From Pseudomonadota bacterium (lineage in GTDB: Bacteria; Oederibacteriota; Muellerivitia; Muellerivitales; Muellerivitaceae), in assembly GCA_021324075.1 (NCBI GenBank), contig JAJPJW010000109.1, positions 1-46,943 on the forward strand: a stretch of 46,943 nucleotides of DNA, in the 5' to 3' direction. Position numbers and translations under genes: made by a program. The notes beneath the pieces are model-generated. The model had not been told where the DNA came from. It did not search any database and was given only the letters and a program-made list of their open reading frames with translations. Shown one piece after another: positions 1 through 46,943 of the stretch (position 1 is its first letter; every line of letters begins with the position of its first letter).

Positions 1-980
1 CCCACTTCGACCAATACCCTCGTCAACACGGGGACCCCGACCTTCACCCCGACCAATACGGGCACCCCCACCCTCACTTCAAGCGCGACCCCCACGGCCA
101 CCAACAGCCCCACCCGGACCGCCACCTCCTCGCCAACGGCGACGCCCACCGATACGCTGGCCAATACGGGAACTCCCACTTCGACCGTCACTAAAACCGC
201 CACCGCATCCACCACGAATACCTTGTCCAGCACCCCGACTTCCACCCCTACGCGTACCGCCACATTGACGGCCACCGCCACCACCACCAATACACTGCCC
301 AATACGCCCACCGGCACTTCGACGCCGACGGCGAGCAATAGCCCCACCAACACCCCGACCCGGACCGCTACAGCGACCATAACAGACACCGCTACGAATA
401 CCGCGACAGCTACCCCGTCGGCCACGGGGACCCTTCCGACCTCCACGGACACGCCGACGTTGACGCCGACCGGCACCCCGACCTTGACCGCCACAAAGAC
501 AGCGACTTACACAGCCACCCCCACCCCCACGAACAGCGCGACCTCCACCGCCACCCGCACGGCGACGGACACCACCACGGCCACCGTAACCGGCACCCCC
601 ACGAATACCCTCGTGAATACGGGGACCCCGACGGGTACGTCGACTTTGACGCCGACCTTTACACCCACTCGGACAAGCACTTTTACCGCCACTTCCACTA
701 CCACGACCACCCCGTCCTTCACCGTGTCTTCGACCCCGACCGACACCCTGGTGAATACGGGAACTCCGACCGGTACGGCCACCCTGACGCCTTCCTCCAC
801 CCCAACGAGTTCTACGACGGCTACGCCAAGCCTGACTCCCAGTCGGACCATGACCTTGACCGCCACAGCCACGGCCAGTTCCACCACGACCCGGACGACC
901 ACCTCCACCACGACGGCAACTCCCACCAATAGCTTGACGAATACGGCTACGCCCAGTTCGACGGCCTCCTCGACTCCCAC
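1..980 (+). repeat. Low-complexity Thr/Pro codon repeat
   Basis: DNA of degenerate ACC/ACG/CCG triplets encodes the TPTxT linker. A longer unit encoding [12 protein letters not shown] recurs near 16-50, 163-186, 604-635 and 745-775. The bias opens long antisense reading frames that are artefacts. Confidence 0.8.
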
Positions 981-2214
981 GGTCCTGACGGTGACGGCCT
1001 CCCTGGGCACCAACCCGCCCCCCGGTTCGAACCAGCTCTCGGGGGCTTCCAATGTGCCGGTCCAGCAGGTGGTGCTGACCAACCCCAGTTCTTCCCTCGT
1101 GAACATGTCGGCGGTGACCTTGACGGTCGCGGGCACGGGCAATCCCATGAACATCACCAGCGTGACCCTTTACGCCGGCGGGTTGCCTGCCGGTACCGCG
1201 ACTTTCACCGGCACTACGGCGGTCTTCAACCTCAGCGGGACCCTGCCGGGTTCTTCCAGCGTAACCTATACGGTTTCGGCCAATTTTGGCGCCAACGCCG
1301 TCGGGACCTATAACTTCAGCGTAACGGGGGTCGGCGGCAACAATGGCCAACCGGTGCTCTTCAGCCCCCTGCCGGTGGCGGGAGCGGCCATCGTCGTGGC
1401 CCAAGCCACTTTGACGCCCACCCTTACGGCGACTTCCACCCCCACCTTTACGATTACGCCGACTTCGACACCCACTGCGGTAATGGTGGCAGTTTTCCAA
1501 GGGCCCAATCCGCCGGGGAATTCAAGCCAACTCGCGGGGGATTCCAATGTCCCTGTCCAGCAGATCCTGTTGACGAACCCCAGCAACAGCAACATTGCCC
1601 TCACCCAGTTGATCCTCTCCGTCTCGGGGAGCGGGAACCCCGCCGGCATCACCAGCGTGACCCTCTCCGCAAACGGGATTCCGGTGACCACGATGGCTTT
1701 CACGGGCACCACGGCCGTCTTTAATTTCAATGGAATGCTTCCGGCTTTCTCCACAGCGACCTACACGGTTACGGCTGATTTTGGGCCCGGCGCGAGCGGT
1801 ATCTACAGCTTCAGCGTGACCGGTGCCAGCGGGAGCAACGGACAACCGGCCCAGTTCACCGGATTGCCGGTTTCGGGGGCCACCAAAACGGTTTCCCAGG
1901 CCACGGCGACGCCCACCCGGACGGCGACACCCAAACCCATCACGACCCCGATCATCTTCCCCAATCCCTCCACGGGCGGACCGGTCAGCGTCCTGCCGCC
2001 GACTTATAGCGGTACGGCGGACGTAAAGATCCAGATATTCACGACGGCCTTCCGGAAGGTACAGGAGAAGACCTATACCTCCTTGCCCTATGGTCCCATT
2101 CGCATTCTCATGCAGGATGATTGGGGTAATCCGCTAGCCAGTGGCCTGTATTACGTCGTGGTCACGGTCGACGATACCCAGCGATCAACCGCCAAGCTCC
2201 TCCTGCTGCGTTGA
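1..2214 (+). CDS. Thr-rich surface protein with tandem beta domains, 5' truncated
   Basis: The frame is open from the first base, so the start lies outside the window; 737 codons are visible. Residues 1-325 are a Thr/Pro/Ser linker built from TPTxT steps with a recurring TLVNTGTPT unit. Two homologous domains of about 140 residues follow (about 329-470 and 495-635), sharing SNVPVQQ, LTNPS, GITSVTL-like and FTGTTAVFN segments, separated by another TPT spacer. Residues 651-737 form a C-terminal module with [12 protein letters not shown] and ASGLYY motifs, also found on the two glycosidases downstream. The design suggests an exported, surface-attached protein. The tandem domain is not one I can name. 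No enzyme motif is visible. Catalytic or binding domains may lie in the missing N-terminal part. Confidence 0.85.
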
Positions 2215-2330
2215 CCCGGGTTTTGCCTGTTAGATGTTGGTTTCATCCGGGCCGCGTGGATTGGATTTGAGTTGGAAAATGGCCTCATTCCGGCTTTTTC
2301 GCTAAACTGCCCCTAAAATGGCCTGAATTG

Positions 2331-2359
2331 TTGACCGACCCCGGCCTTTCTTTTATATT
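2331..2359 (+). promoter_or_regulatory. Sigma70-type promoter for the MBL-CNB gene
   Basis: TTGACC (2331-2336) and TATATT (2354-2359) are separated by 17 bp. The predicted transcript begins near 2366 and has a leader of about 130 bases. Two 10-bp direct repeats AAAATGGCCT (2276-2285, 2315-2324) lie just upstream and could bind a regulator. Confidence 0.55.
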
Positions 2360-2376
2360 AGTGTCACAACCCTTAT

Positions 2377-2450
2377 CCGTTTTGCTTAAACGGCTGAAAG
2401 CAGTAAGCCCTCTTTAAGCAGGCGGAACCCAATGGCTCCCTGAAATCCGC
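2377..2450 (+). other. Structured leader of the MBL-CNB mRNA
   Basis: A perfect hairpin CCGTTT-tgctt-AAACGG (2377-2393) is followed by a second stem GCGGA/TCCGC (2422-2426 with 2446-2450). I compared it by eye with common riboswitch signatures and found no match, so this is only a structural observation. Confidence 0.3.
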
Positions 2451-2495
2451 GGCGGTTTGATCGGCGGCAGAGTAAGGCCAAGCGAAGGAGTTCCC

Positions 2496-4712
2496 ATGCA
2501 CATCAGTTCCGTAGCCCCAGGCTGTTACCACCTGGAAGGCCCTACCAACAGCGCTTTGTTGGGAAGCCCGCCCGAAATCCTCAAAGCCCTCCTGAAACAA
2601 AAGAAGAAAATCCCCCACGTCGGGATTTTGCCCGACCTTTCCCATAAAAACGGCGTTTCCCAAATGGCCTTCGAGTTCCTGGGCTACTGGTTTTTGTTTA
2701 TCGACCAAGGCTACCAGTTGGGAAAGAAGTTCCGCGTTTTGGGAACGCGCAAGATGTGCGAGAAACTTTACGATATCCTTCGAATCACCCTTTTAGGACC
2801 CAGCCGGGTCGAAATGAAGAAGTGGGGATTGGGCAAGACACGGATTGACTCCCTGGCCGACATGGCCGAAGGCATGGCAATCCGTAAAAACGGCCAGGTC
2901 CAACCCATCGAGGATTTGTTCGAATTCGTCCATCTGCCTGATGAGGAAGGGGAAGTGTGGGTGCCGATCTTTTCCGATTCCAAGGATTACCTGATCCGGC
3001 GAATGGGGGGGAACCGCTACGAAGTCTCGGCCAAGGGTGAAATCCATTCCCTCAACCTGAATTTTGAGGGGGAACAACTGCCCCCGCTGGTGGATCTCAC
3101 GGGCGAGGTGGAAAAACCCGAAGCCCTCCGCTTGAAGGTCCTGGGATCCTATACGGGCTTCGACCCGGACGGCCCCACCACGGGCATGCTGCTGTGGGTG
3201 AACGGAAACGGGCTTTTGGTCGATTCCCCCGCCGGTATCAGCAAATACCTCAAGCAAGTGGGCGTGGCCAAAGACCGGCTCGCGGGCATTATCCAGACCC
3301 ATGTCCACGACGACCATTGCGCCTTAAGCGAATTGATGCTTTCCGAGCACGCCTTTACGATCATCACGACGCGGGAAATTTACGAGTGCACGGTTTTGAA
3401 GGTGGCCCACATCATCGATGAGCCCGTGGATGTGGTGAAATCCATGATGAAATTCATTGAAATCATCCCGGGGAAAAACTACCGGATGTTCGGGGCGGCT
3501 TGGGAATTCTTTTACACGGTGCATTCCATTCCAACGATCGGTTTTCGGGTCACCGTGCCCGACGAAAAGGGGGAGCCTTGCACCCTCCTCCATTCCAGCG
3601 ACCTGGATCACTTCAAGGGAATGGAACAGCTGGTGAAGGCGGGAGCCGTCAGCCAGGAGCATTTCGACCGCATGAAAAACCTGGTCCGGGGGGACGAACG
3701 ACTGGCCATGATCGATGCCGGAGGCGGCCTGATCCACGGCGAACCTTCCGATTGGGACGCCACCATCGCCAAGAACCCCAAAACCGAGTTCCTTTTTTAC
3801 CACGTGAACCCGTCAAAGGTCGACGCGTCCAAATACCAGGTGGCGCGGCCCGGATGGGGGAAGACTTTCCTAAAAGAGCGGCAGTTCCCCCAATCGGTTT
3901 ACACCGGGGTGCTCCAAACCTTGAAGCTTTTCGAGGTGAAGGATCCCAGTTGGATCAACATCCTGTTTTCCCTGGGCGAAGTCATGGAACTGCCCAACAA
4001 GTACGAGATTGTGCGAAAGGGCCAGGAAGGCGATTCCTTTTACTTCATCCTTTCGGGGACCCTGGAAGTCCTGGACCCGGAGAACAAGAAGGAACCGCTT
4101 TTGGCGACCTTGGAAAGCGGGGATTTCTTCGGTGAAATGTCGATCATCAACCGCTCCAAGACCAACGCCACGGTGGTGGCCCGCACCCCCGTCATCCTCT
4201 TCAAACTGGCAGGGGATTTGTTCCTGGAATTCGTGGAGAAGAACGACCTCAAGGAAAGTTTTTCCAGCCTTTGGAAGAGGCGTCCCCTCATTTCTTCCGT
4301 GGCCCTCTTCCGGGACCTGGATCCCACGGCGAAACACGAAATTTCGCTTTTGGCCAAAAGCCAGACCTTTGCCAAGGAAGAAATGATTGTCCGGCAGGGA
4401 AGCAAGACGGAGGACTTCTACATCATTTCCACCGGAAGGGTGGAAATTTTCCGCAAGAACGAGAACGGGAAGGTCACTTTTTCCACCGAACTCAAAGCCG
4501 GTGACTTTTTCGGGGAAAACGTGGCGATGGGATATGCGGACAAACGAAACGCAAACGCCCAAGCCCTGACCGAAGTGACCACACTTGTCATTTCTTCAAA
4601 AGAGATGCGGGATTTGGCGAAAAGGATGCCGATCCTCCGGCATAAACTGCATGTGATCATGAAGAGCCGGGGAGTGCCTGAGGAGGCGCTGGAGAAAGCT
4701 TTGTCGCTTTGA
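2496..4712 (+). CDS. Metallo-beta-lactamase fold protein with two C-terminal CNB domains
   Basis: 738 residues. The start at 2496 follows a GAAGGAG ribosome-binding site; an upstream in-frame TTG (2457) has none. The first 200 residues are of unknown type. An MBL-fold domain spans about 205-480, with H269-V-H-D-D-H274 and later candidate metal ligands in a TVHSIP segment, HSSDLDH and FYHVNP. Two CNB domains follow (about 490-595 and 615-725), each with an FGE phosphate-cassette motif. In CNB1 the usual ligand-contacting Arg is replaced (Thr556 by my alignment); CNB2 keeps an Arg at CRP-like spacing (DKRNANA). No signal peptide is visible, so it is probably cytosolic. The MBL family includes hydrolases and class II cyclic phosphodiesterases; a nucleotide-regulated hydrolase is inference and the substrate is unknown. 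A second CNB gene follows 81 bp downstream. Confidence 0.85.
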   Translation: MHISSVAPGCYHLEGPTNSALLGSPPEILKALLKQKKKIPHVGILPDLSHKNGVSQMAFEFLGYWFLFIDQGYQLGKKFRVLGTRKMCEKLYDILRITLLGPSRVEMKKWGLGKTRIDSLADMAEGMAIRKNGQVQPIEDLFEFVHLPDEEGEVWVPIFSDSKDYLIRRMGGNRYEVSAKGEIHSLNLNFEGEQLPPLVDLTGEVEKPEALRLKVLGSYTGFDPDGPTTGMLLWVNGNGLLVDSPAGISKYLKQVGVAKDRLAGIIQTHVHDDHCALSELMLSEHAFTIITTREIYECTVLKVAHIIDEPVDVVKSMMKFIEIIPGKNYRMFGAAWEFFYTVHSIPTIGFRVTVPDEKGEPCTLLHSSDLDHFKGMEQLVKAGAVSQEHFDRMKNLVRGDERLAMIDAGGGLIHGEPSDWDATIAKNPKTEFLFYHVNPSKVDASKYQVARPGWGKTFLKERQFPQSVYTGVLQTLKLFEVKDPSWINILFSLGEVMELPNKYEIVRKGQEGDSFYFILSGTLEVLDPENKKEPLLATLESGDFFGEMSIINRSKTNATVVARTPVILFKLAGDLFLEFVEKNDLKESFSSLWKRRPLISSVALFRDLDPTAKHEISLLAKSQTFAKEEMIVRQGSKTEDFYIISTGRVEIFRKNENGKVTFSTELKAGDFFGENVAMGYADKRNANAQALTEVTTLVISSKEMRDLAKRMPILRHKLHVIMKSRGVPEEALEKALSL

Positions 4713-4793
4713 AACTCTTGAGTTAAAATTCCAGACAAGCCATTCTTATGGTGGTCCTGTTTTGGACCGATAATCCACGCCGGGGGAGGCCTC

Positions 4794-5273
4794 ATGGTCA
4801 TCCGAAAAGAGTCGACCCGATCCAATTTCCTGAAAGAGGTGAACCTGTTTGAGGGCCTGGACAACAAGGTCATCAACCAGATTTTCCGGCTGGGTTTGGT
4901 GCAGAACTTCAAGAAGGGCGACCTCGTTATTCGGGAAGGGATGCACGGGGGAAACCTCCATATCCTCATCAACGGCAAGGCAGAGGTTTGGAAGAGCGGG
5001 CCAAAGGCAAAGGGCAGGGGCCAGCAGCTGGCCAAGCTCCAACGGGGTTCGGTGTTCGGGGAAATGAGCGTTTTTGACGGGGCGCCCTATTCCGCTTCGG
5101 TAAAGGCGCTGGAAGACTGCGATATCCACATCATCCGCGGGTCGGATTTCGAGAATTTCCTCCAAGAAAATCCACAAGCCGCCTACGGCATTTTCCGCAC
5201 GCTCCTGAGCTCCATTTCCAACCGCCTGCGGCGCACCAATCTGGCCCTTTCCGTCATGGAAGGCGGCAAGTAA
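4794..5273 (+). CDS. Single-domain cyclic nucleotide-binding protein
   Basis: 159 residues, essentially one CNB (CAP_ED-type) domain: a beta-roll with LFEGLDNK at the start, VIREGMHGGNLHILINGKAE and VFGEMSVFDGAPYSASV in the phosphate-binding cassette, and a C-terminal helix. There is no helix-turn-helix, so it is not a CRP-type transcription factor. The conserved Arg of the cassette is replaced by Tyr (APYSAS), as in non-binding or altered-specificity members. Start ATG follows GGGGGAGG. It lies 81 bp after the MBL-CNB gene and probably shares its transcript, so it may be a regulatory partner. Ligand and partner are unknown. Confidence 0.85.
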   Translation: MVIRKESTRSNFLKEVNLFEGLDNKVINQIFRLGLVQNFKKGDLVIREGMHGGNLHILINGKAEVWKSGPKAKGRGQQLAKLQRGSVFGEMSVFDGAPYSASVKALEDCDIHIIRGSDFENFLQENPQAAYGIFRTLLSSISNRLRRTNLALSVMEGGK

Positions 5274-5316
5274 CCCCGTTTATCCCTGGGCATGATCCTA
5301 TCTTCGGGAGGCCGGC

Positions 5317-5520
5317 GTGGAACTGTCGAAAAAAGAAGCTTACAGCCTTTTGGACGAGCTGTTAAAAGCGGAGCCGAAACTGGTCAAGTGGCGGCAAAAA
5401 GGCGTCGGCATCGTCGTGGCAAAGGAAACCTATAAAGCCCTCAGCGAATCGGACCATCCTAAAAAGGATTTTGTGCTGCAGGGTGTCCTGGTGGAGCGCC
5501 GGGGAAGGCTCCGGTTTTGA
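5317..5520 (+). CDS. Small hypothetical protein, 67 residues
   Basis: It starts at GTG 5317, five bases after GGGAGG (5306-5311), and sits 43 bp behind the CNB gene in the same orientation, so it is likely the last gene of that operon. The product is charged and Lys-rich: a helix with LLDELLKAEPKL leads to a short beta-like part with GVGIVVAKE and VLQGVLVERRG. There is no signal peptide or membrane segment. I do not recognise the family. The good ribosome-binding site and conserved spacing support a real gene. Confidence 0.6.
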   Translation: MELSKKEAYSLLDELLKAEPKLVKWRQKGVGIVVAKETYKALSESDHPKKDFVLQGVLVERRGRLRF

Positions 5521-5521
5521 A

Positions 5522-5566
5522 GGGGCTTCATGGGGGCCCCATCAGTCCCCGGGTGATTCGGGGGAC
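5522..5566. terminator. Convergent intergenic hairpins
   Basis: Two hairpins lie between converging genes: GGGGC/GCCCC (5522-5526 with 5536-5540) and GTCCCC/GGGGAC (5545-5550 with 5561-5566). There is no proper T-tract on either side, so a bidirectional terminator is likely from position but weakly supported by sequence. Confidence 0.4.
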
Positions 5567-5589
5567 CTGGAGGGTTTTGGAACGACGTC

Positions 5590-7911
5590 TTAATGGATCA
5601 GCAGGATGCGTTTTGTTTTCCTGCTGAAAGGTTCGGTCAGGTAGAAAATGTAGACCCCGCTGGCGCAAACATCCCCGTATTTGTTCTTCCCGTCCCACTG
5701 GTAGGATTCATCCAAAATGCCGGTCATGGTTTTTTCCGACAGGGTTTTGATGTGTTCGCCCGCGGAATTGAAGATCTTCAGGCTGTAGTCCCCCGGATAT
5801 TTGCTGTAGGCCACATGGATGGAAACCGTGTCGTTGGCGGGATCGAGGATGTTATGGTCCACATCGAAAACGTCGATGTCGGGGATCGTGGCCGTCGGCG
5901 TGGCCGTGATAGTGGCCGTCGGTGTGATGGTGGCGGTATTCGTAATAGTGGCGGTGGGCGTAGCCGTCGTGGAGTTGGTAGGGGTGCCGGTCGGAGTGGA
6001 AGTGGGGGTGATCGTCGGCGTCAGGGAGGGTGTGGCCGTGGCCGTGTTGGTGGCGGTGACCTGTGGGGTGGCCGTGGGCGTGTTCGTCGGGGTATTGGTG
6101 GCGCAACCGGAAATAAAGGTCGTCACGGCATTGGACGTGACCGGCGCAGCGATGGAGCTGGAGTTGATGACGGCCGCATTGGTGATCGGGTTTCCACAGG
6201 CGCCCGCCAGGCCCCACCAACTGACCGCATCGGAAGAGCCGCAGGTGGAACCCACATTCCATGTAATGGTTCCTCCCGACAGACTGCCCCCGTTGCCCGC
6301 ATTCTGGTAGGTCACGTTGCCCGGGACATTGTCGGTGATCACGGGGGATGCCACCCCGCCCGTGTTGAAGATCATCAAGTTGTCGAATTCCACCGGCCCG
6401 CGGTTGGCCTGGAAGCCCGCCCAGCCCGCTAGGGTGGGTACGTTCGGGCCGGTGTAATTGATGTCCCAAGCGCCGGGTTCCAGGCTGCCTTTTGGCCAGG
6501 CCTTCATCAAAACCTGGCCCGAGCAAACCTGGACCTTCACCGTGTACCAAACGGGGTTCGCGGGCGTCCCTTCCTGGACATTGCCCATGTTCGGGGGCGA
6601 GTTGAAGGCTACATTGCCCCCGCCAATGTCGTAGGCGATGACGTTACTCGAGGAGCTGTTGCTGCCTTTTTGCCCCGATAGGCGGACCTGGTAAACGGTC
6701 GTCACCCCCGCGTTGACGGTGATGTTAAAGTTAAAGACTGCGTCGAAATTATTGCAGTCGTTTGAATCGACCATCATGTCCACGATATAAACGCCGTAAA
6801 GGATGGGCGTCATGGAACTGTCCTGGAGGTAAGGGTAGGTGGTGCAGGTCGAGCAGGACTGGGTTTCCTCCAGGTAACCCGGAGTGGCGCTCCAGGCGCA
6901 GCCGGTGGAGGACCAGGAGGGGGGGATAATCCCGTTGTCAAAATTCTCAAACTCCTCCAATTGCAAGCCGGTGTTGGTGTAATCCATCACATAAGTAACG
7001 GGGGAGCCCGCCGCCACACTGGCCGGGGCGCTCTTGGTAATCACCAGTTCGGGGACTGAAACCCCGACTTCCGCGGCGTTCGAGGTGGTATTGACCTCGG
7101 TGCTCGTGGCGCTGGCCGAATTGCTGAATACCTGTCCTGCGGTTGCCGTGGGGCTTAGGGTGGCCAGGAATGAAACGAAGCCCACCTGGGGAGATGCGAT
7201 ATTGCCCAGGTTCCAGGTGATGTTTTGTCCGGAAGCTATTCCGCCGTTATAAACCTGGGAGATGGTGAATTGGGACGGGACGGCATCGGTAATTTGGACG
7301 TTATGGACATTGGACGCATTGTAGTTAATGACAAAAAGCACCTCTCCACCGGGATCGGCGGTAGATCCCTGGGCCACCTTATTCAAGGTGATATAAGGTG
7401 CCGGAAGGGGAACGGTGAAGGAGATGGCTGCCTGATAGTCCACGTTCACTGTTGGGTTCATATAGGCGCCACCGCTTCCCCTCATGCCCACAATGACGTA
7501 ATAAGTAAAACCGGGAGTAAGTCCTGGGGGAATCGTAATGTTGGTGCTGTAGTTATTGCTTCCTGAGCTGGCAGGCCCGACATAACAGCCCCCGTTTACG
7601 TTACCTGTTTCCGGAGCGCAACCATCCCCTAAAACGACCCATTGATTGGCGGTGCCGGCGGCTTGGAGGGTATTGGTATTGCTGACGACGACGATCGCAT
7701 CCGGGTTGGTGCCGGAGGCGTTGGGAATAGTGTAGGTCCACGCAATGTTGACGGTTTGACCAGGGGATGGATTGGACGGGGAGATAGCCAGGTTTGTGAT
7801 GGAGGTGACGTTTTGCTGGGCAAAAGCCAAACCAAGGGTTAAGGCCCAAAATCCAAGAACGAGTTTAAACCGATTTTTACGGGCTTTATTTTTTATGATG
7901 GAAAAAGAAAT
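5590..7911 (-). CDS. Secreted adhesin-like protein with DUF11-type repeats, non-canonical start
   Basis: At the N-terminus a signal peptide (VLGFWALTLGLAFA, cleavage before QQN) is plain, but it lies upstream of the only usual start in frame, TTG at 7830, which would remove it. No in-frame ATG, GTG or TTG occurs between the stop at 7966-7968 and 7830. I place the start at ATT 7911, nine bases after AAGGGG; ATC or ATA slightly downstream are alternatives. Counting from the TTG as residue 1: an Ig-like N-terminal domain (10-140), a DUF11-type repeat (145-255), a second such repeat split into 259-288 and 491-575 by a 200-residue insert (289-490) resembling a concanavalin-like sandwich, a TPT linker (576-650) and a FlgD-like C-terminal module (651-746, with ASGVYIF and ending ILLIH). 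Such repeats are typical of cell-surface proteins. No catalytic residues are recognised. Confidence 0.8.
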   Translation of the reverse strand: MSFSIIKNKARKNRFKLVLGFWALTLGLAFAQQNVTSITNLAISPSNPSPGQTVNIAWTYTIPNASGTNPDAIVVVSNTNTLQAAGTANQWVVLGDGCAPETGNVNGGCYVGPASSGSNNYSTNITIPPGLTPGFTYYVIVGMRGSGGAYMNPTVNVDYQAAISFTVPLPAPYITLNKVAQGSTADPGGEVLFVINYNASNVHNVQITDAVPSQFTISQVYNGGIASGQNITWNLGNIASPQVGFVSFLATLSPTATAGQVFSNSASATSTEVNTTSNAAEVGVSVPELVITKSAPASVAAGSPVTYVMDYTNTGLQLEEFENFDNGIIPPSWSSTGCAWSATPGYLEETQSCSTCTTYPYLQDSSMTPILYGVYIVDMMVDSNDCNNFDAVFNFNITVNAGVTTVYQVRLSGQKGSNSSSSNVIAYDIGGGNVAFNSPPNMGNVQEGTPANPVWYTVKVQVCSGQVLMKAWPKGSLEPGAWDINYTGPNVPTLAGWAGFQANRGPVEFDNLMIFNTGGVASPVITDNVPGNVTYQNAGNGGSLSGGTITWNVGSTCGSSDAVSWWGLAGACGNPITNAAVINSSSIAAPVTSNAVTTFISGCATNTPTNTPTATPQVTATNTATATPSLTPTITPTSTPTGTPTNSTTATPTATITNTATITPTATITATPTATIPDIDVFDVDHNILDPANDTVSIHVAYSKYPGDYSLKIFNSAGEHIKTLSEKTMTGILDESYQWDGKNKYGDVCASGVYIFYLTEPFSRKTKRILLIH

Positions 7912-7964
7912 CGTTTTAAACCCCTTTTGAAATTTTAATACGGATTCGGATGGCGCCCTTAAAA

Positions 7965-7970
7965 ATTATA
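7965..7970 (-). promoter_or_regulatory. Extended -10 promoter for the adhesin gene
   Basis: On the reverse strand the sequence reads TGGTATAAT, a perfect -10 with the extended TGn element; the -35 is poor. The transcript would start near 7958, about 47 bases before the proposed ATT start. This limits where translation can begin. Confidence 0.5.
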
Positions 7971-8339
7971 CCATCTGCTACTGTTGGATCATCTGGATTC
8001 GAGTCCATGCGCGTGAATCCATGAAAGCCCTTTCTTAAACAAAAACAAAAATGTTTAATGTCTTGAGCGGATTGTTCCGGGTTAAACGGCCCCAACTTTT
8101 TTGCTATTTCTGGGGAAGTCCTCTAGCGGGCGGTATGGGGTTTTGGGGAGAGGTAGTGTCGGGATTTATCAACAGGTGTTGTTAGTGGAAAAGGTTTCGT
8201 TTTTTTTGGCGTCCTGATATGGCAATCCTGGAAATCGGCAAGCTGAGGTAAAACAGCTTGTGCGCCCACGCCATCCTGATGGGAACTGGCGGTGAGTGGT
8301 CCGTGCAATCGGCGATTAAAATTGGCAGTTCAAATTTGC

Positions 8340-8367
8340 TTGGACTTATTCCTTCTTTCCCTATAAT
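8340..8367 (+). promoter_or_regulatory. Promoter abutting a start codon (leaderless layout)
   Basis: TTGGAC (8340-8345), a 16-bp spacer and a perfect TATAAT (8362-8367). Only six bases separate the -10 from ATG 8374, so the transcript would begin at or beside the start codon. No ribosome-binding site is present. Confidence 0.5.
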
Positions 8368-8373
8368 GCCGCC

Positions 8374-8556
8374 ATGCTTAACACGCCCTTTCAACTCCGC
8401 GACATGTTGGTTCACAAAACAATCCAGACAGTCGGAATGGTGGTCTTTGTGGATTCCAAGCACCAGCGATACCGTGTCTGTATCGACGAGGACATGCCAC
8501 TGGAAGAGTGGGCTTTCCACGAAGTCGAGTTGTTCCAAAAAAAATCCGCTTCTTAA
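8374..8556 (+). CDS. Small hypothetical protein, 60 residues, probably leaderless
   Basis: Start ATG 8374 sits six bases after a TATAAT box. The product begins MLNTPFQLRDMLVHKT, continues with a beta-rich VGMVVFVDSKHQRYRVCID stretch and ends in an acidic segment with EEWAFHEVELF. The alternation looks like a small SH3-like beta-barrel, but I do not recognise the family. A competing, longer forward frame (8258-8590) starts farther upstream with no promoter or ribosome-binding site. Confidence rests on the promoter and the protein-like composition. Confidence 0.5.
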   Translation: MLNTPFQLRDMLVHKTIQTVGMVVFVDSKHQRYRVCIDEDMPLEEWAFHEVELFQKKSAS

Positions 8557-8884
8557 TTTCCGAAATAAGTTCGAAAATTTCCTTTCTTAATGGATGACAG
8601 ACATTAAAAAATAATTCGGTTCACGTGCCGATAAAAGTCACACGTGAAACTTTTCCTGCAACTTCTTGGCAAATCTAAAACCAAATCTTGATTCCCGGCT
8701 AAATTCCAATGCCGATTCGAACTGTGATACATTTATCTTCGAATTCATTTCAAAATAGCAGGGCTTGCCCGATTCTAATGTCGTAATGCGGGTTGAAGAT
8801 TTTAATTTGGCCGATTGCCGCTTTCTCATGAGAAAGCGTGTAATTTCATCGCAGTTTGTTTCTATCTCAACCTTTAGGTTTTGA
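8557..8884. other. AT-rich upstream region of the glycosidase operon
   Basis: 328 bases clearly richer in A+T than the flanking genes. It contains two CACGTG hexamers (8622-8627, 8641-8646) and the 20-bp palindrome at 8819-8838. No convincing -35/-10 pair was found. A 63-codon reverse frame (8638-8829) is not convincing. Confidence 0.5.
8819..8838. promoter_or_regulatory. 20-bp perfect palindrome, candidate operator
   Basis: CGCTTTCTCATGAGAAAGCG is a perfect palindrome ending 46 bp before the glycosidase start. Length and position suit a dimeric repressor such as a LacI- or TetR-type protein, but no such regulator gene is in the window. Confidence 0.5.
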
Positions 8885-11800
8885 ATGACTTTTCATCAAA
8901 CTGCGCCAAAAACCGTTTTTTCACCCTTAAATCAATTTTGGGCGTTCCTGTTTTTGGCCTTTTGTTTGTGCCATATACCCGTCGACGCCGCGACTAATAT
9001 CCCATCCCAGGCCTGGAGCCGGGACATTAATGCCGGCGGTTATATTGACGGCGCGCCTATCGGCGGCTTCGGCGCAGGGACCCTCTCTTGGACTTTCGCT
9101 GGGAATTTTTACCTCGATCGGCTCAATATCGCCAGCAGCACCCAGACCACGGATACAAACTGCCATTTCTATATGTACCAGAAGCTTTCGGGGCAGGCGG
9201 CCGTCATGAAGATGCTCAATGCCGCTACCCTGGGATCGGGAGAGGCGACCTACTATTCACTTTTTCCCAAGGCCTGGGTGGACTATTACGGATCGACTTT
9301 TCCTCTTGATACCAAGGTCACCCAGTTTTCCCCGATCCTTCCGAACGACTACACCCATTCCACATACCCGGAAGGTGTTTACGAATGGGATGTGACCAAC
9401 AGCCAGGCTGTCTCCTGTGATTTCGCAGTGATGCTGACCTTCGATAATACTTTCGGGGGAAACAGCGCCTCGGTTACGACTTCCGGCAACGACGTGGGCC
9501 TTATCCTCAACCGTTCCGGCAGCAGTGCCACCGCCGCGAACCAGGGCCAGTTCACCCTGGCCGCCCAGGGTGGGGCGGGGGTTTCGGTGACTTACGAGTC
9601 CGCTGCATCGGTGGCCGCGCTCCAAACCGCCTTCAACACGGCCGGACTCCTGGCCAATACGGCAGGTGCGAACAACATTGGCGGCGTGGCCTTCAAGGTC
9701 AGCCTGGCGCCAGGCCAATCGGTGAAAATCCCCATCATCCTGGCCTGGGACATCCCCCTGGCCCAGCCGGGAACGGGAGCCCTTTGGTACAGGGAATACA
9801 CCAGGACTTACGGCCGGTCGGGTTTGAATTCAGCCACCATCGCTTTCGACGCCCTTTCCAACTATTCCACCTGGGAAGCCTCACTGGACAGCTGGCAGGC
9901 CAGCATCCTGACTGGTTCCTACCCGGACTGGCTCAAGCAGATGCTTTTCAACGAGCTTTACTATTACTTCACCGGTGGAACGCTCTGGGAAGCAGGACAA
10001 TATGGCTCCACTTCCTACGATCCGGGCCCCGACCTTTTCAGCAGCCTGGAGAGCTATGTCTACCCCTTTTACGGCACCTCGGATGTCCGATTTTACGGTT
10101 CCTGGCCCCTGGCCCTGCTCTGGCCCAACGTCGACAAGCAGGAGGTCAAGCAGTTCTGCGACAGCGTGACCACCGGTTCCATGGGGGTGCCCATGCCGGC
10201 GGCCATCGGCACCTGCGCCCACGATATCGGCAGCACGAACGACGTGTTTACGGCCTGGAACGACTATACCTACCGGGATTCCACGACCTGGAAGGACCTC
10301 AATTCCAAGCTGGTCCTGATGGTTTACCGGGCCTGGGAGCTGGGCGGCAAAACCGACACCACCTTTCTCAACTATTGCTGGCCCGCAGTCCAGACGGCGA
10401 TGACGAAGGTGCACAGCCAATGCGATGCCAACGGCCTGCCGGCCTCCAACGGCATCGACCAGACCTACGACGACATGGGGCTTTACGGGGACACGGCTTA
10501 TTGCGGCAGCTTGTTCCTGGCGGCCTGTGAAGCGGCCCAGTCCATGGCCACGGCGGAAGGGAACAGCACCCTGGCCAACACCTACCAGTCCTGGCTGACG
10601 ACGGGCCAAGCGGGTTTCGCCAACCTATGGAACGGCACCTACTACAACATCGACAACGGCGCCACCGACACCGCCCAAAACCGCATCATGAGCGACCAAT
10701 TATCCGGGGAATGGTACGCCAAGGCTTTGGGCCTGCCCGGCATCATTTCCGACGCAAATGCCAACAGCGCCTGGCAGAAGATCCACGACAACAACTGGGC
10801 CAAGTTCGATTCGGGCGCCCACGGCGTGGTCAACGTCATGACAGCGGCCGGGGCCATCGACACCACCTGGCCCCAAAGCCAGGAAGCCTGGACCGGGGTG
10901 GGCTGGGGGGCCGTGGCGGGCATGGTGCAGCAAGGCATGACCACCCAGGCCACCGACGCGGGCTACAGCATCTACAACAGCGTTTGGAACCTGGGCCAGT
11001 GGTGGTTCCGGACCCCTGAAGCCTGGCAGACGGGCCTTACCAATATGAGGGCGCCTTACTATATGAGGGCTAACTGCATCTGGGCCGTGAAACACGCCTT
11101 TGACATTGCCCCCGCCCCTTGCGGGGCCCTCACCTGTAGCCCCACGCCGACCTCCACCGCCACACCCCTCCAGCCCAGCGCCTGCGCCTCCCCCGTGCTT
11201 CGGGTCAATTGCGCCGGAGGCCAATATGTCTCGGGCGGCATCACCTGGGTGGCCGACCAGGCTTATGCCACTGGAAGCTGGGGTTATGTGAGCGGCACGG
11301 CAGCGACCTCCATCACCAACACCATCAACGGGACGACCTCTCCCGGGCTTTACCAGACCGAGCGGTATGGAACCCCCCTGGAGTACAAATTCACCGTCCC
11401 CAACGGCAATTACGAACTGATCCTGCGGTTCGTGGAGCAGCATTGGACCTCGGCCAATTCCAGGATTTTCAGTGTGGCCGTCAACGGCAATACGGTGATT
11501 TCCAACTTGGATATTTATGCCAAGGTGGGGCAGTACTATGCCTATCCCCAGACCTTCGTGGTCCCGGTTGCCACGGGGTTGATTGACATTGTCGGCACGG
11601 CCACGGTGGATAACGCGGAAATCACGGGGATCGACATCCTCAATAATACGGCCTGTACGCCTACGGCTACGCCGACCAACCCGTTCACAGCCACCTCAAC
11701 CCCCAGTCCCACAACCAGCTTGACCCCCACCGCCTCCCCGACCTTGACGGCGACCTACAGCCCCACTTCCAGCCCCAGCCGCACGGCCACTCCAACAGTT

Positions 11801-12691
11801 CCGAACAGCCCAACCGCCACCCTCACGCCCACTGTTTCCCAAACGCCGACCACGACAGCGAGTGGAACGCCCAGTTCCACCCCTTCCAACAGCCCAACGC
11901 CTTCAGCGACCTTCTCTCCGACGGAGACGCCCAGCCGGACCCCAACGGCCTCGGCGACCTCCAGCCCCAGTTTTACCCCCAGTCCAACGGCTTCCTTGAC
12001 ACCCTCAGGAACCCCCTCCGCTACCCCCACGAAGACCGTTTCATCCACCCCAACCAGTACGGGCACCCTGACCCCTGTTCCGACCGCAACGCCAACGGCC
12101 ACGGCTACTTTGACGCCCAGTTCCACCGTTACTTCCACTCTTACCCTGACGCCGACGGAAACTCCTTCCTTCAGCCCTACGGCCTCGCCGACCGCGAGCC
12201 TTACGGGGACTCCCACCTTCAGCCCAACGGCTAGTTTGACGGCCACTCTTACTTTCAGCCCTACAACGACCTCGACTGCCACCCAAACAATGACCCCGAC
12301 GCCCAGCCCCACGGCGACTTTTACCATGACGGCCACCTCCAGCCCTTCCTTGACACCGGTCTTTACCGCCACGCCAACCGTGACTTCACCGGCGGGTTCC
12401 GCGCCGGTTTTGATCGGCCCGCCCTATCCCAACCCCGTTTTGGGTGGGGAATCCGTAAACGTCCCCATTCAGGGGTCCGGAACGGTAACCGTGAATTGGG
12501 ACGTGTTTACGACCGCCTTCCGAAAAGTCGCCCACGGAAGCTCCATTTTCACGAATGGGGGAACATTCCAATGGGGTTTGACGGACCTTGCCGGCAAACC
12601 TGTAGCCTCCGGGCTTTATTACTTAAGGTTGGAGGTTGCAGCGGATTCGGGCACAGTCCATAGAACCCTTAAAATTTTGGTAATCCGATGA
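8885..12691 (+). CDS. Secreted GH116-like glycosidase with malectin-like domain
   Basis: 1268 residues. A signal peptide (FWAFLFLAFCLC, cleavage near VDA-A) precedes a GH116-type region (about 38-745), recognised by IGGFGAGTLSW near the start, LESYVYPFYGTSDVRFYGSW with Glu389 as candidate nucleophile, and DQTYDDMGLYG (Asp525-Asp530) supplying the candidate acid/base. GH116 includes retaining beta-glucosidases and glucosylceramidases; the natural substrate cannot be read. A malectin-like domain (about 770-920; LRVNCAGGQYV, YQTERYG, RIFSVAVNG) may bind carbohydrate. Then come a Thr/Ser/Pro linker (925-1165) and the shared C-terminal module (1172-1268; [21 protein letters not shown]), probably for surface attachment. 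Start ATG has only a weak AGG upstream. The stop overlaps the next start (ATGA), so the two glycosidases are translationally coupled. A 20-bp palindrome lies upstream. Confidence 0.85.
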   Translation: MTFHQTAPKTVFSPLNQFWAFLFLAFCLCHIPVDAATNIPSQAWSRDINAGGYIDGAPIGGFGAGTLSWTFAGNFYLDRLNIASSTQTTDTNCHFYMYQKLSGQAAVMKMLNAATLGSGEATYYSLFPKAWVDYYGSTFPLDTKVTQFSPILPNDYTHSTYPEGVYEWDVTNSQAVSCDFAVMLTFDNTFGGNSASVTTSGNDVGLILNRSGSSATAANQGQFTLAAQGGAGVSVTYESAASVAALQTAFNTAGLLANTAGANNIGGVAFKVSLAPGQSVKIPIILAWDIPLAQPGTGALWYREYTRTYGRSGLNSATIAFDALSNYSTWEASLDSWQASILTGSYPDWLKQMLFNELYYYFTGGTLWEAGQYGSTSYDPGPDLFSSLESYVYPFYGTSDVRFYGSWPLALLWPNVDKQEVKQFCDSVTTGSMGVPMPAAIGTCAHDIGSTNDVFTAWNDYTYRDSTTWKDLNSKLVLMVYRAWELGGKTDTTFLNYCWPAVQTAMTKVHSQCDANGLPASNGIDQTYDDMGLYGDTAYCGSLFLAACEAAQSMATAEGNSTLANTYQSWLTTGQAGFANLWNGTYYNIDNGATDTAQNRIMSDQLSGEWYAKALGLPGIISDANANSAWQKIHDNNWAKFDSGAHGVVNVMTAAGAIDTTWPQSQEAWTGVGWGAVAGMVQQGMTTQATDAGYSIYNSVWNLGQWWFRTPEAWQTGLTNMRAPYYMRANCIWAVKHAFDIAPAPCGALTCSPTPTSTATPLQPSACASPVLRVNCAGGQYVSGGITWVADQAYATGSWGYVSGTAATSITNTINGTTSPGLYQTERYGTPLEYKFTVPNGNYELILRFVEQHWTSANSRIFSVAVNGNTVISNLDIYAKVGQYYAYPQTFVVPVATGLIDIVGTATVDNAEITGIDILNNTACTPTATPTNPFTATSTPSPTTSLTPTASPTLTATYSPTSSPSRTATPTVPNSPTATLTPTVSQTPTTTASGTPSSTPSNSPTPSATFSPTETPSRTPTASATSSPSFTPSPTASLTPSGTPSATPTKTVSSTPTSTGTLTPVPTATPTATATLTPSSTVTSTLTLTPTETPSFSPTASPTASLTGTPTFSPTASLTATLTFSPTTTSTATQTMTPTPSPTATFTMTATSSPSLTPVFTATPTVTSPAGSAPVLIGPPYPNPVLGGESVNVPIQGSGTVTVNWDVFTTAFRKVAHGSSIFTNGGTFQWGLTDLAGKPVASGLYYLRLEVAADSGTVHRTLKILVIR

Positions 12692-15534
12692 GAAAATTTG
12701 GGTCGAAAGGATCCGTCCTAAGGATTTTCCTCCTGGCTCTTTTAAGTGGAACCGGGGCTTGGGCCCAAAGTGTCAACGGAACCACCGGCAATTTCTCCTT
12801 TCCCCAAAACCGGGACAACCCCTTTGGCTTCCATTCCTCCCTCTACAACAATGCCGACGTCCTGGCGGCCTATAACAAGTGGTACGCGGACTGCGTGACC
12901 TCCACTGGAGCGGGAGGGTTTCTGCGCGTGCAGCGTCCGGACGAGCCTGGCTTGAACCACAATTCCACGGTTTCGGAGGGAATCGGTTACGGCATGGTCA
13001 TCGCCGTTTACATGAACGACCAGAACCTCTTCGACAACCTGTGGAAATACGAACAGCTCCACCTGGATGGGAATGGGCTGATGAACTGGTATATCGACGC
13101 CAGCGGCGCCACCGACGGCACGGGGGCGGCCACCGATGGGGACGAGGACATGGCCTGGGGCCTGCTGATGGCGGCCAAACAGTGGGGCGGAAGCGGGAGC
13201 CTGGGAACCAGCTACCAAAGCCTGGCAGTCTCGCAGATCAACCGGCTTTATGCTTATATGAGCGCCAATGGAATGATCGCCGACGGCGGGGACGGGTTTA
13301 CCCCCATCAATCCTTCTTATTTCGCGCCGGCCTATTACCGGGAATTTTCCGCCGCGGCACCGGCCTCTGAAACGGCAGGCTGGCTGACCATCGTCGCCAA
13401 TTGCTATTCGGTGCTGAATGGCAACCTATCCCAGGGTTACGGCAACGCCTCAAACGGGCTTGATTCGGCTTGGTGCACCAGTGCAGGCGTTTCCACCAAT
13501 ACCAACAGCGCCCCCTGGGATTACCAGTACGACGCCTGCCGCACGCCCTTCCGCATCGTGCAGGACTACCTTTGGTTCGGCAACAGTTCGGCCCAAACCT
13601 ACGCCACCAAGACCAGCAATTTCTTTTCCGCCATCGGGGCGGTTTCCATCGTGGACGGCTATTTCCTGAACGGCAACCCCGACCCCCAGTCGCCGGTGCT
13701 CCCCAACAGCCCCAGCCCGGTCAGCCAATCGGCAGCCTTCGTGGGGCCGGCCGGCTGCGGCGCCATGGTCAGCCATAATTACCAGCAATATATCGACGAC
13801 ACCTACACGGACCTGGTGGGCACCAAACTCCTCCAGGGCGGGTATTACTATGACGAATCCTGGACCGTCATGTCCCTTCTGATGCTTTCGGACAATTTCC
13901 TGGATTACAACCTCTATAGCGCCCCCACACCCACGCCTACCCTGTCGTCCTATGCGCCCCAGACGATCCGGGTCAATTGCGGGGGGCCCCAATTCGTGGA
14001 CAGCCAACCGGCCACCTGGGCCGCGGACCAGCAGTTCACCGCGGGGAGCTGGGGCTATGACGCCACGAACAAGGGGAGCACTTCCACTTATACCTCCACC
14101 ATTACCGGGACGTCCTTCAACCAACAAACCCTCTACCAGACCGAGAGGTGGGGGAACCCCACCTACCATTTCACGGTTCCCAACGGTTATTACCAGATCC
14201 TTTTTAAATTCTGTGAAAACTACGATCCGGATTCCCACGCGGGCGGCCGGGTTTTCAGCGTTACTGCCGCGGGAACCCCCGTCGTATCGAGCCTGGACGT
14301 TTATACCGCCGCGGGGGCGGAACATAAGGCTTACGATGTTCCGGTCACTGTGGTGGTAACCACCGGCCAGTTGGACATTGTGTTCAGTTCGACAGCTGAT
14401 ACTTCACAGGTCAACGCCATCCAGGTGATTCGATTAGTAACCCCCCCCACCCCAACGGCAACTATCCCTTGGACGGTTACGCCCACCAATACCCCCAAGG
14501 GGGCGACCCTCACCCCGACCGGGTCCCCCACGGCCACTCCGACCTTGCCGTTCACCTTCACCCCCAGTGCCACGAGTTCCCGGACGGCGACCCTGACGCC
14601 AACACCCACCGCCAGTTTGACGCCGACTTTGACGGCAACGGCCACCCCTTCCCAAACACCCACGGCATCACCCAGTTTCACGCCCAGCTTGACAGCCACC
14701 CTTTCGGCTACAGGAACCCCCAGCTTTACCCCCACGAGAAGCCCGACCGCCACCCTCACCAGCACGGGCACATTGACGCCGGTTCCGACCAGTACTCCCA
14801 GCGCAACAACGACCAATAGTCCTACCCAGACGGCCAGTTTTTCACCGACTTCAACGGCCAGCCTTACCCCGACCTTTTCCCCGACTAGGACGGCTTCTTC
14901 GACCGCTACATCCTCCGCAACCTTCACGCCGACAGCCAGCTTTACTTCCACCCCGACCCCTACGGCTTCCTTAACGCCCAGCGCCACTCCTTCGGGAACC
15001 CCGACGAAAACCACGACTTTCACAATCACGCCTACGGGTACCTTAACCCCGGTTCCGACGGATACCCCGTCAGCCAGCCCCACCCTGACCGCCACCAAGA
15101 CCTCTACCCCATCGGCCATCTTAACCCCCAGCCGGACCCCGACCTTTTCATCCACTTGGACGGCTTCCCCCACTGCAACCCTTTCCCCCACGGGAACACC
15201 GGTGGCCTCGGCCACCTCCACAGTTACGGCGACTGTGACGGTTGCGTCCAATTTTTCGCAGATTGTCTTTCAATTACCTTTTCCAAACCCCTCCTATGGG
15301 GCGCCTATTGTCCTTCCGGTGCAGGTCCCCGGCGGTTCAACGGTTGATTGGGACGTCTTTACCATTGCTTTCCGGAAGGTAGCTTCCGGGAGCCTGGGTC
15401 CCAATGGCATTGAGTGGAATTTGAAAGACAAGAACGGTGCCGATGTTTCCAGCGGCCTTTACTATTTGAGAGTTGAAGTCAAGAACGGCCAACAAACGGT
15501 CCGTAAGGTTTTCCGGATGCTAGTCCTTCGTTGA
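12688..15534 (+). CDS. Secreted GH8 endoglucanase-like enzyme with malectin-like domain
   Basis: 948 residues. A signal peptide (LRIFLLALLSGTGAWA-Q) precedes a GH8 catalytic domain (about 30-415). SEGIGYGM supplies the expected proton donor Glu97, ATDGDEDMAWGLL the conserved substrate-site Asp residues, and YDACRTPFR the expected base Asp282, matching the inverting cellulase/chitosanase-type GH8 pattern. A malectin-like domain (about 423-580; IRVNCGGPQFV, YQTERWG), a Thr-rich linker (583-850) and the C-terminal module (859-948; FPNPS, FTIAFRKV, VSSGLYYLR) follow in the same order as in the upstream gene. It overlaps that gene by four bases. Together they suggest extracellular attack on a beta-1,4-glucan followed by release of glucose; this is inference. 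Confidence 0.9.
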   Translation: MRKFGSKGSVLRIFLLALLSGTGAWAQSVNGTTGNFSFPQNRDNPFGFHSSLYNNADVLAAYNKWYADCVTSTGAGGFLRVQRPDEPGLNHNSTVSEGIGYGMVIAVYMNDQNLFDNLWKYEQLHLDGNGLMNWYIDASGATDGTGAATDGDEDMAWGLLMAAKQWGGSGSLGTSYQSLAVSQINRLYAYMSANGMIADGGDGFTPINPSYFAPAYYREFSAAAPASETAGWLTIVANCYSVLNGNLSQGYGNASNGLDSAWCTSAGVSTNTNSAPWDYQYDACRTPFRIVQDYLWFGNSSAQTYATKTSNFFSAIGAVSIVDGYFLNGNPDPQSPVLPNSPSPVSQSAAFVGPAGCGAMVSHNYQQYIDDTYTDLVGTKLLQGGYYYDESWTVMSLLMLSDNFLDYNLYSAPTPTPTLSSYAPQTIRVNCGGPQFVDSQPATWAADQQFTAGSWGYDATNKGSTSTYTSTITGTSFNQQTLYQTERWGNPTYHFTVPNGYYQILFKFCENYDPDSHAGGRVFSVTAAGTPVVSSLDVYTAAGAEHKAYDVPVTVVVTTGQLDIVFSSTADTSQVNAIQVIRLVTPPTPTATIPWTVTPTNTPKGATLTPTGSPTATPTLPFTFTPSATSSRTATLTPTPTASLTPTLTATATPSQTPTASPSFTPSLTATLSATGTPSFTPTRSPTATLTSTGTLTPVPTSTPSATTTNSPTQTASFSPTSTASLTPTFSPTRTASSTATSSATFTPTASFTSTPTPTASLTPSATPSGTPTKTTTFTITPTGTLTPVPTDTPSASPTLTATKTSTPSAILTPSRTPTFSSTWTASPTATLSPTGTPVASATSTVTATVTVASNFSQIVFQLPFPNPSYGAPIVLPVQVPGGSTVDWDVFTIAFRKVASGSLGPNGIEWNLKDKNGADVSSGLYYLRVEVKNGQQTVRKVFRMLVLR

Positions 15535-15592
15535 GACTGATTTAATCCCGATAAAATTGAACGCTTTCCAGGCCTAAAGCCCACCCTTCCGA

Positions 15593-15598
15593 TATAAT
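15593..15598 (+). promoter_or_regulatory. -10 box six bases before the oxidoreductase start
   Basis: A perfect TATAAT lies six bases before ATG 15605, the same spacing as at 8362-8374. No good -35 is visible at 16-18 bp and there is no ribosome-binding site, which suggests a leaderless transcript. Confidence 0.4.
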
Positions 15599-15604
15599 GG
15601 GTCC

Positions 15605-16651
15605 ATGAAAAATTTCCCTTCCTTCCGAAACCGGCCCGTGCGGATCGGGGTGATCGGTTTAGGCCAGATTGCCCTAAAAGCCCATTTACCGGGCTATGCC
15701 AAGGCGGCAGGGTGCCAATTGACCGCTGTCCATTCCTTACGGGAAGCCCATGCCAAGGAAGTAGCCACCCAGTACTTGATCCCTCATATATATAAGGATT
15801 ATCAAAAACTCCTGGAATCGGAGGACGTGGATGCGGTTTCCATTTGCACCCCTAATTTCACCCATGTGCCCATTGCCTTGAAGGCCCTACGGGAAGGGAA
15901 GCACGTTCTTTTGGAAAAACCCATGGCCATGGACCGCGCCGGCGCCCTGGATTTGATCAAGGCTGCCAAAAAAGCCAAGCGCATCCTGATGGTGCACCAC
16001 AATATGCGATTTGATCCGGCGGTACGGACCGCTGAAAAACTGCTGCGAAAGAAGGCCATCGGGGAGGTCCTGGCTTTCCGGGGACATTTGACCCACCGGG
16101 GGCCGCAAGCGTGGAGCCCCAAGGCCGATTGGTTTTTCGACAAATCCAGGTCCGGCGGAGGGGCTTTAATGGACCTCGGCCCTCATGTTTTTGACACCCT
16201 GGCCTTTCTACTCGGAGAGCCCCTGACCATGGCCGGGGCGGTGGCGACGAGCGGAAAGACAGGCGCCATCCAGCATGGAAGTTTGGCAACCAAAAACGAA
16301 ATCCATTGTTCCTGCCTCTTACGGACCAAAAGTGGGTCGGTGGGTTCGGCGACCGTGGGTTGGGCCGATACGAGCTACCACAACCGCTACTATTTTTATG
16401 GGTCCAAGGGGACCCTTTCCATCAATTTGGTCAAGGGCGACCCCATCACGATGGAATTGAGGAGCCAGGAAGGCCGCATGAATCCCGACTTGGATAAAGA
16501 CAGTTTTTCACCCACCCTTTATGAACATTTCATTGACTGTATCCAACACGGCAAAACCCCCTGGGTTTCGGGCGAGGAAGGGTTGAAAAGCGTTGAACTC
16601 ATCGAGGCGGGATACCGCCTGATCCGGCGCCCCGCCGTGACGGTCATTTGA
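15605..16651 (+). CDS. Gfo/Idh/MocA family oxidoreductase
   Basis: 348 residues. The N-terminal Rossmann fold has VIGLGQIALKAHLPGY as dinucleotide-binding loop, then ICTPNFTHVPIALKALREGK and the family EKP motif (Glu104-Lys105-Pro106). The C-terminal alpha/beta domain has GGGALMDLGPHVFDTL, carrying the Asp and His usual near the catalytic site. Members oxidise or reduce sugars, inositols and related polyols with NAD(P); the substrate is not readable. No signal peptide, so cytosolic. The last bases (TTGA) overlap the start of the exported HExxH protein, so the two are probably co-translated. Start ATG sits directly behind a TATAAT. Confidence 0.9.
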   Translation: MKNFPSFRNRPVRIGVIGLGQIALKAHLPGYAKAAGCQLTAVHSLREAHAKEVATQYLIPHIYKDYQKLLESEDVDAVSICTPNFTHVPIALKALREGKHVLLEKPMAMDRAGALDLIKAAKKAKRILMVHHNMRFDPAVRTAEKLLRKKAIGEVLAFRGHLTHRGPQAWSPKADWFFDKSRSGGGALMDLGPHVFDTLAFLLGEPLTMAGAVATSGKTGAIQHGSLATKNEIHCSCLLRTKSGSVGSATVGWADTSYHNRYYFYGSKGTLSINLVKGDPITMELRSQEGRMNPDLDKDSFSPTLYEHFIDCIQHGKTPWVSGEEGLKSVELIEAGYRLIRRPAVTVI

Positions 16652-18039
16652 ACCACCGCCCCTCCGGTCCCCCAAAAGGTTCGAGGAAAAGGGGCTTCCG
16701 GTTCCGTTTTAGTTTCCGTGTCGCTGTTCTAACGGCGGTTCTGTGGTTTGGGGGCCCCACGGCCACGCCCTTAAGGGCGCTTTCCGGTGATCCGGACCAA
16801 CTGGCGGCCGAAAAAAACCAGACCGATATTTTCGATGAAGCCGATTCCATCTTCCAGGAAGTGTCCCGTCTTCGGGGCGAACCGATCAAGGAGCCGGTGG
16901 CCAAGAAGTTTGAAAACCAGGCCTTCTTCCGGGCTTACTACCAACGCCTTTTGGAAGAACAATATCCTCCCCCCAAAAAGAAGGACATTGAAACGGCCTA
17001 CGTCTTTTTTGGCTTTTTGCCCAGGGGGAGCGACCTGATTCAAAACTACCTGGATTCCTTCATGAAAGTTGTACAGGGGCTCTACGATCCCAAAACCAAG
17101 ACCCTCTATATCGCCGACTGGATCCAGAGCGGGAACCAGGAGGAAACACTGGCCCATGAACTGACCCACGCCCTCCAGGACCAATATTTCGGACTGCAGG
17201 CCTATTTGGACAGGGGCTCGAAGCTTTCCCTGGACGAGCAGTTCGCCCGCGCCGGCGTGATGGAAGGGGAGGCGGTTGCCATTTCGTTAAATTATTCCCT
17301 GGAAGACAGGAATACGGATTTCACCCGCTTGGTGAACATCGCCGATTGGGTAAGGCTCTCCAACCTGCTGCAAGTGGAGGGGAAAAGGGCCGTGGGGAAA
17401 AAGGCGGCCCTTAACGAAGTCATTAGTTTCCCCTATGTTTACGGCGCGGCCTTTCTCCAGAAATATGTAAGGGCCTACGGGTGGCCGGGAATGGCCTATC
17501 TTTTCCGCGATCCCCCCACTTCCACCCATCAACTGATGCATCCCGAAAGCTTTTTCCCCAGGCGGCAGAACCCCGTCCGGGTCCGGGTGGAAGACCTTTC
17601 AAAAACGGTATTGGAGGGTTATGACGGAGTTTGGGATGACACCATGGGGGAATACGGCCTCTTAACCCTTTTGAGCCAATACTTGCCGGAAGAGGATGCC
17701 CGAAACGCGGTCAAGGGATGGCGGGGGGACCGCGTGCAAGTTTATGAGGAAAAAACCTCCCACCGGCTCCTGGCCCTCGGTTATGTGATCTTCGACAGCG
17801 AATCATCGGCCGACCAGTTTTTCAGGAATTACCGGGAATTCCTAAACACGAAATACGCTGTCGACAGTTTCCTCCGGTCCGACGACACCATCCATTGGAT
17901 GTCCTTGAAGAATTCCGATGCCGAAGCCTATGTGGAACGCTTCGGACGGCGCGCCGTATTTGTGGAGGGGACCCCTTCCAGCTTGACCGCCAGGGTGCGT
18001 GGGGCCTTGTGGAATGTGGAGCAGGTCAAGAAACCGTGA
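16648..18039 (+). CDS. Exported putative zinc metallopeptidase (HExxH)
   Basis: 463 residues from TTG 16648, which overlaps the preceding stop; no other start in frame would keep the signal peptide. A basic n-region (SRKRGFRFRFSFR) and the hydrophobic VAVLTAVLWFGGP indicate export. AHELTHALQDQYF gives H170-E-L-T-H174, and VMEGEA (Glu206/Glu208) downstream is a plausible third zinc ligand. The segment around YDPKTKTLYIAD before the HExxH fits uncharacterised HExxH peptidase-like families. The C-terminal half has SADQFFRNYREF and no repeats. Substrate and role are unknown. Coupling to a sugar-type oxidoreductase gives no clear hint. Confidence 0.75.
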   Translation: MNHRPSGPPKGSRKRGFRFRFSFRVAVLTAVLWFGGPTATPLRALSGDPDQLAAEKNQTDIFDEADSIFQEVSRLRGEPIKEPVAKKFENQAFFRAYYQRLLEEQYPPPKKKDIETAYVFFGFLPRGSDLIQNYLDSFMKVVQGLYDPKTKTLYIADWIQSGNQEETLAHELTHALQDQYFGLQAYLDRGSKLSLDEQFARAGVMEGEAVAISLNYSLEDRNTDFTRLVNIADWVRLSNLLQVEGKRAVGKKAALNEVISFPYVYGAAFLQKYVRAYGWPGMAYLFRDPPTSTHQLMHPESFFPRRQNPVRVRVEDLSKTVLEGYDGVWDDTMGEYGLLTLLSQYLPEEDARNAVKGWRGDRVQVYEEKTSHRLLALGYVIFDSESSADQFFRNYREFLNTKYAVDSFLRSDDTIHWMSLKNSDAEAYVERFGRRAVFVEGTPSSLTARVRGALWNVEQVKKP

Positions 18040-18049
18040 GCAATATTGA

Positions 18050-18070
18050 GATGAGTCGTTGCGGCTCATC
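18050..18070 (+). terminator. Hairpin after the peptidase gene
   Basis: GATGAGTCG-TTG-CGGCTCATC forms a nine-pair stem (one G-T wobble) 11 bp after the stop. There is no T-tract, so termination may need Rho or be partial. Confidence 0.45.
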
Positions 18071-18106
18071 CCGGAACCAAGAGGGAAATAGCCCTTGTGA
18101 CGAACC

Positions 18107-18135
18107 TTGACACCCAGGAGTACGCTACCTAGACT
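18107..18135 (+). promoter_or_regulatory. Sigma70-type promoter for the thioredoxin gene
   Basis: A perfect TTGACA (18107-18112), a 17-bp spacer and TAGACT (18130-18135). The start of transcription would be near 18142, leaving a leader of about 130 bases. Confidence 0.6.
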
Positions 18136-18141
18136 TACACT

Positions 18142-18238
18142 GTTCTTCAATAAATGGGCCCGCGCCCGCATTGAGAACTGTGTCACCCTCATTTCCTTTG
18201 TTGGGTTTTGCCTGCATTTTGAATACGTCAATGAGGGT
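18142..18238 (+). other. Structured 5' leader of the thioredoxin mRNA
   Basis: The predicted 5' end begins a long imperfect hairpin (GTTCTTCAAT paired with ATTGAGAAC around a GGGC-ccgc-GCCC core, 18142-18179). A second stem, ACCCTCATT (18185-18193) with AATGAGGGT (18230-18238), is perfect over nine pairs. It matches no riboswitch class I know. Confidence 0.4.
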
Positions 18239-18273
18239 AGCTGGAATTCGAAATAGTTCTTTTGGAGGATGAC

Positions 18274-18603
18274 ATGGGTACTGCTCTTCATACGACCGAC
18301 GCAAATTTCAAGAAAGATGTGCTGGATTCCAATGTCCCGGTTTTGGTGGACTTTTGGGCCGAATGGTGCGGCCCCTGCCGCATGGTGGCTCCGGTTTTGG
18401 ACGAATTGGCCAAGGAATACGACGGCAAGATCAAGGTGGCCAAAGTGAATGTGGATGAAAACCAACAGGTTTCCATGGATTTTCATATCCGCAGCATTCC
18501 CACCCTGTTGTTCTTCAAGAACGGCAACATGGTGAAACAACTGATTGGCGCCCATCCCAAGGCCAAATTAGTCAGTGAAATCCAAGAAGTTATAGGAAAC
18601 TAA
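18274..18603 (+). CDS. trxA: Thioredoxin, cytosolic
   Basis: 109 residues, the usual thioredoxin length. The active site is W-C32-G-P-C35, with [15 protein letters not shown], the cis-proline in [10 protein letters not shown] and the C-terminal helix [11 protein letters not shown] all in place. It reduces cytosolic disulfides with thioredoxin reductase. The start ATG 18274 follows TGGAGGA; an upstream in-frame TTG (18262) lies within or before that site. It has its own promoter and a long leader. A lipoprotein paralogue follows 96 bp downstream. Confidence 0.95.
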
Positions 18604-18607
18604 TTCC

Positions 18608-18640
18608 CGGGCTCTGCCGTACATACCGGCAAGGGCCCCG
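18608..18640 (+). terminator. Hairpin between the two thioredoxin genes
   Basis: GGGC-tc-TGCCG (18609-18619) pairs with CGGCA-agg-GCCC (18627-18638) around the loop TACATAC, just after the stop. No T-tract follows, so it may only attenuate or stabilise the upstream mRNA. Confidence 0.35.
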
Positions 18641-18699
18641 TGTCAGCCTGAAGCCGCCGGTGGGAGATGTTGTCGCCGCCTGCATGAAAGAGGAATTCC

Positions 18700-19146
18700 G
18701 TGAATAAAATATTATTTGGGGGCTTTTTAGCAATCTTTCTAACCATTTGCTTTTCGGTTGGCGCCTGTTCCAAAGCCAATAGCAATTCTGCGGAATCTTC
18801 CAACCCCGACGTTCCGGCCGTGACGGAAGGCTCCTTCCAAAAGGAAGTGGTCGAATCCGACAAACCCGTATTGGTCGATTTTTGGGCCACCTGGTGCGGT
18901 CCCTGCCGTATGTACGGACCCATCGTGGACAAGGTGGCTGAGGAATATAAGGGACGGTTGAAGGTCGTGAGGATTGACGTCGACCAAAATCCGAACCTTT
19001 CCAGGAACTACCAAATCCAGGCCATCCCGGCCTCCTTCATCATGCAAAAAGGCAAAGTAGTTAAAAATTGGGTCGGCCTCGTCTCGGAGGAAGACCTCAA
19101 GCAACAGATCGACCAGGTTCTGGCCGCCTCCCTTTCCCATTCCTGA
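18700..19146 (+). CDS. Thioredoxin-like lipoprotein
   Basis: 148 residues from GTG 18700, preceded by AAAGAGGA. A lipoprotein signal peptide (KILFGGFLAIFLTICFSVGAC, lipobox SVGA-C23) is followed by a Ser/Asn-rich tether and a thioredoxin fold with W65-C66-G-P-C69 and the cis-proline in IQAIPASFIM. It should be anchored in the envelope, probably on the periplasmic side, where such proteins act in disulfide reduction or cytochrome maturation. It lies next to secD. No Asp+2 retention residue follows the Cys (Ser is next), so outer-membrane sorting is possible by the E. coli rule. Confidence 0.9.
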   Translation: MNKILFGGFLAIFLTICFSVGACSKANSNSAESSNPDVPAVTEGSFQKEVVESDKPVLVDFWATWCGPCRMYGPIVDKVAEEYKGRLKVVRIDVDQNPNLSRNYQIQAIPASFIMQKGKVVKNWVGLVSEEDLKQQIDQVLAASLSHS

Positions 19147-19212
19147 GATAATTTTTAAACCGGATTTCCAAGGTTCTTCCCGCCTCAAAAAGCCCGTTGG
19201 GGCAAGAATTCG

Positions 19213-19242
19213 TTGACAGTTTTTCGCCGGTTTCCTTATACT
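19213..19242 (+). promoter_or_regulatory. Strong promoter for the secDF operon
   Basis: A perfect TTGACA (19213-19218), an 18-bp spacer and TATACT (19237-19242), about 50 bp before the secD start. Confidence 0.65.
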
Positions 19243-19291
19243 GCCCCGGTTTTCGTGACCCTCGTTCCTTGGCAGGCATGGAGCCTCCCTA

Positions 19292-20683
19292 GTGAACCGG
19301 GCAACCCCTCTCTTTGAAAGGTCTTCAGTGTCTTTCCAAAAGTGGATGGCTCTCACTGTCATCATCATGGCCGGCGCCGCTTTCTATGCCGTTTTCCTGA
19401 ACATCACCAAGGATGAACAGGACGAGTGGCTGAAAACCCACAAAGAAAAAAAGATTACCTCCCTCAAACTGGGCCTGGATATCCAGGGCGGATTGCAGAT
19501 GAACATGGAAGTCGACCAGGACAAGATGGCCGGTAAGACCCCCCAGGAAATCTCCGATTCAGCCGACCGGGCCCTGGAAATCCTCAGGAACCGGGTGGAC
19601 GGCCTGGGTGTCACCGAACCGGTCCTGGAACGGGAAGGGGTTTCGGGCATCGTGATCCAGCTCCCCGGCCTAACCGATATTAAAAGGGCCCGGGACATAC
19701 TCCTTTCCACCGCCCAGCTCCAATTCCGCCTGGTTTCGGACCGCTACCGCATTTCGGACTACCTGGGAAAAGACGGCAAGGTGGACAATGCCAAACTGCC
19801 TTCCGGTATTACTTATCTGGCCGGCAAGGAAGACAGCGGTTATTTGTGTGAAAAAATCCTCTTAACGGGTGAAAGCCTCACCGACGCCCATGTGGAAACG
19901 GACCCGGTTGGCCGTCCCTATATTTCGTTCAAATTCAACCCTGAAGGCGGCAAGCAATTTGGCATCATTACCGGGGACAATGTTGGTCGGTTATTGGCCA
20001 TCGTTTTGGACGATCGGGTTTATTCGGCGCCGAGAATCCAAACCCGTATTCCGGGAGGGTCGGGACAAATTACCGGCAGCTTTACGGACCAAGACGCCGC
20101 GGATTTGGCCCTCATCTTGAGGGCGGGGGCCCTGCCGGCTCCCTTGAAGGTCACCAGCCAGTTTGTGGTCGGCCCCACTTTGGGGGCTGATTCGGTCAAG
20201 AGGGGGACCATGGCCGCCCTTTACGGCCTTGTCCTGGTACTCTTATTCATGGGCCTTTACTACCGTTGGTCCGGGTGGATTGCCAACGCGGGTCTTTTAA
20301 TGAACATGATTTATTTGATGGGCCTTCTGGCGGCCCTCAAGGTCACCATCACCCTTCCGGGTATCGCGGGTATTATCCTCACGCTCGGCCTGTCGGTGGA
20401 CTCGAACGTCCTGATTTTCGAGCGGATCCGGGAAGAAATGCGGGCGGGGAAGACCGTCCGGGCGGCCATTGATTCGGGATACAAACGGGCCTTGGAGGCC
20501 ATTATCGACACCCACGTCACCACCCTTATCTCGGCGGCTTTCCTGTTCCAATTCGGCACGGGCCCGGTCAAGGGCTTTGCGGTGAACTTGAGCTTGGGTG
20601 TGGCCTTGAGCTTGTTCACGGCCGTCGTCATCACCAAGATGATCTTCGACGCGCGGAAGGAATACCAGGGTCTGAGCATCTGA
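19292..20683 (+). CDS. secD: Protein translocase subunit SecD
   Basis: 463 residues, shorter than E. coli SecD but within the range of the short bacterial form. One N-terminal membrane segment (ALTVIIMAGAAFYAVFL) is followed by GLDIQGGLQMNMEV, the periplasmic P1 head, and five C-terminal segments with the RND-family motif LGLSVDSNVLIFERIREE carrying conserved Asp and Arg. It works with SecF to pull preproteins across the inner membrane using the proton gradient. GTG start after a weak GGAG. secF starts 24 bp downstream. The many large exported proteins of the window would depend on this machinery. Confidence 0.95.
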   Translation: MNRATPLFERSSVSFQKWMALTVIIMAGAAFYAVFLNITKDEQDEWLKTHKEKKITSLKLGLDIQGGLQMNMEVDQDKMAGKTPQEISDSADRALEILRNRVDGLGVTEPVLEREGVSGIVIQLPGLTDIKRARDILLSTAQLQFRLVSDRYRISDYLGKDGKVDNAKLPSGITYLAGKEDSGYLCEKILLTGESLTDAHVETDPVGRPYISFKFNPEGGKQFGIITGDNVGRLLAIVLDDRVYSAPRIQTRIPGGSGQITGSFTDQDAADLALILRAGALPAPLKVTSQFVVGPTLGADSVKRGTMAALYGLVLVLLFMGLYYRWSGWIANAGLLMNMIYLMGLLAALKVTITLPGIAGIILTLGLSVDSNVLIFERIREEMRAGKTVRAAIDSGYKRALEAIIDTHVTTLISAAFLFQFGTGPVKGFAVNLSLGVALSLFTAVVITKMIFDARKEYQGLSI

Positions 20684-20707
20684 CCCATGTCGCTTTGAAA
20701 GGCAATT

Positions 20708-21661
20708 ATGTTCCAGTGGTTTAATGAGCCTAAAATCAACTTCATGGCCCCGCGCCGGTTTTTCCTGGCCCTTTCCACACTTGGCTGCCTGGCGGGGGTC
20801 TATGCCTGCGTGCTCTTGTGGCAGGGAAAGGCCAACTTGGGTACGGATTTCGGGGCAGGAGCCCTTTTGCGGCTTTCCTCGGAAAAGAGCGTTCAAATCG
20901 ACCAAGTCCGCCAAACCTTGAAAGGCGAAGGCTATCCTGACGCCCAAATCCAGGAAGTTTCGGATGAGACTACCAAGGGTTCCAGCTTTATCATCAAGCT
21001 AAAATACGACCAAAAAAATGCGGTGGGCAGCCTGGGGGATGAAGTCGTGGGGGTGTTCAACAAAACCTTTTCCGACGCCCATTTTACGCTGCAAGGAAGC
21101 GACGAAGTGGGGCCGGCCGTTTCCGAAAAACTGCGCAACGACGCCTTCAAGGCCTTTTTCCTCTCCATGTTGGGAATCCTTATTTATATCGTGTGGAGGT
21201 TCAAAAGGTTCGAGTTTGGCGTGGCGGCGGTCATTACCACCATCCATGACGTTTTAGTGATCCTGGGTATCGTGGTTTTAACCCACCGGGAGTTCAATCT
21301 TCTCCAGGTGACGGCCCTCCTCACTTTGGCCGGTTATTCCCTGAACGACACGGTGGTCACTTTCGACCGTATCCGCGAAAACATGAAATTCCTGGTGAAA
21401 GACCAGACCTTTCTTCAACTCGTGAACCTGAGTGTGAATGAAACCCTGAGCCGGACCATTAATACCAGCGGTACGGTTTTCCTGACCCTGTTGCCCCTTT
21501 GCATCATGGGCGGGGATACGCTCAAGGATTTCGCCTTCACCTTGCTTTTGGGCGTGGTGGTCGGGACTTATTCTTCCATCTTCGTAGCCAGCCCGATTTT
21601 GGTGGAATGGGACCTGATTTCCCGTCCCAAGCCGGTCCCTTCCCCAACGGGTTCAAAGTAA
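20708..21661 (+). CDS. secF: Protein translocase subunit SecF
   Basis: 317 residues. The N-terminal segment (RRFFLALSTLGCLAGVYACVLLW) precedes GTDFGAGALLRL, a short periplasmic domain and five C-terminal membrane segments with AGYSLNDTVVTFDRIRENMK, the SecF version of the RND motif. The ATG follows GAAAGG. It is in the standard secD-secF order and forms one operon with it. Confidence 0.95.
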   Translation: MFQWFNEPKINFMAPRRFFLALSTLGCLAGVYACVLLWQGKANLGTDFGAGALLRLSSEKSVQIDQVRQTLKGEGYPDAQIQEVSDETTKGSSFIIKLKYDQKNAVGSLGDEVVGVFNKTFSDAHFTLQGSDEVGPAVSEKLRNDAFKAFFLSMLGILIYIVWRFKRFEFGVAAVITTIHDVLVILGIVVLTHREFNLLQVTALLTLAGYSLNDTVVTFDRIRENMKFLVKDQTFLQLVNLSVNETLSRTINTSGTVFLTLLPLCIMGGDTLKDFAFTLLLGVVVGTYSSIFVASPILVEWDLISRPKPVPSPTGSK

Positions 21662-21718
21662 GCCACCCGTTTCCGCGCTTTTCAACGCCAGCCGCCTTCT
21701 TTAGGATGGTTCAAGCCC

Positions 21719-22396
21719 ATGGACTTCTCTCAGAGGCTCCATCAAGTTAAAGTCCGGATGGCTGAAGCGGCGGTCCGGGCCAAGCGCCAACCAGAAGAAA
21801 TCACCCTTTTGGCCGTGACGAAAACCTTCCCGGTTGAAACCATCCGGCAAGCCTACGAGGCCGGGTTAAGGGATTTTGGCGAAAACCGGGTCCAAGAAGC
21901 TTTGGGTAAAATCAGCGACCTGCCTTCCGATATTCGCTGGCACCTTATCGGCCAGCTTCAAACCAACAAGATCAATAAAATCGTCGGAAAATTCATCCTG
22001 GTCCACTCGGTGGATTCCCAGCACTTAGCAGAAGCCTTATCGGACAGGGTCGGACAAAGGGGTCAGGACATTCTTTTGGAAGTGAATACATCGGGTGAAG
22101 CCAGTAAAAGCGGAGTGAAGCCTGAGGAAACAATGGCCATTGCGGAAAAGATCAATGGGTTGCCTCACTTAAGATTAACGGGCCTGATGACGGTGGGACC
22201 TTTGACGGAGGAGGCATCTAAACAAAGGGAAGCTTTTAAGAAGTTGAAGGGATTGTTTGATAAAATCCGTGTTAAAAATTGGGCGGGTCCGGCTTTCTCT
22301 AACCTTTCCATGGGCATGAGTTCGGATTTTGAAACAGCCATCGAGGAAGGTTCGACCCTCGTCCGGGTGGGTACGGCTCTCTTTGGCGCCCGGTAA
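21719..22396 (+). CDS. yggS: PLP homeostasis protein, YggS family
   Basis: 225 residues, a typical PLPBP/YggS length. The PLP lysine is Lys35 in LLAVTKTFP, followed by FGENRVQEA and IRWHLIGQLQTNK, and the phosphate-binding C-terminal part SMGMSSDFETAIEEGSTLVRVGTALFG is intact. It binds pyridoxal phosphate and balances vitamin B6 and amino-acid pools without a known enzyme reaction. It leads the yggS-proC-yggT-yggU order known from many bacteria. Confidence 0.95.
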   Translation: MDFSQRLHQVKVRMAEAAVRAKRQPEEITLLAVTKTFPVETIRQAYEAGLRDFGENRVQEALGKISDLPSDIRWHLIGQLQTNKINKIVGKFILVHSVDSQHLAEALSDRVGQRGQDILLEVNTSGEASKSGVKPEETMAIAEKINGLPHLRLTGLMTVGPLTEEASKQREAFKKLKGLFDKIRVKNWAGPAFSNLSMGMSSDFETAIEEGSTLVRVGTALFGAR

Positions 22397-22427
22397 TAAT
22401 AAGGTTTTGTAAATCATTTGCGGGAAT

Positions 22428-22454
22428 TACAATAAGCTGGTTTCGCGAGCGAAA
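22428..22454 (+). promoter_or_regulatory. Possible promoter and palindrome before proC
   Basis: TACAAT (22428-22433) with a weak TTGTAA (22407-22412, 15-bp spacer) is followed by the inverted repeat TTTCGC-GA-GCGAAA (22441-22454). The repeat overlaps the ribosome-binding site GAAAGGAA, so it could act as operator or translational hairpin. Confidence 0.3.
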
Positions 22455-22462
22455 GGAAACCC

Positions 22463-23284
22463 ATGAAAGTCCGGAAAAAAACGGTCGTGTTTGGCATTGG
22501 AGCCATGGGGAGCGCCCTGGTGAAGGGATGGATTGCCTCGAAGATGGTTCCCCCCTCCTTGATCACGGCGTTGGACTTGGACGCTGCCAAGCTTAAAAAA
22601 ATGGCCTCCCAATTGAAAGTCAAGGCCGCCACGGATGCGGAGAAAGCCCTGAAGGGTGCCGGCCTTATTCTCCTGGCGGTGAAGCCCCAACAAATAAGAG
22701 AACTTCTCAGCCAAAAGGGCAGTGAATTTCCCAAAAGAGCCTTGGTTGTTTCCATAGCGGCAGGGGTTTCCACTGAACAAATTGAAAAGGGGTTGCCCCA
22801 AGGCTGCCCTGTTGTCCGGGTTATGCCCAATACACCCGCGTTGTTAGGCGCCGGAATGGCGGCGGTCGCCGGTGGAAAAAGGGCTAAAAGGTCACATATT
22901 AAATTAGTGCTGGACCTCTTTTCTGCCGTTGGCCGTGCTATCCAAGTGACGGAAGACCAGATGGATATGGTGACGGCCGTATCGGGAAGCGGTCCCGCCT
23001 ATATCTTTCATATGGTTGAAGCCATGACCGAGGCTGGTGTCAAAGGGGGGCTCTCTTCCGAGGTGGCCCATCTTTTGGTGGCCCAAACGGTTTTTGGGGC
23101 GGCTCGGATGGTCCTTGAGGCCGGAAGAACCCCGGAGGAATTGCGCATTCAGGTGACCTCACCGGGCGGAACTACCCAGGCGGCCCTTGCCAAGATGGGG
23201 GAAAAGGGATTTAAAGAAACGATTCATGCGGCCATTGAGGCCGCCGCCCAACGAGGCGCGGAACTCCGCCAGATGTCGAGTTAG
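22463..23284 (+). CDS. proC: Pyrroline-5-carboxylate reductase
   Basis: 273 residues, the expected length. The N-terminal nucleotide-binding loop is VVFGIGAMGSALVKG, followed by LILLAVKPQQI, VVRVMPNTPALLGAGMA and the substrate-side SGSGPAYIFHMVEAM, plus VTSPGGTTQAAL. It makes the last step of proline synthesis, reducing pyrroline-5-carboxylate with NAD(P)H. The ATG follows AAAGGAA. Confidence 0.95.
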   Translation: MKVRKKTVVFGIGAMGSALVKGWIASKMVPPSLITALDLDAAKLKKMASQLKVKAATDAEKALKGAGLILLAVKPQQIRELLSQKGSEFPKRALVVSIAAGVSTEQIEKGLPQGCPVVRVMPNTPALLGAGMAAVAGGKRAKRSHIKLVLDLFSAVGRAIQVTEDQMDMVTAVSGSGPAYIFHMVEAMTEAGVKGGLSSEVAHLLVAQTVFGAARMVLEAGRTPEELRIQVTSPGGTTQAALAKMGEKGFKETIHAAIEAAAQRGAELRQMSS

Positions 23285-23292
23285 GGGCACGG

Positions 23293-23586
23293 ATGGCTTA
23301 TTTGATCTCCAATTTGGCTTACCTTCTGACACTCATTTGCGGGCTGGGCGCTTTTTTACTCGTGTTGGAATGGCTGGTTCACACTCTTCCGGGAGCTTGG
23401 CTTAACCCGGTGCGAAAAGGCCTATTCGAGATATCCTTTCCACTCCTTAAGTGGAGTGACCGTTTCTTTTCTTTTCGACTGGATTCCTTCAACGCCCGTG
23501 GGCTTCTAACGGCTATTTTCCTTTTAGCCGTCGGCTTTTGCGGGGTTCCCTGGCTGGTGATCCTCAGTTATTCCATGAGGAGTTGA
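23293..23586 (+). CDS. yggT: YggT family membrane protein
   Basis: 97 residues with two hydrophobic segments (LISNLAYLLTLICGLGAFLL and LLTAIFLLAVGFCGVPWLVI) flanking a loop with LNPVRKGLFEISFPLL, the usual YggT pattern of a single repeat. It lies eight bases after proC and before yggU, as in many genomes. YggT proteins have been linked to envelope or osmotic homeostasis; the molecular role is not settled. Confidence 0.8.
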   Translation: MAYLISNLAYLLTLICGLGAFLLVLEWLVHTLPGAWLNPVRKGLFEISFPLLKWSDRFFSFRLDSFNARGLLTAIFLLAVGFCGVPWLVILSYSMRS

Positions 23587-23592
23587 CCCGGA

Positions 23593-23916
23593 TTGGAAAG
23601 GGCGACGATTGATAGCGAAGATGGATGCTTGCTTTCGCTGAAAGTGATTCCCAAATCCTCCCGAAACCATATCGTAAGCGTTGAGCAAGGGGTCGTGAAA
23701 CTCAAGTTACAGGCCCCGCCGTTCGAGGGAGTGGCCAATGAAGCGGTTTTGTGGTTCCTGTCCAAGAGTTTGAAAAGGCCCAAGAGTTCCTTGACGTTGG
23801 TAACGGGGCACCATTCGCGTTATAAGCAAGTAAAGATCCAGGGAATGAAGTCCGGTGATGTGCTGGAAATTCTCAATTCGATTGTAAAGGGGAATGAAAA
23901 TGGCCGAACTGTTTGA
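23593..23916 (+). CDS. yggU: DUF167 / YggU family protein
   Basis: 107 residues. LSLKVIPKSSRNHIVSV, VKLKLQAPPFEGVANEAV and a C-terminal VTGHHSRYKQVKIQG reproduce the DUF167 core. Start TTG 23593 follows GAGGAG with nine bases of spacing. Its end overlaps the purine phosphorylase start, so the two genes are coupled. Function is unknown in the family. Confidence 0.9.
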   Translation: MERATIDSEDGCLLSLKVIPKSSRNHIVSVEQGVVKLKLQAPPFEGVANEAVLWFLSKSLKRPKSSLTLVTGHHSRYKQVKIQGMKSGDVLEILNSIVKGNENGRTV

Positions 23917-24727
23917 CCAAATCCAGGAGTCCGTAAGCGAAATCAGGAAGAACTTCTCCGCCACCCCCAAGGTCGGTATTATCCTTGGGACTGGTTTGGG
24001 CGCTTTGGCCCAAGAGATCAAGGAACCCAAGGTCATCCCTTACGGCAGGATCCCCCATTTTCCACTCTCCACGGTGGAATCCCACGCCGGGGAACTGGTT
24101 TTTGGAAAGCTGGGCAATACCCCGGTGGTGGCCATGAAGGGCCGGTTCCACCGATATGAAGGCTATAGCCTCCAACAAGTGACTTTCCCGGTCCGTGTGA
24201 TGAAGGCGTTGGGCATTAAGTATCTTTTGGTTTCCAACGCTTGCGGGGGAATGAACCGCGCCTACAACCCTGGTGACTTGATGATCATTGAAGACCATGT
24301 GAATCTGATGGGTGACAATCCTTTGATCGGCAAGAATGACGACCGTTTGGGCCCCCGCTGGCCGGATATGATCGAACCTTATTCCAAGGAGCTTATTCAA
24401 CTGGCCGAGAAGATCGCCTGGGAAAAACGGATCTCCGTTCGGAAGGGCGTTTACGTGGCGGTGACCGGGCCGAACCTTGAAACCCGTGCCGAATACCGCT
24501 GGCTGGCCAATTTTGCGGACGTGGTGGGCATGTCGACGGTGCCCGAGGTTATCGTGGCCGTCCACTCCGGGTTGAAAGTGCTTGGTATTTCGGTGGTGAC
24601 GGATAAATGCGTGGCCGACACGTTGGAGCCGGCTGATATCCAAAAGATCATCAAACACGCCCAGGAAGCCGAACCAAAATTGACGGTTTTAATGAGGGAA
24701 GTAGCCAGTCAACTGGAGAGCCAATAG
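23900..24727 (+). CDS. punA: Purine nucleoside phosphorylase (trimeric class)
   Basis: 275 residues. ILGTGLGALA, the phosphate-site FHRYEGY, SNACGGMN, GPNLETRAEYRWL with base-site Glu194, and GMSTVPEVIVA place it in the trimeric PNP/MTAP superfamily, closer to PNP. The residue equal to Asn243 of human PNP is Asp235 (VVTDKC). An Asp here is a change linked to acceptance of 6-amino purines. The next gene is mtnA, so a role on methylthioadenosine is possible. I chose ATG 23900 rather than 23894 because the AAAGGGG site then has seven bases of spacing. Confidence 0.88.
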   Translation: MAELFDQIQESVSEIRKNFSATPKVGIILGTGLGALAQEIKEPKVIPYGRIPHFPLSTVESHAGELVFGKLGNTPVVAMKGRFHRYEGYSLQQVTFPVRVMKALGIKYLLVSNACGGMNRAYNPGDLMIIEDHVNLMGDNPLIGKNDDRLGPRWPDMIEPYSKELIQLAEKIAWEKRISVRKGVYVAVTGPNLETRAEYRWLANFADVVGMSTVPEVIVAVHSGLKVLGISVVTDKCVADTLEPADIQKIIKHAQEAEPKLTVLMREVASQLESQ

Positions 24728-24729
24728 CC

Positions 24730-25791
24730 ATGGCCACCGCTTTAAGGCCTATTCGCTGGAAAAAGGACGCCCTTTATCTTTTGGAACAGCGCTTGTTACC
24801 CTTTCGGGAAACCTGGGTGAAGTGCGATACGGTGGAAAAGGTGGCGCGCGCCATCGAGGACATGACGGTTCGGGGAGCCCCCGCCATCGGCATTACGGCG
24901 GCCTATGGCGTTGCTTTAGCCGCCTTTCGCTCCAAATCCAAGTCGCCTGCGGGCTTTAAAAAGGAGATCGAAAAAGCCATCGCCCGCTTGAGAAAGACCC
25001 GGCCCACCGCGGTCAACCTCTTTTGGGCCCTGGACCGCATGCAACGGCAGTTGAAAAAAATGAAAGGCGCCTCCTCATCTGACCAAGCCTATTGGCTGGA
25101 AAGGGAAGCGGTTGAAATCCACAAAGAGGATGAGGCCCTTTGCGGCCTTTTGGGCAAATATGGGGCCCGGTTGCTGGCGGGTTGCCGGAACGTGTTAACC
25201 CACTGTAATACCGGCGCCTTGGCGACCGGTGGGGATGGGACAGCCCTTTCTGCCATTACGACGGCCGCCAAGAAAAACCGAAAGCTTCATGTTTGGGTTG
25301 ATGAAACCCGCCCCTATTTACAAGGAGCCCGGCTTACGGCCTATGAAGTGGCCCATGCCCGGATACCATTTCACCTGATTACGGACAATATGTCCGCTTC
25401 CTTGATGAAACAGGGCAAAGTGGATGCCATTATTGTGGGGGCCGACCGGATTGTGGCCAACGGGGATACGGCTAATAAGATCGGGACCTATGCCCTGGCC
25501 GTCATGGCCAAGGCCCATGGCATCCCCTTTTATGTTTCGGCGCCTACTACGACGCTGGATCTCACCAAGCGGACAGGCAAGGAGATCGTCATCGAACAGC
25601 GGAATCCACGTGAAGTGACCCATCCACAAGGCTATCCCATTGCAAAAGAAGATTACCCCGTTTACAACCCTGCTTTTGACGTGACCCCCGGAGAACTGAT
25701 TACGGCCATTGTTTTGGAAACGGGCACTTGCAGGCCCCCTTATACAAAGTCCCTTAAAAAGGCCTTGGCCAATAGCAAGGTTGTTTCATGA
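24730..25791 (+). CDS. mtnA: Methylthioribose-1-phosphate isomerase
   Basis: 353 residues. VRGAPAIGITAAYGVALA, LTHCNTGALATGG with catalytic Cys159 and VGADRIVANGDTANKIGTY with catalytic Asp239 match the MtnA family rather than the eIF2B subunits. It converts methylthioribose-1-phosphate to methylthioribulose-1-phosphate in methionine salvage. It sits two bases after the phosphorylase and overlaps the thioesterase (ATGA). Later salvage genes (mtnB, mtnC, mtnD) are not in the window. Confidence 0.95.
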   Translation: MATALRPIRWKKDALYLLEQRLLPFRETWVKCDTVEKVARAIEDMTVRGAPAIGITAAYGVALAAFRSKSKSPAGFKKEIEKAIARLRKTRPTAVNLFWALDRMQRQLKKMKGASSSDQAYWLEREAVEIHKEDEALCGLLGKYGARLLAGCRNVLTHCNTGALATGGDGTALSAITTAAKKNRKLHVWVDETRPYLQGARLTAYEVAHARIPFHLITDNMSASLMKQGKVDAIIVGADRIVANGDTANKIGTYALAVMAKAHGIPFYVSAPTTTLDLTKRTGKEIVIEQRNPREVTHPQGYPIAKEDYPVYNPAFDVTPGELITAIVLETGTCRPPYTKSLKKALANSKVVS

Positions 25792-26207
25792 GCGGGGATG
25801 CGCCGAGCGAAAGTCCCTTCGCCGACGACCGGTATTGCCTCTGCTGCGGTGAGAAGAACCCCCTTGGGTTCAAAATGCAGTTCCGCTATGAGGGCGAAAA
25901 GCTTTTATCCGAAACTCTTGTTCCGAAGGAGTATCAGGGTTTTGCCGATGTGGTGCACGGCGGGATACTGGGGACCCTTTTGGACGAGTTGATGGTCAAC
26001 CTCTACTGGTTGAAAGGCGAGAAAGCCGTTACGGCGGAATACCAGGTGCGGCTCAAAGCTCCCTGCCCCGTGAACCGCAAGGTCCTGTTGTCGGCCTGGC
26101 ATTTGGAAACCAAACGCAACATTTTTTTGACCGCCGCCCAGGCTGAACTGGAAGACGGCACGGTGGTGGCCGAGGCCACCGCCAAATGCGTCAAAATCAA
26201 ACAATGA
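25788..26207 (+). CDS. PaaI-like hotdog thioesterase
   Basis: 139 residues. An N-terminal YCLCCGEKNPLGFKMQF resembles the Cys-x-x-Cys-G-x-x-N-P-x-G lead-in seen in a PaaI-related subgroup, followed by the hotdog helix with VVHGGILGTLLDELM and a beta-sheet with VTAEYQVRLKAPCP. Such proteins hydrolyse acyl-CoA or related thioesters; the substrate is unknown. Its start overlaps the mtnA stop by four bases. Confidence 0.85.
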   Translation: MSGDAPSESPFADDRYCLCCGEKNPLGFKMQFRYEGEKLLSETLVPKEYQGFADVVHGGILGTLLDELMVNLYWLKGEKAVTAEYQVRLKAPCPVNRKVLLSAWHLETKRNIFLTAAQAELEDGTVVAEATAKCVKIKQ

Positions 26208-26211
26208 AGGA

Positions 26212-26239
26212 TTGCGGGAAGCCTGTTTCCTGTTAAACT
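26212..26239 (+). promoter_or_regulatory. Possible promoter before the 34-residue gene
   Basis: TTGCGG (26212-26217), a 16-bp spacer and TAAACT (26234-26239), about 55 bp before ATG 26294. A moderate match only. Confidence 0.35.
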
Positions 26240-26293
26240 GGTGCTGGTTTGAGGCCGTCATCACCGGCCAATTCATTTCCTGGAGGCTTTTGG

Positions 26294-26398
26294 ATGCCCA
26301 GCGGTAAAAAACGCCACCGTCAAAAGATGAAGACCCATAAGCGCAAGAAGCACCGCAAAAAGATGCGGGCTTTGCTGCGCCGCCAGGGCCGGCTCTAA
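26294..26398 (+). CDS. Short basic AURKAIP1/COX24-type protein, likely ribosomal
   Basis: 34 residues: M-P-S-G-K-K-R-H-R-Q-K-M-K-T-H-K-R-K-K-H, then a Lys/Arg-rich tail ending GRL. The MPSGKKR...THKRKK pattern is that of the very short AURKAIP1/COX24-domain proteins that accompany small ribosomal subunits in several phyla. The start follows TGGAGG with seven bases of spacing. About half of the residues are Lys or Arg, fitting RNA binding. Confidence 0.8.
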   Translation: MPSGKKRHRQKMKTHKRKKHRKKMRALLRRQGRL

Positions 26399-26404
26399 AT
26401 TCAT

Positions 26405-28564
26405 TTGGCGTTGGTGAGCCCTTCACCCAAACCGTCTGAAGGTCAATTGGTCAAGTGGCTCGCCCTCGGCGGGATTGCCGCGGGACTGCTTTTGGCTGGA
26501 AGCGGGGTTTGCATCCGCCAGTTGTCGGATGTCCCTTCCTACTGGTTGGTAACCTCCTCCGTCGCCGCCTTCGCCTGGCTTTTCCTGCTCAACCGCCTTC
26601 ACGTTTTTTCCAAACCCCAGCGTCTCCTGTTTCTTTTAGGGACGGTAGTCGGGCTTAACTTGTTGGCCCAAAGTACGGGGGGCGAACAATCCCCCCTTAT
26701 TTTCAGCCTTTTCCTTCTAATGGGGACTGCGGCTTGGGAAGGGGAAGCCAAGTATGGCTACCTCGTCGCAATCCTTTTCAGCGGTCTGGAGGCCTTTTAC
26801 CTGCGGAAGGAAGATGCCCCCCAAGGATTGACCCTTTATCTGCGCTGGGCAGCCTATTTGGTTTCGGCGGCTTTTCTGGCCCGGGTTGTCAAAACCCGCC
26901 GGGAAAAGGAACAGCTTAATTCCCGGTTGGAATCGCTCAAAAACGACGCGGACCAGCTGGCTTCCGAGGCTGAGCCTTCCTCATTCAACGTTCCCAAAGA
27001 CCGGCTTTTAATGGAAGAAGGCCGCCTTTCTGCGCGTGTCGGAACAGTTATGGAGTTGGAAGAGGTCTTGGCCTGCCAGTTGGCCCTTTTCCAGAAATCA
27101 CTTTCCCTCAACACCGCCGTTTTTTTCCTTTTGACCTCTGTTGAAGAAAAAAAAGTCCTTCGATTAAGGGCTTCCTCCAGTTTTTCCAAGGACATTGCCT
27201 CCGATATAACGCTCCTACCCGGGGAAACCCTGATTGGGTTGGCTGCTAAAGAAGGACGCCGTGTGTTATTAAATGATATCGCTCCCGAAAGCGCCAAGGC
27301 CCTTCCTTATTACTTAAAACCCAATCTTGTGGGGTCCTTTTTGGCTCAACCGATTCTTTTGAAACCGAATGCATCTGAAGAAGTGACAGGTGAGGAAAAA
27401 GAGTTGGTGGGGGTTTTGGTGCTCGACCATGGCAAGCCGGACTACTTCCAGGAAAGGGAACTGGCGCTGGCCGAACAATTTTCGGAGATGTTGGGGGATA
27501 CGATCCAAAATACCAGGATCCTTCATTTTTCCAGGACTAAGACCCGTAATCTTCACGCCCTTTATGAAGTTTCCAATTCCTTTTCCACATTACTTGATTT
27601 GGATCAAATTTTGAAAACAGCCTTGAACACCGCAAGGGAAATATCCCCTTGTAATTCAGCTTATGTGGCTTTGCCAGAGGGGGATGGACGGCGACTCCGT
27701 GTGCGGGCTTGGTGGGGACACGTTAAGGCGGAGCAACCCACTTACTTGGAGGATGAACTGGCGTCTTGGATTTCAGAAAATAAAAGGCCGATCCGCTATA
27801 CAAGGGGTCAGAAAGAAAAGAGCCTCATATCTTTTTCCAAACGTGAGGGAATGTTGGGCTCGACCCAATCTTTCTTAATGGTTCCTTTATTGGCCGGGGA
27901 AGACATTCTTGGGGTCATCCGCTTGAACAGCCAAAAGTCCGACGCCTATCAAGCTTATGACCAGGACGTTTTAACCACCCTTGCAAACCAAACCGCAATG
28001 GCTTTGAAAAATACCATCAATGTTTTACAAATCCAAGAAATGGCCATTCGGGACGGTCTGACGGGCGCTTTTAACCACCGTTATTTTCAGGAGAGACTGG
28101 CTGAAGAAATCGTAAAAGCAGAAAGATACAATAAGGACCTGAGTTTGGCTCTTTTGGATGTGGACCATTTTAAAAAATTCAACGACAGCTATGGCCACCA
28201 AGAAGGCGACAAGGTTTTGCGAGTCGTTTCGGAAGTGATCCAGGGTACCGTTCGAAAGGTGGACACGGTGGCGCGGTACGGGGGAGAGGAATTCGCCGTC
28301 ATCCTTCCTGAATCGGACGGGAATGCGGGTAAGGAGTTGGCCGAGAGAATAAGAAAAAACGTCGAAAGCTATTTGTTTGAAAACGACGGTAAAACACCCT
28401 ACCGGGTAACGGTTTCAATAGGTGTTGCTTCCTATCCCTTTGACTCCCGCGAACAGAAAGGTTTAATTCAATCCGCTGACCAAGCCCTTTACGAGGCAAA
28501 AAAAGCCGGAAGGAACCGAGTCAACCGGTTTTCATCCGGCGGGGGACCACAAAAATCCCAATAA
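26405..28564 (+). CDS. Membrane GAF-GAF-GGDEF diguanylate cyclase
   Basis: 719 residues. About six hydrophobic segments fill residues 15-165, followed by a coiled coil (168-195), two GAF-like domains (about 215-370 and 385-545) and a GGDEF domain (550-715). The active-site loop is GGEEF (626-630) in VARYGGEEFAV. An inhibitory I-site R617-K-V-D620 sits five residues before it, so product inhibition is expected. DVDHFKKFNDSYGHQEGD shows intact metal and substrate residues, so it should make cyclic di-GMP. The start is uncertain: TTG 26405 has no ribosome-binding site, and TTG 26411 or GTG 26414 are alternatives. It lies between housekeeping genes and the flagellar cluster. Confidence 0.9.
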   Translation: MALVSPSPKPSEGQLVKWLALGGIAAGLLLAGSGVCIRQLSDVPSYWLVTSSVAAFAWLFLLNRLHVFSKPQRLLFLLGTVVGLNLLAQSTGGEQSPLIFSLFLLMGTAAWEGEAKYGYLVAILFSGLEAFYLRKEDAPQGLTLYLRWAAYLVSAAFLARVVKTRREKEQLNSRLESLKNDADQLASEAEPSSFNVPKDRLLMEEGRLSARVGTVMELEEVLACQLALFQKSLSLNTAVFFLLTSVEEKKVLRLRASSSFSKDIASDITLLPGETLIGLAAKEGRRVLLNDIAPESAKALPYYLKPNLVGSFLAQPILLKPNASEEVTGEEKELVGVLVLDHGKPDYFQERELALAEQFSEMLGDTIQNTRILHFSRTKTRNLHALYEVSNSFSTLLDLDQILKTALNTAREISPCNSAYVALPEGDGRRLRVRAWWGHVKAEQPTYLEDELASWISENKRPIRYTRGQKEKSLISFSKREGMLGSTQSFLMVPLLAGEDILGVIRLNSQKSDAYQAYDQDVLTTLANQTAMALKNTINVLQIQEMAIRDGLTGAFNHRYFQERLAEEIVKAERYNKDLSLALLDVDHFKKFNDSYGHQEGDKVLRVVSEVIQGTVRKVDTVARYGGEEFAVILPESDGNAGKELAERIRKNVESYLFENDGKTPYRVTVSIGVASYPFDSREQKGLIQSADQALYEAKKAGRNRVNRFSSGGGPQKSQ

Positions 28565-28699
28565 ATCCCCTGGACTTTGCTATGGACGCAATATATTGTG
28601 GGGTCCGGTTTTAGGCCACAAAAAAATGTGGTGGTTTTGAAAAAAATCACCTTCAACCTCCCGCAAATCATTTATTCCTTTTAAACCCTCAGCGCCTTC

Positions 28700-28741
28700 T
28701 TAACAATACCGCTATCACTGCGTTTAGCACGGTATTGTCAA
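28700..28741. promoter_or_regulatory. Inverted repeat upstream of the MerR/HspR-like gene
   Basis: TTAACAATACCG (28700-28711) and CGGTATTGTCAA (28730-28741) are inverted copies with 11 of 12 matches, 18 bp apart and 19 bp before the start codon. TTAACA may double as a -35. The layout fits an autoregulatory operator. Confidence 0.5.
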
Positions 28742-28760
28742 CCTCTTTAAAGGGCGCCGC

Positions 28761-29021
28761 ATGATTTTAACGATCAAGGAAATGGCGACTCGTCTTGGAG
28801 TCCATGAGCAAACCCTCCGCAATTGGGAACGCCTGGGATTACTAAAGATCTCCCGCATCGGCGGCAACCGCACCCGAATCTATAGCGAAAAAGACCTTTT
28901 ACTTTGTAAAAAAATCGCCGGGTTTTCCGGCCAGGGGATCAACCTGCGGGGAATCAAGATGTTGCTTGCCCGTGAAAAAAACGATAAGCCTAAGTTGGCA
29001 ATGACAAACCACCGACACTAA
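28761..29021 (+). CDS. HspR-like MerR family regulator
   Basis: 86 residues. A winged helix-turn-helix is shown by IKEMATRLGVHEQTLRNWER, LGLLKISRIGGNRTRIYSEKD and QGINLRGIKMLLARE. The last segment resembles HspR, the MerR-type repressor of dnaK operons in actinobacteria. It lacks the long dimerisation helix and ligand domain of metal or drug sensors. No chaperone gene is near, and the upstream inverted repeat does not match the HAIR consensus (CTTGAGT-N7-ACTCAAG), so the target is unknown. Start ATG 28761 has a poor ribosome-binding site. Confidence 0.8.
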   Translation: MILTIKEMATRLGVHEQTLRNWERLGLLKISRIGGNRTRIYSEKDLLLCKKIAGFSGQGINLRGIKMLLAREKNDKPKLAMTNHRH

Positions 29022-29092
29022 CCGGTTTCAAAATCCGAATGAGGGGGGTCTGAAAACGATTGGGAAATGAAGGGTTTTGACTTGGTTAGTCC

Positions 29093-29120
29093 TTGACAGT
29101 GAAAAAAGCTTTGTCATAAT
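29093..29120 (+). promoter_or_regulatory. Sigma70-type promoter of the flagellar operon
   Basis: A perfect TTGACA (29093-29098), a 16-bp spacer and CATAAT (29115-29120) lie 135 bp before flgB. I see no sigma54 (TGGCAC-N5-TTGCA) or clear sigma28 signature here. The leader of about 128 bases shows no cyclic di-GMP riboswitch. Confidence 0.55.
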
Positions 29121-29255
29121 GACACTAATTTTTCGCCGCTGACGGAAATCCGAGCCCTAGTTTCTTCAACGTCGCATCCAAGTTTCATTTGTGAAAAAAT
29201 CATTCGCCTATTTTGCTTTCGCTTGGGATAAATGCCGCCATTTTGAGGAGAACTC

Positions 29256-29678
29256 GTGGTCAATCCAGTCGCCCCTATTGATCCCTTGATGGTCTTACAG
29301 AAGAGCCTGGATGCCCTGGCGGTCCAGCATGAAGCGGTTGCCAACAACTTAGCCAATATTGACACGCCCAACTTCAAACGCTCGGTTGTTTCCTTCCAAG
29401 ACAAGCTGAAAAGCGCCTTGGAAGTCAACCCCCCTTCTCCACTTTGGCGAACACATCCAATGCATCTTCCCCTTCCCCAAACGGTTTCATTGAATGATTT
29501 CAAGCCGGATGTCCGCACCATTACGGAAACCATCGGAAGGAATGACGGCAACAATGTGGATCTTGAGATGGAGTCGGGTGTCTTGGCGGAGAACAACCTT
29601 CTTTATAACAGCCTTGCGGATGTGACAGGCCGTTACATGGCCCTGCTGAAGCATTCCATTTCGGAAGGAAGGCAATAA
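29256..29678 (+). CDS. flgB: Flagellar proximal rod protein FlgB
   Basis: 140 residues from GTG 29256 with GAGGAG just upstream. The signature HEAVANNLANIDTPNFKRS near the N-terminus and the C-terminal helix YNSLADVTGRYMALLKHSISE match FlgB. It forms the rod base next to the MS-ring and is exported by the flagellar type III system. It heads the cluster, with flgC starting three bases after its stop. Confidence 0.95.
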   Translation: MVNPVAPIDPLMVLQKSLDALAVQHEAVANNLANIDTPNFKRSVVSFQDKLKSALEVNPPSPLWRTHPMHLPLPQTVSLNDFKPDVRTITETIGRNDGNNVDLEMESGVLAENNLLYNSLADVTGRYMALLKHSISEGRQ

Positions 29679-29681
29679 TCC

Positions 29682-30137
29682 ATGGGGGCTCTTTCAGGCG
29701 TATTTGCACCTTTTGCAATTTCGGCTTCCGCCTTAACGGCGGAACGGCTGCGCATGGACGTGATTTCTAACAACATCGCCAATGCCAATACCACCCGGAC
29801 AATGGAGGGCGGGCCCTACGTTCGCCAGCGTGTCGTTTTTGCCCCCCGGTTCGATCCCACACCCGCTTTTGCCCCCCTACAGGCCATGATGACCCCGGAA
29901 GGGCTGCCGGTCGGGGTAAGGGCAGTGGGGATTGAAAAGGACCCAAGCCCCCCCAAGATGGTTTATGACCCGGGACATCCGGATGCTAACGCTGAAGGTT
30001 ATGTGGCTTATCCCAATGTCAACACCGTGAATGAAATGGTGGATATGATATCCGCCACCCGGGCTTACGAAGCGAACATCACGGCTTTCAATGCCACCAA
30101 GTCCATGGCTTTGCAGGCGCTTACGATTGGGAAATAA
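29682..30137 (+). CDS. flgC: Flagellar basal-body rod protein FlgC
   Basis: 151 residues. LRMDVISNNIANANTTRT at the N-terminus and PNVNTVNEMVDMISATRAYEANITAFNATKSM at the C-terminus are the two coiled-coil ends typical of rod proteins of the FlgC type. YPNVN is the family landmark. It is exported by the flagellar system and joins the proximal rod. Confidence 0.95.
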   Translation: MGALSGVFAPFAISASALTAERLRMDVISNNIANANTTRTMEGGPYVRQRVVFAPRFDPTPAFAPLQAMMTPEGLPVGVRAVGIEKDPSPPKMVYDPGHPDANAEGYVAYPNVNTVNEMVDMISATRAYEANITAFNATKSMALQALTIGK

Positions 30138-30175
30138 TTTAGGCTTTTTTTCAAAAAACGATTGAAGGCAGACAG

Positions 30176-30502
30176 ATGCAAATTCAACCCATTCAAATGC
30201 CTGTTTCCCTGACGCAAGGGCCCATTGTTCCGATTCAACCGATTTCGGTGGATGTCGCTCAAAACGCGGCGGAAGTATCGCTGTCCAGCTTCAAGGACCT
30301 CCTGAAAAAGGCAGTAGGGGACCTGAATTCCAGTCAGATTGGCGCCAATGATGCCATTCAAAACCTTGCCACCGGCGGCGAAGACAACCTGCACGATGTC
30401 ATCATTGCCATGGAAAAGGCCAATATGACTTTGCAATACGCCATTCAAATTAGAAACAAGGTTCTGGAAGCTTATCAGTCCGTCATTCAAATGCAGATTT
30501 AG
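30176..30502 (+). CDS. fliE: Flagellar hook-basal body protein FliE
   Basis: 108 residues. The C-terminal half has SFKDLLKKAVGDLNSSQ, GGEDNLHDVIIAMEKANMTLQYAIQIRNKVLEAYQ, the FliE signature. It joins the rod to the MS-ring. It sits between flgC and fliF as in many genomes. Confidence 0.95.
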   Translation: MQIQPIQMPVSLTQGPIVPIQPISVDVAQNAAEVSLSSFKDLLKKAVGDLNSSQIGANDAIQNLATGGEDNLHDVIIAMEKANMTLQYAIQIRNKVLEAYQSVIQMQI

Positions 30503-30553
30503 GAATTGTGGGCGTTAGGGTAGGGCTTTGATCCCGTTACATCCGAGGAAAGA

Positions 30554-32203
30554 GTGAACAACTTTTTTCAACAATTGATCCAGCAATTCAAGGAAGTTTG
30601 GGGCCGTTTCACCCGGACCCAGAAAATACTGCTGATTGCCATTCCTGCGGCCCTTTTCCTGGGCCTGATGGTTTTCATCATCACCTCATCCCAATCCAAA
30701 TACGAAGTTCTTTATTCGCGACTGGAGGAAAGGGACGCGGCGGAGGTCACGACCGAACTCAAGAAGGAAAACATTCCCTATCAAGTTCGGGGCCGGGACA
30801 ACCTCATTATGGTTTTGGTTCCTACAGATAAGGTTTATGACACCCGTTTGTCCCTGGCGGGCCTGGGTCTTCCCCGGGGCACCGGGGTTGGCTACGAAAT
30901 CTTTGACCAACCCAAGTGGGGTTCCACCGATTTCACCCAGAAAGTGAACTATAAGAGGGCCTTAGAAGGGGAGCTCCAGCGCACGATCGGAAGCCTGCAA
31001 GAGATCCAAACGGCGCGAGTTTCGATCGTCATGCCTGAACCGGAGCTTTTCACTGAAAAGGAAAAGCCGACGACGGCTTCCGTTGTTTTGGACTTGAGGC
31101 CGGACGCCTCGCTTAAAAAAGAACAAGTCCGCGGTATCGTCCATTTGGTCTCGGCCAGCGTGGAAGGATTGAAACCCGAAAACGTTAATGTGATCGACAG
31201 CAAGGGGAATATCCTCTCCGCTTTCATCCAGGAAGAACAACAAGAAAACAACCCGGATAATCCCGATGCCAGCACCCTGACCCAACAGGCCAAACTGGCC
31301 CTCCATCAAATGGAGGTCCAGCAGAGTTATGAGAAGGACTTGGAAACCAAGATCACGGCCATGTTGAGCAAGGTATTGGAAGGCAACAGCCATTTCTCGG
31401 TGAAAGTTTCCGCCGAACTGAATTTCGATAAGACGGAAAGCGATTCGGAAATCTTCGAGCCTGTGGTGGACGGGCAAGGAATCGCCCGATCCCAACAGAC
31501 CGAAAGGGAGCAATATGTCGGGGACGGCGGATTTCCGGCCTCGGTGGTGGGTGGCGTTCCTGGAACGGACTCGAACATACCGGGTTACCAAGCGGTGGCC
31601 GGGAACAATGCCCAATATTCCAAAGAAAAAACCATGACGAACTATGAAATCAACCGCACGGTGAAGCATGCGGTAGTGGCTCCTGGCACGCCGAAGAGGG
31701 TTTCGGTGGGCGTGTTTGTCGACAATCTCCAGCCCCAGCAAGTCGAGGCCATTAAGGCTGTGGTGACGGCGGCGGCAGGATTGGATTTAAACCGAGGTGA
31801 TCAGGTGGACGTGGAAAACATGCCCTTTGATAACACCCGGGCTTTGGCGACTTTAAAGCAGGAGGCCAAAATGGAACAGTGGGATATGAACAAAACCATC
31901 CTTTGGATGGGAGTCCTGGTCTTGTTAGCCTTCGGGGTCTTGCTCTTCCTCCGGTCCCTTTTAAAGCCGAAGAAGGAAAAACAATACGTTGAAACGCTCG
32001 AGGAAGCTCCAGAAGAGCCGGTCATGATGCCGCAGGTGGAAGACATCATCACGACCGACGTGACGGCGGAGGACTTGGCGCGGGCTGAAGCGGCTCGGGA
32101 AGCCAAGAAGCGCGAAGCGGTGCGTAAGGAAGTCTTCGATATGGCGAACAAGAATCCCGAGAATATCGCTCAAATCATAAAGAAATGGCTCTCTGAGGAG
32201 TAA
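30554..32203 (+). CDS. fliF: Flagellar MS-ring protein FliF
   Basis: 549 residues from GTG 30554 after GAGGAAAGA. Two membrane segments (ILLIAIPAALFLGLMVFII and TILWMGVLVLLAFGVLLFL) flank the periplasmic ring domains. SRLEERDAAEVTTELKKENI and GLPRGTGVGYEIFD are family landmarks. The C-terminal tail (VFDMANKNPENIAQIIKKWL) is the FliG-binding helix pair. It forms the ring on which the export gate and switch assemble. Confidence 0.95.
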   Translation: MNNFFQQLIQQFKEVWGRFTRTQKILLIAIPAALFLGLMVFIITSSQSKYEVLYSRLEERDAAEVTTELKKENIPYQVRGRDNLIMVLVPTDKVYDTRLSLAGLGLPRGTGVGYEIFDQPKWGSTDFTQKVNYKRALEGELQRTIGSLQEIQTARVSIVMPEPELFTEKEKPTTASVVLDLRPDASLKKEQVRGIVHLVSASVEGLKPENVNVIDSKGNILSAFIQEEQQENNPDNPDASTLTQQAKLALHQMEVQQSYEKDLETKITAMLSKVLEGNSHFSVKVSAELNFDKTESDSEIFEPVVDGQGIARSQQTEREQYVGDGGFPASVVGGVPGTDSNIPGYQAVAGNNAQYSKEKTMTNYEINRTVKHAVVAPGTPKRVSVGVFVDNLQPQQVEAIKAVVTAAAGLDLNRGDQVDVENMPFDNTRALATLKQEAKMEQWDMNKTILWMGVLVLLAFGVLLFLRSLLKPKKEKQYVETLEEAPEEPVMMPQVEDIITTDVTAEDLARAEAAREAKKREAVRKEVFDMANKNPENIAQIIKKWLSEE

Positions 32204-32208
32204 GTTTC

Positions 32209-33228
32209 ATGGCGGAAGGCAAAAAGAAAGCTGCGTTAACGGGTGAACAGAAAGCCGCGGCCCTCCTTATTTCCCTGGGGCCGGACCTGGCGTCCAAGAT
32301 CTACCAGCACCTGAAAGAGGAGACCGTCGAACAGGTCACCCTTCAGATTGCCAATTTAAGGAAGATCACCCCCGACGAAAAAGACGCGGTGATGCAAGAA
32401 GTGCTCAACATCGCCGCGGCGCAGGAGTATATCTCCCAGGGTGGCGTGGAGTACGCCCACGAGATCCTGGAAAAGGCCCTAGGCGCCAACAAGGCCATGG
32501 AGATCATCAATCGCCTGCAGGGTTCCCTGCAGATGACGCCTTTCGACTACATCAAACGTACCGATCCCCAGCAATTGTTGAACTTTATCCAATCCGAACA
32601 TCCCCAGACCATCGCCCTCATCCTGGCCCACTTGACGCCGGACCACGCGGCCACCATCCTGGGTGCTTTGCCGACGGATATCCAGGTCGATGTGGCGACC
32701 CGCATCGCCATTTTGGACCGCGCTGCACCCGACGTGGTCATGGAAATCGAAAGGGTTCTGGAGCGCCGTATTTCCTCCATCTTCACCCAGGAATTCACGG
32801 CCGCTGGCGGTGTCCGGTCTTTGGCCGAGGTCCTCAACCGGGCCGACCGTTCTACGGAAAAGGCCATCATGGAGAAACTGGAAGAGGTCAACCCCGAGTT
32901 GGCCGAGGAAGTCAAGCGCCTCATGTTTGTCTTCGACGACCTGGTGGCCCTGGACAACCGCACCATACAGCAGATTTTAAGGGAAGTGGATGCCAAGGAT
33001 TTGGCATTGGCCTTGAAGGGCGCGAAGGAAGAAGTCAAGGAACACCTTCTGAAGAATATGTCCAGCCGCGCGAAGGCTATGATCCAGGAAGATATGGAAG
33101 TCATGGGTCCGGTCCGTCTGAAGCACGCGGAAGAAGCCCAGCAGAAGATCATCAACGTCGTACGGCAGCTTGAGGAAATGGGTGAAATCGTCGTGGCCCG
33201 CGGCGGTGAAGAAGAGGTCATGATTTAA
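32209..33228 (+). CDS. fliG: Flagellar motor switch protein FliG
   Basis: 339 residues. GEQKAAALLISLGPDLASKI at the N-terminus, SEHPQTIALILAHL in the middle domain and the charged torque helix region IQQILREVDAKDLALALKGA with LLKNMSSRAKAMIQEDME at the C-terminus are intact. It couples the MS-ring to FliM and interacts with MotA. The stop shares a base with the fliH start (TAATG). Confidence 0.97.
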   Translation: MAEGKKKAALTGEQKAAALLISLGPDLASKIYQHLKEETVEQVTLQIANLRKITPDEKDAVMQEVLNIAAAQEYISQGGVEYAHEILEKALGANKAMEIINRLQGSLQMTPFDYIKRTDPQQLLNFIQSEHPQTIALILAHLTPDHAATILGALPTDIQVDVATRIAILDRAAPDVVMEIERVLERRISSIFTQEFTAAGGVRSLAEVLNRADRSTEKAIMEKLEEVNPELAEEVKRLMFVFDDLVALDNRTIQQILREVDAKDLALALKGAKEEVKEHLLKNMSSRAKAMIQEDMEVMGPVRLKHAEEAQQKIINVVRQLEEMGEIVVARGGEEEVMI

Positions 33229-34148
33229 TGAGCCGTGAGGTCTTGTCGAACCGGGATTACCAGTATTCGCCGCAAGGTTATCTGGTAGACAATGCCCCGT
33301 GGCAGGACGAGATTAAAAAAAGGTTGGCGGAAGAGATCCAAAGGAGGATCACCGAGCCCCGGCCTACGCTGGATACGGACGAGATCCAGCCCTTTTTCCT
33401 TCCTGAAAATCCGGAAGGAACCGAGGTTCCGGAAGAAGTGAAGCCTCCCGAACCCACGGTAGAAGAGCTCGAGGCAAAGGCGAAAGCAGAAGCGGAGGAG
33501 AAGGCCAAAAACATTGAACAGGCCGCGCGAAAAAACGCCTTTGAAATTGTCGAACAAGCCCGCTGGGAAGCCAATGACCTGATCGCTAAGGCGAAGGAAG
33601 AAGCCGAAAAGGAAGTCCAAAGCTTGAAGGAAACGGCCGGTGAAGAAGGCCGCAAGCTGGGGGTTGAAAAGGGCCTTCAGGAAGGCTTGGAAAAGGGCCG
33701 AGAAGAAGGGCGGCAATCTTATTCAGAGGCTATCAAGAAATGGGACGGGATAGCCAAGGAGACGGTTGAAGAACGAAAAAAGCTCCTGGGGGAACTGCAA
33801 CCGATTTTGGTGGAGTTAGTGGGAGAAGCCCTGCATCGCTGCCTCCAAAAAGAGGCCAAACGTCACCACCAAATGGTCCTGGATTTTGCGCAAGAAGCCA
33901 TAAAAAAGGCCCAAGACCAGGTCCATCTGAAGTTGCATTTGAACCCGGAAGACGTTGAGGAAGTTGATGCCCAGAAAGAACAGTTGCAACTATCGGTGGG
34001 TGCGGGTGAACTGGAAATCGTGCCTGATGCCCGGATCGAGCGGGGCGGGTGCCTTTTGGAAACCGAAGCGGGTTCGGTGGATGCGAAGCTCTCGACTGTA
34101 GTCAACCAAATGAAGGAATCCCTAAGTGAGGGTTTGTCCCTCAAATGA
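33228..34148 (+). CDS. fliH: Flagellar assembly protein FliH
   Basis: 306 residues. The N-terminal 80 residues are acidic and Pro-rich, a long Ala/Glu/Lys coiled coil follows, with EKGLQEGLEKGREEGRQ showing the GxxxG-like repeats of FliH, and a globular C-terminal part has VELVGEALHRCLQ. FliH holds the export ATPase FliI inactive and links it to the C-ring. It overlaps fliG by one base. Confidence 0.88.
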   Translation: MSREVLSNRDYQYSPQGYLVDNAPWQDEIKKRLAEEIQRRITEPRPTLDTDEIQPFFLPENPEGTEVPEEVKPPEPTVEELEAKAKAEAEEKAKNIEQAARKNAFEIVEQARWEANDLIAKAKEEAEKEVQSLKETAGEEGRKLGVEKGLQEGLEKGREEGRQSYSEAIKKWDGIAKETVEERKKLLGELQPILVELVGEALHRCLQKEAKRHHQMVLDFAQEAIKKAQDQVHLKLHLNPEDVEEVDAQKEQLQLSVGAGELEIVPDARIERGGCLLETEAGSVDAKLSTVVNQMKESLSEGLSLK

Positions 34149-34169
34149 AGGGTTGTGGTGGGAGGAATC

Positions 34170-35510
34170 ATGAATCCAGTTTTGAACGACATCCTTCCGC
34201 CGATTGACGATTTAAAGAAAAGGTTGAAAGACACCGAGATTACCCGCGTGAACGGTCGGGTGGAACAGGTCGTGGGGTTGGTCATTGAATCCTCCGGACC
34301 TGCAGCTTCGGTCGGGGAAGCTTGTTGGATTACGGCGTCAGATGGCACGGGTGAACCCGTTTTGGCCGAAGTGGTGGGGTTTCGGCAACACCGCGTCTTA
34401 TTGATGCCTTTGGGTGAAATGCGGGGTTTGGGCCCCGGCAGTGAAGTGGTTCGTACCGGTCAACCCTTCAAGGTGGCCGTAGGGGATGTCCTGTTGGGGC
34501 GTGTTATCGACGCCATGGGCAAGCCCCTGGATGGAAAGGGGTCCTTGGGACCCACCCGGGAAAGCTATCCAATCCACCGGGAGCCTCCGCCGGCCATGGA
34601 AAGAAGGCGGATTGAAATGCCGGTTGCCACAGGAGTTCGGGCTATTGACGCCCTTTTGACCCTGGGTGAAGGGCAAAGACTGGGAATTTTCGCCGGATCG
34701 GGCGTGGGCAAGAGCACCTTGCTTGGCATGATTGCCCGTAACACGGAAGCGGATATCAATGTGATTGCGCTGGTCGGTGAGCGTGGAAGGGAAGTGCGGG
34801 ACTTTTTAGAGCGGGATTTGGGGGAGAAGGGGTTGAAGCGCAGCGTTGTGATCGTGGCGACTTCCGACCAACCTTCGCTTATCCGAATCCAGGCCGCTCT
34901 AGTGGCGACGGCAGTGGCCGAGTATTTCCGGGACCAGGGCAAACGGGTGATGTTGATGATGGATTCCATCACCCGCTTTGCCATGGCCCAGCGGGAAGTG
35001 GGGTTAGCCATCGGGGAACCGCCGACCACCAAGGGTTATACGCCTTCGGTTTTCGCCCTCTTGCCTAAGTTACTGGAAAGGGCGGGGACGACCTCCCACC
35101 AGGGAAGTATTACGGGACTTTACACTATCCTGGTGGAAGCGGATGACATGAATGAACCAATTGCGGATGCCTGCCGTGCGATTTTAGACGGGCATGTGGT
35201 TTTATCTAGGGAGATGGCTTCCCAAAACCATTATCCCGCCATTGACGTATTGGAAAGTGTTTCCCGCGTGATGCGGGATATCGTGAGTAAAGAGCAGTTG
35301 GATGCGGCCGCCCGCATGCGTTCGGTGTTGGCAACCTATAAAAACGCGGAAGACTTGATCTCGATCGGTGCTTATGTGAAAGGCAGCAACCCCAAGGTGG
35401 ATGAGGCTTTGCGGCGGTTGGATGCGGTGCAGGGTTTCTTGCGGCAAGAACGAGAGGAAACCGCCCCCTGGCCTGATACGCTTTTAAAAATGAAGGGCTT
35501 TTTGGCTTAA
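34170..35510 (+). CDS. fliI: Flagellum-specific export ATPase FliI
   Basis: 446 residues from ATG 34170 behind GGGAGGA; an earlier in-frame GTG (34155) is less likely. Walker A is GSGVGKST with Lys181, followed by LVGERGREVRDFLE, the Walker B region RVMLMMDSITRFAMAQREV and GEPPTTKGYTPSVFALLPKLLERAG. It is an F1-type hexameric ATPase that unfolds and delivers substrates to the export gate. Confidence 0.97.
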   Translation: MNPVLNDILPPIDDLKKRLKDTEITRVNGRVEQVVGLVIESSGPAASVGEACWITASDGTGEPVLAEVVGFRQHRVLLMPLGEMRGLGPGSEVVRTGQPFKVAVGDVLLGRVIDAMGKPLDGKGSLGPTRESYPIHREPPPAMERRRIEMPVATGVRAIDALLTLGEGQRLGIFAGSGVGKSTLLGMIARNTEADINVIALVGERGREVRDFLERDLGEKGLKRSVVIVATSDQPSLIRIQAALVATAVAEYFRDQGKRVMLMMDSITRFAMAQREVGLAIGEPPTTKGYTPSVFALLPKLLERAGTTSHQGSITGLYTILVEADDMNEPIADACRAILDGHVVLSREMASQNHYPAIDVLESVSRVMRDIVSKEQLDAAARMRSVLATYKNAEDLISIGAYVKGSNPKVDEALRRLDAVQGFLRQEREETAPWPDTLLKMKGFLA

Positions 35511-35518
35511 GGAGAACC

Positions 35519-36010
35519 ATGGCGAAGCGGTTTCGGTTCCGGTTGGGACAAGTTCTAAACCTGCGAAAGCAGGTCGAAGAACTTCGAATCCGTGAATTGG
35601 CCCAGGCCAAGGGAGAACTTTTAAAAATTGAGGATCTCCTCAAGGAACATGCCGAGGAAGAAAAGGCTTTTTTGCGACGTTACGGCGATTTTGAGAAGGC
35701 CGGCACTTTCAATTCGGATGATGTGATGACTTACTGCCAATACAAGGATTGGCTTTTGAGGCGGGAGAAGGGATACCGCCGTCGCGAACTGGAATGGATC
35801 AAAGAGGTGGAACGCAGGAGGCAGGTAGTTGTGAAGGCCTCCCGGGAGAGGCAACTTTTGGAAAATTTGAGAGAAAAACAACTTCGTGCCCATGCCCAGG
35901 AAGTCTTGGGAGAAGAACAACGTTTCTTGGATGAAATTTCATCCATTGCTTTTGTCCGGAGGGCAAGGGCCCTTCAATTAGCGGATGTCCATGAAAATTT
36001 AGGGAGGTGA
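35519..36010 (+). CDS. fliJ: Flagellar protein FliJ
   Basis: 163 residues of heptad-rich coiled coil, starting KRFRFRLGQVLNLRKQVEELRIRELA, the FliJ pattern. It acts as the central stalk of the FliI ring. The position directly after fliI supports the call. Its 3' end provides the ribosome-binding site (GGGAGGTGA) for motA. Confidence 0.85.
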   Translation: MAKRFRFRLGQVLNLRKQVEELRIRELAQAKGELLKIEDLLKEHAEEEKAFLRRYGDFEKAGTFNSDDVMTYCQYKDWLLRREKGYRRRELEWIKEVERRRQVVVKASRERQLLENLREKQLRAHAQEVLGEEQRFLDEISSIAFVRRARALQLADVHENLGR

Positions 36011-36014
36011 TATT

Positions 36015-36833
36015 GTGGATTTAGCAACAGTCATCGGTCTTGCAGTCGGTTGGCTGGGAGTTCTTGGGGGGGCTTGGTTGGATGGCCTGGACGTCCTTAG
36101 CTTCATTAAAGCCTCGGGTCCGGCCTTCATCATCATCTTTTTTGGAACTGCCGGCGCCACCATGATGAGCTTCCCTTTTGACACCATCAAGGAAGTTTGG
36201 CCTATCACGAAAAAAGCCTTCCGCAGGCAGGAATTGGATCCGGCGGCCATCGTCACCCAACTGGTGGGATTCGCCACCAAGGCCCGCCGGGAAGGTTTGT
36301 TGGGCTTGGAAGAGGAAGCGGAAGCCATCCAGGATCCTTTCCTCAAGAAAGGCCTTCAACTGGTGGTTGACGGAACGGATATCGAAATGATCCGCAATAT
36401 CATGGAGACCGACATCGCTTTTCTGGAATCGCGCCATAAAGTCGGGGAGAGCGTTTTTGGAACCTTCGGCGGTTTTGCCCCGACCCTGGGTATCATCGGC
36501 ACTGTCATTGGACTTGTTCACGCACTTTCGGAATTTGGTGGTGGAAATTCAGACGCCAACGCATTGGTGGCATCTATTGCCACGGCCTTCATCGCAACAT
36601 TTTTTGGGATTTCCTTTGCCAATCTGATCTTCCTGCCCATTTCCTTCAAGCTGAAGCAAAACAGCCAGCAGGAAGTGCTCTTGCGGGAGGTGATGCTGGA
36701 GGGGATTTTGGCCATCTCCGCAGGTGACAACCCCCGTATTGTCGAGGAAAAGTTGAAAGCCTTCCTTCCGCCGAGGATGAAGATGGATATGGAAGCGGCC
36801 AAAGCACAAGAGGGTGGGGAGAAGGAAGAGTAA
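36015..36833 (+). CDS. motA: Flagellar stator protein MotA
   Basis: 272 residues from GTG 36015. Four membrane segments are visible. The cytoplasmic loop has ARREGLLGLEEEAE, supplying the Arg and Glu that contact FliG, and FGTFGGFAPTLGIIGTVIGLVHAL holds the channel proline. It forms the ion-driven stator with MotB. Sequence alone does not decide between proton and sodium use. Confidence 0.95.
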   Translation: MDLATVIGLAVGWLGVLGGAWLDGLDVLSFIKASGPAFIIIFFGTAGATMMSFPFDTIKEVWPITKKAFRRQELDPAAIVTQLVGFATKARREGLLGLEEEAEAIQDPFLKKGLQLVVDGTDIEMIRNIMETDIAFLESRHKVGESVFGTFGGFAPTLGIIGTVIGLVHALSEFGGGNSDANALVASIATAFIATFFGISFANLIFLPISFKLKQNSQQEVLLREVMLEGILAISAGDNPRIVEEKLKAFLPPRMKMDMEAAKAQEGGEKEE

Positions 36834-36881
36834 ACTTCATATTGCCCCCTCGCCGAGGGAGAATAAGGTTGGAGACTTAAA

Positions 36882-37658
36882 ATGCCTAAACGCAAAAAAG
36901 GTGGTCATGAAGCGGGATTGGAAATGGAATCCGGCGGTATGATGCGCTGGCTTTTGACCTATGCCGACTTGATCACGCTTTTGCTGGCCACTTTTGTCAT
37001 CCTTTATGCGGTGTCGGCTTCCGCAAGTAAGATCACTGTGGCGGAAATCAAGGCTGCGATCAAGGCGGTTTTCGGTCCCATCCAGGGCAATACGGCCATC
37101 CTGCCTGCCCAGAGTTCCAATGCGGGTGAAACCTATAAGATCATTCCCAACGAGCCTCGGGAAGGTGGTCCTATCGGCGGACCGGTTAAACCCAGACCTG
37201 TTGTAATGGGTGAAGAAGTAGGAAAATACCGTGGCGCTTTGCGCCAGCAGCTTGGGGCCAACAAGGTTTTCATACGTAAGGAGGCCCGCGGGTTAGTGAT
37301 CAGTCTTTTAACCGATAAGGTTCTCTTTGACCTGGGCGATTACCATATCAAGTCCGAAATGCGGGAAGTGCTGGATAAAATTGCGCCTTTATTGAAGCGC
37401 GATGCCGAGAAAAAGATAGCCGTGGAAGGCCATACGGATGATTTATCCGTTAATACGGGCAAGCTACCCAGTAATTGGGAGCTTTCGGCCCTTCGCGCGA
37501 CCGCCGTTGTGAAGTACTTGGTGGGGGAAAAGGGCCTGGACCCGAGCCGTTTTTCAGCGGCGGGTTATGCGGAATATCAGCCTTTGGTTCCGAACATTAG
37601 TGAGGCAAACCGTCGGCTCAATCGTCGAGTCGACATTGTCATCATGAATTTGAATTAA
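36882..37658 (+). CDS. motB: Flagellar stator protein MotB
   Basis: 258 residues. A single membrane segment MRWLLTYADLITLLLATFVI carries the ion-binding Asp29. The C-terminal OmpA-like domain has VEGHTDDLSVNTGKLPSNWELSALRA, the peptidoglycan-binding site. It anchors the stator to the wall. Preceded by a 48-bp gap with a small hairpin (CCCTCG/CGAGGG). Confidence 0.96.
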   Translation: MPKRKKGGHEAGLEMESGGMMRWLLTYADLITLLLATFVILYAVSASASKITVAEIKAAIKAVFGPIQGNTAILPAQSSNAGETYKIIPNEPREGGPIGGPVKPRPVVMGEEVGKYRGALRQQLGANKVFIRKEARGLVISLLTDKVLFDLGDYHIKSEMREVLDKIAPLLKRDAEKKIAVEGHTDDLSVNTGKLPSNWELSALRATAVVKYLVGEKGLDPSRFSAAGYAEYQPLVPNISEANRRLNRRVDIVIMNLN

Positions 37659-37680
37659 TAAATTTAAAGGAGGGATGAAA

Positions 37681-38157
37681 ATGGCAGATCAAGGTGAGAG
37701 GGGCTCAAGGGGGTTGTTGACAATTCTGTTGGCCATCAGCGCGTTGACCCTGATTGGGTTGATCGGTCTGGGTGCCTTGGTCTTGACCAAGGTGGGTTCC
37801 ATGGCTGACAACAAGAAGGAAGCAAAGGTCATCGAGCAGAAACCGGAGCCTGGGAAGATCTATAACCTGGGGATTTTTACGGTGAACCTGGCCGATGAAG
37901 AGGCTTCCCGCTATGTTCGCGCTGAAGTCCAATTGGAATATAGCAACGTCAATCCTGAATTGGACAAGGAAATCAAGTTGCGGGATGCGCAGTTCAAGGA
38001 TATGGTCAATAGCCTTTTGAACGACCGCAAGGCGGCGGAATTATCCACCTCCGAAGGGAAAGAACAGTTCCGCAGGGAACTGCAGTTAAAGATCAACGAA
38101 ACCCTGAAGTTCGGGGCTATCACTAACGTATTTTTGACCCAATTCGCGGTCCAATAA
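37681..38157 (+). CDS. fliL: Flagellar basal body protein FliL
   Basis: 158 residues. A single N-terminal membrane segment (LTILLAISALTLIGLIGLGALVL) is followed by a periplasmic domain with LGIFTVNLADEEASRYVRAEVQLEY and a C-terminal INVFLTQFAVQ-like end typical of FliL. ATG 37681 has AAAGGAGGG at good spacing, while the earlier ATG 37675 touches it. FliL supports stator function. Confidence 0.92.
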   Translation: MADQGERGSRGLLTILLAISALTLIGLIGLGALVLTKVGSMADNKKEAKVIEQKPEPGKIYNLGIFTVNLADEEASRYVRAEVQLEYSNVNPELDKEIKLRDAQFKDMVNSLLNDRKAAELSTSEGKEQFRRELQLKINETLKFGAITNVFLTQFAVQ

Positions 38158-38193
38158 AACCGGATTGGCCCGGCAGGGAAAGGGGGGAGACAA

Positions 38194-39225
38194 ATGGATG
38201 ACTTGTTATCCGATGGCGAGGTAAGCGCGCTACTTTCCGAACTGGACGTGGGGATGGCGGGAGCAAGTACTCCCGAGGTCTCCTCTACTGTGTCCGCGGC
38301 TCCTGAAGCCGGTATTACGGTGGACGAGCAGGGTCGGAAAATTAAGACCTATGATTTCAACCGACCCAATCGTTTTTCCAAGGACCATATGCGGACCTTG
38401 GAAATGTTGCATGAGATTTTTTCCCGCGGTTTTACGGCTTCGGTTGCGGCTTATTTGCGCACGGTGGCGGATATCAAGGTTGTGTCCGTCTCCCAACTGC
38501 CTTTTCGCGAATATACGATGTCGCTTCCGCGGCCCGACTGTATTTTCGTGTTGAAAATGGAGCCCTTGGATGGTTCTTTTCTTTTGGAAATGAACCCCGA
38601 GTTGGTTCTGACACTGATCGACCGTATTCTCGGCGGTCCGGGAAAGGCTCCGACAGCCCCGAGGGAATTGACCCTCATCGAGCAATCGGTCATTGAAAAA
38701 ATCGTAAACCGGGGACTGGAAACACTGCAGGAAGCCTGGCTGAAGGTGGGTCATTTCCAGCCGAAGTTGACCGGGTATGAAACCACGGCCCAGTTCGTGC
38801 AGGTCGTCGCTCCCAATGAAATTGCCGCTGTCATCGAATTCGAGGTTAAGATCAACGAGGTGACGGGCAAAATGTCGATGTGCATTCCTTACGTTGTGCT
38901 GGAACCGATTATCGGTGATCTTTCCGCCCAAAAGTGGTTTACAGTTGGAAAGAAGGAGTCCACGGCAGAAACGGTGGAGAGCCTAACGAAGGTGATGCGC
39001 GAAGCTATGATGCCGATAGTGGTTCGGGTCGGCGCGGCCCAAATCACGGTTCAGGAAATGCTCCGGTTGAAGGCGGGCGACGTGATCCGTTTAAATACGA
39101 GCCCGCACCACGAGATTGAAGTGTTGATCGAAGGGTTGGTTAAGTTGAAGGGGCGCCCCGGAGTTTCTTCCAAAAAGAAGGCGCTTCAAGTCACGAAGGT
39201 TTATTCGCCGGAAGACAAGGTTTAA
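38194..39225 (+). CDS. fliM: Flagellar motor switch protein FliM
   Basis: 343 residues. The N-terminal [15 protein letters not shown] is the CheY-binding EIDALL-type peptide. The middle domain has [16 protein letters not shown], and [19 protein letters not shown] is a strong FliM landmark. The C-terminal SpoA domain shows [15 protein letters not shown]. It forms the C-ring with FliG and FliN. Confidence 0.97.
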
Positions 39226-39236
39226 GAGGGCTTCAA

Positions 39237-40208
39237 ATGGCTGACACGCAAAAACTTGAAAGTTTCGGGCTGGAAGCGGCGGGGGAATTGGCCCAGGCAC
39301 TGACGGGGCTGTTGGGCCGCGATGTGGCCTTGAGCTTCGCCCAGGTTTCCGAGACGGATGCGCCTTCCTTCTCGACGGCTTTGGATTCTTCTTTTTTGTT
39401 TTCTTTCCTGAAGGGATCGGGCGGGCTGGATGGCGCCGCCTTCATCCTGACAAAGGAAAAAGAAGCCTCCGTTATAGCCGACCTTCTGATTGGCCAGGAT
39501 GGGACCAGCGCGCCGGAAAAGATGACGGAACTCCATCTCTCGGCCTTTGGCGAGGTAGTCCACCAAATGGCAGAGGTTTTCACTCGGGGTGCGAAAAAAA
39601 TGGCCGGTTCCAAAGCCCTTTGGGAAGTCGGCGAGACGGTGGCCCACGAACCCTCGGAAGGAGCCCAAGTCCTTTCCCAGTTGGGCGGTGCTATCGTTGT
39701 TTTTGCCTTTAATGTCTTTGTGCAAGATCTTTTATCCGGCGAAGTATTTTTATGCCTTTCCAATCCGGTGGCGACAAGAATGTCTTCCGGCGGGGGAAAA
39801 CCGGCGGCGGGTGCGGGCGCAAGCCCCAATCCTTCCACCGGCACTTATCAATCCGGTGTTTCAACCATAAACACCCAAACGCGGGCAGGAGGTGCTCAAG
39901 TGGAACAATTAGAAAACGAATTTTCGGGGTCGACTCGTCCGACCGGGGGGAACATCGGCCTGCTTTTAGATGTGCCCTTGAAGCTCACGGTAGAGCTGGG
40001 ACGCACGACCAAGCTAGTCAAGGAAATCTTGGCCTTGGCGCCGGGTTCGGTCGTTGAATTGGACAAGCTGGCCGGTGAAGCCGTGGACATTTTGGTCAAT
40101 GAGAAATTGATCGCCAAGGGGGAAGTGGTCGTGATCGACGAGAATTTTGGCGTCCGCATCACTGAGATCATCAATCCCGAGGAACGGCTTAACGCGGTTC
40201 AGGCTTAA
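39237..40208 (+). CDS. fliN: Flagellar motor switch protein FliN, FliY-like with degenerate CheC domain
   Basis: 323 residues, far longer than a plain FliN (about 100-140). The C-terminal SpoA/FliN domain (about 240-320) has [35 protein letters not shown] and [13 protein letters not shown]. The N-terminal 1-190 aligns with the CheC phosphatase fold seen in FliY. Of the two E-x-x-N active sites, the first is lost (Ser9...Leu12) and in the second Glu106 remains but the Asn is His109. It is therefore probably a structural C-ring protein, not an active CheY phosphatase. A Gly/Ser/Ala/Thr-rich linker joins the halves. Confidence 0.9.
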
Positions 40209-40236
40209 ACCGGGTTTGGAGGACGGCGAAAGGCCT

Positions 40237-40926
40237 ATGCCCCAAATCCTTTCCGTGCCGAAGCGGAATCCCAGCATTTTTTTTACCCTTCTCCGTTCGA
40301 TACTCGGGGTTTGTTTTTTTTTGATTTGGACCCCGAGGGCCGTGGCCCTTGATTCCAATAGCCCTCTTTTCGATCAGACACCGGTGGCCTCCGCGGGGGT
40401 AAGCTCCGTCCGCCAACCGATGGCCCTTCCCGAAGAATCTCCTAATCCTTCCCCGGGGCTTTTTTCCACTTTGGCCCGCCTGATTTTTGCACTGGCCGTC
40501 ACCCTTGGGCTCATCGTGCTGACTATTTGGGGACTCAAATGGGTCTGGGAAAAAAAGGGATGGAACCAATGGGCGGAGGAAGGGAAGGTTATTCGAGTTT
40601 TGGCGTCCACCTATCTTTCGCCCCGGAAAACCATCCACTTGGTGGAAGTTGGAAAGAGAATTTTAGTTGTGGGCGTTGGGGGAGACGAGATGACGTGCCT
40701 GGATGTTATCCGGGAACCGGAGGAAGTGGAAGCGCTGAGAGGTACCGCCCAGCAGGGATTCCCCAAAATCTTCAACCGGGTGGTGCAACGGCACGATGCG
40801 GCAGACCAGCAGGCGGAAACGAAGCGCATTTTTGAGGAGAGCAGCAAGGCCGTAGGCGGCTATGTGGCCAAATTGAAAAATATGAAAAAGAAGGGCACCT
40901 CCGAACCTATGGATGGGGATAAATGA
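40237..40926 (+). CDS. fliO: Flagellar biosynthetic protein FliO
   Basis: 229 residues from ATG 40237 after AAAGG. A signal-like segment (FFTLLRSILGVCFFLIW), a periplasmic loop, then one membrane segment (LARLIFALAVTLGLIVLTIW) and a basic cytoplasmic domain with VLASTYLSPRKTIHLVEVGKRILVVGVG fit FliO. It helps assemble the FliP ring. It overlaps fliP by four bases (ATGA). Confidence 0.85.
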   Translation: MPQILSVPKRNPSIFFTLLRSILGVCFFLIWTPRAVALDSNSPLFDQTPVASAGVSSVRQPMALPEESPNPSPGLFSTLARLIFALAVTLGLIVLTIWGLKWVWEKKGWNQWAEEGKVIRVLASTYLSPRKTIHLVEVGKRILVVGVGGDEMTCLDVIREPEEVEALRGTAQQGFPKIFNRVVQRHDAADQQAETKRIFEESSKAVGGYVAKLKNMKKKGTSEPMDGDK

Positions 40927-41678
40927 AAAGAAAATTAGCTTGGGTCATGGGCTTGGGTTCGGCTTTTTTCCTTGCGCCTGGGATGGGTTCCATGGCCGCC
41001 GATATTCCATTTCCGGCCATCCATATCGGGGTGGACCAGGCGAAGAATCCCCAAGACGTGGCTATGAGCCTCCAAATCATCCTCGTGCTGACGGTTCTTT
41101 CCCTTGCCCCCGCCATTTTGATCATGACGACCTCCTTTACCCGCATTGTGATCATCCTCGCTTTTTTACGCCAGGGTTTAGGAACCCAACAGGTCCCCCC
41201 CAACCAGGTTTTGATAGGGCTTGCACTTTTCCTAACCTTTTTTACTATGCAACCTACCTTTGAAAGGATCGATAAGGAGGCCTTGACCCCCTACTTAGCC
41301 GGGAAAATGGGCACTGCGGAAGCCTTCCAAAAGGCCGAGGAACCCATGCGCCAGTTCATGTTCAAGCAAGTCCGGGAAAAGGACCTGGCCCTCTTTGTCG
41401 CCCTTTCGCATTCCACCCGTCCCCGGACGCCTGCGGATATTTCAACCTGGGTTCTCATTCCCGCTTTTGTTATCGGGGAGCTGAAGAAATCCTTCGAGAT
41501 GGGTTTCATCATTTTTATACCCTTTCTCATTATTGATATGGTTGTAGCTTCCGTACTGATGTCCATGGGCATGCTGATGCTCCCGCCAGTCCTTATTTCG
41601 CTTCCTTTTAAGATTCTACTTTTCATCATGGTAGATGGCTGGAACCTGATTGTCCGGTCGATCGCGCTAAGCTTTTAA
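40923..41678 (+). CDS. fliP: Flagellar biosynthetic protein FliP
   Basis: 251 residues with a cleavable-type signal peptide (LAWVMGLGSAFFLAPGMGSMA) and four membrane segments. ILIMTTSFTRIVIILAFLRQGLGTQQVPPNQVLIGLALFLTFF and LIPAFVIGELKKSFEMGFIIFIPFLIIDMV are family hallmarks. It forms the core of the export gate with FliQ and FliR. Confidence 0.97.
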   Translation: MKRKLAWVMGLGSAFFLAPGMGSMAADIPFPAIHIGVDQAKNPQDVAMSLQIILVLTVLSLAPAILIMTTSFTRIVIILAFLRQGLGTQQVPPNQVLIGLALFLTFFTMQPTFERIDKEALTPYLAGKMGTAEAFQKAEEPMRQFMFKQVREKDLALFVALSHSTRPRTPADISTWVLIPAFVIGELKKSFEMGFIIFIPFLIIDMVVASVLMSMGMLMLPPVLISLPFKILLFIMVDGWNLIVRSIALSF

Positions 41679-41696
41679 CCCGGAGGCGAGAAAGTC

Positions 41697-41966
41697 ATGT
41701 CCGTCGAATTCATCGCCGATTTGGCCAGTCGCGCCCTATGGGTGACCCTCCTCGTTTCAGGCCCGATTTTGGGCCTAGGCCTTTTGGTCGGTGTGGCAGT
41801 GTCCATTTTCCAGGCAGTGACCCAGATCCAAGAAATGACCCTCACCTTTATCCCGAAAATCATCGCGATTTTTATCGCCATCCTTGTTTTCGGGAAATGG
41901 ATGATCCTGGTACTTTTGAATTTCACTTCAAATCTATGGATCAATTTACCGAATTACGTCAAGTGA
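41697..41966 (+). CDS. fliQ: Flagellar biosynthetic protein FliQ
   Basis: 89 residues with two membrane segments. ALWVTLLVSGPILGLGLLVG and VAVSIFQAVTQIQEMTLTFIPKI are the FliQ signature. It is part of the export gate, between fliP and fliR in the usual order. Confidence 0.96.
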   Translation: MSVEFIADLASRALWVTLLVSGPILGLGLLVGVAVSIFQAVTQIQEMTLTFIPKIIAIFIAILVFGKWMILVLLNFTSNLWINLPNYVK

Positions 41967-41973
41967 GGCGTCC

Positions 41974-42759
41974 GTGCCAACCAATCCCTTTGACTTCAGC
42001 CCGAAAGACGTAGTGGCCTTTGTTTTGGTCCTCATGCGGGCGGCAGGGATATTCCTGACGGCTCCGGTTTTTTCCAGTCGCAATATTCCTGTTACAGTCA
42101 AGGCTTCCTGGATTCTCCTAGTGGCTTTCCTTGTTTTCCCGGTAGTGGATTTTAGGACCCTTGCCTTGCCCTCCGACGGCCTTCCCCTGGGAATCGCTGT
42201 CGTCAGGGAGCTTTTAATTGGTTTTTCCATTGGGTTGGGCGCGACACTTATTTTTACGGGCATCCAATTGGCCGGTCAAATCATTGATATCCAGATGGGC
42301 TTGGGGATGGTCAATATCATCGACCCCATGACAAGCACACAGGTTTCCGCAATGGGGCAGTATTATTTCATGGTGGCGACCCTGGTGTTCTTGGCGGTGA
42401 ATGGGCACCATGTCCTTTTGAGAGGCGTGGTCGACAGTTTCACTCTCGTCCCTTTAGGCCAGGCCCATTTTTCGACGGCCTTGGGAACGGAAATGATGAA
42501 TCTTTTTTCGCAGGTTTTTTTCATCGCTTTCCGGGTCGGAGCGCCCGTGATCGGGGCCCTTTTCATCACCAATATGGCCCTGGGGGTGGTCGCCCGGACG
42601 GTACCCCAAATGAATGTTTTTATCGTGGGAATGCCCCTCAACCTTGCTGTGGGTTTTTTGATTACCGCGGTTTCGATGAGCTTTTTTACCTTCATTCTGG
42701 AAGGCTTGTTCAAGGGAATGTACAGGGATTTGGCGCTGCTTCTTCAGGCGATGCGATGA
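41974..42759 (+). CDS. fliR: Flagellar biosynthetic protein FliR
   Basis: 261 residues from GTG 41974, seven bases after fliQ. Several membrane segments; VLMRAAGIFLTAPVFSSRNIP, IGFSIGLGATLIFTGIQLAGQIID and MGLGMVNIIDPMTSTQ identify it. It completes the FliP-FliQ-FliR gate. Confidence 0.96.
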   Translation: MPTNPFDFSPKDVVAFVLVLMRAAGIFLTAPVFSSRNIPVTVKASWILLVAFLVFPVVDFRTLALPSDGLPLGIAVVRELLIGFSIGLGATLIFTGIQLAGQIIDIQMGLGMVNIIDPMTSTQVSAMGQYYFMVATLVFLAVNGHHVLLRGVVDSFTLVPLGQAHFSTALGTEMMNLFSQVFFIAFRVGAPVIGALFITNMALGVVARTVPQMNVFIVGMPLNLAVGFLITAVSMSFFTFILEGLFKGMYRDLALLLQAMR

Positions 42760-42796
42760 AGTGGTTTTTTTTTAGTAGCCGGGATACGAGGAGATA

Positions 42797-43870
42797 ATGG
42801 CGGATCCAGCACGTAGTGAAACAGCGACGCCTCGACGGCGACAAGAAGCCCGTGAAAAGGGCCAAGTTGCCCGTTCGGTGGAAGTCAATTCGGCGCTGGT
42901 CCTTCTGGCGGCCGTCACGGCCATCCGCTATGCCGGGCCCTATATGGTGGATTCGGTCAACCAGATGGCGGTTTTCACCTTCCAGAACATGAATATGGAT
43001 TTTGGTATGGAGAATGTCGCCACTATGACCGTTTTCTATATGTGGCAGGTAGGAAAGATTTTGGCGCCCGTCCTTGCATCGGTTTTGTTGGTGGGCCTTC
43101 TGATCAATTACCTCCAGGTCGGAGTCTTGTTTACCGCAAAAACCCTTACGCCGAAATTCAACAACATCAATCCCATCAGTGGTTTTCAGAAAATATTCTC
43201 CCGGCGGTCCGCCATTGAATTCCTGAAATCCCTGATAAAGCTGCTGGTGATCGGATGGATCGCTTATGCGGGCGTCAAAGCCGCCCTTCCGAACTTGGTG
43301 CCAACGATGGACATGCAGGGTGTGGAACCGCTGAAGTTCGTCGGGGCCCTGACTTTGAAAATTCTTTATTGGATTTTTTTCGCCCTGGTTGTTTTGGCCC
43401 TTTTGGATTACCTCTACCAAAAGTGGGAATACGAACAAAGCCTTAAGATGACCAAGCAGGAAATCCGGGATGAGCTCAAGCAAAGTGAAGGCGATCCGAT
43501 GATCAAGGCGCGAATCCGCCAGATTCAACGGGAGATGGCCCGGCGCCGGATGTTTGAGGCCATTCCGCGGGCGGATGTTGTCATTACGAACCCCACCCAC
43601 GTGGCGGTAGCCCTGGAATACAAGCAAGGGATGCAGGCTCCGGTCGTCCTGGCCAAAGGGGAACGGGTGATAGCGGAACGGATCAAGGAGATGGCAAAGA
43701 GGCATCAGATTCCCGTCATCGAAAATCCGCCCCTGGCAAGGGCACTTTTGAGGCAGTGTCCCGTGGGTGCGCCCATCCCAGCCGATCTCTTTGAGGCGGT
43801 TGCGGAGGTTTTGGCTTTCGTTTACCGGATGAACCAGAAGGGCAAAGGGGTTTCGGCCGCCTTTTCCTGA
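42797..43870 (+). CDS. flhB: Flagellar export specificity switch FlhB
   Basis: 357 residues. The N-terminal ETATPRRRQEAREKGQVARS is typical, four membrane segments follow, and the cytoplasmic domain carries the self-cleavage site N265-P-T-H268 in VVITNPTHVAVALEY. It switches export from rod/hook to filament substrates, normally with FliK, whose gene is not in the window. ATG 42797 follows GAGGAGA. Confidence 0.97.
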   Translation: MADPARSETATPRRRQEAREKGQVARSVEVNSALVLLAAVTAIRYAGPYMVDSVNQMAVFTFQNMNMDFGMENVATMTVFYMWQVGKILAPVLASVLLVGLLINYLQVGVLFTAKTLTPKFNNINPISGFQKIFSRRSAIEFLKSLIKLLVIGWIAYAGVKAALPNLVPTMDMQGVEPLKFVGALTLKILYWIFFALVVLALLDYLYQKWEYEQSLKMTKQEIRDELKQSEGDPMIKARIRQIQREMARRRMFEAIPRADVVITNPTHVAVALEYKQGMQAPVVLAKGERVIAERIKEMAKRHQIPVIENPPLARALLRQCPVGAPIPADLFEAVAEVLAFVYRMNQKGKGVSAAFS

Positions 43871-43905
43871 ATGAATGGTTGAAAACCAGGGAAGAATTGA
43901 AAAGT

Positions 43906-43990
43906 CCCCACTTTCCAAGGGCAAGTGGGGTGAACAAAACCAGAAATAGGGATACAATACGGGTTCGCCTGGAAGCGTAAGCGGAACCCC
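43906..43990 (+). promoter_or_regulatory. Structured gap between flhB and flhA with possible promoter
   Basis: A perfect eight-pair hairpin CCCCACTT/AAGTGGGG (43906-43913, 43923-43930) is followed by TACAAT (43953-43958) with a weak -35, then an imperfect hairpin GGGTTCGC/GCGGAACCC (43961-43968, 43981-43989) before the flhA ribosome-binding site. It suggests partial termination and re-initiation. Confidence 0.4.
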
Positions 43991-44002
43991 TTTGAGGAAT
44001 TT

Positions 44003-46081
44003 ATGGCTGAAGCCACAACCCAGAACGTCATTCAAAAGAACTTTGACTTGTTGGTCCCGCTTATAGTCATTCTTTGCGTCTTGATGATGTTTGTCGGCCC
44101 GGGACCTTTGGGTTTGGATGTCCTTATTTCCCTCAACCTTGCCATGGCCCTGGTGGTTGCCATGGTCACCATGTATACGTTGGAACCGCTTCATTTTTCC
44201 GTTTTTCCCACATTGCTCCTTATTACGACTATTTTTAGGTTGTCCTTGAACATCTCCGCTACCCGGCTGATTTTGCTTAACGGCAACACGGGTACCGCGG
44301 CGGCGGGCAAAGTGATTGAGGCTGTAGGATATTTCGTGGCCGGAGGCAATTATTACGTTGGATTCGTAATCTTCCTTATCCTCATCATCGTCCAATTCGT
44401 GGTCATCACCAGCGGTGCCCAGCGTGTAGCCGAAGTGGCGGCCCGGTTTACCTTGGACGCTATGCCCGGCAAACAGATGGCCATTGACGCCGACCTTAAC
44501 TCGGGATTGATCACCGATGACCAAGCCCGCAAACGCCGTAAGGATATTGAAAAGGAGGCCGATTTTTACGGAGCCATGGACGGCGCCAGCAAATTCGTGC
44601 GCGGGGACGCCATTGCGGCCATTATCATCGTTGCGGTGAACATCATCGGTGGGTTTGCTGTTGGGATGTTGAAGGGTGAAATGAGCCTTGGAGAAGTTCT
44701 TCAGCGCTACACCCTTCTGACGATTGGCGATGGTTTGGCGACTCAAATTCCGGCCCTCTTGCTTTCTTTTGCCACCGGCGTGGTGGTAACCCGTGCCGCT
44801 TCCGACAGTAACTTGGGAACGGATTTGGTACGCCAAATTATGGCCCAGCCTCGGGCCCTCTGGTTGTCTTCGGCGGTTCTTTTTATTGCGGGATTGATTC
44901 CGGGATTGCCTTGGGCTTTCCTGATTGTTTCCGCCTTGGTGGGCGGGTTGGCTTATTTCGTGCAACGCACCTTAAAAGAAGAGGAAACCGAGGAACAATC
45001 CAAAGCCCAGCCCGGTGTTGAGAAAAAGAAGGAGCCTGAAAACGTCTCCTCGCTTCTGCAAGTCGATCATTTGGAAGTCGAGATCGGCTATAGCCTCATT
45101 CCCCTGGTGGACGAGGCTCAGGGTGGCGACCTTTTGGAGCGCATCACCGGCATTCGCCGCCAAATGGCAAGCGACTTGGGTTTGGTGGTTCCACCTATCC
45201 GTATTCGGGACAATATGCAGCTCCAACCTTCCGAGTATGTCATTAAGATCAAGGGCGTTGAGGTCGCAAAATGGAAGATTATGCCAGGGCACCTTCTAGC
45301 CATGTCCACTGGACCCAATCTGCCCGTTCTTCGGGGAATTGAAACCAAGGAACCAACCTTCAACCTGACCGCCTATTGGATTACCGATGAGGAAAGAGGG
45401 ATTGCCGAACAGGCCGGTTATTCCGTAGTTGATGTTTCGACGGTCATTTCCACCCATTTGACGGAAGTCATCCGGAACCATGCCCATGAGTTCTTGACCC
45501 GCCAAAGCGTTGCAAAATTGTTGGACACGGTCAAGAAGGAATCGCCGGCGGTCGTGGATGAATTGGTTCCTTCCCAATTGCCAGTGGGAGACCTTCAAAA
45601 GGTCCTCCAAAATCTCCTGAAAGAACACGTTCCCATCCGGGATATGGAGAGCATTTTGGAGGCGGTAGCCGACCATATTCGGGAAACGAAGGATGTCCAG
45701 CTTTTAACGGAATACGCCCGGAGGGGATTGGCGCGTTCGATCACCAAACTGCACCAAGCGCCGGACGGCAAAGTTTACGCCCTTACGCTTGACCCCCGTT
45801 TCGAGAAAAAAATCATGGATTCGGTCCAGGCCGCCGAAAGCGGCAACGTTTCCTCCGTCGATCCCAAACTGTTGCAACAAATGTTCCGCAGTTTGTCCCA
45901 GGGGATCGAAAAAATGGCCGGGGCCAACCGCCAGCCGCTGGTTCTTTGCTCGCCGAACGTCCGCCCCTATTTCAAGAAGTTAGTGGAACGGTTCATCCCC
46001 CACTTGACCGTGATTTCGTTTAGCGAACTTTTGCCGAGGACGGAAATCCAATCCGCCGGCGTGATCGAGGCTGGAGAATGA
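44003..46081 (+). CDS. flhA: Flagellar export protein FlhA
   Basis: 692 residues, normal length. Eight membrane segments in the first 330 residues; TIFRLSLNISATRLIL, AVGYFVAGGNYYVGFVIFL and the FHIPEP-type loop region (ARFTLDAMPGKQMAIDADLN) are clear. The cytoplasmic domain has LRGIETKEPTFNLTAYWI and FLTRQSVAKLLDTVKKESPAVVDEL. It forms the nonameric ring that binds chaperone-substrate complexes. The 132-bp gap before it is the largest in the flagellar cluster. The end overlaps flhF (ATGA). Confidence 0.97.
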   Translation: MAEATTQNVIQKNFDLLVPLIVILCVLMMFVGPGPLGLDVLISLNLAMALVVAMVTMYTLEPLHFSVFPTLLLITTIFRLSLNISATRLILLNGNTGTAAAGKVIEAVGYFVAGGNYYVGFVIFLILIIVQFVVITSGAQRVAEVAARFTLDAMPGKQMAIDADLNSGLITDDQARKRRKDIEKEADFYGAMDGASKFVRGDAIAAIIIVAVNIIGGFAVGMLKGEMSLGEVLQRYTLLTIGDGLATQIPALLLSFATGVVVTRAASDSNLGTDLVRQIMAQPRALWLSSAVLFIAGLIPGLPWAFLIVSALVGGLAYFVQRTLKEEETEEQSKAQPGVEKKKEPENVSSLLQVDHLEVEIGYSLIPLVDEAQGGDLLERITGIRRQMASDLGLVVPPIRIRDNMQLQPSEYVIKIKGVEVAKWKIMPGHLLAMSTGPNLPVLRGIETKEPTFNLTAYWITDEERGIAEQAGYSVVDVSTVISTHLTEVIRNHAHEFLTRQSVAKLLDTVKKESPAVVDELVPSQLPVGDLQKVLQNLLKEHVPIRDMESILEAVADHIRETKDVQLLTEYARRGLARSITKLHQAPDGKVYALTLDPRFEKKIMDSVQAAESGNVSSVDPKLLQQMFRSLSQGIEKMAGANRQPLVLCSPNVRPYFKKLVERFIPHLTVISFSELLPRTEIQSAGVIEAGE

Positions 46082-46943
46082 GAATTAAACGCTACGAAGC
46101 GCCAACGATCCAAGAAGCTTTAATGAAGGTTAAGAAGGATTTGGGGCCTGAAGCCGTCATTTTATACACGAAGACCTTCCGAAAGGGCGGGGTTTTGGGT
46201 CTCTTCGGCCGCCCCATGGCTGAAATTACGGCGGGAGTTGATTTGAACCTGCTGGATGATGTGACCAAGAGAAAGGCTCCTTCGGTACCGGCTCCGACTC
46301 AAACGGAACGAGCTGAAGCGCCTTCCGCCAAAATGGCCGCTACAGCGACGATGACCCCGCCGCCTCCTTTGGGCTCCTTGGATCCGGCGAGGGCGAAGGT
46401 CAAAGCCCTTCAGCGTGAACTTAATGAAATGAAAACGTCCAGCTTGGCGACGGTGCTTAAGGATATCCATTCGACCGATAACTCTGTTTTGCTGTCCGAG
46501 GGTTTCAACAAGGTTAAGAAAAAAATGGTCCGACAGGAAGTCGAGGATTTTCTGATCCAGCGGATCATCAAAGGGATGATTGCGGAAAAAATCGACCCCG
46601 ATAAGAACGAAGAACTTTCCGCGTGGTTGAAACGTTTTGTCGCCAACGCGGTTAAAATTGCTCCCCCGGCCGCACCGGTTAATTTCCAGAAGGTTGTCGC
46701 CTTCGTCGGCCCTACCGGCGTTGGGAAGACCACAACCCTCGCCAAGTTGGCGGCTCGCTACAGCTTGATGGAAAGGCGAAAAGTGGCCATGGTGACCGCC
46801 GATACTTATCGGATCGCCGCCACGGAGCAGTTGAAGACCTATGGCCGGATCATGGGAATTCCGGTGGAAGTGGCGGATTCGGCCGAGGATATATCGAACA
46901 TCCTGGCCAAATACAAAAACATGGATTTGGTTTTGGTGGACAC
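46078..46943 (+). CDS. flhF: Flagellar biosynthesis GTPase FlhF, 3' truncated by window
   Basis: 288 codons are visible before the window ends. The start MRIKRYEAPTIQEALMKVKK is the FlhF N-terminus, followed by a Pro/Ala-rich linker and an SRP-type NG domain. The P-loop is GPTGVGKTTT with Lys217, then KVAMVTADTYRIAATEQLKTYG, and the sequence stops within LVLVD of the G3 motif. It helps place flagella at the pole with FlhG. ATG 46078 overlaps the flhA stop. Confidence 0.95.
   Translation, partial: MRIKRYEAPTIQEALMKVKKDLGPEAVILYTKTFRKGGVLGLFGRPMAEITAGVDLNLLDDVTKRKAPSVPAPTQTERAEAPSAKMAATATMTPPPPLGSLDPARAKVKALQRELNEMKTSSLATVLKDIHSTDNSVLLSEGFNKVKKKMVRQEVEDFLIQRIIKGMIAEKIDPDKNEELSAWLKRFVANAVKIAPPAAPVNFQKVVAFVGPTGVGKTTTLAKLAARYSLMERRKVAMVTADTYRIAATEQLKTYGRIMGIPVEVADSAEDISNILAKYKNMDLVLVD

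Follow-up and report, generated by a model that had tools for sequence, protein, structure and literature searches.

The locus and its genes

We have analyzed a stretch of 46,943 nucleotides, here termed the window, in which three genes lie in succession on a common strand (Table 1). The first encodes a protein of 738 aa, starting with ATG and preceded by GAAGGAG. Pfam cNMP_binding matches two stretches of this protein (E = 1e-40, whole protein) and one stretch of the 159-aa product of the second gene (1.2e-20). The third ORF, starting with GTG, is a real gene, with orthologs at 58-72% identity in related genomes. Among named genomes, the close relatives of the locus are MAGs of candidate division FCPU426. 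The intergenic gaps are 81 bp (738-aa to 159-aa gene) and 43 bp (159-aa to 67-aa gene). The original prediction of an HVHDDH metal motif and two CNB domains on one chain, with a third CNB protein 81 bp downstream and a gene of 67 residues behind it, is borne out by the ORFs and the Pfam matches.

Table 1. Features of the locus, with positions in the window.
Feature	Position	Strand	Details and basis
Promoter-like TTGACC-17-TATATT	2331..2359	+	Consensus match only; ahead of 738-aa gene
738-aa protein: N-terminal pseudo-MBL-like domain, MBL hydrolase, CNB1 and CNB2	2496..4712	+	ORF, Pfam, AlphaFold2
N-terminal domain, residues 1-190	2496..3065	+	AlphaFold2 secondary structure, ELAC2 fold matches, weak profile self-match
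MBL catalytic domain, residues 206-460	3111..3875	+	HVHDDH (269-274), H343, D369, D407, H414, H436
CNB1, residues 467-584	3894..4247	+	PKA-like spacing; Thr556 replaces PBC Arg
CNB2, residues 599-722	4290..4661	+	CRP-like PBC, Arg684 at E674+10
Promoter-like TTGTCG-17-TAAAAT	4701..4729	+	Consensus match only; ahead of lone CNB gene
Lone 159-aa CNB protein	4794..5273	+	ORF, Pfam; unlinked neighbour, no conserved unit
Conserved 67-aa protein	5317..5520	+	ORF, orthologs; unlinked neighbour

A scan of 3.4 kb found two promoter-like sites against 1.2 expected, and these two precede the 738-aa gene and the lone CNB gene. The second would give the lone CNB gene its own transcript, and is weak evidence for separate transcripts.

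On either side of the locus lie genes for secreted proteins with Thr/Pro/Ser repeats (1-2214, and 5590-7830 on the minus strand), and the latter protein weakly matches CHU_C, a type IX-like C-terminal signal, below the cut-off. Beyond these, two overlapping genes (8885-12691 and 12688-15534) code for a GH116 beta-glucosidase and a GH8 enzyme. Both enzymes carry a malectin domain, and the GH116 protein has a Thr/Pro-rich repeat linker as well.

The metal site and its probable chemistry

The match of the 738-aa protein to Lactamase_B (Pfam PF00753) lies just under threshold, at 21.4 bits against a cut-off of 22.7. Across an alignment of 27 proteins of the family, with 20-88% identity to the 738-aa protein, PF00753 is matched by 25 members and PF12706 by 21 (E ≤ 0.01). 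Within this alignment H269, H271, D273, H274, H343, D369 and H436 are invariant, together with D243. Conservation of the ligands over this range of identity shows that HVHDDH is not a chance occurrence, and the site is not one devoid of metal ligands: the di-metal set is complete.

We compared a profile of the MBL part with solved structures. The matches included YhfI (8e-15), Apyc1 (2e-14 and 9e-14) and ELAC1 (1e-10), and RNase Z was also matched. The alignment with Apyc1 (7u2r) covers the whole MBL domain, with H414 of the IDAGGGxIHG motif paired with the His of Apyc1 GKGEVHTT. The succession of D/E407 and H414 resembles the HEAT...HST relay of RNase Z. The closest MBL relatives are phosphodiesterase-type enzymes (YhfI, Apyc1, RNase Z and PhnP), and together with the features at D/E407 and H414 they point to hydrolysis of phosphodiesters, rather than the chemistry of a lactamase or lactonase, as the predicted activity.

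Models of individual enzyme classes were not matched at their cut-offs by the 738-aa protein. There was no match to PDEase_II (Pfam PF02112), and the scores for RNase Z (TIGR02651, 23.9 bits) and Apyc1 (PF23023, 15.6 bits) did not reach the curated cut-off of 292.95 and the gathering cut-off of 50, respectively. PF23023 is matched by 13 of the 27 family members at E ≤ 0.01.

The N-terminal domain and predicted structure

AlphaFold2 with the family alignment gives a confident fold for the whole 738-residue chain (pLDDT 90.3, pTM 0.90), and likewise for residues 1-462 (pLDDT 93.8, pTM 0.93). Fold matches to the N-terminal and MBL domains comprise YhfI, long-form RNase Z (ELAC2), RNase Z, Apyc1, PhnP and MBLs from Brucella, the last being structures solved with GMP or AMP. 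The query-normalised TM-score is highest for ELAC2, at 0.58 compared with about 0.41 for single MBLs.

The strand and helix order within residues 1-190 parallels the first half of an MBL, with the metal ligands absent. In the AlphaFold2 model the order found in residues 230-316 is repeated in residues 10-127, and hhalign aligned the N-terminal and MBL halves in the register expected, with a weak match (E = 0.03, 30 columns). From the ELAC2 TM-score, the repeated order and the weak match in register, residues 1-190 are likely to form a second MBL that has degenerated, a layout known from long-form RNase Z.

The CNB domains and their phosphate binding cassettes

The CNB part of the model matches the tandem CNB regions of PKA-R and PKG. 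The PBC of CNB1 (FFGEMSIINRSKTNAT) keeps the Glu and has Thr at the position of the Arg (E+9). That of CNB2 (FFGENVAMGYADKRNA) also keeps the Glu and has Arg at E+10, which is the spacing in CRP; it lacks the Gly that accompanies the Arg in PKA-type domains, as does CRP. In the lone CNB protein (FGEMSVFDGAPYSAS) the Arg position is taken by Tyr. This is the distribution of the Arg that had been read from the window. Binding of cNMP by the 738-aa protein is nevertheless not assured, since the canonical Arg is gone from CNB1 and the accompanying Gly is missing from CNB2.

The Glu and the Arg at CRP spacing are present in CNB2 of 6/6 FCPU426 orthologs. Distant members outside FCPU426 and a Bacteroidota-like set usually carry the Arg in CNB1 (examples are L014, L043, L048, L052, L055, L057, L059 and L060), and in the Bacteroidota-like members it is absent from both CNB domains. 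A Cytophagales locus, L020, groups with the latter set by sequence. With the Arg in CNB1 of the distant members and in CNB2 of FCPU426, the sensing role seems to have shifted between the two domains across lineages. The original prediction of one sensing and two scaffold-like CNB domains, with CNB2 as the sensor, may therefore be right for the lineage of the window, but it fails as a general rule because elsewhere CNB1 usually carries the Arg.

Four members (L045:229-2841, L046:1489-4101, L047:1489-4089 and L049:1486-4098) have a C-terminal hemerythrin domain (PF01814), and neither of their CNB domains has a canonical PBC Arg. These may represent a form of the hydrolase that senses oxygen or redox state.

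Throughout the subfamily of the lone CNB protein the PBC Arg position is occupied by Tyr or Phe, and this invariant aromatic residue is accompanied by a conserved GGxLHI motif. The subfamily is a candidate sensor of a ligand other than a cNMP. It has two paralogs in the source genome, one in the window (4794-5273) and the other at C21:6514-6975.

Distribution of the family

A profile search with residues 1-460 found the N-terminal and MBL unit in at least 26 of 384 genomes, most of those compared being MAGs; the count is a lower bound as few candidates were scored per genome. CNB domains are present in 24 of these 26 genomes, and in 25 of the 27 aligned proteins. Most of the proteins are 710-870 aa in length, and one family of genomes has forms of about 480 aa without CNB domains. 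The 738-aa gene has orthologs in five further genomes: four belong to the same taxonomic family (81-88% identity), and one is an FCPU426 genome of another family (54% identity). No plasmid-borne relatives were found, and the gene looks like an ordinary chromosomal one, inherited for the most part vertically. A search of open-licence PMC papers turned up no account of bacterial MBL-CNB-CNB proteins, and a 2007 survey of CNB domains does not mention this fusion.

Gene neighbourhood

The lone CNB gene has orthologs (66-86% identity) in related FCPU426 genomes. In these relatives the orthologs of the lone CNB and 67-aa genes are always on different contigs from the 738-aa gene, even within the genus, and two contigs bearing the latter (14 and 48 kb) extend for several kb on both sides without the other two. 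There is thus no conserved operon of the three genes, which are neighbours only in the window species, and the conserved pairing that the original prediction called for is not borne out. Genes for Thr/Pro-repeat secreted proteins flank the 738-aa gene on those two contigs, as they do upstream in the window. In a genome of the same genus the lone CNB gene is followed by genes for an oxidoreductase, an unknown protein and thioredoxin, an order seen in the window too. Both loci are flanked by repeat-rich genes for secreted proteins, and a rearrangement between these plausibly produced the local adjacency.

Clustering of the genes at about 30 loci revealed HD-GYP-type genes beside three members and otherwise no partner shared by the whole family. 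The HD-GYP-type genes encode HD-domain proteins with GAF or receiver domains, and adjoin the MBL-CNB-CNB gene at L095 (8972-10186 on the minus strand, beside 6834-8972), L096 (5258-6496 on the plus strand, beside 6496-8637) and L087 (5831-6925 on the minus strand). The two genes overlap or abut in two genomes of one genus.

Cyclic nucleotide context of the genomes

It is correct, though misleading, that the window contains no cyclase, for there are 12 class III cyclases elsewhere in the source genome. The lone CNB protein has 14 matches there, itself included. No class II PDE (PF02112) or CpdA match was found in the source genome, and PF02112 has no match in its taxonomic family. A class I PDE was not matched either, a result of little weight as the model matched no control genome. 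Class II PDEs are present in 18 of 44 genomes of the phylum and in none of the six that carry an MBL-CNB-CNB gene; this exclusion (p = 0.03) rests on two lineages and is without phylogenetic correction. A genome of the same family that is 99% complete (G006) has seven cyclases and neither an MBL-CNB-CNB gene nor a class II PDE. Outside the phylum, all 20 family-bearing genomes have a class III cyclase, compared with 201 of 319 others (Fisher p = 1.4e-4, ignoring phylogeny and genome size), and the association may reflect genome size.

A proposed function and its alternatives

A ligand-gated metallohydrolase, as originally predicted, is supported in three ways: the di-metal site is complete, the tandem-CNB fold is predicted with confidence, and the MBL is of phosphodiesterase type. 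The operon or complex included in that prediction is not supported. With somewhat better than even confidence, we consider the 738-aa protein to be an MBL-type cyclic nucleotide phosphodiesterase set by the binding of cNMP to its own two CNB domains. We infer its activity, substrate and ligand, and the direction of its regulation. The substrate would be cAMP, cGMP or another cNMP. Binding of cNMP to a CNB domain (CNB2 in the lineage of the window, by the Arg criterion) would activate hydrolysis by the MBL, generating negative feedback on the cyclase output as in GbpA and GbpB of Dictyostelium. The degenerate N-terminal MBL may pack against the active one or shape it.

Against a cyclic nucleotide phosphodiesterase it must be set that the MBL relatives also include RNases and other hydrolases. 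A cNMP-gated enzyme of the RNase Z or PhnP type, whether a nuclease or another phosphodiesterase, with RNA, DNA or a phospho-metabolite as its substrate, would account for RNase Z being among the best profile and fold matches, for the ELAC2-like layout of pseudo-MBL and active MBL, and for the resemblance of D/E407 and H414 to the RNase Z relay. The best profile matches are to YhfI and Apyc1 rather than RNase Z, however, and the cyclase-rich context also fits a phosphodiesterase of cyclic nucleotides; we regard this alternative as unlikely. We rejected a housekeeping tRNase Z as unlikely, given the score far below the cut-off and the separate RNase Z-like protein of 310 aa encoded in the source genome (C57:28925-29767), which is also present in relatives without the MBL-CNB-CNB gene. 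The hydrolase might instead carry CNB domains that no longer bind cNMP, and serve as a scaffold or sense something else, such as redox state or another small ligand. The loss of the Arg from CNB1 in the window family, and from both domains in the Bacteroidota-like members, four of them with hemerythrin, is consistent with this. It is an improbable account given the Glu and Arg preserved in CNB2 of every FCPU426 ortholog and the Arg in CNB1 of most remaining members.

Two further explanations invoke partners. An operon or complex of the 738-aa and lone CNB proteins is suggested by the common strand and short gaps in the window, but is very improbable: the lone CNB gene has a promoter-like site ahead of it, and we rejected the arrangement on finding the orthologs unlinked in every relative. 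A Pycsar-like anti-phage effector, in which an MBL nuclease is switched on by cCMP or cUMP, might be entertained because the CNB parts match PADLOC PycTIR profiles and the MBL is akin to Apyc1. The PycTIR matches cover the CNB domain only, though, and clustering and inspection of the flanks, with part of the neighbours profiled, recognised no neighbouring PycC or other cyclase in the window or at about 20 family loci. Together with the ordinary chromosomal pattern of the gene, this makes such an effector extremely improbable, and we discarded it.

Comparison with known systems

GbpA (PdeD) and GbpB (PdeE) of Dictyostelium are described as class IIb enzymes in which two CNB domains lie C-terminal to a catalytic MBL, and are reported to be activated by cGMP or cAMP (PMC11988041). 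The 738-aa protein has the same order on one chain, with the di-metal ligand set intact. It is bacterial whereas they are eukaryotic, the comparison being one of described architecture, and its CNB1 lacks the PBC Arg while CNB2 is CRP-like. By analogy, a mode of action like that of GbpA and GbpB is the best-supported for the 738-aa protein. Apyc1 and YhfI provide the closest solved MBL domains by profile and fold, and Apyc1 cleaves cyclic mononucleotides, but both are stand-alone proteins of about 250 aa with neither CNB domains nor an N-terminal pseudo-MBL. ELAC2, the top fold match, shares the degenerate N-terminal and active C-terminal MBL on one chain; it differs in processing tRNA and in having no CNB domains.

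More tentatively, it is possible though doubtful that the MBL-CNB-CNB proteins constitute a family of self-gated MBL phosphodiesterases, widespread among bacteria and hitherto undescribed, with tandem MBL domains (one degenerate) and tandem CNB domains, and are the prokaryotic counterpart of GbpA and GbpB. Sensing would have moved between the CNB domains, or to hemerythrin, according to lineage, and in some lineages the substrate and the regulatory ligand would no longer be one molecule. How the signal is switched off in cyclase-rich bacteria that lack a recognised cyclic nucleotide phosphodiesterase is a question to which the MBL-CNB-CNB family is a candidate answer. If so, it would offer a bacterial system for a phosphodiesterase directly activated by cNMP through CNB domains, a design so far characterised in slime mould, and a set of natural variants in which the Arg used for sensing has moved or been lost.

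Other FCPU426 families also link an MBL-type phosphodiesterase, the class II cAMP PDE (PF02112), with a CNB protein having a canonical PBC, but as separate genes. The two lie in a conserved cluster in the five genomes examined (L113:1312-4876, L114:1072-4707, L115:357-3939, L116:866-4432 and L117:1385-4500). In each cluster the CNB gene comes first. It is followed by a gene for a protein of about 565 aa, which matches no Pfam model and seems to bear a membrane segment at its N terminus, then by the class II PDE gene and, except in L117, by one for an acetyltransferase. A sigma-factor-like gene lies downstream.
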